From: Blepharisma japonicum
Lineage: Eukaryota > Ciliophora > Heterotrichea > Heterotrichida > Blepharismidae
Length of the DNA: 64,000 nt
Direction: 5' to 3'
Assembly (NCBI GenBank): GCA_949751835.1
Contig: CATKHK010000029.1
Location: 372,001-436,000 of the forward strand
Part shown: positions 1-64,000 of the stretch, in pieces
How the letters are laid out: each line of letters starts with the position of its first letter
Position numbering within the stretch: position 1 is the stretch's first letter
Translations under genes and position numbers: made by a program
The notes under the pieces: model-generated
The model's input: only the letters and a program-made list of their open reading frames with translations
What the model was told of the DNA's origin: nothing
The model's database searches: none

Positions 1-564
1 ATTTCAAAGTTGTCTAGGGTTTCTATGTGTTTTTGCAAGTTATCAAAGGATTCTTTAGAAATTTGTGGGGTAGAAAATCCTGAGCAGGTAGTGAGCTCAA
101 TGCCGTATTTTTCTTTTACGTGATTAATCACTGGAGTAAAAAGATTGGTTTGACGGTCTGATTTTTCTTGTTCGTCTTCTCGATAACTAAATAAATAATA
201 CTTGCCATATGCTGTCATTTTGTAAAAATTGATGGATTCGTTCAGTTAATTGTGGACGAATGCCTGTATGTGGAAGATCAATTGCGGTGGCTGAGAGTTG
301 GAACTGAATAGAAATTACCAAAGGCATTGATGAAGTTCTTATGAATTTGTCTTGGACTTGCCATTCTGTTGCTACTCCTAAAGCTAATATTTCGGTAGGC
401 AGAATTACAGAATTTCTTTCAGGTGTTTTTATTCCTCGGCCATCAAGTAGGACTTGAAAGCCTTTTTCTGTCTCTTTTACTCCTGCATGCTTATAGAATT
501 TTTGCATGTAATCTCCTGTTTTTAAGTTTGGCATGTTGACAAAAGACCTGAAAATTCTTCTCAT
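1..564 (-). CDS. ATPAF2: ATP synthase F1 assembly factor ATP12 (ATPAF2-like), 3' part outside window
   Basis: Mitochondrial chaperone that binds the F1 alpha subunit during ATP synthase assembly. The first ~20 residues (MRRIFRSFVN...) look like a mitochondrial targeting peptide. They are followed by the ATP12 signature: VLLDGRGIKTPERN, a TEWQVQ segment, SMPL and TAID. The reading frame closes at a TAG at 187-189. Removing GCAAGTATTATTTATTTAG (187-205) restores NDSICYREDEQE, matching the conserved ATP12 block around 'TDTICYR', and the frame stays open to base 1. A plain 15-nt GT..AG excision (187-201) leaves the frame off by one. The start ATG at 562-564 is the first in the frame. The C-terminal ~100 residues expected for the family lie beyond the window. 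Family call is firm; the GC-AG intron is inferred. Confidence 0.85.
187..205 (-). other. candidate 19-nt GC-AG intron in ATP12
   Basis: GCAAGTATTATTTATTTAG. It begins with GCAAGT, the usual strong donor of GC-AG introns, and its excision joins ATA TG|T TAT to give ICYR as in other ATP12 proteins. It is longer than the 15/16-nt introns elsewhere in this window. A one-base assembly error beside an ordinary 15-nt intron is the alternative. Confidence 0.5.
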
Positions 565-829
565 TTCTATGATCTCAAGTATTTAATATTAAATAAATTA
601 AAAATGAAAATCCTGACATATCATTTAGGCTTAATTATTAAATTGCCTTTATTTATATTTCTATTTTAAACTCATACAACTTTTTGATCGATATCATTTC
701 AAAAGTTATTATTCCAAAACCCTATTATCGTTAATTCTCCAATATTTTGAATAAGAACTTATTAAATTTTCCACACGTCACCATTTTCATGTTTTCAGCT
801 TTTTGCAAATGAGCGGCTTGTAAAAATTA

Positions 830-1900
830 ATGGCTAGTCCTGACGAAGTGACAGTCTCAAGCACCCAAGGTTTTGGCAGACAAGTATCTCAAGTTGCCAC
901 TCTTCTAGAGACAAAGAGACAAGCAAAAATCACAGCAATCAATTTAGCCATTCCTCATGCAGTAAATTTGGTTGAGCTCATCAAGCACAAAGTTAAAGGA
1001 ATCTACCAAGTTAATTCTTTTGAAAGAGTCCCTAACACCAACAAGACAAGAGTTGTCTTTTTATTAAGCCTAGATGCTTTGGACCAAACTAATAAAGGAT
1101 ATCAAGCACCTATTCCTGAAAGCCAAGTTGAATCGAAAACCTGGGATGAACTAAAAAATCCACCTGCAAGAAGGACTTTTGATGAAACAAAAAGACAAGA
1201 AACAACAACTAGAAAACCTGAGCAGCATCACAGAGAAGAGCATAAACAGAGCCAACCTAGAAGAGATAGATCTCATGAAGCCAAAACAAAAGAAGGAGAG
1301 GAAGAAACAAAGAGACCAAGCACTAGAACTCACGGCTCAACTGAAAGGCATGAGAGAGGGTCATCCAGAGGCTTCAGAAGTTCCAGAGGAGAAAGAGGCA
1401 GCAGAGGAAGAGGAAGAGGAAGAGGAAGAGGAGGCTACCAAAATGAAAGAAGAGCCCCTCCAGAGCAAGGAAAATATATCAGAGAAAAGCCTCATGAAGA
1501 AACAAAGAGAGAAGATAATGAAATTTTTGTAAGCACTATGGGTAACCCAAGCTTCTTCTTAAAGCAAGCTTTATTACTCCTCAAAAAAGATGGAAAGCGA
1601 GCCATTGTTATTAAAGCTAGTGGAGGAGCCATTCCAAAAGCAGTCAAAGTTGCTGAGGATGTTAAAAGATATGAATTAGGGCTGCACCAAATAAATAATT
1701 TCAGCAAGAGAAAAGTCCAGGTTTTATATCGTGCTCAAGAAGAAGGATTAGAAGACAAAACTATGGAAAGAGAATTAGAAGGACTTGAAATCACTCTTAG
1801 CAAAGACGAGCAAGATAAAACTCATCCAGGATACCAGGCTCCCCTTCCTGCAAGCCAGGTTAAGAGTATTTCGGTTGAAGAAGTAGAAAAATTAAGATAA
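830..1900 (+). CDS. tandem Alba-domain protein with internal RGG/RG region
   Basis: 356 aa. The C-terminal domain (about residues 230-330) is a clear Alba fold: N.IFVSTMGNPSFFLKQALLLL, then KASGGAIPKAVKVAEDV. A second, more divergent copy sits at about residues 10-95 (ITAINLAIPHAVNLVELIK). Each copy ends in a matching GYQAP[IL]P.SQV tail at about residues 91 and 338, so the two halves look like an internal duplication. Between them lies a charged linker and an RGG/RG-rich stretch (about 175-205). Alba proteins bind RNA or DNA, and RGG segments add nonspecific RNA binding, so a role in mRNA handling is likely but inferred. No in-frame TGA; stop TAA. The overlapping Glu-rich frame at 1179-1532 is a shadow. 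Confidence 0.85.
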   Translation: MASPDEVTVSSTQGFGRQVSQVATLLETKRQAKITAINLAIPHAVNLVELIKHKVKGIYQVNSFERVPNTNKTRVVFLLSLDALDQTNKGYQAPIPESQVESKTWDELKNPPARRTFDETKRQETTTRKPEQHHREEHKQSQPRRDRSHEAKTKEGEEETKRPSTRTHGSTERHERGSSRGFRSSRGERGSRGRGRGRGRGGYQNERRAPPEQGKYIREKPHEETKREDNEIFVSTMGNPSFFLKQALLLLKKDGKRAIVIKASGGAIPKAVKVAEDVKRYELGLHQINNFSKRKVQVLYRAQEEGLEDKTMERELEGLEITLSKDEQDKTHPGYQAPLPASQVKSISVEEVEKLR

Positions 1901-2143
1901 GTCCCGTTTCGACTTAAATAAGCTAGAAAACATGGATTTAAATTAATCCCGACAATATATCAAATAATAGGAATAAGAAATTTAATTAAAGTTTAAATAA
2001 AGCTGGAAGAGCCCCTCCTTATGATTTATGGAAAAGCACAATTATTTTAGAGTCCAATAAAATTCTGAGTTAAAAATGAATGGTGAGCTGATTAAAATAT
2101 GCTAATATGGAATACGTAAAATTAATGATTTTCACAAAATTAA

Positions 2144-2566
2144 TTAATGTCCTGCAAAAACTCGATAACCATTCGGATAATTTAATTTGTAAATTGCTCC
2201 AAGGTTTTTTGATTCTCGTCAATTCCATCCATCCATAATGCAAAAGCATTTTCTATCTCCAGGATTTATATAACCAGTGCCTAGACATTTAGAACACATT
2301 CCTGACTCATGAGCGCATCGATTGCAGAGAGCTTCAACCCTTTTGATATGCTTTTTATGCTTTCCTATATATTTTTCTTTATATCCAGACCCATGACAAA
2401 ATTTGCATTCAGGATTTGGCTTAAAGGGGACTCCTTGTAAACCAGGTTTTCCATACTCAAAGTTTTCATTCGGGCCAGGAACAAAGTCATTTATTTTGCC
2501 CTTTGTTTCGTTTTCTTCAAATTCGCCAATAGGGTTATTTTCTTTCTGATCCAATTCTTTATTCAT
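2144..2566 (-). CDS. small cysteine-rich protein with DnaJ-type CxxCxGxG motifs
   Basis: 140 aa, reading the TGA at 2219-2221 as Trp; the frame then runs 25 further codons to TAA. The N-terminal half is acidic and polar. The C-terminal half has CKFCHGSGY, CNRC, CSKCLGTGY and a final C.C pair, a zinc-ribbon pattern like the cysteine-rich region of DnaJ but without a J domain. It probably binds zinc. No specific function is recognised. It could be a small chaperone or an adaptor. Confidence 0.6.
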
Positions 2567-2998
2567 AATATTTATATAAAAAAATGGATATTTATCTAAT
2601 AATTAGGGAAAATAAATGCATTTTTAAATTTGGCTTTTATTTGCTTATTTTATAATTATATACTCAACAGCAATTCATACATGATAATTCCTAAAAAATC
2701 CTTTAAATCAAAGCCAGTCTAAGAAGTATTATAATTTGAGCATTCATACAATAAGTTGATATAATTTTTTTGGTTCATTTCTTTAAATCAATGAATCTAA
2801 AACAATAATCTTAAAGATACCTGCATTATCAGAATTTAATTACTTTGATCATATAAGCTATCTCTATAATAATTTCTGCAGAAATCAAAATTGCTTGTTT
2901 TAAAATTTTAAAAAAAAATTCATGCGAATAAATAGTAAATATGCTCTCCTATTATCAGTCGAAATATTTAAAACTAATATTTAATAAATTTCAGGTTT
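2567..2998. other. AT-rich intergenic stretch
   Basis: About 430 bases between the Cys-rich protein start and the Arl8 stop. No coding frame, RNA motif or repeat recognised on either strand. Confidence 0.5.
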
Positions 2999-3559
2999 TT
3001 ATTCTTTTTTCTTGTTTTTTGACAAATCTACCAAAAATCTCATCGTAATGTCCATATTGACTTGATTTTTGGCACTTACACTGTAACATGTAACAGGTCT
3101 TCCATTCAAAGATCTTAGCCCCAAAGAAACGATTAATTCTTCTTCGTTCAGTGCACCTTCCATATCATTTTTATTTCCCAATACTAAAAGTGGTATCCCA
3201 TGAAGGCTAGGCCAAGACATCAGCTTATGAAGTTGAGTCCTTGCAACATCTAAATTTCCAAAGTCAGCAGAATCTACAATAAAAATAATGCAATCCACAT
3301 TTCTACAGTACTTTTCCCAGCTACTTCTATATTTATGTTGGCCTCCGATATCTCATATTTTAAGCTGAACTGATCCTTTTTTGACTTCTCGATGATTAAA
3401 TCCTACTGTTGGTATGGTATTCTCATCAAACTCTGATGTTGTTAGTGTATTTACAAACGTCGTTTTCCCTGCATTTTGAATTCCAACAATCGATATTTCT
3501 AATTCTTGATGCCAAAACCAAGACTTCAGCCAGTCTCTGAACCTCGATATATAATACAT
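2999..3559 (-). CDS. ARL8: Arl8-family small GTPase
   Basis: 186 aa, full length for Arl8. It has P-loop GIQNAGKTTF, switch I IPTVGFN, WDIGGQ and NKND, plus the N-terminal ISRFRDWLKSWFWHQE amphipathic helix typical of Arl8. The family uses an acetylated N terminus rather than myristate for membrane binding. The Trp of WDIGGQ is a TGA at 3350-3352, so the gene is split under the standard code. In animals and plants Arl8 recruits effectors to lysosomes and drives their microtubule-based movement; the same role here is inferred from family membership. Ends on TAA. Tail region of the kinase gene lies 110 bases upstream. Confidence 0.95.
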
Positions 3560-3668
3560 ATAAAATTATTAAATTTCTGATTTGATCTGGAGAATTAAAT
3601 ATAAGCTATTGAGCCTATAAAATAATTGGAATGTGAAATTGCTAAAAATAATTTCTTGTACAAATTTA

Positions 3669-5129
3669 TTAAACTAAAAATCTATGCTTCAACAGTTCCT
3701 TTGCGGAAGGTCGCAAAGAGTATGGCCTCCTCCAGCATTTCAATAAGAAGTCTTCTAAATCTTGAGGAAGTGGCTCTTCTTGGCAATCTAAAGGATTGAG
3801 ACAATCTACCATCAGATGTAAAACTCTCGTAAGTCCAGCTGTTTTGAACGGCTTGTTCCCAGTGTATAGCTCATAAACTAAGCATCCAAGACTTCATATA
3901 TCGGCTGCATAAGAGTAAGGCTCCCCTAATATCACCTCAGGTGCCATATACCAAGGAGTTCCTGCACAGCTTCTTGGTATTGTTTCAATTTCTCTCAATT
4001 GCGTTGAAATTCCAAAATCAGTGATCTTCAGCAAATCTCCGCAGAGAATATTGCTTGGCTTTATATCCCTGTAAATAATATTAAGCCCGTGCAAGTAATC
4101 TAGCCCTTCTAGAATATCCTTGCATAAATCTTTTATTTCTTCAAGAGAAAATGGTCCTTTGGTTTTAAGTTTATCAGCCAAAGACCCTCCTTCTATGTAT
4201 TCCATCACAATACTTACTGTTATCATGCCTTCAGTTTGCTCTTGTGGCATATAAAGTCCAAGACATTTCACTATATTGGGATGGCAAAAAGATTTCATGA
4301 GTTGTGCTTCTTTTGAGATGATTGCGAGAAAAGCATCTCTTTCTTCAACAGGAGCTTCAAATTGTTTTAAAGCTACAAGATCTTTGGTCACTACATCTTC
4401 AGCGACATAAACCTTTCCTTCTCCTCCTTTTGCGATGAATTTTTTGATAATAAATTGGTCTTCAGGAAATAATAGATCGTTTATGTCTGCCTCAGTTTGT
4501 GCTAGCTCGGCTGGAGTAAAAAGAGTTTTCGTTTCAGTTCTCGTATCCAACTCCAGGCTGTCTTCTTCATATAAGTCTTGATTATAGTTTCCTCTTGCAG
4601 GCTGAGGGACTATGTTTGTAAATGAAATTGTTTTGAACCTTGAAAAAGTGCTTGTGTCTCCAAAGTACTCGCTCCGATTGCACTCGGAATCCCTGTCAAA
4701 TGTGCTATTAAAATCGGTTAGAGCATTTTCTGGATTAGATGCTGAAAGAATTGGAGGATTTTCTGGCTCAAAATCGTCTTCATAGGTTTGTGTTTGCTTT
4801 CTGGATACGTATCGTCTGAACTCAGCGTCAAATTTTGCAAGCTCATAAGGATCCGACGTAGTTACCTCTGATTTCAAAGCTTGGTAATCTTTTCAAAAGC
4901 CTAAACCTTCTATAAAAGTGCATAACAGCAGCCGATATTTAGGGTTTTTGCCTTCTTCTAATTCTTCTGCAACATCTAAAACTGACTTTTTTTTCTCTTC
5001 TTCACCAAAGTGCTTGAGTCTTGGGTCTGAATCTTCTCAGAACGGATAAAGATCAGCTGCAGTAAGGGTTTTTACAGGAATTCCTGAATTTTCCAAAATT
5101 TCTAACTGCTTACGGAATACGAGTGACAT
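3669..5129 (-). CDS. STE11/MAP3K-like protein kinase with N-terminal regulatory region
   Basis: 486 aa with three in-frame TGA (Trp) codons. ATG at 5127-5129 is chosen because the frame runs without a TAA/TAG from there. The first ~85 residues (MSLVFRKQLEILENSGIP...) precede an acidic, Ser-rich linker. The kinase domain covers about 225-486: glycine loop GGEGKVYV, VALK lysine near 245, IYRDIKPSN catalytic loop near 344, DFG near 361 and GTPWYMAPE activation segment end. The tail restored through TGA, ADIWSLGCLVYELYTGNKPF, completes subdomain IX. HRD is replaced by YRD, still with the catalytic Asp. The C terminus HRFLV sits at the kinase-domain end. Family STE/MEKK is the best fit; substrate unknown. 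Confidence 0.85.
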
Positions 5130-5175
5130 AAAATATGTCTATTTTGCAGAAGGATATGATGATCTTTTATTAAAT

Positions 5176-5970
5176 TTAAATTTTGTTAGAGATATTTTTC
5201 TGAGGTAAAACGCCATCGTCATTACCTTTAAAATAATATTGTCTTAGCCCTCCGTATTCTGACATTAAGTTTTCTGGGTCTATGAATTTAATAATATTTG
5301 CTTTGAAATTACTATCAAAAATACTTAGTGTGGGGATTTTTCGTAAAATGGCTCTGCTTTCTTCAGATAATCTAACTATAGAAGCTTGAATAACTAATAT
5401 TTGGAAAATTCTATTGGGATAATGCTCTTTCATGAACCCTCATATAACACTGATTGCATTTTCATTCAATAACTTGTTATTGAAATCTATCAAAAGCGTT
5501 ATTTTTCGCTTAAAGCCTTTTCTATTTATAAGTTACAGATTTGGCTGAATATTTTCAAAAAAATAAGTCAGATAAAGGCAGAAATTCGAATTCATCGGCT
5601 CTGTGTCGCTATAAAAGGGTCTTATTACTATAATTGGGTGGTTTTTAACATCATGCCCGAAAACAAAAATTTCTCTCGTTATCAATATGTCTGAATGCTG
5701 TTCTTTGGTTATAGGAAGATTATCAATCCTTCAATTCTAGTTAGTATTTACAATATCATCTAATATTGATTCAAATGCAGCATCAACATTATAATTATTT
5801 GCTTTTAAAAACTGGCTGACTTCTCTTCAATCATATCTCTCAATACAAGGGTGAGCAATAGGTGGATCAATTCTACTTAATCTGAGGACAAGAGTTATCT
5901 CAGGCTCAGATATTCCTATTTGGGAGGTCTTGATATTATTACCACGAGATGAACAGCAATTATTTCCCAT
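5176..5970 (-). CDS. CRAL-TRIO (Sec14-like) lipid-binding domain protein
   Basis: 254 aa after removing two 15-nt introns and reading TGA as Trp; the spliced length is an exact multiple of three. It starts MGNNCCSS, a candidate N-myristoylation plus palmitoylation site. The CRAL-TRIO N-terminal helix block (VSQFLKANNYNVDAAFESIL..INWR) is followed by the lipid-binding fold (ITLLIDFNNKLL, YPNRIFQILVIQAS, LMSEYGGL near the end). EYGG matches the 'E.GG' end of Sec14 domains. Such proteins bind and transfer lipids or retinoid-like ligands between membranes; ligand unknown. Confidence 0.85.
5522..5536 (-). other. 15-nt intron (CRAL-TRIO gene)
   Basis: GTAACTTATAAATAG; excision removes an in-frame TAA and joins QPNL to KGFKRK. 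Confidence 0.85.
5737..5751 (-). other. 15-nt intron (CRAL-TRIO gene)
   Basis: GTAAATACTAACTAG; contains TACTAAC, identical to the classical branch-point consensus. Excision removes an in-frame TAG and joins LDDI to NWRID. Confidence 0.9.
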
Positions 5971-6109
5971 TTTATTTTTAAATCCTTATCGTTTTTTATA
6001 TTTATATTAGTCAGGTGCATAAAGTTAAATAAAATATAAAAATAGAAATTGCATTAATATAAAAATTTATTTATTTTTATAAATAATTTCAAATGGGAAG
6101 TTAATTAAG

Positions 6110-6310
6110 GGATTACTCAAACTAAGATTTTGAGGGTCTCGGCCAAAGAAACGACATTCTGGGGTTATGACACTCTATTTGGAGGCTAAAAGAGAGTTCT
6201 CTTACTAGAGGCATAAGAAGTTCTAATGGAGCATAAGGTGGTGACTTGCAACTCAGAGCGGAGTCTGCTTCCCTTGTAGTCTTCAAGAAACACAGGATTT
6301 GAAATTAATT
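6110..6310. ncRNA. candidate structured non-coding RNA (strand uncertain)
   Basis: About 200 bases of clearly higher GC than the AT-rich flanks, with no open frame, between two divergently placed promoters/ends. It can form local hairpins, for example GCAACTC..GAGTCTGC (6249-6271 region) and ACTCT..AGAGT around 6173-6197. No tRNA, U1-U6, SRP or RNase P signature could be matched by eye. Supported only by composition and hairpins. Confidence 0.3.
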
Positions 6311-6410
6311 AAAATTATCTTATCTTCAATTTTTATAAATATTGCTTAAATGATTAAATAATATAATACGTGATTTAATATTTCTACCAATTATGTGAAT
6401 TATTCTTATA

Positions 6411-8366
6411 TTAGCCTGACAATTGGCGTCGTATGTCTCTCAGCATGTTTTCGATCCTTTCATGCATTTCTGAATCTTGATTTTTGAAGTTATCAATAAT
6501 AAATCTGAAGCACTGTACAGTTTCATCATTCCCTATAGCCACTTCATAAATTTCAGTCAAAATCCTAAGCGCCCAATCTTCAAACGGGACATCAATAATA
6601 AAAAAGTTTGCAATTTTAAGTTTCATTGCAAAATACACTATTTCTCCAAACTTATTTTCATTCAAGCATTCATCAAGCCTACTCTTCAGATCCTGCTTTA
6701 TTTTATGTGTTATCAATCTTTCTGTTTTTTTATCTACCTGTTTGACACTAACTACAGGTATATCTTTTATGTTATCAAGCAGCTCAGCTATAAAGCCTTC
6801 AGGATCTTTAGATGACATTTTTGTCACAAGCTTATTTAAAATTTCTCTTAAATATTCAGGAAGTCGCTCAATCATGGCTTGCCTATTATTTGAATTCACA
6901 GTAATTGACCCAAATCCTTGGTTTTTAAGCTGAATTTCTAAAAGCTGGTTGAAAACTTTATTCACGCATGTTTTAGTTAGGTGCACTTTTAGTGGCTTTA
7001 AATTTGTGTATTTCTTACTCAAGCCTCCAAGTGATTTGCAGCAAACCATAAGGTAGTTAATTTCTTGGACTATTGAAGGACTGTCAAGATCTGCAGTTTG
7101 GTTTCTCTGCTCAAATTGTTCAACAATAAGTCTGCTTATTTTAGGATAAAGAATCTCTGATAATGACTCCAAAAACTCTTCATCTGCATTTTGAAATCTC
7201 GCTTTGGTTAAAGTGCTGAGAATCTCTTGCTTCGGTATTGTAGGTGCCCCTGATTTTTTCCCTTTTGCATTGGATTTTGTCTCTTCTGCAGCCAAGTTTA
7301 TTTTGTTTTTGAATAAATCAAGTGCTTTTTTTATGCAGTTTTCATTGCAAATATAATAGCCTGCAACTGTGTTTCCTTCTTCTACAAAACTCTCTAAATC
7401 TTCCTGCTCAATACATGTGGGTAAATTAAGATCAGTATTTACATTAATAAGAGAATTCTGCTCGAGTGCTTCTTTGACTTCATCTCTCAGCTTTTCAATA
7501 AATTCTGACTTGGCATAGCTGTTTTCTAGGTGAATTCCGCCTCCAATTTCTTTATTTATTCAATTTTTTATGGCAGGAGTTGAGCCAATGTTCATTATTT
7601 TTTTCACGAAATCGTAAGGCAAATATGAATTTAAAGCAAAAAAGTCTTCAATTTCTTTTTTAATGTTATCCAAATAAACAGAAGGTGTGAATATCCCATT
7701 TTGGTAGCTTCCTGAAATCTCTTTGCTGCTTATTAAGTCTTTAACTTGATTCGGCACCAAACTTTGATCAAAATTTTTGAGTTCTGTTGGCTTTTCACAG
7801 CCTCTTAGAAATCCCCTTAGCTTCGCTAAATGCCTCTGCACATAGACATCTGTGAATAATACATTATTCTGTTTGAAGTGACCATATATAATTGTTCCGA
7901 TCCTGGCCTCAATTCTATCTTTCAGGTATTGCATTGGCAAAGAGTATTTATAAGTTAAATCACTTAAAGGCAGCTGCCCAGTTTCTTCTAAAGTTTCATT
8001 GATTTCTTGAGCAATCATATCTAAATAGTTATTTGCTATTAATTGCCCATTGATAAATTCAACATCATTTGTTTTATCAGCAACGCTGATAGCATGTTTT
8101 TCAATTTGCTCGACTCCGACATTGAGTATTCCAGGCATATCAATCAGATTTATTCTTCCATGCTTTTTCACTTCTTGCTCAATTTCTTGTTCTAGCCTTT
8201 TTGGTGTCAAATACTCCTTTCCTGATAATGTAAATACAAGTTCAAGCGAGTAGTTTCCTACTAGCTTGTTAACGATTTCTACTATGTTTCTATCTGTAAG
8301 TCTGTTTGCGGATTGCTTTTGCTGGACTTGCATAAGCTGTGCTTTCAAACGCTTAAGCTCTTCCAT
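6411..8366 (-). CDS. UFL1: UFL1, E3 UFM1-protein ligase 1
   Basis: 651 aa; one in-frame TGA (Trp) at 7560-7562. The N-terminal third aligns with UFL1: LTDRNIVEIVNKL, LVFTLSGKEYLTPKRL, HGRINLIDMPGILNV, GQLIANNYLDMIAQEIN and FTDVYVQRHLAKLRGFLRG. UFL1 is the scaffold E3 that attaches UFM1 to ribosomal protein uL24 and other targets at the ER. The protein is about 140 residues shorter than the animal form, mostly in the middle and C terminus. A basic linker (KSNAKGKKSGAP) corresponds to the charged linker of animal UFL1. The start ATG at 8364-8366 lies right before the conserved N-terminal block. Confidence 0.92.
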
Positions 8367-8793
8367 TTTATGATTAAGTATAAATTAGGTCATTTTGGTT
8401 AAGCGCAAAATGATCTTTTTTGGTTTACAGATATTTTTACTTTTTCTTTTGAGAAGAACTATTTATATAGCTTAAAAATCATATCACTCGTCCTTTATAA
8501 ACCTTTGTTTATTTTTTCCAATTTCAAGATATTTGATTTAGAAATTTGCAATATTCCTATGGAGATTTCCAAGGTATATTTATTTTGCTCTTATCTAAAG
8601 GGCTTCTTCCTTTTACCATATTTCTGCTTCCTTTATGTTCATTTTTTAATCTACCTTAAGATGATGAAGTTTCTTTGAAAACTCTGTTTTATTATCACAA
8701 AAACTCCAAAAAACTTCCTAATATCATTCCTTTCACTTTTCCATAGAATTAAACCACTACCAATTTTAAAAGCTAAGTTATGTTAATCTGTGG
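8367..8793. other. intergenic region between UFL1 and RPL30
   Basis: About 430 bases, pyrimidine-rich on the plus strand in the middle. No gene or RNA element recognised. Confidence 0.5.
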
Positions 8794-9117
8794 TTAAGCA
8801 GTAGCTCCAAGAATATCTGAATCTCCAGCCTCTATGACTGACAAAGTTGAAACTGCATGCATTTTTCCACAAGCTCTTCCAAGTTCGTTATTGTTTCCTG
8901 TATAATGATAAACTTCAACTTTTCCAAGCATCGAGTAATATTCGATTTCACTCTTTCTCAAAGGTGGACAGTTGTTGCAGATTAGCACAAGTTTTGACTT
9001 GCCTTGTCTCAGAGATTTAAGTGCACTTTTGTAGCCAAGAGCAGCTCTGCCACTTTTCATGACCAAAGCAAGCTTGGAGTTCATGCCTTCCGCAGTCTTC
9101 TTGCTCTTCTTCACCAT
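8794..9117 (-). CDS. RPL30: large ribosomal subunit protein eL30
   Basis: 107 aa, normal length. It has [20 protein letters not shown], the [20 protein letters not shown] block and [17 protein letters not shown], all diagnostic of eL30. It is a component of the 60S subunit at the subunit interface. It is intronless here. The DnaJ gene ends 34 bases before its start on the same strand. Confidence 0.98.
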
Positions 9118-9151
9118 TTATATCAATTTACTCTATTAAGCTATATGACTT

Positions 9152-10324
9152 TTAAACACCTTCATGAGCCAGCATCTCGAACAGCTGCCTTTGCCTCTCT
9201 GTAAGTTTCTTTGGGATCTTTAGCACGAATTTTACTATGTGACTTCCTTTTTGGTTGCTATGTGGAGGGAGATGAGGGACTCCGTGATTCAAAATTTTGT
9301 GGATATCGCCTGTATTTGTCCCTGGATCGACTTTTACCTGGACTTTTCCATGTAAAGTTTCAACTTCTACACTTGAGCCGAGGGCAGCTTGGGATATGGA
9401 TATAGGGACTTGAGAAATTATATCATAGCCATCACGCTGAAAAATTGGATGGTCTTTTATGGTAACTTTTATAAGAATGTCACCAGCTTGCCCACCTGAC
9501 TCAGAAGAACTACCTTTTCCAGCCATTCGGAGGGTGTGGCCAGAATTTACACCTGCAGGAATGTTCACTGTTTCTGTGACTTTAGATGCAGTTATTCCTG
9601 ATCCTCGGCAGGTTGCACAATATTCTTTTATGATCGATCCTGATCCTCCACATTTCTGGCAAGCTACTTGTATAGACATTGGACCTCGTTGGAAATGAAC
9701 ATGACCTTTACCACCACAATTTGTACATGTGGATGGAGATGAGCCGGGCTTTATTTTTTTCCCTTTACAAGTCCCACAAGTTGTATTTTTGGTCACTGTA
9801 AGTGGTTTTGACGCTCCTTGTACAGCTTCTAGAAAAGAAATTTCCATTCCCACAACAATGTCCTCACCTCTTGCTGATTTTTGTGATTTCTTGCCACCAA
9901 ATAGTCCCTCAAACTCACTAAAAATGTCTTCAAAGCTAGAAAAACCTTGAGCACCGCCAAAAGGATTACCTCCGCCTCCTCCAAATCCAGATCCAAAAGG
10001 ATTAAATCCTCCAAATCCTCCGAAATCACCAAATCCTGCTTGCTTGGCCTGATCTTGTTCATCTCCTGTCATCCCAGTAGCATCGTATGTTTTTCGTTTA
10101 TCCGGAGTCCCTATTGTTTCGTATGCATTATTAATCTCAGCAAATTTAGCCTTCGCATCAGGAGATTTATTTACGTCAGGATGATACTGCTTTGCAAGGT
10201 TAAAATAGGCTTTTTTAATATCAGTTTCTGAAGCATTTTTAGGAACACCCAAAATACTGTAATAGTCTTTTTTTGCAAGAAGTCTCATAGAGCTTCTAAA
10301 ACTCCTGAAAACTTGCATGTGCAT
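9152..10324 (-). CDS. mitochondrial DnaJ/Hsp40 chaperone (Mdj1/Tid1 type)
   Basis: 390 aa class A J-protein. A basic, Ser/Arg-rich leader ([19 protein letters not shown]) suggests mitochondrial import. The J domain (about 19-85) has HPDV. It is followed by a Gly/Phe region (about 95-140) and four zinc-binding repeats, [26 protein letters not shown] and CATCRGSG. The C-terminal substrate-binding domain ends the protein. The first repeat has lost its second glycine pair. It should stimulate mitochondrial Hsp70 and deliver substrates. There is no in-frame TGA in the frame. A second Met (codon 3) would hardly change the leader. Confidence 0.93.
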
Positions 10325-11034
10325 AATTAAATTTTAACATGAGGTCATTATAACTCATAGAAAGTATAAGGATATTTTCTTGAAAATAACTAGATTAGTC
10401 ATTCTATTATAAGATGGTCTATGAGATTATCGATTGCAATTTTTATTCTCTATATTAATGTTAAATTGTAATACAGTAATTCGTTAACTTGAGCAAAAAT
10501 TAAATCCATAGTCTTTTAAAATTAGCCAGTTTCCTATTTGATATTAATTGAAATAAACTAAATGAGATTTCAAGTAATTAACCTCGATTTTCCCATCTTC
10601 AAACTTTTTGCTCATAAGGTTCAAGCCATCCATCCTACTTATTACAGAATATATTTTGAAAAAATAATAATCTCATAAAGGCATTGATATATAAGAAGTA
10701 TATAATTAATTGGTTTAGCGATATTTTGCAAGTCAAATCATTTTTCTAATTTTCTAATGAGTTTTAGAAATAATCCTATAAATATCTTTTGAGATATAAA
10801 TGGATTTCATAGACTAGTTAATTTAAATGTTTATTAGAAGCTATTTTCTGTTGCTCAGTTTAAATTATTTTAAAGACATCAATTGCTGCGTTTTTCTAAA
10901 AATTCTCTCAATCTTTTTTAGATGCTGGTTGAATGCTATTTTTGTTCATATTGATGCAGGGGAATTAATAATAGTGATGGCATTAAATCAAATAGTTATA
11001 ATAATTACTTTCTAAACACAACCCTTTCCAAAAT
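10325..11034. other. AT-rich gene-poor stretch
   Basis: No convincing coding frame. A 62-codon hydrophobic ORF on the plus strand (10827-11015) has no recognisable similarity and is probably chance. Confidence 0.5.
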
Positions 11035-11238
11035 TTAAGACTTCCAGGCAATCCAATTTTCACTTGCTATGATTTCCTGCTTTGATTCATTAGCAATCAT
11101 GCATATAAAACTATGAATTGATTGACAAATATCAATAATTAAATCATGATTTAATTCAAATTTACTCTTTTACTAAGGCACATTTGAAGGTAGCTATAGC
11201 TCTAATTGCTTTTTAGTTGGTGAACATACTTTGAAAAC
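11035..11238 (-). pseudogene. possible decayed coding fragment
   Basis: One minus-strand frame of 68 codons reads like protein (VFKVCSPTKKQLEL, then KSKFELNHDLIIDICQSIHS, then KQEIIASENWIAWKS) but is broken by TAG at 11194-11196 and TAG-TAA at 11170-11175. No Met-initiated version and no intron that would remove the stops was found. The protein family is not recognised. It may be a gene relic, or chance in a low-gene-density stretch. Confidence 0.25.
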
Positions 11239-11514
11239 TAAATATAAAATTAGAAAATATATAATAAATTAAATATTCAATAAATTATTATCAAATTTAT
11301 TTTCAACATAAAATTAGTTGACTATTTGAAATTTTATTGGCATGCATGATTGATTTAAATTTTCTTATAAGCCTGCCAGCACACAGATTTTTGATTAATT
11401 CGGTAAAATTTTTTCCAGCTAAAAGCTATCTAATAATATTAACGGTTCAAATTTATGACTTTTATTTGTAAATGCTAAATTATCAGTGTTCAGCTATAAC
11501 TGAATAAATAAAAA

Positions 11515-14500
11515 ATGTCCAGACCTATAATTCGAAGACAGAGCTCTTCGTTTATTATCGGCTTTCAACAGCTGAAGGACCAAATGGAAATAAAAGACCA
11601 TGAAAAAAGGGTCCTCAAAGAACCTGAAACAAAAGATGATACTAAAAAGCCGGCTGAGAAAGGTAAAGACAAACAAAATGATGCACTCAAAGACTCTGAA
11701 GGATTCAGGGACATGACCGAGCACAAAATTCCACTGGACGATCTGGTGAGGAACCTCGAGACAAGCTTAGAAAAGGGTCTTCAAGATGACATTGCCAGGG
11801 AAAAACTTAAGCAGTATGGTGAAAACAAATTGACCGAAAAAAAAGCTATGCCTTGATACTGTTTATTTTTCAAAGAACTGACTGGCTTCTTTTCTTTGCT
11901 ACTCTGGATAGGGTCTCTTTTATGCTTTATTGCCTATGGTTTGAGTCCATCTGACCCATCCAATATGTACTTAGGCATTGTGCTTGCAGTCGTCGTCTTC
12001 TTGACTGGATGCTTCAGCTTTTATCAAGAATCCCAGTCACTTGCTATTATGGCAGGTTTTAAAGACATGATACCACCGACATGTACAGTGATTCGAGCAG
12101 GTACCACAAAAATTTTTGAGTCAGCAAAGCTAGTGCCAGGAGATATTGTTGTCTTAAAGCAAGGTGCAAGAATCCCAGCAGACGTAAGAGTCATTGAAGC
12201 TAATAACCTCAAAGTTGATAACTCTTCACTTACGGGTGAAAGTGAGCCTCAGACAAGAACACCAAGCTGCACGAATGAGCACAATCCACTTGAGACTGAA
12301 AATTTAGCATTTTTTGGGACGATGTGCAGCTCTGGGGATGGTAAAGGTATGGTTGTTTTTACTGGTGATAACACTATAATGGGGAAAATTGCCAATTTGA
12401 CCTCAGCAACTCATGAAGAAGAAACCACTTTGGGTATTGAAATTGCAAGATTTGTAAAAATGATCAGCACAATTGCGATCTGTTTAGGAATCATTTTCTT
12501 TGTTTTGGGATTCATATATGGCTACTCAGCGATTGTAAATATGGTTAATGCTATTGGAATTATTGTAGCAAACGTTCCTGAGGGACTTCTTGCAACTGTC
12601 ACAGTTGCTCTAACGCTGACTGCAAAAAGAATGGCTGCGAAGAATGTCCTAGTGAAAAATTTAGAAGCAGTTGAAACACTCGGGTCTACCAGCTGCATCT
12701 GCTCAGACAAAACAGGAACTTTAACAGAAAATAAGATGAAAGTTGTGAATATTTGGTATGACGGAACTATCAGGAGTGTTGTAAACTATGAAGAAAAAGA
12801 TACCGTAAAAGACTTGGGATATGAAATAACTGATCCTACTTTCCAGATGCTTCAAAGATGCGCATCTCTGAATAGCAAAGCTGAGTTTTCATTTGAACCA
12901 GATGCGAAATTACTTGAAGACTCTCATGGAAATGCATATCCTAAAGAAAAAGCAGAAGAAATTAAGGAAAAATATATGAAAGATCAACTTGCCTCCTCAG
13001 TTCAAACCTGGAAAACTGTTGGAGGGGATGCTTCAGAAGTTGCCCTCATCAAATTTTTCCACCCAATATTTGAAGTAGAAAAATTCAGAAAAATGTATCC
13101 AGTGATGGTGAGACAAGGGGTTAAGGGAGAAATCCCATTTAATTCAGCAAATAAATATGCTGTAACAATTCACGAACCATGTGATTGGTTTCCTTCTGAT
13201 CGCAAAAATGATTGCATTTTATTCATGAAAGGAGCTCCTGAGCAGCTATGGGAGAGATGCTCCAAGATGATGAAAAACGGAAAGGAAGTTCCTAAAGACG
13301 ACGAATGAAAGCAGAACTTCGCAAAAGCGAATAAGACTTTTGGAAGCCAAGGTCAAAGAGTTTTGGGATTTGCTTATATATGGCTTGAAGAGTCCAAATA
13401 CTCGCCTGATTATGTTTTTAACCCTAATTTGGAAGAAGGGCCAAACTTTCCTCTTAAAGGTTTAACATTTATTGGTCTCACAGCCCTTATGGACCCTCCT
13501 AAAAGGCATGTAAAAGAAGCTGTAATTTCTTGCCATGAAGCTGGTATCAAAGTTATTATGGTCACGGGAGATCAGCCATTAACTGCCGCTGCAATTGCAA
13601 GACAAGTACATATTATTACTGAACCAAAAACAGTCAATGAGCTAGTAGAAGAAGGTTTGGATTGGGATAGTGCTTTCGAAAAGAGTGATGCGATTGTTAT
13701 CCATGGTGACATGCTTACTAAAGCAAATGCAGAAGATGAAGACTTGCCATTCAATGAACAAAGAATTGCTAAGTGGCTCACAAAGCATCAAATTGTTTTC
13801 GCACGTACATCTCCTGCCCAAAAATACATGATTGTAGATGCAAATCAAAAACTCGGCCAAATTGTAGCTGTTACTGGAGACGGTGTGAATGACAGCCCTG
13901 CCATTAAAAAAGCTGACATCGGAATTGCAATGAATATCTCAGGTAGTGATGTTGCTAAAGATGCAGCTGATATGCTTCTAATAGACGATAATTTCGCTTC
14001 TATTGTTGATGGAGTTAAAGAAGGAAGAGTCATTTTCGATAACCTCAAGAAGACAATTGCTTATATTTTGACATCAAATGTTCCTGAGCTAGTTCCTTTC
14101 TTAGCTCTTATTATTTTCCAGATTCCTCTTGCCTTATCAACAGTTCTTATCCTTTGTATTGATTTGGGGACCGATATCATGCCTTCAGTTGCGATGGCAT
14201 ATGAATCAGCTGAGCTTGATATCATGAAAAGAAATCCTAGAAATGCCAAAAAGGATTATCTTGTCACAGGCCAATTATTGTTCTATTCGTACTGCACTAT
14301 GGGTGAGCTCCAAACATGTGCTGGATATATGGCATATTTCACCGTTTTGCACGACTATGGCTTTTCTCCTTCTGTTCTATGGTTCATAGCTTTAAGAGAT
14401 GATGGCACCAAGCCATCTGCCCATGATATTTATGACCCCGACCTTCCACATAAAGGAAACAGTCATGTTGGGGATAGTACTTACGACGGAGAACAGGTTG

Positions 14501-14991
14501 ACTATATTTCTGACTCTGATGGTAAATACGACTTAAGAATATGGTTCTACAAGATACATAAAGATGAGTGGGACGATTGCAGATACCCAGATATGAAATC
14601 AGAAATTTCAAATACATACATCTGCTATACCGCAGAAGCTGTTAAATATGCTCAGTTTGCGTTCTTTATTGCAATAGTTGTGACTCAGTGGGCCAACGTT
14701 TTGAATGTTAAAACAAGGACGCAGTCATTGCTACAACAAGGGATAACGAACAGAGTTCTGATCTTTGCTCTTTGGTTCGAATTAGCTTTGGCTCTGTTTT
14801 TAACGTTCACTCCTCCACTCAATGTTGGATTAGGTACAAGACCTCTTGCATTTTTACATTGGGGGTTCCCAGCTGTCCCATTCTTTGTTATGTTTATCTT
14901 GTTTGATGAGTCAAGGAAAGCGATAATAAGATATACGAGAGCGAAGAACCCAAAGAGAAGAGGGTGGGTAGACAGAAATACCTATTATTAA
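11515..14991 (+). CDS. P-type ATPase, Na+,K+/H+,K+-ATPase alpha-subunit family (type IIC)
   Basis: 1158 aa, continuous when TGA at 11854 and 13306 are read as Trp. It shows the IIC hallmarks: MTEHKIPLDDL near the N terminus, TGES, phosphorylation site CSDKTGTLT (Asp near residue 398), VGGDASEVALIKF, MVTGDQ, TGDGVNDSPAIKKADIGIAM and the C terminus RGWVDRNTYY. Cation-site residues in M4 (VPEGLL), M5 (NVPE) and M6 (CIDLGTD) are kept. M5 has Ser (LTSN) as in Na,K-pumps, not the Lys of gastric H,K-pumps. In M8 the motif is QWAN instead of QWAD (Asn near 1061). It is a plasma or endomembrane cation pump; no beta subunit is seen nearby. The N terminus carries a ~60-residue charged extension. Confidence 0.95.
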
Positions 14992-15345
14992 GGTTTATCA
15001 ATAAGTTTTATGGTAATTAGTCCATTTAAGGGTAAAATAAATATATTATAAAAACCATCATATCAATCCTTCTCTTATGCTCAACATCTCGCATTTCTTT
15101 AGTTTATGTCTAATAATTTGCTTATCGCAGAAAGCTTTACTGTTAATTGGTAAAAATTTAGAATAAGGGATTATTCATGAAAAATTTCAGGCTAATAATC
15201 AAAGCTTCTTATGTAAAGATTTAAAAATAAATTATTATTTTTCCATAAAATATCCAATCTAACGCATTATCAAGATACTGACACTAAAGAAATAGTATCA
15301 GTACCAGAATACAGAATATTTTCAGATCCCAAGCAAATTAAATTG
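14992..15345. other. intergenic region / possible upstream exon of next gene
   Basis: The frame of the next gene stays open upstream from 15346 to 15217 and reads protein-like from about 15266 (HYQDTDTKEIVSVPEYRIFS). There is no ATG in it, so an upstream exon is possible. No 15/16-nt intron connecting it was identified. Confidence 0.35.
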
Positions 15346-16068
15346 ATGACTAAGTCTTCAACTAAAATTCAAAGTCCTCCTACTCCATCAACCCCAGATC
15401 AAGAAAACTCTCAAATTCGTAAATCAACTGAATATACACGGACCGTAACTTACCCAGAATTCTCTTCCCCAATGGATAATCCAAGAATGGAATTCAGAAG
15501 AGACTCAACTTTAAGCTTAATTACTGAGCCATCACCTAAAAAGACATTTAAAAGCTTAAACGTAAACAAGCACTTTATGGAGCTCGTAGCAAAAACAAGC
15601 CTCCGAATGAAAAGGAGATTTAAATCAATCGATAACACTGATGAAGAAGTCAAGGAAGAAAAATGCAGGATTTCTCAGCTGATTTTAAATTATTTTGACA
15701 AAGAGCTATATTTAAAGGGAAGAGGACACGAACGTAAGAGAAGTGTTCTTTCAGGATCAACAAGTTTTTATTCTATACAGCAATCTCAGATTAATAACTC
15801 AAGGGTGCAACCTCAAAATGTTGTTGAAAACAAATCAGTTACATTGACAACTGAAACTTTGCCAACTCCAAAATCTCAAAAAAGGAAATCTATTATCATC
15901 CAAAAATTAAAAAAAATGAAAACAACACAAGATTTAAATAAATTTAAAATCAAAACTAGAGTAATGAAAACGAGACAGCCGCATCCTCTTTTAAAGCAGG
16001 ATAGTATCGGTATTAGCCATCGATATACAAGGACCTGTGGAATCAATATTAATTTAATGAACAAATAA
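15346..16068 (+). CDS. hypothetical basic Ser/Thr-rich protein
   Basis: 240 aa from the ATG at 15346. Low-complexity N terminus rich in Ser, Thr and Pro (PPTPSTP), a central segment (LNVNKHFMELVAKTSLRMKRR) that could be helical, and a strongly basic C-terminal region (KRKSIIIQKLKKMKTT). There is no recognised domain, signal peptide or membrane segment. The true start may lie further upstream because the frame remains open. Its stop is 36 bases from the next start on the same strand. Confidence 0.55.
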   Translation: MTKSSTKIQSPPTPSTPDQENSQIRKSTEYTRTVTYPEFSSPMDNPRMEFRRDSTLSLITEPSPKKTFKSLNVNKHFMELVAKTSLRMKRRFKSIDNTDEEVKEEKCRISQLILNYFDKELYLKGRGHERKRSVLSGSTSFYSIQQSQINNSRVQPQNVVENKSVTLTTETLPTPKSQKRKSIIIQKLKKMKTTQDLNKFKIKTRVMKTRQPHPLLKQDSIGISHRYTRTCGININLMNK

Positions 16069-16104
16069 TATTTATTATAAATTTTCAACCTCTTTTAAAT
16101 TGCA

Positions 16105-17844
16105 ATGTCAATTTTCAGCAGCAGAAGCACAGCGCAATCATCAAAGCTAAGACCACATGAAGCCATAATGCTTTCAACAGCACCAATTTCAGAGCAAGTA
16201 TTATCTGCTAAATCAAGCTCTCTGAAGCAGTTAAAGAGACCACAAACAGCGAAGTCGAGAATTTTCAGTGCCCAGTCAACTTCCCAAATCGACCTTAATA
16301 ATATAAGTCTTTCAAAGCTCCGGCCAAATATAATCGATATAGAAAAAGAGACGCTCTACGATAGCAATTTAGCTCTTAAAGTCAAATATAACTCTGTTCA
16401 TGATGAAAATACAAGACTAAAAACAAAACTGGCCAACGTAGAAAAGGAATTATCAAGTAGAGATATATTAATAAGAGGAAACCCAAGCCCAGAAGCAAGA
16501 AAAATTTCCTTTATTTCTAATTTGAAAGATTCAATTTGCAAATTGAAGGAAGAGTTGAAACTGAAAAGCAAAGAACTGAGCGAGATTAAACATAGCATTA
16601 AATATACAAAAATTGCTGAGCTTGAAGCTGAGGTTCAGACTTATTCGCAAGAATGCATAAGATTAAGACAAGCAATTAATGAAAAATATCAAATTGAACT
16701 TCCAGCTGCCGAAATTAGACCTATTGATCCAAGTTGCGAAGGTTTAAAAAAGGAAAATGAATGCATGATGGAAATAATTGAAAAATTAAGAAATTATAAT
16801 AATACACTGAAAGACAAAATTAAGACAATGAAAGGAATTGACAAAAGAACTAAACTTCAAGAATTTGATGGAATAAGAGAAGAAGTGATTAGTTTAAAAC
16901 TTCAGCTGGAAAATCTGCAGAGGGACTATAACTCAAAAGAAAATGAGCACAAAAATGAAATGGAAGGTAAAGACAAAGGCATCGATGAACTTTTAGAAAA
17001 AATAAAAGCAGAAGAAAAGAAATATAAAGAATTAGTTGATATAAATGGAGAATTGAAGAAAAAAATGCAAAAAATCGTCCAGGAAGCTCATATCATCGCA
17101 AAAGCTAACTTGAAAAACCCTCCAAAGCTATTTTTAGCTGTGAATGAAGTTATAATAAAATCAAAACTTCGAGTTCCGCAGTTTCTTGCAAAAATTGATA
17201 AGCATTTAACCGGCTTCCTTAATTTTGAAGAATTTATGGCTGCTCTTCGAACATTTCATTGTTATGTATCTTTAGAAATGATTGAAGGAGTTTCAGCAAT
17301 GATTGTTACGAAATCAAATCAAATCTCATTGGAGTTATTTGAACAATGGTTTGTTAAATATACATACCCACATGTTAGTAAATCAAAAGAAGAAGAATTC
17401 CTTAAATATGCTCATCTTAGAATGTCTAAGCTTCTGAGCATTGAAATTCTACCTTCAAAAATAAAATCTGGTTCTGACTCAGAAGAAAGTGACTCTATCA
17501 TTAGAGAGCCAGCTAACCCTACGCCAAGCCTTAAGGGAAGCTCTGACAGGCGAGAAGTCAAAAATACTTATGATAAAGAGATGGATTACAGGTATAATGA
17601 AAGCAAAAGACCTTCAAGTCGAGCTTTAGACAGCGAGCCAAAGAGATATGGAGAAAAAAGAGATATAGCAGAAGTTATACAAGATGAAGAGTTTAATTCC
17701 TTAGAAATTTTTAACCCAGGTGAAATGACTGAAAAAACGAGAACGAAACTAAATGAACAATTAAAAATACCATCTTATAGCCAGCTGAAAGATGAAGGAA
17801 GCTCAAGATGGAGTGCATCTTCTGATGTCAAGAAAATTAGATAA
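16105..17844 (+). CDS. coiled-coil protein with a C-terminal EF-hand-like region
   Basis: 579 aa. A basic N-terminal ~75 residues precede long heptad-rich coiled coil (about 85-330). Around 345-430 there is a helical segment with an EF-hand-like loop (AKIDKHLTGFLNFEEFMAAL), which keeps the Gly and the Glu/Phe pattern but not a full set of Ca2+ ligands. The C terminus is charged and disordered. The make-up resembles ciliary or cytoskeletal coiled-coil proteins. No specific orthologue is recognised. Stop TAA. Confidence 0.65.
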   Translation: MSIFSSRSTAQSSKLRPHEAIMLSTAPISEQVLSAKSSSLKQLKRPQTAKSRIFSAQSTSQIDLNNISLSKLRPNIIDIEKETLYDSNLALKVKYNSVHDENTRLKTKLANVEKELSSRDILIRGNPSPEARKISFISNLKDSICKLKEELKLKSKELSEIKHSIKYTKIAELEAEVQTYSQECIRLRQAINEKYQIELPAAEIRPIDPSCEGLKKENECMMEIIEKLRNYNNTLKDKIKTMKGIDKRTKLQEFDGIREEVISLKLQLENLQRDYNSKENEHKNEMEGKDKGIDELLEKIKAEEKKYKELVDINGELKKKMQKIVQEAHIIAKANLKNPPKLFLAVNEVIIKSKLRVPQFLAKIDKHLTGFLNFEEFMAALRTFHCYVSLEMIEGVSAMIVTKSNQISLELFEQWFVKYTYPHVSKSKEEEFLKYAHLRMSKLLSIEILPSKIKSGSDSEESDSIIREPANPTPSLKGSSDRREVKNTYDKEMDYRYNESKRPSSRALDSEPKRYGEKRDIAEVIQDEEFNSLEIFNPGEMTEKTRTKLNEQLKIPSYSQLKDEGSSRWSASSDVKKIR

Positions 17845-18000
17845 ATATTATTAATAGTAAATTTATACAATTAATTTAATTACAACTTGATTAATTGGTT
17901 TTATTAAAATTAAGTAATTATTATCTATAATTTTTTTAGAGATACTCTAACTATTAATATAAAATCCATTTAGATTGTTTCATGATATTAGTCAAAAACT

Positions 18001-18609
18001 ATGGGAGGATATATTAGTTTTCCATTTCGAAAAGATTCAAGCTCAAGAGTAGGAGAGAGCGATAAAGCAATTGCAAGTCTCAAACTAATGAGAGATGAAA
18101 TTAGAAGATTTCGGAATAAACTACAAAATCAAAGTGACACAGCAAAAGAATTTGTTCAGCACTGTATAAGAAATAAAAATAAAAGATTAGCTTTGCTTAA
18201 TTTAAGAAGACAGAAATATATAGAAAAAGGCTTAAAGCAAGCTGAAAACAGCTTATTTAATGTTGAACAGATCATATCAGGCATAGAGAGTTCTCAGATT
18301 CAAGCTGAAGTGTATAGATCTTTAAAAAGCGGGAATGATTTATTGAAAAAGTTTCGAAATGAAATTTGCATAAGTGAAGTGGAGAAGCTATTGGAAGAAA
18401 CTGAAGATGCAATTATATATCAATCAAGGATAAGCGATGCATTATCATCTCAAGGCATTCTTGAGAAGGATAAAGATCTATTAGATGAACTAGAAAATTT
18501 AAGTTGCGAGAAAGGAGTTTCAGATGAGCTACCTATTGTAAGAAGTATAAAAAGAAATGAAGAAGAGATATCTCCCCCTTCTAAAAAAATATGTTTAACT
18601 AGCTGCTAA
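18001..18609 (+). CDS. CHMP6: ESCRT-III subunit CHMP6/Vps20
   Basis: 202 aa. It starts MGG, giving a myristoylation glycine as in CHMP6. The Snf7 fold follows: SDKAIASLKLMRDEIRRF, the basic LRRQKYIEKGLKQAENSL helix, GIESSQIQAEVYRSLKSGN and EVEKLLEETEDAIIYQ (equivalent to IEEVERILDETQEAVEYQ of CHMP6). Vps20/CHMP6 nucleates Snf7 filaments downstream of ESCRT-II in multivesicular body formation and membrane scission. The extreme C terminus (SPPSKKICLTSC) is Ser/Lys/Cys-rich and lineage-specific. Confidence 0.9.
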   Translation: MGGYISFPFRKDSSSRVGESDKAIASLKLMRDEIRRFRNKLQNQSDTAKEFVQHCIRNKNKRLALLNLRRQKYIEKGLKQAENSLFNVEQIISGIESSQIQAEVYRSLKSGNDLLKKFRNEICISEVEKLLEETEDAIIYQSRISDALSSQGILEKDKDLLDELENLSCEKGVSDELPIVRSIKRNEEEISPPSKKICLTSC

Positions 18610-18719
18610 TATTCAGAAAATGGCCTTAAGACATGTCATATTATTTTGTATAAAGTTAACCAAGTTTGTTATCACTTAAGTTTCAAATCGATATTGTTTT
18701 TGCTAATGCAATAAATAAA

Positions 18720-19458
18720 TTAAATTAAAGTTTTAGTTGCTTTCAATCGATTGATTTCTTGAATTTGGTAATTATGGAGATCTTTTTTAATATTATGGTA
18801 CTTCTGCAGTAAAGTTTCTAACTCAAAAATTCTGCTCTTATTAAGCTCATCTTCAGTACATCTTAGTCTAGTTCTTAATGCTTGCAGCTCAATTGCCTGC
18901 TTATTTTCCAAATGAGTGATATGCTGCTTTATTTTTCTTTTTCTTTCTTTTTCCCAATTTTCATTTTCCCTCATCATTAGCATTGATATTCTTTGCTGCA
19001 CACTATGAGCTTCACCATAAGATTTTTGTTTGACAAGCCCTTCTTCAATTTTAATCATATTTAATAGCTCACTTGAATATTTTGGCTTCAAAGGAATCGA
19101 GCTTTCGAGCTTTGCATCTTCTTGAACTTTATCTCTTTCATGCTTGCTCATCATTGAGTTTATTTCTTGATCTGCATAGTCCCTTTGCTCTTTTATTCTG
19201 GCTTCCCATGCATTGTTAATGTTTTGGAATTCCATCAAATGGTTATCTTCAATTTCCATTTGTTCAGCTTCGTGGTTTGTTTTGGTGTTCTGGATTCGGC
19301 TTGCACTTTCATTATTGGTAAGCCTAATCATTTGTTGCTTTAATTGCTCCGCTTCTGCGAATTTAAATGCTTGCTCACATTCTCTAATTTGGGTTTGGAG
19401 ATTTTCCCTGAATTATTCATTACAAGTTCTCTTGGAAGCTGTGACTATCTTGGCTCAT
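18720..19458 (-). CDS. coiled-coil protein of unknown function
   Basis: 240 aa after removing a 16-nt intron (19408-19423); the spliced length is a multiple of three and the first exon gives MSQDSHSFQEN. It is almost entirely charged helix. It contains an N-terminal UVR-like segment (CEQAFKFAEAEQLKQQM) and a second similar one (EGLVKQKSYGEAHSVQQRI). Such paired helices occur in cytoskeletal proteins. No family is recognised. Confidence 0.65.
19408..19423 (-). other. 16-nt intron
   Basis: GTAATGAATAATTCAG; removal eliminates an in-frame TAA and joins ...QEN-L-ENLQTQ. Confidence 0.8.
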
Positions 19459-19808
19459 ATTTATGAATAACTGTAAAAGTACAATTAATTTAATAGAAAT
19501 TTAAGAGTGGTATAACAAAAATTTTAAATTTGTATATGATGATCAAGCTAAGAGCAGATATTCTGCATAAAATAAATAGGATCTTCAGTTGTATACAATT
19601 GTAAAGAATGAGAAATTAAAGATTAATGATTTTGCTTACTTTAAATATTCAAGTTAATTTAATTATTATTAAATATTTAAACATATTAAATATCAATAAA
19701 TATAGTATTGATTAACAAATAATTATTTCTATTTTTAATAAGCAAAGAAATTCTGATTCAAGTGAATTATTTACAAATTTATAAATAATAAAATTATTTA
19801 AAATATTC
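19459..19808. other. AT-rich intergenic stretch
   Basis: About 350 bases; nothing recognised on either strand. Confidence 0.5.
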
Positions 19809-20849
19809 CTACCTTTCCACACCATTCTTTTTTGGTTTTCGTTCAAGATTTCGAGCTCATTGGATAATTTTTTCATGGTTTGAAATTCCATATTTTCTTG
19901 CAACTATTTGGGATGATTTATTAAGATAATATTCATAAAGCACCATTCTAATAAATTCCCTATCATAGCCTCCATCATCTTCTATATATTCGTCATCGCT
20001 AAATTCCTCATTATTATTCAAATGATCTATCCAATGATGAACTCTATGACGAATAAAGCCAATTGTGTCTATTATTGTATTTCTAGACATATTTTCCTTT
20101 ATAGCTGCTTCAATAAACCGCTTTTTCTCTTTTGGAGATTTTATTACTACTGCAAGAGGGAATGCGTTTAGCATAAGACTAGCAATTGTTCTCGAAGTCG
20201 ATATTTCTTTGCTTATTTCTTTTAAAGAAAGCCCTTCATCTGCTAATTTTCGAGCTCTTTTCTTCATCTCTTTATATTGCTCAGCTTTCTCTTGGGAGAC
20301 TTGAGACCAATCTCCTATAATATGTACGTGCTCTACTGGAATGCTAAATAATTTACCAATTTTCTTTGCCTTGATTCCAATTGAATAAAGATTGCGGATC
20401 ATTTCTTTGTATTTTTCAGCTCGCCCTCGGTATTCATCAAGTAGTGGAAAATCCATTTTGCTTTTTTTTCTTTGTCTTTTTGCAGGAGCTGGTGGGATTA
20501 CTAAAGCTTCTTCTACAATCACTCCGTCTTGATGGATGCTTTTATTAATGATTTCTTCGCTATTAATATTCTTTTCATTTTTTTTATTTTTATTCCCTTC
20601 ATACTTATTTAAAATATCAGAATTTGAGAGGATGCTTGAATTTTGGTAGAGATATGGGATTTCATGATTTTCAATTTTATTTGAGGAATTATTGTGTGAG
20701 AGAGATTCTAGTTTTTGGTGTAGATATGTAATTGAATTGGACTCAAGATCCTTGAAGAGAGAGTTTACGCGTGCTTGGGCATCCTCTTGAAGTTTTATTA
20801 CTGATGTATAAAAACCAATTAATGAGCTTCGGATAAGTTTTTTTGACAT
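19809..20849 (-). CDS. protein with repeated helix-turn-helix-like segments
   Basis: 346 aa, with one TGA (Trp) at 19857-19859 and TAG stop. The N-terminal 130 residues are low-complexity (Asn/Glu/Ser) and end in a basic patch (PAKRQRKKSK), a likely nuclear localisation signal. The rest holds four segments of similar pattern: IRNLYSIGIKAKKIGKLFSI, KLADEGLSLKEISKEISTSR, AAIKENMSRNTIIDTIGFIR and YEYYLNKSSQIVARKYGISN. Each looks like an HTH unit (helix, 'sxxxIaxxxgis' turn, helix). This suggests a DNA-binding protein, perhaps derived from a transposase-like HTH module. No catalytic domain is seen. Confidence 0.55.
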
Positions 20850-21196
20850 AATTTTTATAATATGCCATAAAAATAAATTTAGGGGCTCTTTAAAAATTGC
20901 ACTATTTTGGATTTAGTGGAATAAATTTATTGAAGTTTTGGGATTAATTGTTGGCTAAATCATTTTTATTATGATGAGCTAGATTTTTGCCATCAATAAG
21001 TATTAATTTGTGTGCACAAACAGATTTAAAACTGAATATAAAATTTATAAAAAAAGAAATGATTTGGCTCACATTTGCTAATATCATTATTTTCTGCGTA
21101 TGGGCAAAACTTAAATACCTAAGTTATGCAAATGAATCCCTATTTCAGGATAAATATATATTTTCTCATTTAAGTTTTAAAAAATGCATATATATA
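20850..21196. other. intergenic region and possible 5' end of the next gene
   Basis: The next gene's frame is open back to 20987, with an alternative ATG at 21059 that would add a hydrophobic segment (MIWLTFANIIIFCVWA). No other feature recognised. Confidence 0.4.
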
Positions 21197-23743
21197 ATGT
21201 ATATGTATTTACTCTTATTATTTGAAAAAGCATTAGCATCTTGCGATGCTAGCTGTTCTGTATGCTCAAGCAATCTATGCTCTTCTTGCACTCAATCCCA
21301 TTCCCTACCTTCAGGAACTGGTTGTGTTTGCTATAATGGATATTACGATGCAGACTCAAGTGCAGCTGGAATAAATTGTCAAGCCTGCGATTCTGACTGT
21401 TTTTCCTGCTATGGTCCTACAAGTTCAAATTGTCTTGCATGTACAGATTCATCACGAGTCCAATACAAAGGGTCATGCTCTCTAGATAGCTGCCCTGATG
21501 GGACTTTTGAAGATGTAGGCAGAACATGCACTACCTGTGACGTTTCTTGCAAAACTTGCACTGCTTTAGGCTCAAGCTACTGTACTGAGTGTTCTGCTGG
21601 TTATACCAAGAGCAATGGAATATGTGTTTCAACTTCATGCCCGACGGGCCAATATCTGTCAAATTCAGACGGAAAATGCTATGATTGTACAGGCTATTGC
21701 AGTGTTTGTAACCAAGCATCTTTATGTACCACTTGCAACCCAACATTTACGTTGACAAGTGCTGGAACATGTGGATGCACACTTACAGGTTTTAGTATTC
21801 AAAATGGGGCATGCAAAGAAACCTGTGGGACAGGAGTTAATAGAGGACAACTTGAATGCGATGATGGAAATACTGTAAGTGGAGACGGGTGCAGCAGCAC
21901 ATGCACAATTGAATCTGGATGGACTTGTGAAGGGAAAACACCAGATGTATGTGAGAGAATTAATTATGAATATGGGCCTTATGCTACCTTGGATGTTTTT
22001 CCTAATAATACGATTCAGATTAGCTTTAACTTAACACTTAAAAGTGCTTTGACAGAGAGTGAATTAGACATTTATGTAGAGTCAGATAAAGTTAGCTATA
22101 AACTTACAGAAAAGAGCATCAAAGAATATATTGTAAAATTGCATCTTCAAAATTCAATAAACGACAATTCAGATGCAGTTTTTAAATTTGATGATTCTCA
22201 AGTTATTGGCATCAATGAAAAACAAATTTCAAATCCAATTGTAAATACTACTTTACATAGAGAAGAAGTATGAAGCACTCTTGATAACACCTTCACTGAT
22301 ATTATTTTATATATGCATCAAGGAATTCTTATTGTAATCTTTATATATGCATACAAGTATCGCGAACTTACACTTTACTGAATTTGGTATACAATTTTGG
22401 TTTTTATAGGATTTTTGCCTATGATTAATTTTGATGCTCCAGATTTATTGAATAACTTTTTAAGAGGTATTATACCATTGGATTTCCTTTTTCCTAATGT
22501 CTTTGGGTATTCTATTCATGAATCCTCATATAGTTCAGCTCGCACTTTTATGTGAAATAATGTTGATGATATACAGTATTCATTTTTTTTAGTGAATGCT
22601 TTTAAGTTGGCTTATATATTTTTTGCTCTAGTAGCAATATTTATTATTGCTTATTTTGGAGTTACTTGCAAAATAAAATCATGCGGAAAATGGTCTTTTA
22701 AAACTACAGAATTATATCACTATAATGTTATTATTAGATTTTTTATTGTAGAGTATTTGGAGATTGGCATATACTCAGTTCTTCAGATTTTATATCCTGG
22801 GTTTGACAATTTTACATTTGGAATTAACACATTAATAGGATATGCTTCCTTGATTCTACTTTGCGCATTTACAATATTTATGTGCTTATTTATTTCACTG
22901 AATAAAGCTTTGATATTAGATAAACAAGTGGGAATTGAATTTTATAACAAATTTGGGTCTTTATCAAATGAATTAAATTTAAACTCTGATAACCCCTATA
23001 TACACCTACACCATATAATCGCAATTATTCGAAAAATTGGATTCATTATAGGTGTATTCATATACCCTTTATTTTATGCTCAGTTATCAATTGTTGCTTT
23101 TTTTACTTTAATTTATACAGCCTGAGTAGCTTATGCTCGACCATATTATAATTTTAAGCTGAATTTATACTCAATTTTTGCAGAACTTTTACTTTTAATT
23201 ATTTTGTTTTTGGGAGCCATGATTAATTCTCAAAGTGTTACTATAAGATATATTATTATGTGAACAATAATTGCTATATGTGTAGTGGTTGATGTTTTAG
23301 CATTAACCTTTATATTTAAAGACCATTTAAACAAAAGGACTAAAATTAATAAAATTAGTGCACTGGAATATGTAAATAAAGACATGCCCGTTGAAGAAGA
23401 ATGTTTTAAAATAACAAACAGAGGATCTTTATCTGAGGACAATGCTTCGGTTTTAAATAAGCATGAAAATAACTCAGATAAATCAATTTTTTCGTTGAGG
23501 GCAAGCCGCATCAACGATGAACCACCAAGTACTGCTTTCTCAATAAAAAATCAAAGCTTTCGATCGAGAAATGAAAGCATAATTACCCCTCCTAATAGCA
23601 ATGCAAAAATTAAACCTGGGGAAATACCAGTTGAGACTATCTTTTCTATAAACGAAAGAAAGGAAGGTATGAGTTGGCTCCCAAATCGATATCTGCAAGC
23701 AATAAAAGAAACAAAAACAACTCAAGAAGAGAATATAGATTAA
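21197..23743 (+). CDS. cysteine-rich multi-pass membrane protein (furin-like/DUF4215 ectodomain)
   Basis: 848 aa from the ATG at 21197, chosen because MYMYLLLLFEKALA makes a signal peptide directly before the first cysteine. The ectodomain (about 15-260) has CxxC furin-like/GFR repeats of the type C..C...C..C. It ends in the 'myxococcus Cys-rich' module, LECDDGNTVSGDGCSSTC and GWTCEGK. A beta-rich region follows, then about eight hydrophobic segments from ~380 to ~720. A charged, disordered cytoplasmic tail closes the protein. Several TGA codons encode Trp. This architecture is common among ciliate surface proteins; function unknown. Confidence 0.75.
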
Positions 23744-24173
23744 ACATTTCTGTTATTTTATAAAACAATTCATGAGTTTAAAAACTTAATTATATTTCTA
23801 GAGTGCTAAAATATTCAATATATTCTATTGAATTCAAAATTAAACTGCTAAAAATTATAATCTTTATTTTAAATTTTTTGGTGAGAATATGCAATATATA
23901 ATATATATAAAATCTTAAGAGAATTAGGAAATAGCTAGCATTATTTATTTTAACTTAAAAAACTAGTAAATATTTTTCTTAGTTGGGTAATGCAATTCAA
24001 TTTTAAGTTATTTTGCCATTTATTATTCCATTTATATCCTCAGATAATAGTTTTAAGGTATTTATTGAAAGTGAGGTTAAAAGTCCACAAATTATAAATT
24101 TATCATAAATATTAAACAATAAGCATTTTTATATACTCCCTGCTCTTTCTAATATAAATTTAAATTAGAATAG
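23744..24173. other. AT-rich intergenic stretch
   Basis: About 430 bases, very AT-rich; nothing recognised. Confidence 0.5.
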
Positions 24174-25331
24174 ATGCGGCAGAGAACAAGAGCCAATCTT
24201 CACCATAAAAATCAATCATCATATCAACTAGAAAAATTGCATAAAAAAATATCACTTACAAACAATTCTTTTGTACATTTTCAGGACGAGTCTTATGATT
24301 ATGAAGCCCCATTGGCTCGCTCATATAATGATGATAAGGGCAAATCAAGCCTAGAGCCTCCTAAAATAATTCACAAAAGTCTAGAAGAGAAACCGAAAAT
24401 AAATCGTACAATTATTCTTGAATCATTAGACCATAAAGAAAGTTTGAAAAAAGTAAGCACACTTAAAAAATCAGATACACTAAACGAAAATCCAATATTT
24501 TCTAGAACTCTGCAGAAGACTTATACAATTTCGCCTTATAAGCTGCGACAAAAGCCATCTCAAGTCGAAGAGGAGTGGCTGATTGATCTTTCTCAGCTTG
24601 AATTTGAGCTATCAAATGAGTTAGATAATTTATCCGAAAGTGAAAATGACTACTATTGTAAATATCATAATGTTTATAAAACAATTTTCGAGAAACTCAT
24701 AGGCATTGATAAAAATTTTGGAGACATTTTGAAAAAAATCTTGCAAGGATATGAAGATGTTTTCCTCCATTATCAAAATTTGATTGATAACGAATTTAAA
24801 CAGTGCGAGGAAAAGCTGAATGCAGAAATTGTAGAAAATAAGAAGCTCCAAAAAAAAGTGGATGCCATGACAGCTGATAATAAAAATCTATTAAAAGCTT
24901 TGTCATTGAGAAATGAAGAATTTTCTACGTTTATAAGCAGAAATAAAAATTTAACAGCTGATGAAATTGAGAAAATAATGGACGAGCATAAAACTATGAC
25001 TTCTTCCTTAAATCTTGCACAAAACGAGATCAGGTTTTTGAAGCTAAAAGAAAGTAAGTATCAGAAACTCCTTCAAGCAGCAGAACTTCTTGGGTTTTCT
25101 TGAAGTGAGAACCATAAAGACCTCATAAATGATCTGAGTACGTACTCAGACATTGATATACAGCAGCTAATTTCCAAGTCTTCTAGCAATTTTTTGCAAT
25201 TGCCTCAAGTTCATGAGTTGAGTTTAAGTGACTCAAGTCCATGTGGGCGTAACGTCTCTTTTGATATTTCACCTATTCCTCCAGAGTCTTCCTCTAAGCT
25301 TTCTGATCCGTGACTTATAAAATATGTTTAA
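24174..25331 (+). CDS. coiled-coil protein of unknown function
   Basis: 385 aa, reading TGA at 25101 and 25311 as Trp, with TAA stop. The N-terminal ~125 residues are basic and polar with Ser/Lys-rich repeats (SLKKVSTLKKSDTLNENP). A helical region begins at WLIDLSQLEFELSNELDNLS, and a coiled coil runs from about 195 to 300. A Ser-rich tail follows (LSLSDSSPC, ISPIPPESSSK). It looks like a cytoskeletal or centrosomal protein. No family is recognised. Confidence 0.6.
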
Positions 25332-25413
25332 ATAAATTTACAGCTTTTTAATATACTTAGTTTATTATAAATAATTTAAAATCCCAATATACTCTTAGGC
25401 TAATACACCCAAA

Positions 25414-26283
25414 CTAAATTGGATAAATTATCTTCTCTTGATATGGCTTTACTTGGTCTACTCTAATTCCAATAGCATTTAGCAAGCGCATGCTGTCTTT
25501 GGCGCTGTACTCTTTGGAGTATACGACTCTTTTGAATCCTGTGTGAATAAGGTTCTTTGTACAGTTTAAACATGGAAACAACGTTGTGTATAGTGTGCCT
25601 CCATTAGTATCAGAAGCCATCAAAATGGCGCTTAATTCTCCATGCAAGCAGCAACACTCGTCTAGTCTTGTGCCTTCGGATGCTAAAGAATTACATCTTT
25701 TGCAGCCGCCTGCATTACAATTTTTAGCTCCAAATGGCGTTCCATTGTATCCAGTTGACATAAGCCTTCCGTTTTTTACTACCACTGCGCCAACAGGTTG
25801 CTTCATGCAGTTCGTTCGTTTTGCTGCAATTTCTGAAATCCTTAAAAAATACTCATCAGGAGTGGGTCTATTTAAATCTCTACTTAGGAGATCTAGTCTA
25901 TTTAAAGATCTTGCTAGATCTGCTAAGGTTTTTGTATTCATAATTACACTTTTTGCCTGATACTGAAGCATTATATCGATTTTTTCATCCAAGTCTAAAA
26001 AGTCGTCTAAAGTTGCGGTTTTATTTGTCCTTTTATATCTTCTGAATCGAATAGAGGTAGGCGCTTCTATTCATATGAGATATGAAAATGTGTACTTGTT
26101 TAGGATTTCAAGATCATTTTCTGATGTGATCAAGACTAAGTAATACTTGTGGCCATCTCGGTATGGGAATGGAGTTTGGAGATTATCTAGAGATATTTCG
26201 GTGAAATTCAACGTCTCAATAAGAAATTTAGCAACTGTGTGCCGGCCCGAAAATAAAGGTCCAGATATCCCCAAAATCAGCAT
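25414..26283 (-). CDS. DCTD: deoxycytidylate (dCMP) deaminase with N-terminal P-loop-like domain
   Basis: 289 aa, one in-frame TGA (Trp) at 26071-26073. The C-terminal ~170 residues are a zinc dCMP/CMP deaminase: TNCMKQPVGAVVVKNGRLMS, GYNGTPFGAKNC, catalytic HGE in CLHGELSAIL and PCLNC. It converts dCMP to dUMP, feeding thymidylate synthesis. The N-terminal ~90 residues resemble the kinase-like domain of fungal Dcd1 proteins (LILGISGPLFSGRHTVAKFL). There the Walker-A lysine is replaced by Arg (SGRHT), so ATP binding is doubtful. The ordinary animal enzyme lacks this N-terminal domain. Confidence 0.92.
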
Positions 26284-26333
26284 AATGACGAGATTAATAA
26301 TTAACGAATTTTATTATCTATGGATGGAGTTCT

Positions 26334-27683
26334 TTATTTAAGACCAAAAGGATTAGTTGCAACCTGAGGAGGAGTGTACTTGCTTCTATTTTCAGATAGG
26401 GCTGGAGCCTTAGTTGGAGCTTTCACAGGTACTGGTGGAGTCTTTTTTATAGGGTTTAGCCCCTTCATTGGAATGTGTGCAGGTATTTTTGGAGGTGGAG
26501 CTTTGATTGGCATTGGAATTTCATTTTTTGGCTCAGGCTCATCAATTGTGTTTTCTGGCATTTTAACCTCATCGATGTCTACAAACTTCAGCTTTGAATC
26601 TATACCAAAATCAGTTTTTTCATTAATATTACCAGTGCTCTCTCTTGAAAATGGCTTGGGTTCAAAGCTTAATTCTTCAGAGATCTCAGATATAATTTCT
26701 TTTTTGATTGGTTCATCAAACGATTCTTTCTTTTTCTTTAAAGAAGTATCTGACTGTTTCCTTTCACTTTTTTCAGACTCAATAATAGATGTTGTCTCTT
26801 CTCTGTATCCTAGATTTGCATTGACTGCATTTTTATCATCAAGATAAGCTTTACTTATATCATAAGCATTGGTGACTTCTATGGAATCAACAACAGGAAT
26901 TTCATTGATGTTTATCTTAGGTCCTTTTGCTTTGTCTAATTTAATCCATAGGTCTCTATGAGATTCAATGACTTTGCTTTGAAATTCATGCTGAGTAGTT
27001 TGGATTCTTGCGATCTCAGCAATGATTGTGTCTAATTTTTTACTTGTTTCATTGTCAATCTTGCTGCTCCCTTTATCAAGCTTTACATCAGCTGTACTTT
27101 CTTTGATGGAATTTTTCAAGTTTGTAATAGTTTGCTGAAGCTCTTTATTTTTTGCTTCGAGTACTTGCATAACTTCAGCTTGCACGTTCTCTTCAGTTAT
27201 TTTGTAGCTAAGGTTTATTCTGTTTCTTTCAGGCGATACTAATCTGAAGCATAAATAGAAAAGTGCAATATAAAATACAATGATATTAACAGGTGTCATA
27301 TTTCGAATCGCTTTATAACCAGCAGCAATATAATGTTCTGTAATCAATGCAAAGTTAACGAAAACAAGATAGAATGGGCCACTCTCATCTGGAAGATTAA
27401 TTTTTTGATTTTTTTGTGGTTCTTGGGCTTTTTCAATGTGCTCATGATATTCATTGTGCTCATGTGTATGAGAATGGGCATGATGATGTTGGCTATGATC
27501 ATGTGAGTGATGCTTCATTTCTTCTTCATGATTATGATGCTCATGTGGATCTTGAGCGATTTTTGTAGATTCACTTGTTGTGTCAATTTCTGCGGGGTCA
27601 TCAGCCTCTACATCGTCATGGTGATGAGATTCTATGGAGAAGACTAGCGAAATTGCAAGGATGATGACTAGGAATTTCTTCAT
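26334..27683 (-). CDS. type I membrane protein with His-rich luminal region and Pro-rich tail
   Basis: 449 aa. A cleavable signal peptide (MKKFLVIILAISLVFSIES) is followed by a strongly His-rich region (about 20-85; HHHAHSHTHEH, HHSHDHSQHHH). A membrane segment (VNIIVFYIALFYLCFRLV) comes next, then a coiled coil (about 165-250). A charged region and a Pro-rich tail (APPPKIPAHIPMKG) close with an NPF motif (ATNPFGLK). The His-rich part probably binds Zn2+ or another metal in the lumen or outside. The NPF motif could bind EH-domain endocytic proteins. It is not a ZIP transporter, as there are too few membrane segments. Function is inferred only from composition. Confidence 0.65.
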   Translation of the reverse strand: MKKFLVIILAISLVFSIESHHHDDVEADDPAEIDTTSESTKIAQDPHEHHNHEEEMKHHSHDHSQHHHAHSHTHEHNEYHEHIEKAQEPQKNQKINLPDESGPFYLVFVNFALITEHYIAAGYKAIRNMTPVNIIVFYIALFYLCFRLVSPERNRINLSYKITEENVQAEVMQVLEAKNKELQQTITNLKNSIKESTADVKLDKGSSKIDNETSKKLDTIIAEIARIQTTQHEFQSKVIESHRDLWIKLDKAKGPKININEIPVVDSIEVTNAYDISKAYLDDKNAVNANLGYREETTSIIESEKSERKQSDTSLKKKKESFDEPIKKEIISEISEELSFEPKPFSRESTGNINEKTDFGIDSKLKFVDIDEVKMPENTIDEPEPKNEIPMPIKAPPPKIPAHIPMKGLNPIKKTPPVPVKAPTKAPALSENRSKYTPPQVATNPFGLK

Positions 27684-27793
27684 ATTAATTTTATTTTATA
27701 TTTGATGATAACAATACATAACCTTACGTGTTCTGAAATACTAAATAAAATTTAAAATATTTGCCCCAAGAAACTTTAATTTAAATTTTGCCC

Positions 27794-29101
27794 TTACATG
27801 AAATCCTCATCCCAATCTTCTTCATCCCCGTTTTCCCCTAGCTGGGCTACGTCCAGTTGATATCTTAAAAACGCTCCAATTCCATTAAATCCTCTAGCAA
27901 ATTGGCTGCCTTCTTGGCTTTTATCAGTGACTAGTTCAAGTTCAGAACCGAACTTCATATAATTTTCCACAATCCACTCAGCTAATGGTCCTTGCTCTAC
28001 TATATCAACCTTCTCTCCTTTTTCATTAACTGTACTTATTTCTGCTTCTTTCCCTTGCTCACAATATACAATGTCTTCTCTTCCTGATTCTGGGTGTCTC
28101 AGCAAAGTCCTTACAACACTTAAATTTTCATAGAGAATGACTTTTTCGCATGATCCCATCAAAAGTGCCCTCATTGTATCTTCAACTCCATAGCAATACT
28201 TCTTAGTATCCTGGGCAATTTCTTCAAAAAATTGGCTGATTATAGCTTTTTCTCTTATAAATTTCACATTATTCAATGTATCTGCTGACAACTCAATTGC
28301 CTGCTGGAAGCCATTTTGTCCTCCATATGCGATGTCCACAACTTTTACCACTTTGGATTGAAGTCTTTCGTCAAACATGTCGCTCTGAGCTAACTCCTTT
28401 TTAAACTCAGCACTTCCAGCAAGGATTATCCCAACGACATTTATCTTGTCTCCTGTAATAAATTGCACAACTGCCTGCTCTGCAACTTTCCTCAAATAGT
28501 TGTGCCTTGATTCCATTCGAAGTCTTGAAAAACGAAGTGCAGACTGACCACCTCTTCTGTGCTTTTTTGGTAAGTCAACCGAAAATTGGTTAAGGATCAC
28601 TTTGGTGTTTCCTTGTAAGGTGCCAAATAGGGTACCGTTTCCATCTATAATGATAAATCCATATTTATCTTCCATAACCAAAAGGTCTTTTAGCGGCTGG
28701 GTGTGAAACACGTTGTTGCAAATGTAAATTTTCGTATTAATTGGCCTAAATGGCTCAATATCAATTGTGACTTTTTTCTCGATGACGTCTTTTTCGTTGA
28801 GGATTTCTCCACAGTATATCACAAGACCATTTTTAGGCATTCGGTTATTGTAAAGCTTCAATCTTTCTCGGATTGAAGTTAAAGCACTAAGGATTGCTTG
28901 ACGGACCACACGGGATTTTATTGAGGTTGCAGAGCCGCACTCCTCATTGATCATGCGGCCTGTAAGGGATAATTGTTCGGTAGGTGGAATGATGAGAGAG
29001 ATAAGGGAAGTTCCATGCCCTCGGCACTTGTCAAGATTTTGAATCAATCTTTTAATTTTTCACTGCTCGATGTTCTCGGCTACTCCTCGGGAATCATCCA
29101 T
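27794..29101 (-). CDS. ETF1: eukaryotic peptide chain release factor 1 (eRF1)
   Basis: 435 aa, full length. Domain 1 carries the decoding motifs GTSLISLII, the NIKS-equivalent SATSIKS (residues 57-63) and YICNNVF (126-132, YxCxxxF). GGQ is at 184-186 in KKHRRGGQSALRFSRLRMES. Domain 3 includes EQGPLAEWIVENYMKFG and the TDKSQEGSQF block, with an acidic C terminus that binds eRF3. The Asn of the usual NIKS is Ser here. Codon 14, the conserved Trp in EQWKIK, is TGA (29060-29062). The start ATG at 29099-29101 is the only plausible start upstream of that codon. In a code where UGA is Trp, this factor should recognise UAA and UAG only. This is inferred. Confidence 0.97.
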
Positions 29102-29851
29102 TTTTATCTAAATTATCCTTTGGAATATGGATTTATCCAAAAAAGATAAAAATTCAATAAATTCATATTTCAAATTGGTGATGTCTGATGCTTTCTGATT
29201 AATATTTAAAAATTTTGTAAACTAAAACATCACATTCTATTCTCAAGTTCTTTAAATTTTATTATAGATAGATCCAAAGAATTAAATCATACCTAAATAG
29301 CTTTTCAAATTTATTCAGCTCTAATTATGTATAATTTTATTTCCTATTAATAGTTTTCCTATTAAAAGTTTAAGCTTTTTCATATTTGCTTAAATTTATG
29401 CATTTGCAGCCAAGTTGTAATTGTGAAGAAATATTAAATACTGAGAGCTATAAGTTAAGCGTTGATTTCTTTTTAATGTTGAATAATTAAAAATAGATAA
29501 TTCTTATTTAAGAATTAAAAGATAAAGGATAAATTTCCATATTTAATTAAAATTGGCTTGGATAATTTTAATAATAAAAAATTTATATGCTATGTGGAAA
29601 TCTTACTTAAATCGTACGAGCATAATTTATTTAAACTAGATTGCAATGACTTGATGAAGAAAAATTAATTATATTTAGTAAATTTATGGTTTATTTGGCT
29701 GTTTAATTAATTTTCTGATATAAAAAGAGTTAGAAACGACCATATCTATATTAATTTATTGAAAAATTTCTAAATTAATTGTGTTTCAATACTTAAAATG
29801 GCAATTGAAACTATGCATAACTAATATAAAGTTTAGTATATAGCATCTATC
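29102..29851. other. long AT-rich intergenic region
   Basis: About 750 bases of very AT-rich DNA upstream of eRF1 and downstream of the EEP-like gene's stop. No coding frame, RNA or repeat recognised. Confidence 0.5.
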
Positions 29852-30601
29852 CTATTCCATCAAGATTCCAAAATTTCCAGCAATTATAATTTTGGTATTT
29901 TTGTACTCCGATTTGTTTAGAAAGTTTCCTACAGCTCTTAAAGTGCTCTCATAAAATTTTTCTTTTATTTCAAGACCTTGAATTTCAGAGCATTGAAAGC
30001 TTGCAAACAAAATATATTCTGTTCAGCTAGATTTTTCTCTTAAAAGTCCTATAACTCCAAAAATCGCTGCATCAATAAAATGAAACCTCTGCATGAGTTC
30101 ATATTTATTATCTTTTCAAGATATCATGCATCCATCTTCATCTCTATTCCTATAAATTGATTGGTATCCCTGAATTAAAGAATATTGATCGCATCCATCT
30201 TGAATATGTTGAAAGGCAATTATATCTGGGTTTTCAGAATAAATTGATTCAAAAATAAATCTTTCTTTGGTTTCTTGCATTGTATTCTTTCTAGAATAAT
30301 GCCCCTGTGGCGTAGTTATTGAAGATATATCGTAACTAAGAATTTTTGGGCCATTGTCAATTGGTTTTATTTTATTTTGAATAGATCTCTTGTTCTTAGA
30401 TGGCTTTGATTCAGAACTTAGCCATAATTCAGATAAATTTTGAGTAATTTGATGATCTTGAATAGGAGCCTCAACTTTTTGAGGGATAGGAGCTGGCTTT
30501 GATGCTGTTTTTATTGTATAAGCACCATCTGTGACTACACCTGAATTTTGGCTTCTTTTTATTGGTTTTCTTGATATGTTTGGAAGACAAATATCATCCA
30601 T
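29852..30601 (-). CDS. degenerate endonuclease/exonuclease/phosphatase (CCR4-like) protein
   Basis: 249 aa with two TGA (Trp) codons. The N-terminal ~100 residues are disordered. The second half follows the CCR4/nocturnin pattern: PKILSYDISS, then R...IFESIYSENPDIIAFQHIQD, a YQSIYRNRDEDGCMISW block and IIIAGNFG near the end. The catalytic Glu of 'LQEVD' is His here, and 'GDFN' is GNFG. The frame ends at TAG four residues later, before the region that normally carries the last catalytic His. It is probably a catalytically dead or truncated member. Substrate unknown. Confidence 0.55.
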
Positions 30602-30775
30602 TTTTGCTATTAAATATATACATTTCTATGTTTTATGCATTTTTTTCAAATTGTTTATTTAATTAGAAATTTATTGACTCATTTTCTTAAGGTGTAAAAT
30701 TCAAGTTTGGGAGTTTATAAACTTTAATTAATTAGTATTAATGTTTGTAAATAATAAATAATTTCTAGTTTTATC

Positions 30776-31981
30776 CTACACAAATCCACAACATTTCTTT
30801 TTATTTCGTATTTTTATCTTTTCTTCTTTGATTTTTCTATTATTTTTCTTAGATGGTTTTTTGTTATCGATATCAGTTTTTTTGCCTGTGAAAGTATTTT
30901 TACTAGCAGTCACTTCTTGCATTGATATTAGTGACGCTCTATCCACAACATCATTTTCTAAATCCACATTTCCTTCATCTTCATCTGTAGGATTTACAAT
31001 TAGCTTAAGCTCTTCTTTCAAATCAGGACTTAAATTATGAGAAATAAACAAGCTTTCCACTAGCAAACTGGGATTTTGGCTATCATCTTCTTCTTGCCAA
31101 TACGCATTAACTCCATCATTTACTACAATTTTAGTAAGTAATTGATCAAGATTAATGCTACTTCTGGCAATAGAATCAATTTTTTTACAGTCAGAACTAG
31201 CGTTTTCTATATCCTGAGGAGAGTTCTCATCAACTTCTTTAAGTCGTGAAATATTTGCCTCAGCTGATTCTATGCAGCTTATTAATCTTGTCAGCCTAGC
31301 CTCAGTCTCTCCTATATCCTCTTTAAGTGATTTCATATCCAAATACACTTCTGCCTGCTCTTTCACTAAAGTAGGCATTTTTTCACAGATTTCTTGTGCT
31401 TCCATATCTTTAACAGTATATGTATAAGCCTTCATAACTCACGTAGAAAGTGCCACAATCTCATCAGGTATTCTACCATCACGAATCATAAGAGAAAGAT
31501 TATGTTTTTTCTGAATCTGCAATATAAAATCAAGGCTTTCAGGCTCAAGGTTTTGAGGATCAAATGACTGCAAAGTTTCTTGGAAAGTCTCACAGTCTTT
31601 GATAACTCTCTAATTAGAAAATACTCGAAAAGTCGACCAAGTACCTGTGGAATAGCCAATCATTAAACAGATCGCAATGCTTAAATCTTGAAGAAGTGGC
31701 CATGGGTTTATGATTTCTAGAATTGAGCGAAGCTGAAACTTATTAAATGATTCTGCTATTAGGCTGGCTTCTTTTGCTGCAGCTCGACTTTCAGAAACAA
31801 CAGCTGAATAATATTTTTCTTGCTCTTCTAAGATGAGATTGCATCGTTTGAATTGAGACTCAAGGGAACCTAACTCAGCTTTGTAGCTTCATAAAGAAAG
31901 TTTATTGGCTTCTATTCCGCGCTTGCATTCGTTGGTTAGAGACTGCTGCTCTTTGATCAGTTTTGAAATTAATTCTGACAT
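30776..31981 (-). CDS. free-standing dynein-heavy-chain-stalk-like coiled-coil protein
   Basis: 396 aa after removing a 15-nt intron (31610-31624); TGA codons read as Trp. A coiled coil (1-75) leads into a globular segment (about 85-190), followed by a return coiled coil (190-240). The pattern INPWPLLQDLSIAICLMIGY, FRRVIKDCETFQETLQSFDP and STWVMKAYTYTVKDMEAQE resembles the dynein heavy-chain stalk and microtubule-binding domain ('PP..V..V..AVC...G', 'FL..L..FD', 'WVRAM..Y..V...V'). There is no AAA motor. The tail is Lys-rich and ends KKCCGFV. The similarity is judged by eye, so function (perhaps microtubule binding) is inferred. Confidence 0.5.
31610..31624 (-). other. 15-nt intron
   Basis: GTATTTTCTAATTAG; excision removes an in-frame TAG and joins TFR to RVIKD. 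Confidence 0.85.
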
Positions 31982-32461
31982 TGTATATAAATTTTCAAAA
32001 AGGCGGAAGTGAGGGTGCAATTATTAAGAAGTTTTTGAGGGATTTAATGTCAACACATTTATAGCATCTTTTAATTATTTATGATAATATTTTTCTATCT
32101 ATGATTTGATTTAAATAAATAAATCCAGTAATAAAAGTGAGCTTATGATTAAAGATTCTTATTTCAAAATGAGAAAAATTCTAAGAACTTCAAGCTTTAA
32201 ATGAGATAAAGATCTTAATTTATACTCATTAAATGAAGTATCTCCATAGAGAAGTTCTATTAATAGTTTATTTTAATCTCAAAATCTTTTTAAATTTGGA
32301 TAAAACTATAAAAGAAGAAAATAGTTAATATGTTGGTAAGATTATGATATAATCATAATCAATTTCAAAGCAAAGTATATAAGCTTAATGTTTTTTGATA
32401 ATCTCGCTTGTGATAATCATAAATAAATTTTATTACTAATTTAATAATCGTTTATTAAGCA
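31982..32461. other. AT-rich intergenic region
   Basis: About 480 bases. A short plus-strand frame at 32145-32249 (34 codons, one TGA) reads MRKILRTSSFKWDKDLNLYS before TAG. It is too short and isolated to call a gene. Confidence 0.4.
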
Positions 32462-33430
32462 ATGTGCAATTGAATTCAGCTTACTATCGTATCAAGCTTA
32501 TCATTTGCATTGAGTGATGGGATTTATGATTTTGTGGTAGGAAAAGAAAAGAAGGGAACTCTCAATTATGTACAAAATCTATTTGTTTCGGCATTTATAT
32601 GTGCAATCACTGGAAATGGGTGTTTGTGATTGATATGAGATGCAGATCAGGATGAAATGTCAAAAGCATTAAATATTTCTATTTTGGCAGGAATATTTTA
32701 CTTTGCATCACATCTATTGCTACTAAAATCATTTGAAAGCACTCCAAGTACTGTTTTACTACCTTTGCTTCAGGCAGGCACTGTCTTTACATTATTTGGC
32801 TCTATAATTAAAAGCTGAATTGTAGGAGAAACTTGGCTTGAAAATTATTGGCATCTCTTATCATATGTTTTATTATTAATAGGAGGACTTTTGCCTGCTA
32901 CACAAGGGAATCTCCTTAGAGCTTTTTCTATAAAATTTTGAAAGCAGCCAAATGTGATTTACCCTATTTTTGCTGAAATTTTCTACTCATTTTATGATTT
33001 AGCTATTTCATCAATTGAAGTAAATAAAGAAAGCTCATTTGATATGCAGCTATATATGACAGCGGTCACACGAACTGTTTTTATCATATGCTTTCTTATC
33101 TTTTTGCCACTTCGAAAAAAAGAGATGAGCGACGTAGTGAATCTAGGATATTCAATGGCCTTCTTATTTTCTGCAATTTCTGAAATTCTCACACAGCTTG
33201 CATTTTTTGTCTCTGCTGGGGCGTTCATGTGCTATTATCAAGTTAGCCTTGTTCACGCAGCTGAAGGTTCACTTATACAGTGCTTCAACTTGATTTTTTC
33301 TTTTTGCTTGAAATATTATTTTAATCTTGGAAAGTCGAACTCAATACAGGTGATATTTATTTAGAATATGGATATAAAAGCATTTTCATTTTTGCTAATT
33401 GTATTAGGTTTATATATCAGCACATTATAA
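32462..33430 (+). CDS. drug/metabolite-transporter (DMT) superfamily membrane protein
   Basis: 317 aa with a 15-nt intron at 33350-33364 and several TGA (Trp) codons. About ten hydrophobic segments are arranged as in EamA/DMT transporters (SILAGIFYFASHLLLLKSFE, STPSTVLLPLLQAGTVFTLF, LIGGLLPATQG, SEILTQLAFFVSAGAFMCYY). The last exon adds a final membrane segment (MDIKAFSFLLIVLGLYISTL). Substrate unknown. Its stop lies 16 bases from the stop of the convergent LRR gene. Confidence 0.65.
33350..33364 (+). other. 15-nt intron
   Basis: GTGATATTTATTTAG; excision removes an in-frame TAG and adds the last membrane helix of the transporter. Confidence 0.75.
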
Positions 33431-33446
33431 GCTAATAATTAGTCTG

Positions 33447-34436
33447 CTATAAGTAAATCTCTGTAGACATGCTTGCAAGCGTGATTTCTTGGCGTTGCTG
33501 ACTGACATCGCAGCCTAAAAGGCCAAGGCATTTTAAGTTCAGTGATGAAAGGATCCTAATTATTGAGGCTGATCCTTCGCTGGTTATGTTGTTTCTATCT
33601 AAATAAAGATCAGTTAAAGAAGAAAGCCTTGAAAGATATTCACAGCTTTCTGATAAGCAGTGGTTGTCCAAGTCAGTCTGCTCGAAATTAAGAATTTGGA
33701 CAGACTTGGGAAGGCTTGAGATAATAGCCGAAATTCCAGAAGAGAACAACTTATTTTCTCCTATATTTAGGACCTTTAGCTTAGTGAGTTTGTAAATTTC
33801 AAATCCTATAAATGCTGCTCCTTTAGCTCCGATTTCTGCATTATGAATATCAAGGACTTCTAGCTTAGGAGTATATGAAAAAGTATTAGCCAATGCTCTT
33901 GCACCTTGATTTCCTAACCGATTTTGGCTCAAGTTTAATTCTTTTAAATTGATCAATGTTAACAAACTTGTCGAAATTAAAATAACACTTTCTGTTCCAA
34001 TACCTATATCTTCGAGCACAAGTTTTTCAAGTTTTGTAAGCTTGCCCAAGCTTAAGCTGAATATATCAGCTGCCTTATCTCCCATTCTGTTCCTACTCAA
34101 ATTCAACTCTTTTAAGCTAATCATATCCATCAAAGATGTAGCAAGAACTTCGCACGACCCTTCAAGCAGTTGACAATTATTCAAATTAAGCACACTTACA
34201 TGTGAATAATATGGGAGTATTGCAGCCAAATACTTTCCGCATTCCTCTCCTAAACTTTTATCTGCCAGATCTATATTTGCCACTGAACTCATTTGTTCTT
34301 TGAATACTTTTTCAGCTAGCGCATGGACTTTGGGGTGCATATGAGGGATATGAACACTCTGCTCATTTAAAATTGGTGAACTATTCAAGCTTTCCTTAGA
34401 TTTTGCAGCTTTAGGACTGCATTCACAGTTGCCCAT
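33447..34436 (-). CDS. leucine-rich-repeat protein (ribonuclease-inhibitor type) with acylation-type N terminus
   Basis: 329 aa. It starts MGNCECSP: Gly2 for N-myristoylation and Cys4/Cys6 for palmitoylation. About eight LRRs of the 28-residue RI/NLR type run from residue 70 to 310 (LKELNLSRNRMGDKAADIFS, LKELNLSQNRLGNQGARALA, LTDLYLDRNNITSEGSASII). There is no other domain. It probably acts as a membrane-attached protein-binding scaffold. Divergently transcribed from the next gene with 30 bases between start codons. Confidence 0.85.
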   Translation of the reverse strand: MGNCECSPKAAKSKESLNSSPILNEQSVHIPHMHPKVHALAEKVFKEQMSSVANIDLADKSLGEECGKYLAAILPYYSHVSVLNLNNCQLLEGSCEVLATSLMDMISLKELNLSRNRMGDKAADIFSLSLGKLTKLEKLVLEDIGIGTESVILISTSLLTLINLKELNLSQNRLGNQGARALANTFSYTPKLEVLDIHNAEIGAKGAAFIGFEIYKLTKLKVLNIGENKLFSSGISAIISSLPKSVQILNFEQTDLDNHCLSESCEYLSRLSSLTDLYLDRNNITSEGSASIIRILSSLNLKCLGLLGCDVSQQRQEITLASMSTEIYL

Positions 34437-34466
34437 TTCTTAATCCAATTATCAATAATAACTAAG
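34437..34466. promoter_or_regulatory. 30-bp bidirectional promoter/5' UTR region
   Basis: Only 30 bases separate the divergent start codons of the LRR gene and the two-TM protein. Any promoter elements must lie here or inside the genes. No TATA-like motif is obvious. Confidence 0.4.
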
Positions 34467-35225
34467 ATGGCGAACCAATTTGGACTTCCTAAGAAACAAA
34501 ACCCCTGGTATCAGTTTTGGCTTCCTCCAGAAGAGCCTCTGTATCCAGCCAGCAGCATGGGGCACTTAATAGCTCCTCTTGAGATCCAAAATTTCAAAGC
34601 AGAGTACAAAGGATTCCCAGATCAGACCTCGCCATTGACGGCAAGAATTAGCAATGCTTACGCCTCAGTAATCAGCATCGCAAATGGTACGATCCGGTCC
34701 GCAATGTTCAAGCTAACTATAATCAGAATTATTTTGGGTTTTTATCTTTTATGGGCATCCATAGATATTTTGATCGGTTTAATCACTATAAATCCGATAA
34801 CTTTCGTCTTAAATACCATATATGCCGTGCTCTGTATTTTGGGAATGAGACTGGGTGCAGCTCAGTATGTTACGAGGATGGCTAAACATATGAATTTAAT
34901 GAATAGAACGCTTGGATCTATTTCAGATGAACTGCTTAGAAATACAGGTGTTAGAGTTGTAGCTGGAAACTCCTGCTATTGGCTGGATTTTTATGATACT
35001 AGCATGCAAGCACCAATAGGAATAAGTTCGGCTGGAATAAGCCCATTCCAAGTAGCAGGATATCAGGTTGGACCACAATATCAACCTCAAACTCAATACG
35101 AAGCACCGCAACAACCATTGTTGATGCAACCACAACGTCAGCCTCAATCATTCGCTTTAAATCAAATTAATCCTCAAGGAAGTCTAAGCCAGCCTCTCCA
35201 AGAATACTCAAATCAGCCTCATTAA
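34467..35225 (+). CDS. membrane protein with Pro/Gln-rich C-terminal tail
   Basis: 252 aa. The cytosolic N terminus is Pro/Trp-rich (NPWYQFWLPPEEPLYP). Two membrane segments follow (IIRIILGFYLLWASIDILIG and ITFVLNTIYAVLCILGMRLG). An amphipathic stretch (ISDELLRNTGVRVV) leads to a Gln/Pro-rich tail (PQYQPQTQYEAPQQPLL). The two-TM hairpin plus PQ tail resembles proteins of the endomembrane surface, but no family is recognised. Confidence 0.7.
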   Translation: MANQFGLPKKQNPWYQFWLPPEEPLYPASSMGHLIAPLEIQNFKAEYKGFPDQTSPLTARISNAYASVISIANGTIRSAMFKLTIIRIILGFYLLWASIDILIGLITINPITFVLNTIYAVLCILGMRLGAAQYVTRMAKHMNLMNRTLGSISDELLRNTGVRVVAGNSCYWLDFYDTSMQAPIGISSAGISPFQVAGYQVGPQYQPQTQYEAPQQPLLMQPQRQPQSFALNQINPQGSLSQPLQEYSNQPH

Positions 35226-35459
35226 TAACTGATATGATCAATTATCTAATATAATTGAATTAATTAATATATAGAGCTATGCAATGATATTTCCTTATTT
35301 TTATTGCGGTAATATCAAAATAAATTTATAATTTTTAAAAGCAGTTATTTAAGCACTTCAGTTGTATTTTTGTTTTACTTTGCTAATTAATTTATAAGCT
35401 CATCACCATTTGACTCCAAATTAAATACTAATTTTTATTTTCACAGATTACTACAATAT

Positions 35460-35843
35460 ATGGTAATTAAATTTTTATTTTTTAATTTTGTAATTATTAT
35501 GAAACCAGAAATTTGGGAACTAACTCATAGGTTATGGGGGATAGAAATCAGCATTTATGATATGTGCATCATTGTTTTCAATTTTCTCATGGTAATTTTG
35601 GCAGCTTTGTGTTTTGCAATTGCGTATTGTGGGAAGAAAGAGAGCATAAAAGGTAACTATCAAACAAATGGATATGTTAATATTGGAGATACTGGAAATT
35701 TGAAAGCGTTCAAAATAGGTGGACAAGCTGGGCTAGCAAAAAGAAAAAGCACGTTTAGAATACCTACAAATAAAAACATTAAAGAAGATATTTCATGCAG
35801 TGTTTGTGGGATTGGGCTGGTATTTGGTAGTCAGCTTGGATAG
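35460..35843 (+). CDS. small single-pass membrane protein of unknown function
   Basis: 127 aa from ATG 35460. A second ATG at 35499 (MKPEIWELTHRLWG) would give 114 aa and a more convincing start, as the first 13 residues are AT-rich. One membrane segment (MCIIVFNFLMVILAALCFAI) is followed by a basic, Gly-rich soluble part ending in a CSVC pair (EDISCSVCGIGLVFGSQLG). No family is recognised. Stop TAG. Confidence 0.45.
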   Translation: MVIKFLFFNFVIIMKPEIWELTHRLWGIEISIYDMCIIVFNFLMVILAALCFAIAYCGKKESIKGNYQTNGYVNIGDTGNLKAFKIGGQAGLAKRKSTFRIPTNKNIKEDISCSVCGIGLVFGSQLG

Positions 35844-36155
35844 GCTATAATCTATCATAATTTTTCTTAAATTCATAATGGAATTATTATATGAAATTTA
35901 AAGAATGTATATATATGGATTATTATGGAATTATTCAAATTTTAAATTATTATTATTTGTTTATATTTATTACTTTTGTCATTAACTATTACTATAGATT
36001 AATTTTTCTAAATAATTGATTTCTAAAGTGAGCAAAATATATAATAATTAGTAATCCTTCAAAGCTACTATATTTAAATATATTTATAAATATCAGTACT
36101 TATATAGTCCAACTCTTCTTAATGTTCATCGAATTAATAATATGATTATTAATAA
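35844..36155. other. AT-rich intergenic stretch
   Basis: About 310 bases; nothing recognised. Confidence 0.5.
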
Positions 36156-36789
36156 ATGTCAGAATCTTTCAAGAATTTACTGGAAGATGCTTGAATCGAA
36201 GACTTACTGATGCAAAATGAAGATGAAGACTTTAGCGAGTAACTCATATAGTAGAGAATTAATAGCAGATAGCATCAGCCGAGTGAATGAAGAAATTTTC
36301 AATTTAAATCTTGAGCATAATCAAATTAAGATGGATATATATGCTTTAAAAATAGAGAGGGCAAATATCAAGCGTACAATTGCAATTGATGAACAAACCA
36401 AACTCATTAAAAAGCACACTGAAAGGCATAAAAATGAGACTTATCAGAACTATTTAATAAATGAACTAATCAAATATAACAACATAGTGGAAGATTTGAA
36501 GTCAACAAAGGATTCAGCTTCAGTTGATAATCTACGCTTACGAAACGATATTATATTAAAAGATATACAAATTGAAGAATTGACTTCTAGTTATGAATCA
36601 ATTTCTGATGAATTAAAAGCGCTTGAATCTGCATTTTCACATAAAAAATCCTGTGAAAAACTGTCTAGTAGTACCATAATTTCATCTCAAACGCTCAAAA
36701 AAGACTCAAATCTCGACACATCGAAAATCCAAAATTTTTCATTTTTGCTTAATTTCACAACATCCTTATCAACTAATTCATCTAGATAA
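36156..36789 (+). CDS. coiled-coil protein of unknown function
   Basis: 205 aa after removing a 16-nt intron (36239-36254). The start ATG at 36156 gives an acidic first exon (MSESFKNLLEDAWIEDLLMQ) with TGA as Trp. The alternative frame starting at 36217 is not used once the intron is removed. The remainder is coiled coil (about 30-145) and a Ser-rich tail. No family is recognised. Confidence 0.6.
36239..36254 (+). other. 16-nt intron
   Basis: GTAACTCATATAGTAG; excision removes an in-frame TAA and joins ...EDFSE to ELIADSIS. Confidence 0.75.
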
Positions 36790-36827
36790 ATACTAAAAAT
36801 CTAATTAAAGTTGAAGATAAGTTTAGA

Positions 36828-39059
36828 TTATGGGATATAGTTATAGATCGACCTATCATTTTCATCCCTGGCTAAGAATTCTCTTTGAATTAAGCTTTCT
36901 ATTTGGGTCTTAATCATCTGAGGCTGAGGTCTAAAGTGGTTCACTTGTCTGATTACTTCAGTTACTAATTCTTGATGCTTAATCACTCTTCTAGCCTTCG
37001 CAATTCTCACAATAACAGAGTCCAAGATGTTTTTTCTTTCTGCAGTAATAGCTATTTCATCTTCTTTAGCGCTTGATTCGGTCTTCTTGACTTTTTTCGG
37101 GATGTAGTTGACTCTTAAAGTTTGGGATTGGAAGTCTTCATTAATTGTAATTAAATCATCGTCATCTAAGGTTTTACCTTTGCTTTCTTTATTTAATAAC
37201 TTCATTTTGGGGTTGAAGAACATAATTAAGTGAGCTTTGAGAGTGTTATCGCTAAGCCTAGTTGCTTCTCTGAATTGCTGGACTGTATATCCATTTCCAT
37301 GATTGAACATAAGAAGGATAGCTGCCTGATAAGGGTTGACGATGCAAGTGTAATTCTTCCTAGAGAACAAAGTACCCATTTCAAGAGTTCCAAACCCAAG
37401 AAGCCAAGTAAGGTTACGCCCTTGATGCTTGTTCATATAAAACTCAGTGAACTTTTTGGTGCAGCCTTGGATTTCTTGGGGCAAGGTGCAAGCTTCAGAT
37501 GATTGTTCAGGCCAACAGCCACTTCTTAATACTTGCACTGATAACTGAACGCCATCAGGCTGACCTTTATGACGTAGAGCCTTAAACTCATTCATAACAG
37601 TTTCAGACAATGCAATATCCTGATACATATTCGAAATCTTACTGACAATATTATTGCCGCATTCCACCTTCAGCTTGGCTATCATGGTTTGTTCAGCATC
37701 ATTACTTATACTTGTCCCATCAAGTAGCCTCTTAGCTAGATATCTTGTATAGTTTCTAATAAATACATCTCTATCGTGAAGACATACAAAAAGCTTAATC
37801 AATGCGTCAAGTCTTCTCTCAGTTTCTACTTCAGAGACTCCTTTAAGGCCTCTTCTCATTTCATTGTCGCAGTATGAAGCAATATAAGGAGCCGAAAAAG
37901 CGCACTTGTTCATAAAGTTCTGAAATGCCATATCTCTACATCTTTGGAACAGGGAATGGTTATCGAATGAATATTCTACCAATGTATCGATTTCGTTTTT
38001 GAACTGCAATAGTGCTTTTGTATATTCAATTGCGTCTTGTTGCAGCTGCTGATCTGATACAATCGCAGATCCTCTTTTTTCTATATAAGGTCCCATTTTC
38101 GATGTAATATGTTGTAGTGTATTTTCTGACCTTTTGAAGATTGCAAACATCATTTTCAGCTCATCTCTTTTATCATGCTGAAACATATCCACACATCCAG
38201 TTCCAGGCATTTCTGACAAGCTTTGGGCGTTTCTCACAATTACTTCTTCTACAATAATGCCTAAAAGTTTCGGCTTTGTTGTAGGCTCCAGATATCTATC
38301 AGCCCTTTCCTCTTCTTCTTCTAGCACTTTTTTTGCTTCTCTTAAATATTCAGGACATGAGAGACTTGACATCCAGCCTGCTGATTTCGAGGCATAGTAA
38401 AGTTTGGTGTCTTCCAAAAATGGGCTTTCAAAAATCCTTTCATAAAGATCAAGCTTTGGGTTTCCTTTCCACAGCAGTCTGTCTCTATCGTCAGCTTTAT
38501 CGTGAGTTTTGACAATTTCTGAGTCAGTCAAGCCCATCTGTGCAAAACAGACCAAACATTCTCTGACACGATTTCGGTCAATGGCAATACCTTCTCTTTC
38601 ACTGTGGATTTGTAAGATAAGCGCAATTCTGATTTGTTCTGAGATGACGTCGAATACGTCTGATTTGAAAATATTGAGCCCAGCTTGGAATAAGGGAACT
38701 GCTTGGGTGTTTTTTACGTGGTACCTGTCAAGGTACATGAAGATTTTTCTCATCCAATAGACCAGGATTTTGTGATTTTCCCATCTCCAAGCAAGCTTGG
38801 TCAGCAAGGCTTCTCCTTTTAAGTGAGAAAGCTCAGTCTTCACAACCTTAACGGTATAGTCTTTAATTGTTTTGATATACTCATCGTAAAGCAATTTCCC
38901 ATTGTCATCTTGGTCTGCCAGCTCAAGAACAAGCCCATAAGCTCTGACATAAGCGTCGTTTGTTTTATTGGCAAAAACACCTGTCTCCAAATAGGTGAAT
39001 AAGTTTTTGACGAGATTTTCGTTGATTGATCTCATACCGTCTCTGACAGCATTCGCCAT
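36828..39059 (-). CDS. CUL1: cullin (CUL1 type), scaffold of SCF ubiquitin ligase
   Basis: 743 aa, a typical cullin length. The N-terminal cullin repeats bind adaptor (SKP1/F-box): DRYHVKNTQAVPLFQAGLNIF. The cullin homology domain has YTRYLAKRLLDGTSIS (usual Y...LAKRLL), GCWP and a CTLP-type segment. The WHB domain at the C terminus has the neddylation site IVRIAKARRVIKHQELVTEV, Lys near 694. No in-frame TGA. It scaffolds RBX1 and substrate receptor to ubiquitylate proteins. CUL1 is the nearest fit among cullins, but assignment within the family is by eye. Confidence 0.9.
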   Translation of the reverse strand: MANAVRDGMRSINENLVKNLFTYLETGVFANKTNDAYVRAYGLVLELADQDDNGKLLYDEYIKTIKDYTVKVVKTELSHLKGEALLTKLAWRWENHKILVYWMRKIFMYLDRYHVKNTQAVPLFQAGLNIFKSDVFDVISEQIRIALILQIHSEREGIAIDRNRVRECLVCFAQMGLTDSEIVKTHDKADDRDRLLWKGNPKLDLYERIFESPFLEDTKLYYASKSAGWMSSLSCPEYLREAKKVLEEEEERADRYLEPTTKPKLLGIIVEEVIVRNAQSLSEMPGTGCVDMFQHDKRDELKMMFAIFKRSENTLQHITSKMGPYIEKRGSAIVSDQQLQQDAIEYTKALLQFKNEIDTLVEYSFDNHSLFQRCRDMAFQNFMNKCAFSAPYIASYCDNEMRRGLKGVSEVETERRLDALIKLFVCLHDRDVFIRNYTRYLAKRLLDGTSISNDAEQTMIAKLKVECGNNIVSKISNMYQDIALSETVMNEFKALRHKGQPDGVQLSVQVLRSGCWPEQSSEACTLPQEIQGCTKKFTEFYMNKHQGRNLTWLLGFGTLEMGTLFSRKNYTCIVNPYQAAILLMFNHGNGYTVQQFREATRLSDNTLKAHLIMFFNPKMKLLNKESKGKTLDDDDLITINEDFQSQTLRVNYIPKKVKKTESSAKEDEIAITAERKNILDSVIVRIAKARRVIKHQELVTEVIRQVNHFRPQPQMIKTQIESLIQREFLARDENDRSIYNYIP

Positions 39060-39211
39060 TGTGGTGTTTCTTAATATGAATTATAGATTCGCTAGGAATA
39101 TAATGGTATGATTATGTAGATGAAAAATAATTTCGAGGGATAAGAATTTAATAAAATTTCCAGTTTAATATATAAAAAGTAAAAATAATGCAAAACCAGA
39201 TTTAATAAGAT

Positions 39212-41125
39212 TTATCCAATTGTATTAAGAAACGAATCTTGGTTCGAAAATATTGAATGAGACACAAACTTGTTTTTCGGAGATTTCATTGTGTCGATCT
39301 GCTTAAAAACTGTTGGTTGAAACGTGCACTCTTTAAGTTCTTCTTTTTCCTTCTGCATCTTCGCTTCTTGTATTTTCTGGTCCATCTTGCTTTTCTTTTC
39401 TGCAGCCAAATCATAAAGATTTCTGTGCATGCTTCCAATTGTTTTCGACTTCCCATCAATTTTCGGCGCAAACGTGCATTCCTCGTCTACTTCTTCTTTT
39501 TTCGGGACAACTATATTTTTCTCTTTTGCATGCACCAAGGGTTTAGCATAATTCCTATCAAGGAAATCCTTAAGCTTCAATTTCTTTTTTTCTTTGTGCT
39601 CTTCTTCAGGCACATATTTATTCCTTTTAATTTTATCACTGTACAGCTCATTTTTCTCTTTGTGGATCCCTCCGACAAGCTTTTGTGATTTTGAGTTAAT
39701 TGCAGGCTTAAAAGAATGAGTTTCGTTGAAAATTTTTTCAAGCTTGGCTTCTCTGTTAGATATAAATTCTTTGCCTTTATTATATAAGGATTGGCCGATT
39801 GCTATGGACTCTGCAGCATTTACAGCTTTTTTTTTGGGATGGACAGTTTCCTCTTCTAGTGAACTTCTGAAACTTTGGTTCATTCTTTTGTTGGAATATC
39901 TAGGAGAAATTAGGTTCGTTTTGGCGCGATTTGCTTGTTTGGATGATCTATTGGATTGATTCATTGATAAATCAGCTTCATTGCTGTGAATTATCATTGA
40001 TTGCGAAATGATATCATCAAGGTTGTCATGGCTTATGGAGTTTTCATCTCGGACTGACATGTAGCAAAAAGTATTTTCTTTTGAGTCAATAATTTCTTCT
40101 GCTTGCTCTGATGCGGGCTCTGGACTGCATTCTTCGTTTCTGACAGAGATAGAGTAGCTTTCACTTTTTCTTGGAATTTCTAGCATGCTCTCTGATTTTT
40201 GGATTCATTCTGCTTGATCTTTATTTAAGAGATTCATTTCTGTTGGATGATATTCATCTTGTTTTACTTCTGAGATTGAATCTTGCTGATACTCGCTTTT
40301 ATTCAAATGTAGTTCGGTTGTAGGCATACTTGTTGCAGGATCTGGCTGGTTTTCTTCTTTGGAATATGCACCTTTAATTGATAATTCCAGTTGATTTTTA
40401 TTTGTTGAATTTATTTCTGAAAAATCTTCTTGATGCTCGATTTCATCTTCCAAAGCAAATTTTTCTTCAGACTGTTTTATGGCTGTATCTGCCTGACTAA
40501 TTTCTTTTAAATCAATATTTTCTTCAATGGATGGCGTTATTAAATCTTTATTCAATGAGCTTAGTTCAGCTCTATCTGTATTGAGAATATTTTTAATAAT
40601 CGAATACGATGTTTCTTCTGGAGAAGCTGCGCTTATATTTGAATTAATTTGATTGATGTTTATTTCTGCTCCAGAAGAAGAATTATCATTTTTTTTCTCT
40701 TCGATTTCTTTACTTTCTTCACCCAAAACTTCTCTAGTATCTTGACTTCTTTCATCTTCTCTCAAATTTCTCAGATCTTGATCTACTTCTTGTTTTGATA
40801 GACTACCTAATTTTTCATTTTGATCTTCTAAGCTCTCAATTTCTGGGTTTAACGGCACAATTTCTTCGATTTTTTTTATATCTTGCACAATCTCATCACT
40901 TTTTGATAAATTTCCTTCAATTTCTATTTCATTAGATACTTCGTCAGTTTTTTCTGGAATATTTGAGCATGTAGCAGGGTGATTAACTTCAGTTTGCAAT
41001 TCATGGCTTAATTCTTCAGAGGGGCGAATATCGTTTGCAAAATTCTCACTATTTGCGGTTTCTTTAACTTCTTCATTTAGCAGATTGCCGGCTGAGTTTA
41101 TTTCTTCAACTTCTGGATTAGACAT
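39212..41125 (-). CDS. large acidic/repetitive protein with FxP-type repeats
   Basis: 637 aa, joined through a TGA (Trp) at 40205-40207. The N-terminal ~310 residues are very acidic and Ser/Glu-rich (EEIEEKKNDNSSSG). The C-terminal half has a repeated motif: HSFKPAINSKSQKL, CTFAPKIDGKSKTI and CTFQPTVFKQID. Each is [HC][TS]F.P.., separated by basic charged helices (KEKKKLKLKDFLDRNYAKP). This layout is typical of ciliate cytoskeleton-associated proteins. No catalytic domain is seen. Function unknown. Confidence 0.6.
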
Positions 41126-41288
41126 ATGTATTTATTATTTTTACCAATTATAAATTATCAGCGCATAGCTATTGATAAAATCTCTTCATTTTTCTCTAAT
41201 TGCATTAAGAATCACAAATTTATTTAATTTTTGATGCTTTATAGCTATTTTATATCTGTTTATACTATTTGAGTAATTTATTAGTATT

Positions 41289-42233
41289 TTAGCTTATTTT
41301 TAAGAAGTCTCCAGGATGTTCAAGTATTTCTTTCATTTTGCTGGCTGCTTTGGCTGCTCTATGTCCATCAATAAACCTATTATCAAAGGTAACTGTCATC
41401 GTTAATATTTTTTCTACTACAATTTGTCCATCAACAACAATAGCTTCATCTCTTGTGCTTGAAATTACCACTAGCATAACAATTCTTTCTACAGGTGGAA
41501 ACGGCCCATAAATGGTTTCGACATTAAAAGTCCCCACATTAGTAACAGTTGCACACCCAAATGGATGTCTTTTCAAGTTAAACATCGGTAAATCTAGCCC
41601 AATAGATCCTCCAAGCCATGAGAATGTTTCCATAATAATTGCTCCTATGCAAGTTGGGATCAATTTAAACGGAGCACTAACTTTATCATGTATTTTTCGT
41701 TCTTCTCCTTCTTTTCCTCTAATTGACCCAACCTTCTTTTGGGTTTCATCATAAATGGTGGCTAAATCTTTATGATCAATGTCTTTGAAACAGATAAATC
41801 CTAGATCTTTTCCTTCTTCAAGGGCAACAAGGCAGGACACATCAATAGTATCAAATGGGACAAAATTTCCAAACATCAATTTTCCATTGAGCTCAGGGAA
41901 ATGCTTTACAGCTTCTCCGACTGATCTGCATACAAGTTGGGTCACAGTGACTTTTTTGCCAGTTTCTTTTGAAGCCTTTTCTAAGAATTCCAATGCGTTT
42001 GTGAATCTGACCTTGATTTGTGTATAAATTTCAGGGCCGCTTGGATCTGACCAGGTTGAAATCATGATTTTCCTTCTAGGAGTGTTGAACCTTTCAGCAT
42101 TTTTGCCAATAAAAATTCAGGAGATTGCAAAATAGCCAGCGACACTGAGAATGTAAATTTTTAAGAACTCCCAGTCATATAAAAGGGCATAAGCTATACC
42201 TGTTAGAATCGCACATACAGCAAGGCCATTCAT
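41289..42233 (-). CDS. membrane-anchored 2-oxoacid-dehydrogenase-E2-like acyltransferase domain protein
   Basis: 314 aa. TGA at 42117-42119 region read as Trp. The N terminus has two hydrophobic segments (MNGLAVCAILTGIAYALLYD and IYILSVAGYFAISWIFIGKN). The rest is a CAT-fold acyltransferase domain: VTQLVCRSVGEAVKHFPELN, FGCATVTNVGTF and the C-terminal FDNRFIDGHRAAKAASK. In true E2 enzymes the last block reads DHRVIDGA with the catalytic His. Here that His is Asn (DNRFIDGH). There is no lipoyl domain. It is therefore unlikely to be a classic E2; it may be an inactive or altered acyltransferase. The start lies one base after the stop of the upstream transporter. Confidence 0.7.
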
Positions 42234-42234
42234 T

Positions 42235-43365
42235 TTAATTATTAACTAACTTTTTATACACAGGTGGAGATTTTGCTGATGGCTGGTACTCAGGAGCAAA
42301 ATTCTCAAAGTTGCTTTGAAGCCTGCCTTCAATTTTTTCGTCTTGTCTTCTTAGGATTGACTTTTTCTCTTTCTTCTTACTGTATGTGGTAATTAATAAC
42401 CCAGTAAGGACTATAACCAGCAGGATACAGGAAATCACGACTTCAATTGCTGTGTATGATCCTGTTACTATGAAACTAGCTAGCTCAGTAAATATTGGCC
42501 TTACACTAGCATAAAGAGCAAGGATAGAAATTGATGATTTCCTTGCTGCCCATGCAAGAATCACATAGTTACATGTATAAGCCATAGATATCACAGTAAC
42601 AGCTCCTACAATCTCTTTCAACCCATTAAGATCTTTTACTATGTCAATCGGTCTTGCCCAAAAGTATTCTTGTTGTGTATAAGTGATCATCATGCAAATA
42701 GTCCCAGTTCCAACAGCCCAAGTAGCTACAATAAGTGGTGATTGCTTTGATACCTTTAGTACATTTCTCCATATAACTAATCCTATGGCAAGTCCAAAGC
42801 TATGAGTCATAAGAGAAAATAGTCCACCTAGGGGTGTTGCATGTGTATAACTGGCAAAAATAATGATGCCAGCTACTCCAGATAAAGAAACGCCGACACC
42901 AAACATTTTAAGTTTTTTTCTTGACTCATACTTTAAGATCATACCAAGTCCTCCGACTAAGCTGGGAGTTAAAAGCATTCATGGAGCTGTTACTGCGGGT
43001 GATGTTAGCCTTAAGCCATTGCAAAAGAACAGCTGAGCTGCCCAGACTAAAGTCAATCCAGATCCACATGACATCATAATGCCAGATCTGCCGCCTAAGA
43101 AGAAGTTTCTCCAACTTCTTATAGTAAATCCACATACAATTAAAGCTATTGTTGCTATTAAATCAACACTCATTTCAAAGAATAGCTAAATAAAGAATAC
43201 TCAGCTTAGACCTACAGCTGCAAATGCTTGTTTCTTATAATTAATCCAAATAGCGATGCAAAGCTAAGTGGAAATTACATTCATAAGGATAAAAACTGGA
43301 TGTAGAATCATGCGGCGTGTTCTTAAATAGCCTTTAATTGATTGTTTCACTCCTGTGATGATCAT
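42235..43365 (-). CDS. DMT/EamA-type multi-pass transporter-like protein
   Basis: 366 aa after removing introns at 43264-43278 and 43186-43200; all phases fit and the spliced length is a multiple of three. TGA read as Trp at 42979 and 43201. About ten membrane segments; LTSPAVTAPWMLLTPSLVGG and ASVRPIFTELASFIVTGSYT match EamA-type 'P.....L' helix pairs. The C-terminal tail is basic (KKEKKSILRRQDEKIEG). A second DMT-type gene lies at 32462. Substrate unknown. The downstream acyltransferase starts 1 base after its stop on the same strand. Confidence 0.7.
43186..43200 (-). other. 15-nt intron
   Basis: GTATTCTTTATTTAG; excision removes an in-frame TAG and joins VGLSW to LFFEMSVDL. Confidence 0.85.
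43264..43278 (-). other. 15-nt intron
   Basis: GTAATTTCCACTTAG; excision removes an in-frame TAG and joins ILMN to LCIAIWIN. Confidence 0.85.
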
Positions 43366-43502
43366 ATGGGAAATTTATTATAGCCATGTTAGCTGTAATT
43401 TTAGTTTTCTTATAAATTATCATTATAAAATATTCAGTTCCAAAGACAGCAATTTCAAGCATTTCAATTTCATATAATATTACTTATAGTTCATTATATC
43501 AA

Positions 43503-44312
43503 TTAAAATATCAGCCTCGCCGCTGATTGATTTATTTCTCTAAACCTCAAAGGACTTTTTGGAATTTTGGGAGTTGTTTTCGGCGTCATTTTCACTTTTT
43601 CTCCTGTTTTATTAAACCCTGACACTTTTTCTTCGAATTCTTTTTTATCTTTTTCCAAAGCTACTCTTTCTTCTTGCACTTTTTTATATGCATCTTCTAA
43701 TATTTTTTGTTTTTGCGCAAGTGTAATTCTTACTTGCTCAATTTCTCGCTGTTCTTGTTCAAAATCAGTAGGTTCAGGACTGTTTATTTTATCAAGGCTT
43801 CCACATTTGCTCAAAATTTTATTTCGTGTTATTTCTATCGGTCTATTGTAATCGCTGAACTTGCTTTGTGACTGCATAGAAATCCTTTGATGGACTGAAA
43901 GTTTATGCTTTTCCCTTCGAAGTTTTGACAACTCTTGCTCAACTTGTTCTTTTAGCTCATTTAAAGCTTCCCGCTCTCTAGCTAAAGCTTCTTCTTCCTC
44001 TTTTTCATGAAAATTTTCTTTTGGTTCTCGTTCACCATTTTGAAAAGGTATAGGACAGTCTTCAAAGTCAAAAGATTTATCGCTGCTTGATTCTTCGGTA
44101 TGATTTGGGGTCATTCTAATTGCGAGCTCAGCTACTTTGGCTTGATAGTTCCGCTTCTCTTGGTTAAGCTTTTCTACTTTTCGTTTATAACTTCGTTTGT
44201 AGTATTCTGCTTCTTCTTTTTCAAGCTCGAGTTCGTTGAGCTTTCTTAGGTACTCCGCTTTTAAGTCTGATGAATGCGATCTGGGTATTTGGGTGTTGGA
44301 CAATAAGGCCAT
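43503..44312 (-). CDS. coiled-coil protein of unknown function
   Basis: 269 aa. Two coiled-coil blocks (about 15-70 and 180-235), with an acidic linker (EEEEALAREREALNELKEQV) and a Thr/Pro/Lys tail (TPKTTPKIPKSPLRFREIN). The tail suggests microtubule or kinase-site interactions, but this is inference. No in-frame TGA; stop TAA. Confidence 0.65.
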   Translation of the reverse strand: MALLSNTQIPRSHSSDLKAEYLRKLNELELEKEEAEYYKRSYKRKVEKLNQEKRNYQAKVAELAIRMTPNHTEESSSDKSFDFEDCPIPFQNGEREPKENFHEKEEEEALAREREALNELKEQVEQELSKLRREKHKLSVHQRISMQSQSKFSDYNRPIEITRNKILSKCGSLDKINSPEPTDFEQEQREIEQVRITLAQKQKILEDAYKKVQEERVALEKDKKEFEEKVSGFNKTGEKVKMTPKTTPKIPKSPLRFREINQSAARLIF

Positions 44313-44669
44313 TTAAATTTTACAAATAAAAGATTGATTTATTTAAACTCATCAATTTATTAGCACTACTTAAAATAATCTAATAAAAGTAAAACAAACA
44401 ATTAAATCATTTTATTTAATGTAGATTATAGGAAAATTAATGAATTTAGACATATATTTGATATATTGAAATTCACCAATATTTGACCGTTAATTATTAT
44501 TTGTATTAAAATTAATCAAGTCTTACATATATTTTAATGTTGCCTAATTTAAAGTTTTTCACTAATTTAAAATATCTTAAAGTATAGTCGTTAAAATATA
44601 ATAAGTGATCAGTAGCTAGAGCTTAAAAACATTTTTGTATATGTAATAATGAGATAACTTCATAGAAAA
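44313..44669. other. AT-rich divergent intergenic region
   Basis: About 360 bases between two divergent genes; nothing recognised. Confidence 0.5.
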
Positions 44670-45263
44670 ATGGAAATTACAAGAAAAAACAATCCAAAGT
44701 ATTCAAGAATTTCCAGAGCTGGAATTAAATATGCAAAAATTGCTAATCTTCACTGCTTTTTATTTAACAAAAACGGAGTTCCTCTTCTTTGTGCTGGCCC
44801 AAATTGTACATTTTATATAGGATCTTTCGTTATAGGGCTCAATTTATTTTTCATTATTATCGGACTGCTTTTCATATTCATAATCTGCCCTAGAGTAAGC
44901 CAAATAGACGTAATTATTGGTATAATTGTATTTACGTTTTTAGTTGTAAGCTACACAATGACTGCTTTAGCAAATCCTGGAATTTGCTATAACTTTAGCG
45001 GAGATCAAGATCTTGGGCATCATTTATCAGCTGAGAGATATTGTGAGCTATGCGAAATTGTCAAAAAATCCACCACTGTGCATTGTAATGAATGCGGAGT
45101 TTGTATAGAGGAGTATGATCATCATTGCCCATGAGCAAGTAAATGCGTTGGAAAGAAAAATAAATGATTCTTCTATGCACTTCTAATTGGATTGCTCTCT
45201 ACTTTTGTTTTTATAATAGCGACTTTATCATTCAAACCCCGAGCCAGCACTAAAACTAATTAA
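44670..45263 (+). CDS. short DHHC-type palmitoyltransferase
   Basis: 197 aa. Two membrane segments (FVIGLNLFFIIIGLLFIFII and IIGIIVFTFLVVSYTMTALA) precede the zinc/catalytic DHHC-CRD: CELC, STTVHCNECGVCIEEYDHHC and PWASKCVGKKNKWFF. The CPW Trp and the final KW are both TGA. A third membrane segment follows (YALLIGLLSTFVFIIATLSF) and the frame ends with a TAA. The usual fourth membrane segment and TTxE region are absent. No short intron at the end was found that would extend it. The family transfers palmitate from CoA to protein cysteines. Confidence 0.85.
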
Positions 45264-45325
45264 TAAGCAATAAATAAAATAAATTAAAATTATTTTCCTC
45301 TAATTCAACTTTCCAATATTTCCAC

Positions 45326-45901
45326 TTATTTTTTATTTTTCCAATTTTTATTCTTCTTATTCCACTTATTTCCTTTCTTTTTGATTTTGTTTTCTTTTTT
45401 CTTTCTTTCTTCTTCCAGCTCAGACTTCACCATTTCGACAAGTGATGATTTTTTCGGTGACAAATTTTCTTCTGATTTATAAGTTCCCTGCTCCAAGTTC
45501 CCCGCATCATAGAGCTCTTTGAACTGTAAAAACTGTGGAGAAGTAAAGAACTCAGTGTTTTGTGGAACGGTTGTTATAGGAACAGATTGAAATGATGCAA
45601 GCTCAGCTTCTAATATAAACTTTTCTCCTTTGGCATCAAAAAACGTAGAATTCATTTCATTAATAAATTCATTAATTACTGATGGGTCCAGCTGTAGAAA
45701 ACATTTTGAGAGCTTGTCCTTTTTGATGATGCCTTGTTTAGAATTACTATAAAATTTCAATCATTTTATTTTCTCACTAAATCTTTGAATAAGAATCCTA
45801 AACTCTGCTTCAGAAACAGGGATATTCCTGACTACAGCTTTGCAGTTGTTAGAAGAATACGTTTGGAGATCAGATCATCTGATTGAAATTTCTTGGTCCA
45901 T
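45326..45901 (-). CDS. UPF3: minimal UPF3-like nonsense-mediated-decay factor
   Basis: 191 aa, TGA (Trp) at two codons. Residues ~15-125 follow the Smg4/UPF3 RNP-like domain: CKAVVRNIPVSEAEFRILIQ, SKCFLQLDPSVINEFINEM and KFILEAELASFQSVPI (usual VE.APFQ.VP). PQFLQFKELYD matches the 'DPEFL.FL' segment. The C terminus is short and Lys-rich (KKKENKIKKKGNKWNKKNKN). UPF3 binds UPF2 and links the exon junction complex to NMD; animal UPF3 is about 450 aa, so this is a reduced form. A recognisable EJC-binding motif is not seen. Confidence 0.6.
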
Positions 45902-45927
45902 TTATCTATTAAATATGAAAAATTTAT

Positions 45928-47430
45928 TTAATTACTTAATTTTTCTCTTATTATTCTAAATGCGTCAGGAATCTTTATTCCTGGATCTATCTCGAGCTTT
46001 GATTTTAAGTACTGTATAAGAGAATGCACTTCATGCATTAATCCAAAAATTGATTCAGTCTCGTTCGTCACATCGGTATTAAGGTTAAATAACTGTTTGA
46101 AATATGGCAATGTGTTACAAATTTGAACGATTTGGCAATTATTTACATCTTCACTGATTTCTAAAGCTTTTATGATTTGAGATCTAAAAATTTTTAGCTG
46201 TGTTATAGCTAGCTTTAGCTGTTGAACCCCATTTCTTATTTGTTGAAGAAGCTGAAATGTGTCTGTCGGCGGCTTTTGATCACTTATTTCATCATAAAGT
46301 TCTTGCAATGAAGAATTCAGCCAAATGTTCTTTTTTGCACTTTCTTTGTATGTTAGAATACTGTTGACAAGATTATTCGTGTCAACTTCCAAAATTTCAC
46401 ATATTCCTTTAACTATTTCTTGGTCTGAAATCTTATTTTGTGATGCTTCGATGATTTTATTGTTTGTTTCTAGCAATTGGTCGATGCGCTCTTTTAGCCT
46501 ATTATTCTCTTCAGTAAGCATTTTTATTGCTTTTTCAAGATTTTTGCTTTCTGGGTCTTCAAAATTAATTATCTGCGACTGCTCCTGCAATTTTTGAATT
46601 TCCTTTTGATATATTAATAATTGTTCTTCATATAAAATAATGATACTCATGACTTTTACATCATCTGAAGATTTTGGATCAAAGTCCTTTTTCATCAGAT
46701 TAATAAACACTTTTTCTTCATCGACAAGTTTGGCATCAGCCCACATCTGAAGAGTTACTTTTGAGTTAGGAAAATTTTCATCTTCTTCACCTTTAATTAT
46801 TGGTGATATAGATCTTGATCAGATATTGCTTCCAAAGCTACTGAAAACTCCTTGAGAATTATAAATCCTCTTTGAACCATACCCTTTGCATTGCTCTTCT
46901 AATATATCAATTATTATGCATAACATTCTATCAAAATCTCCATCATTTATCTGATTATAGCCCAGCTTAGCAATCAATGAATTAATTTTCTGAAATAATT
47001 TTTGCTCAATGAAGCTTCTTTTCATTAATATATTTCCTTCGTCTAGATTAATTTTCTTGTGCAAAGTAGTAGCTGGACTTCTTATTTTAGGTGTTCCCTT
47101 ACAAATATCATTAAGTTTGTCGAGCTGAATTTGAATTTCTTTTGACTTTTTGAAAAAATCCCCAACTGAGTGTGCGAAATCGTCTGAAAGCCTAGGTGAT
47201 TTCGTGTCACCTGGAAGTGGGTTTGATTTTCCTTTATGAAAGCCTTGCTTAAGGTTGATTTTAAAGGGTCCAGGCGTGTAATTTCCAGATGAAGGAATCC
47301 TTAAGCCAGTATCTAGTACTTTATGGTCTGACTCAACCCTTCTATTATACCGAGAATTCTTTTTGGCTGTGTTCCTCACAGAATTCGGCTCAGGCGACTC
47401 AAATTTCAGATCTAACTGCGGAATATCCAT
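45928..47430 (-). CDS. coiled-coil protein of unknown function
   Basis: 500 aa, one TGA (Trp) at 46819-46821. A basic Pro/Ser N terminus (MDIPQLDLKFESPEPNS...) contains a helical pair around residues 100-200. A heptad-rich coiled coil spans about 270-340. The last third is helical (IYEISDQKPPTDTFQLLQQI-type). No family is recognised. The flanking genes lie 23 and 26 bases away on the same strand. Confidence 0.6.
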
Positions 47431-47453
47431 AATTTTAAAGAAATTCTAATTTT

Positions 47454-48686
47454 TTACTTATGGTAGGCTAACATAGATTTTGCTAATTTTTCTGCCACAA
47501 ACCTTAGCTTTCCTTCCTTCATCCTCCTAAAAGCTTCAATTACGTCGCTTTCAGTAATGCACTCCCTATCATCTCTCACACACAAAAAGCTTGCCTCATT
47601 TATAATTGATGCAATTTCGGCGCCATTGCAGTTATCTGTATTCTCTGCCATCATTTTCAAACAGTCTTCTGAGATCTCATTTTGTCTATTTGCTAGATTA
47701 AACTTTAAAATTTGCAGCCTAGTTTCATATTCAGGCAAGCTAACTTGTATTTTTCGATCAAATCTGCCTGGTCTTAATATTGCGTCATCTAGTATTGTAT
47801 GCTTATTTGTAGCTGCTAGCACTACAATCTTATCACTCTGCACAAACCCATCCATTTCTGATAAAAGCTGATTGACTGTGCTATGAAGTTCCATATTGGA
47901 TTTGTCTGACATGGCTCCTCGTTGCAAAGCCAAACTGTCAACTTCGTCAATAAAAATAATGCAAGGAGAATTTTCTCTAGCTTGTGTAAATACGTCACGA
48001 ACTCGCTTGGCACCAACACCTACGAATAGTTCTATATATTCTGATCCTGATGTTTGTATGAAATTAACACCAGCTTCTGTAGCGACTGCTTTAGCAAGCA
48101 TTGTTTTGCCAGTCCCGGGAGGACCGAATAAGAGAACTCCTCGAGGAAGAGTAGCCCCAACCTTGATGAATTTTTCTGGGTTTTTGAAAAATTGGATTAT
48201 TTCTTGTAAGGATTGTTTAGCTTCTTGATTTCCTGCAATGTCTTTAAAAGAAATTCCTGTTTGATGCTCTAAAACTCTTTTAGGGGTTGGATTGCGGGTC
48301 AAAGTGTATAACATAATTGACGCTCCTAGTGCTGCAACAATTTGAGGGATAGCGGCGAGTGCAATTGATGGGCTCTTTGATGTGTATTCTACACTATTTC
48401 TTGTAGTTGCAGAGATTAGGTCTGCTTTAGGTATCGTAGCAGTATTTGTGCTGAACCATTTGCCATCTGATGATTTAAATGAAATTGTATCTCCGTAATC
48501 AATTACTTCTTTCACGGTACCTGTGTTCAATGATGCCAAAAATGCTGTAAGACTCACATGAGAATTTACCGATTTTGACAGTTTTCGCAAGACCACAATA
48601 GAAGCTGTGACTGTCGCAATAATGATGATTTTCTTATAAACTTTGGGCTTTTTAAGATAATTCCATATACGATTCAGGGTTTCCAT
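47454..48686 (-). CDS. FtsH-like AAA ATPase lacking the M41 metalloprotease domain
   Basis: 410 aa. N-terminal membrane segment (KIIIIATVTASIVVLRKL), an FtsH extracellular-type domain (VKEVIDYGDTISFKSSDGKW), and a second membrane segment (IALAAIPQIVAALGASIML). The AAA module has Walker A GPPGTGKT, Walker B IIFIDEVDS, the pore-loop ELFVGVGAKRVRDVF and the SRH LDDAILRPGRFDRKI. After the lid helices the sequence reads AEKLAKSMLAYHK and stops. In FtsH the corresponding point is 'AYHEAGH', the zinc site. The stop is TAA, and no short intron rescues the protease. It likely forms an unfoldase/scaffold, as proposed for protease-less FtsHi proteins in plants. Confidence 0.9.
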   Translation of the reverse strand: METLNRIWNYLKKPKVYKKIIIIATVTASIVVLRKLSKSVNSHVSLTAFLASLNTGTVKEVIDYGDTISFKSSDGKWFSTNTATIPKADLISATTRNSVEYTSKSPSIALAAIPQIVAALGASIMLYTLTRNPTPKRVLEHQTGISFKDIAGNQEAKQSLQEIIQFFKNPEKFIKVGATLPRGVLLFGPPGTGKTMLAKAVATEAGVNFIQTSGSEYIELFVGVGAKRVRDVFTQARENSPCIIFIDEVDSLALQRGAMSDKSNMELHSTVNQLLSEMDGFVQSDKIVVLAATNKHTILDDAILRPGRFDRKIQVSLPEYETRLQILKFNLANRQNEISEDCLKMMAENTDNCNGAEIASIINEASFLCVRDDRECITESDVIEAFRRMKEGKLRFVAEKLAKSMLAYHK

Positions 48687-48865
48687 ATATTATTTACTAT
48701 TAAATAGCTGCGTCTTTTGATTTTCATGAAGCATAAAAGATTCTTTATAGTCTTGATTTAAGGTCTTCTAACCTCTAAATAAGCCTCCTACCTTATTAAT
48801 TAACATAAATTGCCATTAGAAATAAAGAAAAATAAAGCAAACTATTTTTTATGATACTATATTCA

Positions 48866-49783
48866 CTAGAATGCTGGAGTAGACGGAGTCGCTCTTAAAT
48901 ATCCTTTATATTCTAAAATCATCTTTATTCGCTCTTTCAGCGCACTAAGCTGTCCATTTATATCATTCCCTGCTTCAAAGCCTCTTGAGCTTTCAAAGCC
49001 AGAGCCAACTCTTTTGAGAGAGCTATGGCTTTGGGTGTGCTTTAGCTTCTTCTGTGTTAAAGTTATAATCCCTGGCGCAGCATAATAGGGGCTTTTTAGC
49101 ATAAGCTTACTATTAAGTTCTCTATGAGGTGTAGTTCTCATCTTGGACCTGAACAGTGCGGGGTCTTCTTTAGGCTTATCCAGTTTAATTGACGTCCCAA
49201 ATTGGAAAATTGGCTTCATTGAGAATAACGCTTTCATTGCGTCCGAAATTTTTAGTAACTGCATTATGTCACAATTGTCATGCAATTCATAATTTAATCT
49301 TTCAAATAAGCTTTCACAGCTTTCCAACATCTGTTTTAAATTTTCCGATTCTTGTTCAGACTGCGATAATATTCGTTCTAGCTGAAGAATTTCTTTTTCT
49401 TCGTTTTCAAGTCTATTGGAAACACTGTGTAGATTTTCAATTTCTTTCATAAGATAATTAATTCCCTCCTTAAGATCATTTTTATCTTGCGTCATAGTTT
49501 TGATATCTTTTGAATTTTCATTCAGAAGTCTTATAGTTTCTGTGCTTTTAACCGTATTCAATTTTCTTGGGGATCTTTTTACTTTAATACTTGGTTTCCG
49601 TTTTACAAGAGGCTCTGATAGCCTTGGCTTTGGCTCTGAATCATCTTTTGATGTTTTGCTTGTGAGCGGTAGTCTTGATATTTTCGTTACTGCATGAATA
49701 TTTCCGATATTGTTCTCATTTGTTTCTTTCATAGGGCTTGTGCCAAGAGAAAGAAAAAATTTTGGAGAGTTTTGTTTCATCAT
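48866..49783 (-). CDS. coiled-coil protein of unknown function
   Basis: 305 aa from the ATG at 49781-49783. The N-terminal ~90 residues are basic and Ser/Pro-rich (KRKPSIKVKRSPRKLNTVKS). A coiled coil spans about 95-175. A Ser-rich C-terminal part (HTQSHSSLKRVGSGFESSRG) ends YLRATPSTPAF. It resembles ciliary or cytoskeletal proteins. No family is recognised. Confidence 0.65.
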   Translation of the reverse strand: MMKQNSPKFFLSLGTSPMKETNENNIGNIHAVTKISRLPLTSKTSKDDSEPKPRLSEPLVKRKPSIKVKRSPRKLNTVKSTETIRLLNENSKDIKTMTQDKNDLKEGINYLMKEIENLHSVSNRLENEEKEILQLERILSQSEQESENLKQMLESCESLFERLNYELHDNCDIMQLLKISDAMKALFSMKPIFQFGTSIKLDKPKEDPALFRSKMRTTPHRELNSKLMLKSPYYAAPGIITLTQKKLKHTQSHSSLKRVGSGFESSRGFEAGNDINGQLSALKERIKMILEYKGYLRATPSTPAF

Positions 49784-49887
49784 ATTAATTTTTTTAATCA
49801 AAAAATCATTTAAAACGTCAGCACTCTTCTATGAAAAACCAAAAGCTTAGACTGATGCTTTCACATGAAGATTATTAGAATTAAAAC

Positions 49888-50937
49888 ATGGACAGATATA
49901 AAGTTATCAAAACTATTGGAGACGGAACATATGGAAGCGTGTCTAAAGCAGTTCATAGAAATACAGGTGACGTTGTGGCAATAAAACAGATGAAAAAAAG
50001 CGTGAGAGGATGAAATGAATGCATCAACATGAGAGAAGTGCGGGCATTACTTCATATCAATCATCCGAATATAGTCAAAATGCTCGAAGTTATTAAAGAA
50101 AATAATTATCTTGCATTGGTGTTTGAGTTTTTAGACGAAGATGTATATCATCATATAAAGGACAGAACAAAATTACTAAGTGAAACTCACATTAGAAACA
50201 TTATTTTTCAAACTTTGCAGGGCTTAGCTTATATGCACAGCAAAGGTCTATTTCATCGTGATTTAAAACCTGAAAACTTGCTCATCAAGGCTGGAACTGT
50301 AAAAATTGCAGACTTCGGACTTGTAAGGGACATGAGGCAAAAGCCACCCTTTACTGAGTATGTCTCAACTCGATGGTATCGAGCACCAGAAGTCCTTCTT
50401 CGCTCACAAAACTACGGTCCTGCAATCGATATGTTTGCTTTAGGTGCGTTGATGGCTGAGCTCTACACTTTTAAGCCTTTATTTCCAGGGAGCAGTGAAG
50501 CAGATATGCTACAAAAAATCTGTAAAATAATGGGCACCCCAAGAAATTGGCCACAAGGTCAATCTTTGGCTTCTCAGATTGGCTATCGATTCCCCAATGA
50601 AATAGGAATTCCTTTGCAAAGCCTAGTACCCAATGCATCCGAATTTGCAATTGATTTAATGAAAGCTATGCTAAATTATAACCCTGAAGCAAGGCCGACT
50701 GCTGTAGATGCATTAAGGCATCCTTATTTCTCTACATCACTATCTATCCCAAGAAATCCACAAAATCAAGATGCTGTCCCTCAGCCACCTTCAACGAATA
50801 GACCTAATGAACTAGCTAAATTCTCAAGACCTGATAAAGAAGCACAGAAAGGCAAGCCTAAAGGAGAAGTGAGATCAAGTGTGTATGAAAGGATGAAAAA
50901 AGCAAAATATGTCCCTGGAGTAGTTTGTAAATGATAA
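49888..50937 (+). CDS. MAK/ICK/RCK-type protein kinase
   Basis: 349 aa. The kinase domain starts at the ATG (MDRYKVIKTIGDGTYGSV). Diagnostic features of the RCK family are VAIKQMKK, NEC.NMREV, FFHRDLKPEN-type loop (LFHRDLKPENLLI), KIADFGLVRD, and the activation TEY (PPFTEYVSTRWYRAPE). The conserved Trp before the NEC motif is TGA at 50011. Codon 349 is TGA followed directly by TAA, so the protein ends in ...VCKW. Family members regulate cilium length and intraflagellar transport; the same role here is inferred. Confidence 0.92.
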
Positions 50938-51148
50938 ACGAATTAGAGTTAAATAATAAATTGAAAAACATTATCGAGAAACAATATAATTGAAATAAAG
51001 AATATCTGTTTATAATAGCCTAAAAGGAAGAAACCAACTGAGATATTTCTAATAATCTTCTTATTAAACTAAGAGTTTAGTATCTTTTGAATTATCCGTT
51101 TATATTTCAGTATGGAAAAATTTCAGTTTTTATTTTAGAAATTAAAAA

Positions 51149-52285
51149 ATGAGTGATTATTCAGCCCAATTCGAAGAAGAGGACCGAAACCCAAACGAAG
51201 ATTTTACTCAAGAAATCCAATCCCCTCAAAATATGCAAAATTCTATAGACTTCTCTAAAAGTCCAAGCCAATCCAAATCCAAGCCGATTTTATCTAAACT
51301 AAAAGATGAATCCACCACAATTGTTGCTGACGATCCTGTAACTTTGCAATCTCTTCGTCGAGAAAACACCAAACTTCGAGCTGAATTAAAAGATTTAAAC
51401 CAAAGACTCAACACTTTCATAGAATTAGCTGAATTCAATAAAAAACAAAAGCCTGTTATAATCAACGACGAAGCTTTACAAATTGAGCTTGATAGTGCTA
51501 AAAAGAAATTAGTTCTTTATGAGTAAACCCCATATAGAAATGAAAGCAAAAACCTATTAGATCGAGTTATCCAGATTTCTGATTCTGAATATGAGGTCAG
51601 GCTTAAAGACTGAATTAGCGAATACGAAGGTATCCTACAGTCAAAAGATATGCAGATGAGAATTAATGAGCTTAAACAATATAAAAGAGATAAAGCACTT
51701 AACAACATTACTGAAACTGGCGAAACTTCTCAGCTGAGGCAAGAGTTTGCACATCTCAGCTCAGAAATTGAAGTAGTCAGAATCAAGCTGCAAAAAGTTG
51801 AAGAAAAGCAAGCGTTTACCGACAAAAGATATAAAGAAATCACCGATTTAATTGAACAACTTAATGATGAGCAGAAAACTCTTTTACAGCATCCTTATGT
51901 CAAAGATGCTGAAAAATTAGAAAATGAGCAAGCTGATAAGGAAAAACACAAAAGTTTATGGAAAAAGTACTGTGTGAGGGATAGGGAATATAAAACAAAA
52001 ATCAGAGACCTAAGCCAAAAAATAAGTGAGCTAGAAGAAGCTATTGAGAAAATTGACAAAAAAGAAATAAAAATTAAAAGCGATATACAAGAAAAAGATC
52101 TCTTTTTGAAAAAGTTCCAAAATGATATTGGAAATATGAAAGAATTTGTCATGAAGTCTATTTCAGGCAATGCTTTCAGATCTAACATAGGAGCCTCTGT
52201 TAAGGATTTGCGGGAATTTTACCTTGGTCCTACTAGCACAAAGAGTGCTACGATCACCCCTAAGCCTAAACTTCGAATCAGGTAG
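51149..52285 (+). CDS. coiled-coil protein of unknown function
   Basis: 373 aa after removing a 15-nt intron (51523-51537). N-terminal acidic, Pro/Ser/Gln region (about 1-70), coiled coil of about 230 residues, and a basic C-terminal tail (SATITPKPKLRIR). TGA at 51611 is Trp. It has the layout of a centriolar or ciliary coiled-coil protein. No specific family is recognised. Confidence 0.65.
51523..51537 (+). other. 15-nt intron
   Basis: GTAAACCCCATATAG; removes an in-frame TAA and joins VLYE to NESKNLL. Confidence 0.85.
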
Positions 52286-52400
52286 CTAATTTTAAATTCT
52301 TATTAGATATAATGAATTTCTTTGTTTTCTATCATAAAACTGCTGATTTTGTTTAGAAAATAAAGGCTTTTTATGGTTGAAGCATATGTTTAAGTGTTAG

Positions 52401-52565
52401 TTATCTATACTTCTTGAAGCCAACGTGTGGAGCAATTTCTCTGATGCAACGTCTGCAGACAAAGAGTTCGTATTTTCTGATTAACCCATTGCGTCCTGCG
52501 CAAACTCGGCAACTTCTTGATCCTTTGCTGTTGTTTTTAGGATGTGAGTTCCAAAGGTTTGTCAT
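52401..52565 (-). CDS. RPS29: small ribosomal subunit protein uS14 (RPS29)
   Basis: 54 aa, under 60 codons so easily missed. It has SHPKNNSKGSRSCRVCAGRN, GLIRKYELFVCRRCIREIAP and HVGFKKYR. The C..C / C..C zinc site is intact (CRVC and CRRC). It is a 40S head protein near the mRNA channel. Start ATG 52563-52565, stop TAA at 52401-52403. Intronless, with no in-frame TGA. Confidence 0.97.
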   Translation of the reverse strand: MTNLWNSHPKNNSKGSRSCRVCAGRNGLIRKYELFVCRRCIREIAPHVGFKKYR

Positions 52566-52825
52566 TGGTTAATTATTACCATATTTCTAGCCGAACACTT
52601 TTAAGTAAATGAAGTTTTTGAGGTAAGAAAAGATTTCAGATTTATATACTATTTATGGTCTTTTCTGGTACGAAAAGGCTTTTTATGGTGATTAGAAATA
52701 TTTTTATTATCTTTATATTAAAATTTATAATTTATAAACTGATTAATGGCATTTCTATGAGTTTAATGAACGCTGGAATTTAAATCTTAATTATTGAAAG
52801 AAATCTTGAAGTAATGAATAGAATA

Positions 52826-55048
52826 TTATTTACTAACCTTATTTTTCCTTGAGGTTAATAACAAAGGACTCCCTCTTCTTAACCTGTCTAATTGCGATCC
52901 AGATCTTAATGGAGATTTTGGCATTTCAATTTTCCCAACAACACTTTTTCTTTCCATCCTATTTCTTCCAGCAAGTGGCGAAGTTGATGAGTAAATCCTT
53001 GGATTTGATGCATTTTTAAGCCTTTGGGCCATTGTATATGCAACTCTTGCTTTATTTGTCAAGTCATCAACAGCTTTCTTTTTAAGCTCTTCAGCTTCTT
53101 TTATTTCTTGGATTTCTTGGGAATCTTCGTATTTTTTCTTCTCTCTTTCTCTATTGACATATTTTTGTGAGCTCAATTTTTTGTAATATCCGATAGACAT
53201 AATATTCATCTGAGAATTAATTGCAATGTCTTGAATAGTTTTGCTTGGGTCTTCAGCTAAATATTCTAATATATTGCTTATTTTTTTGCTTAAATCTATG
53301 TCTTCTTCTAATAGAGTTTTTCTAAATTTTGGCAAGCTTTGAGCAAGTTTTATTTTGACTGACTTGATTGGGTCTTTTTCTAATGATAAAATTGGTTGAA
53401 GGAAGTATTTTTTGAAGAAAAAATTCGAGCATGATTTATATATACCAAGGGAGAGCTCGATAAAGATTAATCTGTCAGTAGATTTTGGTGAATTGCATAA
53501 TGTTTGGATACAAGTTTGGCAAAGTTCATTCTTCTTGTCTTTATAATATGTAAGTTTTATAATTTCTGCTGCAATTTCAGCTGCTTTATGTTTTACATTT
53601 CAAGCTCCAGTCTTCATAAAATTTATCATGATTGGGAAAATTTCGACTATAAATTCGCTTACTTTGAAAAACTTCAGCACTTTTATAAGTGAATTTAATA
53701 GCATCATTTGAAACCTAGAGTTTTTAACTTTTGCTAAAAATCCACACATTTCTTCGTATACTTTATGCTTTATTTCATCGCTATGCATAAAAGATAGGAC
53801 AACATCTAAGTTTACCAATAATTTTCATTTCACACTATCTAGAAGTAAGTAGAATAAGCTTTCTTCTAATTGCAATGATTTTTCTCCTAGTATTTTTGCA
53901 ATTTCATGAAGACTCATCGCCATAATACTCCTGGTATCATCATCAGGATCCATACAGAGTTTGCTGTGAATTCCATCTAGTTCAAAATTGAACTCCTGAG
54001 GGCCAAGAGTCATTAAAACTCCTGGGAAATTTATAGCAGCAAGTCTTTTAAACTCATCTTCGTCGCTACACATTGTTCTATAGAACCTAAAAGCATTTCT
54101 TTTGAAATCCTCTTCTTGCAGCTCTCCTTCAAGCTTTACTATCATCTGTCCAAATCTTTTTGCTAATTCTCTTTTTACAGCCCTGCTGCTTGGTTGAGTT
54201 AATTCTCTTTGCAATATTGGTAAAACATTATTTATAGTAAAATCAAATGGTAGCATATCCACAATTTCTATTAAAAGTCCCATGGCTTCACTTCTCACAG
54301 TTGGCTCTTCGTCATCAGCTAATTTAGCTATTTCTTCAAAAATTAAGTTTTCTGTTTTTTCTTCTCCAAGAGCTCTACAGATTTTATGCAAATTTTTAGC
54401 CATGGATTCTCTTATTTCGTGGCTTGGGTCTTGGGCTAATAAAAACACTCTTTTTAGCAAATCGTCTGTTATATAATTCTCGGATTTTTCAGCTAAAAAT
54501 CCTATCATACTTGTGATTGATTTTCTTAAGCCTTCTGGTTGTGAGTATTCAGAAAATTCAATGAAGGCTGGGATAAATAAACGAGTTACCAGATCTGAGG
54601 AGGCTTTTTTTATGATTTCTTCAAAAACAGGGACTCATGTTTCGTGGATTTTGGAAGACCATAGGCTGAGAACGGATATACAAATTTCAGAAATTATTGA
54701 GATATTCTGTACTGGGTAAGACTCATTTTCAATTGCCAGCCTTAAGCTTTTACCTGCTTCAGCTTGCATATCTTCTGCTCATGAGAGTATTTCACTCTAT
54801 ATAACGTGTACATTTATGATTTCAATTAATTTCTCGTTCATAGACTCAGTTAATATTTTGTGAAGATTGCTTAATATTGACAATTTTTGAGATGGAAAGC
54901 CTTTATTTAATATGGTTATCGCTCTTCGAACTTCTGTTAAATTTTCCTCAGTGCTCCATTTAGAAATTTCTTCTTCTGACCTAATGGAGGTAGGAGATTC
55001 TATGGTTTCGATGGGATCATTATCAAGTCATTCGAAATTGAAATCCAT
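52826..55048 (-). CDS. HEAT-repeat phosphatase regulatory protein (PP4R1/PP2A-A-like)
   Basis: 735 aa after removing a 15-nt intron (54797-54811); several TGA codons are Trp. HEAT repeats cover about 90-480. These include LAQDPSHEIRESMAKNLHKI, LADDEEPTVRSEAMGLLIEI and DPDDDTRSIMAMSLHEIAKI, the last very like PP4R1 repeats. The final ~180 residues are a charged helix and basic Ser-rich tail (SPLAGRNRMERKS). PP4R1 binds protein phosphatase 4 catalytic subunit as a scaffold. The exact partner cannot be fixed from sequence alone. Confidence 0.7.
54797..54811 (-). other. 15-nt intron
   Basis: GTACACGTTATATAG; excision removes an in-frame TAG and joins IIN to SEILSW. Confidence 0.8.
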
Positions 55049-55880
55049 ATTTGTTCTAAAATGAGCGAATTTCTTTGTTAAGGATGGAAAAGAAATAAGA
55101 TTGATAAAAGCATAGAAATGCTGATAATATTAGATTAAATTAAGTTACATAAACTTATTCGGCTCTAAAATACTACTAAAATGCTAAAAATTTGCCTGTA
55201 TAGCTAGCAGCCGATTCAAATATTTTTTGAGATATCTATCAGAGCAATATCTTAATTACCAAATATATTAATGTCTTTAATTTAATTTAAAAGATATCTC
55301 CTTACTTGGATTATTATTAATTCTTCTTATTATCAGACAAATCTCTTTGCTTGATAAAGCTAAACGAAAGATGCAGGGATTTTTTAATTCTTTGGCATCT
55401 ACTCTATTTGCTCTAAGAATTATATTTTTTACCTAATTTCAATTGAATATTTGATAATTAATATTCCTGTGCCTAAGTGAATAGTTTTCATATATCTCGC
55501 GATGTATAAATACTACTTTTGGAATGATATTTTAGTTTTATTCTGCATCATTTTATTTCAGCTAAGGTTCTTTTTCCTTTCAGCCTTTTAAGGTATCAAC
55601 AACTTTATTTTTCTAATTTTACATTTAATAACTCAAAATTTTATTTAGAGATACCATAAAGGCTAGCTAAAAAGCAAACAAGGGACAGATAAATTTAAAA
55701 GCTTAATAAATATATCACGTATAATAAGCGAAAATGCAAATAAAGCAAATATGTGATAAAAATTTATTATAATTATTGAAACTTTACAGCACAAATTCCT
55801 AAATGGAAGTGAAAAATTTTCAAAAGAATGACTACTTAAACTGATAAATAACTCTTATTTGAGGAAAGAAATTATTATGC
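55049..55880. other. AT-rich intergenic region
   Basis: About 830 bases with no open frame of interest and no recognised RNA. Confidence 0.5.
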
Positions 55881-56279
55881 TTACTTCTTTTTCTTGCCAA
55901 CGCCGACGGTAGCTTTTGCTTTTCCTCTGACCTTCTTTCTCTTATTTTTCAATTCTTTCTTTTGTTTTCTGGAGCCAGTTCTAGCTGGGAGTAATCCTAG
56001 TCTTCTCAATCTGTATTTTGGTTCAAATTTGGCTAGGAAATCCTTATTATCGTAGATCAATGCGAATCCTGTGGATCTTGAGCCTCCAAAAGCAGTTTGT
56101 AATCCATAAACAATAATCTGTTCAGGCTTTGCCTTGTAGGTTTTTGCAAGTCTTTCCTTTATTTTTTCAACAGATACTCCTCCGAGTTCAGGATGGATTA
56201 TATCAACAACCATTTGAAGTCTGTGAAGAAGTTTATTCGTCATGATCTTCCTGGTGCGAAGCGTATATCCTCCGTCCAT
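55881..56279 (-). CDS. RPS24: small ribosomal subunit protein eS24
   Basis: 132 aa. It has YTLRTRKIMTNKLLHRLQMV, DIIHPELGGVSVEKIKERLA and FALIYDNKDFLAKFEPKYRL, diagnostic of eS24, with a Lys-rich C-terminal tail (KQKKELKNKRKKVRGKAKAT). 40S subunit protein. Intronless; stop TAA. Confidence 0.98.
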   Translation of the reverse strand: MDGGYTLRTRKIMTNKLLHRLQMVVDIIHPELGGVSVEKIKERLAKTYKAKPEQIIVYGLQTAFGGSRSTGFALIYDNKDFLAKFEPKYRLRRLGLLPARTGSRKQKKELKNKRKKVRGKAKATVGVGKKKK

Positions 56280-57484
56280 TTTATTGTATTAACCCATTAA
56301 GTTGAATTGATAAAGACTTAGGGAAATTATGGATTTGCTGAAGAGGATTTGAAGAAGAATGATAGAGGGTAGTGATTGAGAGTAAAAAAGATAAGAAAAA
56401 TTGATAAATTTATGGAAGGAAAATAATTATGATTATTGAATAGAAATAAATGTGGAGCTTCCACAAAAAGTTTTAATTGAAAACCTTTGAGATATATTTG
56501 CTAATTAAATATTGAAAGAATATGCATTATTACATTTGCTTATGAGGATTTTTGCAATCTCTTTGCTGTATGTGGAGTACTTATATCATGCTGTAAATAA
56601 TAGCATCTAGGAGAAATTTATTATATTTGAATAGTATTGAAAGCAGTTACTCTTAATAAATTGCCCATTCTTTTGAATTAAATGTTCTTTGCAATATATT
56701 AAAAAAAAAATTTGTATATCTGAGTTCAATTTTTTGGCGAAAGGGTCTTTGGCCTTGATATTTTGACAGCAGAATATAGATTATAATGAAACTATAACCT
56801 GACTCTGCTCCCTCCTTTAAGAGCAACAAATTTCTTTATTTCCCAAAAAAGTGAGATTTTTTCAATGGTTGTACTTACTCTTAAAAGGGGATGGCTAGCA
56901 AAGATGTAGGACATATCATAAAAAATTCATCTTTTAAGCAGCAACACCTTTTCTACTCTTTTTGCTGATGATGCTTTAAATGTGCTCTCATCTGCCACAA
57001 TACTTTAACGACTTTTTTACGATAAAGACAAAAATATGCAAGCAGTATAAATCATTGAATAAACAAAATATTACGATGCTACTTGCTTTATCATTTTTTG
57101 AATGATTGATTAAATTTTAAGATTGGAGACTTATGATTTGACTTCTCAAAATTAATTTAAAGCAAAAGCGCTATATTAGTAGCAGTGTGTCAAAATATCT
57201 CTAATATAGGCTGAATTTCTCTTTAGGAAAGCCTATTGCCAGGTATAAATTTCAAATAATAATTTTAAGTATTAATATTTTTCTTGCATTTAATTCTAGA
57301 ATTTCTATAGCAAAATAGCAATTTCTAATAAATAGTTGATTGCTAATTTTCACAGATTATAAAAAATGCTTTCTGATATTAAACTAGCAAGCTATAAATA
57401 TTGCTTAAAAATAATCAATCTAATATTTTACTGAATGCAATAAATATAGATTTATCATCGTCAACACGTCTTATCATAATAAAT
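56280..57484. other. long non-coding intergenic region
   Basis: About 1.2 kb without a coding gene. It holds the candidate small RNA described at 56700-56850; the rest is AT-rich and unremarkable. Confidence 0.5.
56700..56850 (-). ncRNA. weak candidate small RNA gene
   Basis: GC content rises here. On the minus strand a nested hairpin AGCAGA..TATAG..CTATA..TCTGCT (complement of 56769-56810) can form. The minus strand then runs into a block of ten T residues (complement of 56700-56709), which could terminate RNA polymerase III. No known RNA family matches. On the plus strand an Sm-site-like AATTTTTTGG lies at 56728-56737, but no snRNA loop accompanies it. Confidence 0.2.
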
Positions 57485-58195
57485 ATGTCTTCTAGCTTTT
57501 TCTCATACGAATCATACGACGCTCCCAATCTGTTTGAATTCAAAGACCTCTCAGCATCTACAAAGAGAGTCCTCAGCAAGGTGTACTCAAATCTCGCTCT
57601 TCTTGCAGGAAGCTGCGCTCTTGGTGCTCTTGGAAACATTTTCATGCGTATTGGTGGTCAATTCACAGGGCTTGCTTCAATTATTTGTCTCCTCTGTTTT
57701 ATAAGTGCAGACCAAAAGAGCACATGGAGATTCCCTCTTCTTCTGTTATTTGGTTTTCTGGACGGTGTCAGTATTGGGCCACTTATTAACCTTGCTCTCC
57801 ACATCGACCCTTCAATCCTGATCACAGCTCTTTTTGCGACTTTTGGGATCTTTGTAAGCTTCAGCTTAGCAGCTCTTAAATCAGACAAAAGAAGGTTTTT
57901 ATACTTAGGCGGCATTCTGGGGACTTCAACCTTTTTCTTGATGATTTGCTCTCTTTTAGGGATGATTGGACTGGCATCAAATTTCATGTTCAATGTTCAA
58001 TTATATCTTGGCTTATTGGTGTTCTGTGGGTATGTGATTTATGATACTCAGCTGATTATTCATCAAATCGAGATGGGAAATAAAGACGATTTAGCTCACG
58101 CAATGCATTTGTTTGTGGACTTGGTGGCGATTTTTGTGAGGATTTTAATCATTTTGATGAAGAATGCGGATAAAGAGAAGAAAGAAAGAAAGTAA
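57485..58195 (+). CDS. TMBIM6: Bax inhibitor-1 (TMBIM6) family membrane protein
   Basis: 236 aa from ATG 57485, the family's usual length. It has seven hydrophobic segments, including VYSNLALLAGSCALGALGN and FPLLLLFGFLDGVSIGPLIN. The BI-1 signature is GYVIYDTQLIIHQIEMGNKD, and the tail is basic (NADKEKKERK). BI-1 proteins sit in the ER membrane, leak Ca2+ and suppress stress-induced cell death. Upstream codons of the same frame (from 57401) lack an ATG and are untranslated. Confidence 0.95.
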   Translation: MSSSFFSYESYDAPNLFEFKDLSASTKRVLSKVYSNLALLAGSCALGALGNIFMRIGGQFTGLASIICLLCFISADQKSTWRFPLLLLFGFLDGVSIGPLINLALHIDPSILITALFATFGIFVSFSLAALKSDKRRFLYLGGILGTSTFFLMICSLLGMIGLASNFMFNVQLYLGLLVFCGYVIYDTQLIIHQIEMGNKDDLAHAMHLFVDLVAIFVRILIILMKNADKEKKERK

Positions 58196-58315
58196 TAGGT
58201 AAATTCATATGTTAAAAATTGGATGAATTAAATATGATTGGCTAATTATTATGCTTTTCAATGGTTTATTATTGAATTCCATTTTATTAACGCTATGTAT
58301 TCGTTTATATAAAAA

Positions 58316-59144
58316 ATGATAAACATCTATATCTTTTCCATAGGAGCTGCTCTTATGGTTTCCTGTGGATTTGCAGGACCTTATTTATATAAGTCCTATA
58401 AAGATGATTTTGATGTAAATACATGAAGAACTTGGGTCAAACTATTTTTATTTATTATCACTTTTGCAAGCGGAATTACATCAGGGTTGTATTCATGGAT
58501 AAATCTTAAAAATTTATCAATTGCAACTGCAGCTCTGCTCATAATTGTGCTGTTTTGGGATTTTTATTATATAATCTTTGGATTATCACTATCTTCTCTT
58601 GAATTAAATACAGACCAGTCTGATCCTTCAATGATTTCAGAGAAACTTGTCTGCCTCTCACCATCCTCTCCTGAAACATATCAATCTTTTCTCTACATTT
58701 CGAGTCTTTTCTTTATATTGACTTCAGCTGTAAGTTATAGCTTAGACACTTGCTTTGGATTTTTTCATAAGAAGGCTTCTCAGGTTTAAATTAATTGATG
58801 TAGAAGTTAGAATTCCTGAAGTTGATTCAAAATCAGTAAATGAGTCAAAAATCCAGCCCCTTGATAAGACTGATACAGATAATTTTGTGGTCCTGCCAAT
58901 ATCAACTCAAAATAGAAAAAATGAAAATGAAGATCTTTTCAAAAAGGTTAACCAAGATAAAAATGAAAGTCTCTTTAATGGTGTTTTAAGAAAGGACCCT
59001 AAAAATGAGCGGAAAAGCGAAGAATTTTTCCTGAAAGAAAAAGGCAACGAAAATAGCGGAAAATCAAATAATACTGGAGAAAAACAAACTTTAAGCCCTG
59101 GGAGAGGCAGGGGAAGAGGGAGGGGAAGAGGTCGTGGAGCTTAA
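58316..59144 (+). CDS. four-TM membrane protein with RG-rich C-terminal tail
   Basis: 270 aa after removing a 16-nt intron (58730-58745); one TGA (Trp). Four membrane segments: YIFSIGAALMVSCGFAGPYL, FLFIITFASGITSGLYSW, IATAALLIIVLFWDFYYIIF and YISSLFFILTSATLALDFF. A charged cytosolic region follows, ending in a pure GRGRGRGRGRGRGA tail. RG tails usually bind RNA or are arginine-methylated. On a membrane protein this is unusual. No family is recognised. Confidence 0.6.
58730..58745 (+). other. 16-nt intron
   Basis: GTAAGTTATAGCTTAG; shifts frame so that the four-TM part joins the RG-tailed frame. Without it the protein stops at the TAA beginning at 58787. Confidence 0.75.
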
Positions 59145-59210
59145 ATGCCAAATTAATTTTTTACGTGTAATGATTTTCATGTTGTTTTATGGAACAATTT
59201 TTTATAATAA

Positions 59211-60053
59211 TTAAATCGATAGAATTAAATTTCTAAAGACTGATCGTATTTTTTGTTCCAAATCTTCAAAAGTACCAATATTATCAATAGAGATATTGCT
59301 TTTTCTTATTTTAAGCTCAATTGGCCATTGGCATTTGATTTTTTGTATAGCTTCTTCTCTAGATATTGTGTCTCTACTCATTACTCTCTTTATCTGTATT
59401 TCTTCATCAGAAACATACACTGTTATTATTGGGAAACAAAACCATGGCAAAATTTTTGTTTCAAAAAGAATAGGAGCATCTATCATTACATATGAGTATC
59501 CTTTTAACTTGTAATAGATAAGTTTTTTAAAGATCTCTATAAAAATAGCAGGCTGAATAATCCGATCTAGCTTATTTCTTTGAGCTTTATTAGCGAATAC
59601 AATTGCACCTAAAATTTTCCTATCAATGCATCCTTCAGAATCTAGAATTTTGGTCCCAAAAGCTTTGACAATATTTTTATAAGCCCGTCTACCTGGAATT
59701 ACAACTTCTCTAGAAACCAAATCACAATCAATTATAGCAATTTCTCTAGAAAATGACGATTTTATTACTGAAGTCGCTGCACTTTTTCCGCTTCCTACCC
59801 CTCCAGTCAACCCTATCATTTGTAGAGTTCTTCCTATAATATTTCACCCAATTGCTAAACAAACATACACTATTGAGGAATATTTTGTTGATATAAGCCT
59901 GCATTTGTAAAGATAAAACAGAGATAAAGGCCAAAATGAGTAGTAAATTGCTTTGTAAAGCCACCCAAATTTCGATTTAAGTTTGTTATGATTTAAACCA
60001 ATAATGAAAGCAAGTGCAGAAACAGTGCTGCATATTAATGTCGTAGTTATCAT
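59211..60053 (-). CDS. COAE: dephospho-CoA kinase with N-terminal membrane domain
   Basis: 280 aa, with TGA (Trp) at 59844-59846. The C-terminal ~200 residues are CoaE/DPCK: P-loop GLTGGVGSGKS, VIPGRRAYKNIVKAFG, IDRKILGAIVFANKAQRNKL and DAPILFET. It phosphorylates dephospho-CoA, the last step of CoA synthesis. The first ~78 residues add three hydrophobic segments (MITTTLICSTVSALAFIIGL, AIYYSFWPLSLFYLY, SSIVYVCLAIGWNIIG). Human DCAKD has a membrane segment too, but at the C terminus. The internal ATG at 59817-59819 could make a soluble form. Confidence 0.85.
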
Positions 60054-60164
60054 ATTTTGTTACAAATAATGAGCCATACTTATAAATATCATATCATAAA
60101 TAAATTATAAAGAAAAGTTTTGACTTTTAATGCATTATAATTTATTCGTTAATTAAATTGCCTA

Positions 60165-62564
60165 ATGGAGCAGCCCAAAAAAGCAAATCGAAGAATTCTA
60201 TCTCATAAAGCTTCTGAAGTCTCCAAACCTTCATCTAGATCTCATGCTAATTCTGAATTTATCCCTCGATATAAAGAAATAACTTCAGAAGAGATGGGAA
60301 TTTCATTTTCCAAAGAAAAACTTTTACTAAGCGGCATTGGGAGCCCAGATCATTACATCATAACACTGGAATCAGAGCAATCACTAAACCTTTCAATAAC
60401 CTCCCGCAATAAAATTCCAATAAGAATAATCCCTGACAAAATTTCTTTGTCCAAAAAAAGCAGAACTGCTGACATTATGGTTTTTTCAGACTTGAACTCA
60501 AATCTTGAAGTTGAAATTCTCCATATTCGAGATGAAACTAAAGAATCTGTAACTAAAAAAGCTTTTATTTTAGGCACACAAGGCATCGAATTGCGAACTA
60601 ATGGCTCTGATGAGCATTACCAGCTGTCTCACAAAAATTCTAGTGAGCGATTTCAACTGATGCTAGAAAGTGCATTGGAAGGAATAGAATTTGCCCCAAA
60701 AATTTCACAAACTTTAAGACCAACACCCGAGGTTGTGATGGATAATTTTGAAATTTTATGTTTAAAGGGTGACGGTGATGAATGTTATCCTGATTATCCA
60801 TTTTGGGTTGATATTGCTGCTGGAGATCTCCATGGATTAGCATGCACTGAAGACGGAAGGCTATATTCATGAGGAACTGGGCCATTTGGACAGCTTGGTG
60901 TCCCCCCAGAAACTTTTGTAAATCTTCAAAAAGAAATTATCTCAGTTAATGTCAAAAAATTCTGGCTAAATAGATTGCAAGATGTAAAAATGCTCGACAC
61001 TCAGCCGCCAAATTTAAAAGAATATTTAGAAAAAGACATAATCCCTTACATTCCAGTATCCCCAAAGCCTATTCATGTTAATTTTCCTAGTGTAGTTGAC
61101 GCTGTAGCATGTGGCTGCTACCATTCAATAATTTTATCAGAAGGCCACGTCTACACTTTCGGTTTAGGCGAAGGCGGTAGGCTTGGCCTAGGCCACGAAA
61201 ACAGTGTCCATACCCCTACTTTGGTATCCCTTTCCAAAAAATGTATAAAAATAACTGCAGGCTATAATACTAGTTTTTTCTTATTAGAAAATAGAGAAGT
61301 TTGAAGCTGTGGAGATCATAGCCAAGGTGCTAATGGCCATGACGGGAATATTTTAATCCCCACCATAATACCTTTCATAAAAAATGCCCATCAGATTTCC
61401 AGTGCTCATACTCATAGTGGAATTGTAACCCTCGATGGCACTGCTATTTTATTTGGCTGTAATTCTGATCATAAGCTAGGTGGGGAATCTCCTCATATAT
61501 ATGAAACTGTTGGTGGAGAAAAAATAAGAGGGGTTTACTGTGGAGGGAGACATACATGTATTTTAACTGAAAATTTGGATGTCTATGCATGGGGCTATAA
61601 TACGTCAGGACAGCTGGGATTATCTAGCACAATGTTTCACACAATGACTGATCCTGTAAAAGTAGAATATTTATCAGGAAGAGGAGTAGTCAAACTTGTA
61701 TTAGGCTGGGAACATTCAATCGCGATTACTGTTGATGGGCTTTTGTATTGCTGGGGAAGTAATATGAAAGGACAATTAGCCATTGGCACTATGGCAAAGG
61801 AATTCAAAAGAGTTGGGCTTCCAAGATTAATTGATCACTTATTGGGGTGCCCTGTTACCTCTATTGCAGCAGGGAGATATACAAGTGTTTTTCTTACAGC
61901 TGAGTCACACCCAGAAAGACAAACAAATATGTTTAATCATTGAAAAAAAGCTCTGCTTTGTGAAGAAAGACACATGCAAGAGCTGGCAAATTATAGGTTT
62001 TCATTGCTAATTAGAGATTTAAAAAGAGACCAACTTGTAAAAAAAGTCCAAAGCGAAAGAGATAAAGAGTTTTCTAAGTCAGCAATATCAGAAAGAGAGC
62101 AGGCTTCAGTTTTCAAGCCTAAGAAGCCGAGAACTAATGAGAAATATCCTCCTGAAAGCTATTATAGCTTTTGGGATGAAGAATGCCACAATGTGGAGTC
62201 TTTTGAGGACAGAAAGGTTTATAAATTTCCCAATCCAAAATACTATAAGCAAGAAAGAAAGCATGCTGTGACAGTATTTAATGGGCCGAAAAAGCAAAAA
62301 AATGAAAGACCTAAATCGAGTGATAATATTGATTTAAGGGATATTGTAGCTGTAGCAAGCAATGAAGGCGCACAGCTAGATCCAAGACTTATGGTTAGTA
62401 ATAGAGATAACTCAGAAATCCCTCCTGAAAGGCCAGTTTACTATGAAAGAACTGAATATAAGCCTTTATATTCATATGGTCCAAGCTTGTTATATCCAAA
62501 TCTCTTTTATCCATATGATTTAGTTCCAAATCCAATGATGCTGGCACCTTCTAATGCTAAATAA
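60165..62564 (+). CDS. RCC1-repeat protein
   Basis: 799 aa; three TGA codons read as Trp, two of them in RCC1 'WG/WSCG' positions. The first ~210 residues have no recognised domain. An RCC1-type beta-propeller follows (about 220-590): LYSWGTGPFGQLG, VYTFGLGEGGRLGLGHENS, VYAWGYNTSGQLGL and LYCWGSNMKGQLAI. After it come charged helices and a Pro/Tyr-rich tail (YSYGPSLLYPNLFYPYDLVP). RCC1 propellers serve as GTPase exchange factors or binding scaffolds. No specific orthologue is recognised. Confidence 0.8.
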
Positions 62565-62607
62565 TTTTAACTTATTTTCTCCTAAATGAGAATAAATTAT
62601 TAAAATC

Positions 62608-63414
62608 ATGAATCACTCCAAACTTAAGCCATCTCGATTAAACTATCAAGAACGATGACAAAGAGGAGGAGTAAAGTATTTTGATAACCATAAAAATCTA
62701 AACTCTCCAGAATTCGCTCTTGCAGTTGATATAACTGCAACCACTTCTTTAACCCCCGAAGAGTCTACCTTTAAACCGCTGGAAAGGCTAAGTCACGGAA
62801 TGATGAATGAAACAAAATCATCCATAAAAACAAGGAGAAACAAAGGTATTTTAGTTGTCAATGACGATTTACAGAAACTTAAAGATAAATTAAGGATGAA
62901 GGATATAGAGCTAGACTTATTAAAGCAAGAAGAAAAGAGATCCCAGTATACCCAGGAGCCTTTGATAAGAAATGATAGAAATTTTAATGAAATTGATAGA
63001 ACTTTTGATAATGGTGTTGGAGGAAATCATAAAAAGCTATTTGATGCAGACAGAAGCTTTGATTATTCATCGAATTCGAAAAAGAGCCCAGATATAAATA
63101 GAAGTTTTGAAAATATATCATATGACAGAAGAGCAAGAGACAATAGAAGCCTCTCACCAGTTCTATCAAATATGATTGGATATAATACTCCAACATATAA
63201 AAATCCAGTAGATTTGCTGTCATTAGCAAGGCATCCTGCATTCAAGCAGCCAATCTATACAAAAAACAAGCCAAAAGTCCATAGCTTAAACCCAATAACA
63301 GGCTATGTTGCTGAAAACATCTCAAGAGAGTCTCCAACAGTTAGAAGAGGAATGGCTGAGTACGGAAATAGTATTATAGGAAATGGTTCACCTATGAAAA
63401 ATCAATTTGTATAA
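62608..63414 (+). CDS. hypothetical polar protein with (D/N)RxF repeats
   Basis: 268 aa from ATG 62608, one TGA (Trp). The start lies 43 bases after the RCC1 stop. A short coiled coil (about 80-110) is followed by at least four copies of a repeat: DRNFNEI, DRTFDNG, DRSFDYS and NRSFENI, at roughly 15-residue spacing. The C terminus is basic, Ser/Pro/Asn-rich. No recognised domain; possibly a structural protein. Confidence 0.55.
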
Positions 63415-63481
63415 ATTTTGTATTCTTGAGAGAAATTTGATGCTCAGAATTATTTTTTATTTTAGCTTAAGCAATTATAAA

Positions 63482-64000
63482 TTAATTATTTGTGCCTTCT
63501 CGTTGGAGATAAAATAAGACATATGCAGACGAAGTGACAATACTTTCGGGATTTGGGACTATACTAACTGAAGAATCATCAAAATTATATCATCTTTGAT
63601 TATAGTGATTTTTAGCATAAGCAGTATAATGTCCTGATCCAGTAGACCCAAAATGGTTGGAAATTGCATATAAATCATAAATCCCTGGATTTCTTATACA
63701 GTAATTTCGAAGGTCAAGACCTTCAACTGGGAATTCCACAAATTTGTCGATTTTTGAGTTGTAAAAGCCATTATGTTTAAATCTCTTCAAATGGACTATC
63801 AAAATCTTCGGAAGTTTGAAAACTTCCATTTTTTTGATCCCTTGGACATGTGTTCGACAATTTTTGCAATAAATTGAGTTCATTTCGTCTAACTGCTCAG
63901 GATTTTCAAAGTAGCGAAAACAATCGTAAATATTTACATTGTCTTTTGCATTAATGTTATTTATTGTAGCTGGTCTATAAAGTTTGCTGTCTTTTAGTTT
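63482..64000 (-). CDS. ubiquitin carboxyl-terminal hydrolase (USP, C19), C-terminal part
   Basis: C-terminal ~172 residues; the N-terminal end lies outside the window. Family features: a zinc pair (YCKNC), LPKILIVHLKRFKHNGFYNS, VEFPVEGLDL, and the catalytic His box GSTGSGHYTAYAKN. The closing YNFDDSSVS... TSSAYVLFYLQRE carries the usual W-Y-x-F-D-D element, with Trp encoded by TGA at 63590-63592. The catalytic Cys box is upstream of the window. It cleaves ubiquitin from substrates; which USP cannot be judged. Confidence 0.9.

Follow-up and report, generated by a model that had tools for sequence, protein, structure and literature searches.

The genome of Blepharisma japonicum holds three genes for the class-1 release factor eRF1, two of which, eRF1-B and eRF1-C, carry SIKS where the third, eRF1-A, carries NIKS. 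eRF1-B lies in the window, the 64,000-nucleotide stretch of contig CATKHK010000029.1 (positions 372,001 to 436,000) that we analyzed. From the sequences, it is probable that eRF1-B and eRF1-C form a diverged SIKS pair beside a main, NIKS-bearing eRF1-A and that eRF1-B works as a class-1 release factor for UAA and UAG.

Three eRF1 genes in one genome

The first-pass annotation had described positions 27794..29101 (minus strand) as an eRF1 with SATSIKS in place of TASNIKS, and this description was correct. The coding sequence runs from ATG to TAA as a single open frame of 435 amino acids when TGA is read as Trp. Its sole in-frame TGA is codon 14 (Trp14; 29060..29062, minus strand), whose aligned counterpart is Trp in human eRF1 and a TGG codon in eRF1-A. 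All three eRF1 Pfam domains scored above their cut-offs (PF03463, 80.5 bits; PF03464, 148.4 bits; PF03465, 99.7 bits), as did the NCBIfam aRF1_eRF1 model (391.5 bits; cut-off, 234.7). Human eRF1 was the top PDB match (E value, 8.9e-169), with 58.8% identity across 430 aligned positions, and the fold of eRF1-B is therefore plain. Pelota/Dom34 was rejected as an identity, since the NCBIfam pelota model gave only 32.7 bits (cut-off, 177.65) and GGQ is present. The adjoining gene, at 26334-27683 (minus strand) of the window, encodes a 449-amino-acid histidine-rich protein without a Pfam match.

We located the functional motifs of eRF1-B, all on the minus strand, by alignment to human eRF1. GTS (residues 30-32; 29006..29014), YxCxxxF in the form YICNNVF (28706..28726; human YLCDNKF, 125-131), and the GGQ motif of peptidyl-tRNA hydrolysis (28544..28552) are all kept, as had been claimed. 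Glu54 (28940..28942) corresponds to human Glu55, and Ile62, Lys63, Ser64, Arg65, Arg68, Tyr125, Cys127, and Phe131 (human numbering, used from here on) are likewise retained. SATSIKS (28913..28933) corresponds to human TASNIKS (58-64), with Ser60 of eRF1-B (codon TCA, 28922-28924) replacing human Asn61, so that the NIKS tetrapeptide is absent while its Ile, Lys, and Ser remain. Ciliates are a known exception to the NIKS of eRF1 (PMC2613156), and SIKS hence does not remove eRF1-B from the eRF1 family. Human Ser70 is replaced by Ala (Ala69 of eRF1-B; 28895..28897), a substitution common to eRF1-A and listed for the eRF1s of Blepharisma and Euplotes in Table 2 of PMC4695839. Within YxCxxxF, Ile126 is common to all three copies, and D128N and K130V occur among them in eRF1-B only.

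Searches of the whole genome (45.2 Mb; 224 contigs) with two eRF1 domains returned the same four loci, namely, the window gene (eRF1-B), L002 (eRF1-A), L004 (eRF1-C), and a pelota gene (L001; NCBIfam pelota model, 258.2 bits). Table 2 of PMC4695839 gives KSSNIKS, YICDNKF, and Ala70 for the eRF1s of B. americanum, B. japonicum, and B. musculus. eRF1-A carries this entire signature, whereas eRF1-B resembles the published proteins in Ile126 and Ala70 and differs from them in SATSIKS and YICNNVF. eRF1-C, an intact frame of 432 amino acids, shares SIKS with eRF1-B and has Ser at position 70. The codon at the position of Asn61 is AAC in eRF1-A and TCA in both eRF1-B and eRF1-C, i.e., three base differences, found in two genes. 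Identity is 67.2% between eRF1-A and eRF1-B, 61.6% between eRF1-A and eRF1-C, and 73.1% between eRF1-B and eRF1-C; identities to human eRF1 are 62.2%, 58.8%, and 54.6% for eRF1-A, eRF1-B, and eRF1-C, respectively. eRF1-B and eRF1-C share 26 residues at sites where eRF1-A matches human eRF1, with 8 and 4 sites for the other groupings. A tree of the three copies and human eRF1 placed eRF1-B with eRF1-C, apart from the other two sequences, with a bootstrap value of 100 (200 replicates). By these site patterns and this tree, we concluded that eRF1-B and eRF1-C are a diverged sister pair sharing the Asn61-to-Ser change. No eRF1 relatives were confirmed in viral_contigs and genome_contigs with short patterns taken from these ciliate copies, a negative that is uninformative because even human eRF1 departs from several of the patterns.

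Three features favor eRF1-A as the main factor: the match to the published eRF1 of the genus, the retained NIKS, and the lack of TGA codons. On these features, we provisionally take it as such. We also compared codon usage with that of 38 other window ORFs, using as a reference two EF1A genes, two ribosomal protein L3 genes, and one tubulin gene (EF1A_L083 itself scores low). By log-likelihood score, eRF1-A ranked above all 38 ORFs, eRF1-B above 32, and eRF1-C above 9. However, the GC3 of eRF1-A is unusually high (0.49; window maximum, 0.42), and this signal was gone under other measures, so we rejected codon usage as proof of eRF1-A as the main eRF1. By CAI, 21, 22, and 30 of the 38 ORFs exceeded eRF1-A, eRF1-B, and eRF1-C, respectively; after GC3 correction the counts were 8, 18, and 26, and with a stricter reference set they were 16, 16, and 21. 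By effective number of codons, eRF1-A and eRF1-B are less biased than most ORFs.

UGA codons and the eRF3 copies

The statement of the first-pass annotation that UGA is Trp in this heterotrich-type ciliate held up. Each of the three TGA codons carried by the eRF1 copies sits in a Trp column, and codon 14 is TGA in both eRF1-B and eRF1-C and TGG in eRF1-A. In the 38 other window ORFs (at least 180 residues each, a few maybe spurious; the eRF1 ORF is left out of the count), TGA accounts for 43 of 127 Trp codons. A three-unit CCCTAACA pattern had 168 exact matches in the genome and its reversed control had none; the first 100 of the 168 lie near contig position 1 or at the end of C4, C5, or C6. 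For Blepharisma stoltei, CCCTAACA has been described as the repeat unit of the telomeres (PMC9942806). The telomeres, the code, and the eRF1-A signature all mark this macronuclear genome as that of a Blepharisma.

The eEF1A/eRF3-type end domain had 10 matches in the genome, of which we read 7, the other 3 being weak. These seven are two EF1A genes (L083 and L084), HBS1 (L086), and four eRF3-type genes, L085, L087, L088, and L101, located on C44, C120, C6, and C4 of G000, respectively. The best PDB match was eRF3a for L085, L088, and L101 and HBS1 for L086. L085 and L087, whose frames extend beyond the fetched stretch, are 84.2% identical. L101, which was read in part, is 58.5 and 59.8% identical to these two and groups with them (support, 86), while L088 has 47% identity to them. 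The two divergent genes, L088 and L101, both contain TGA codons. A 463-residue DDE-type transposase frame (L083:1911-3299, minus strand; PF13358, 61.4 bits) adjoins an eEF1A gene.

Among the duplicated release-factor genes, six of seven TGA codons (one in eRF1-B, two in eRF1-C, two in L088 past its likely start, and two in the read part of L101) stand on columns where conserved copies have Trp. The remaining one, in L088, is opposite Tyr within a variable region, and the L088 frame has one further TGA upstream of the likely start. Ten conserved genes (eRF1-A, pelota, two EF1A, two eRF3, HBS1, two L3, and one tubulin) have TGA at none of 42 Trp codons, compared with 5 of 12 in eRF1-B, eRF1-C, and L088 (Fisher P = 2.5e-4; groups picked after the counts were seen); in the part of L101 that was read, the proportion is 2 of 5. 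Two more tubulins, likewise without TGA, were left out of the 10-gene count. Conserved tubulin copies seem to avoid TGA: across 32 Tubulin_C matches, an internal TGA is present in none of the 16 best-scoring and in 11 of the 16 weaker ones, and two more of the weaker ones have only TAA or TAG.

This contrast in TGA usage, together with the presence of four eRF3 genes, two of them divergent, would suit a second release-factor set in which eRF1-B and eRF1-C act with L088 and/or L101 during a specific life stage or on specific mRNAs. We consider such a set unlikely. In their use of TGA for Trp, the divergent genes (eRF1-B, eRF1-C, and L088) do not differ from the window background (43 of 127; P = 0.75), so that this usage marks ordinary genes rather than a partnership, and L101 branches with L085 and L087, not with L088. 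We are similarly doubtful of a fuller version, in which a conserved set pairs eRF1-A with L085/L087, a divergent set pairs eRF1-B and eRF1-C with L088 or L101 for a different life stage or message class, and the recurrent change of Asn61 to Ser, found in second eRF1 copies of ciliates whose codes differ, marks specialization rather than reassignment.

Most likely, eRF1-B is an active, secondary release factor for UAA and UAG. Its GGQ would bring about peptide release, and Lys63 and Arg68 would read U+1; GTS, Glu55, and Tyr125/Cys127, also kept, are available for decoding. Ser61 would make a looser contact to the ribose of U+1, a contact that does not vary among stop codons; efficiency is perhaps lower as a result, but by itself this change should not single out UGA. 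Since D128N and K130V belong to eRF1-B alone, specificity could be altered unpredictably.

The SIKS motif and the genetic code

The first-pass annotation had proposed the changed motif as the candidate cause of UGA reassignment, and this proposal was not supported. It would require that eRF1-B lost recognition of UGA through N61S and that this loss brought about or permitted the change of UGA to Trp. Consistent with this, SIKS is also present in Euplotes eRF1a (TAESIKS), and in Euplotes, too, UGA is no longer a stop codon (PMC4695839, Table 2); eRF1-B could carry any share of termination. However, eRF1-A bears NIKS in the same genome, and comparison with the published eRF1s showed NIKS rather than SIKS in those of Blepharisma and NIKS in Euplotes eRF1b (PMC4695839, Table 2). 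Simulations show Asn61 in contact with the U+1 sugar without a part in discrimination (PMC5681627), and the eRF1 of Paramecium, which reads UGA only, has SIKD (PMC12440015); in PMC2613156 the motifs of the two Paramecium copies are printed as SIQD and SIKN, letters that differ from those in PMC12440015. Since U+1 is common to all stop codons and the UGA-only eRF1 of Paramecium has SIK-, N61S is not a mark of UGA loss. In agreement, Swart et al. 2016 (PMC4967479) found no one change in eRF1 that follows the genetic code. We conclude that the changed motif is unlikely to explain the code of Blepharisma, because a copy with the usual NIKS is present in the same genome; that N61S itself abolished UGA recognition is very improbable. 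The earlier note had set against its own proposal the case of a second, canonical eRF1 being the main factor. A NIKS-bearing second copy does exist, and codon usage is not decisive on its being the main one.

Ile126 and Ala70, both present in eRF1-A and eRF1-B, are better candidates than SIKS. L126I (L123I in yeast) increases readthrough 6.0-fold for UGA, 1.5-fold for UAA, and 1.4-fold for UAG (PMC4482090). This argument is weakened by the reported recognition of all three stop codons by B. japonicum eRF1 (cited in PMC4967479 and PMC6879139).

Another very improbable reading is that eRF1-B and eRF1-C are duplicates in decay that have lost most or all of their function. eRF1-C has evolved faster than eRF1-A (Tajima P = 3.3e-4) and eRF1-B (Tajima P = 0.013), and codon usage in the pair is ordinary, which would fit decay; eRF1-A was not significantly slower than eRF1-B (Tajima P = 0.10). 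Nevertheless, all three frames are intact, GGQ is kept in both members of the pair, and synonymous change strongly exceeds amino acid change (pS, 0.76 to 0.84; pN, 0.14 to 0.24), although dN/dS values are unusable because synonymous sites are saturated. The TGA at codon 14 of eRF1-B and eRF1-C, TGG in eRF1-A, could limit their own synthesis by aborting it where release factors still read UGA, but we set this aside as highly improbable, since TGA often encodes Trp in this genome (about one-third of the Trp codons in the window) and nothing special is needed to account for it.

Extra ciliate eRF1s with an Asn-to-Ser change are of a known kind, and eRF1-B, with Ser at position 61, its other motifs kept, and another eRF1 in the same genome, resembles them. 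Euplotes eRF1a and eRF1b (TAESIKS and TAVNIKS; PMC4695839) also comprise a SIKS type and a NIKS type, with Ile126, Ala70, and a reassigned UGA. In Euplotes, UGA is Cys rather than Trp, and Blepharisma has three genes; the likeness is drawn from published motifs. The second eRF1s of Tetrahymena (SIKN) and Paramecium (SIQD) likewise have Ser for Asn and keep YxCxxxF and GGQ (PMC2613156), although, unlike in Blepharisma, UGA is the only stop codon there (PMC6935857). The two SIKS eRF1s of Blepharisma appear to be new: the open-literature passages searched made no mention of a SIKS eRF1 or a second eRF1 in the genus. Four Blepharisma eRF3 genes, two of them diverged, were likewise not seen in the open literature searched. 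Because one NIKS copy and two SIKS copies occur here under one code, a genetic code should not be read off a single eRF1 motif. The natural three-copy set, with its matching spread of eRF3 genes, offers a test of the separate roles of Asn61, Ser70, and Leu126 and of whether ciliates keep specialized release factors.

Candidate transfer RNAs for UGA

We identified six tRNA-Trp genes, identical across 73 bases, in which the anticodon is CCA and the anticodon stem has 4 bp, 27A being opposite 43C. Four of the six were fetched; they aligned without difference, and each was called tRNA-Trp(CCA) by ARAGORN (drawing inspected for two) and matched in Rfam. The CCA anticodon and the broken top stem pair (27A-43C here) are shared with the 4-bp tRNA-Trp of Blastocrithidia, Condylostoma, Blepharisma, and Loxodes. 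In Blastocrithidia and Condylostoma, decoding of UGA by a tRNA-Trp(CCA) with a 4-bp stem has been demonstrated (PMC13092985). That of Blepharisma is not new, having been reported already (PMC13092985, citing Swart et al. 2024); the title of that cited work, as PMC13092985 lists it, shows that what the 4-bp tRNA does in ciliates is a matter of dispute.

A tRNA-Trp(UCA) was set aside as the UGA reader, none having been found, within limited coverage, by patterns, a 73-base query, or a tRNA family search. The first pattern matched 49 places, against 84 for its control, and ARAGORN found no tRNA at the 30 of these that were run. The second matched 15 places, of which 6 are the CCA gene and 9 gave no tRNA (4 by Rfam and 5 by ARAGORN). 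The 73-base DNA query returned the six CCA copies and nothing else, and of the 2483 candidates in the family search 63 were scored, a coverage that a distant UCA gene could escape. Among other candidates, L069-L072 proved to be tRNA-Gly(UCC), and no Trp tRNA was present at L073 or L074. L073 (G000:C152:15240-15350) is tRNA-like; ARAGORN read its loop as eight bases and its anticodon as four, and gave Asp or Gly. The only UCA tRNA detected in the genome searches is a tRNA-Sec at L094 (G000:C60:226544-226629, minus strand; 75.6 bits; cut-off, 47), with which ARAGORN agrees. Hence UGA, already Trp, may carry selenocysteine as a second meaning.
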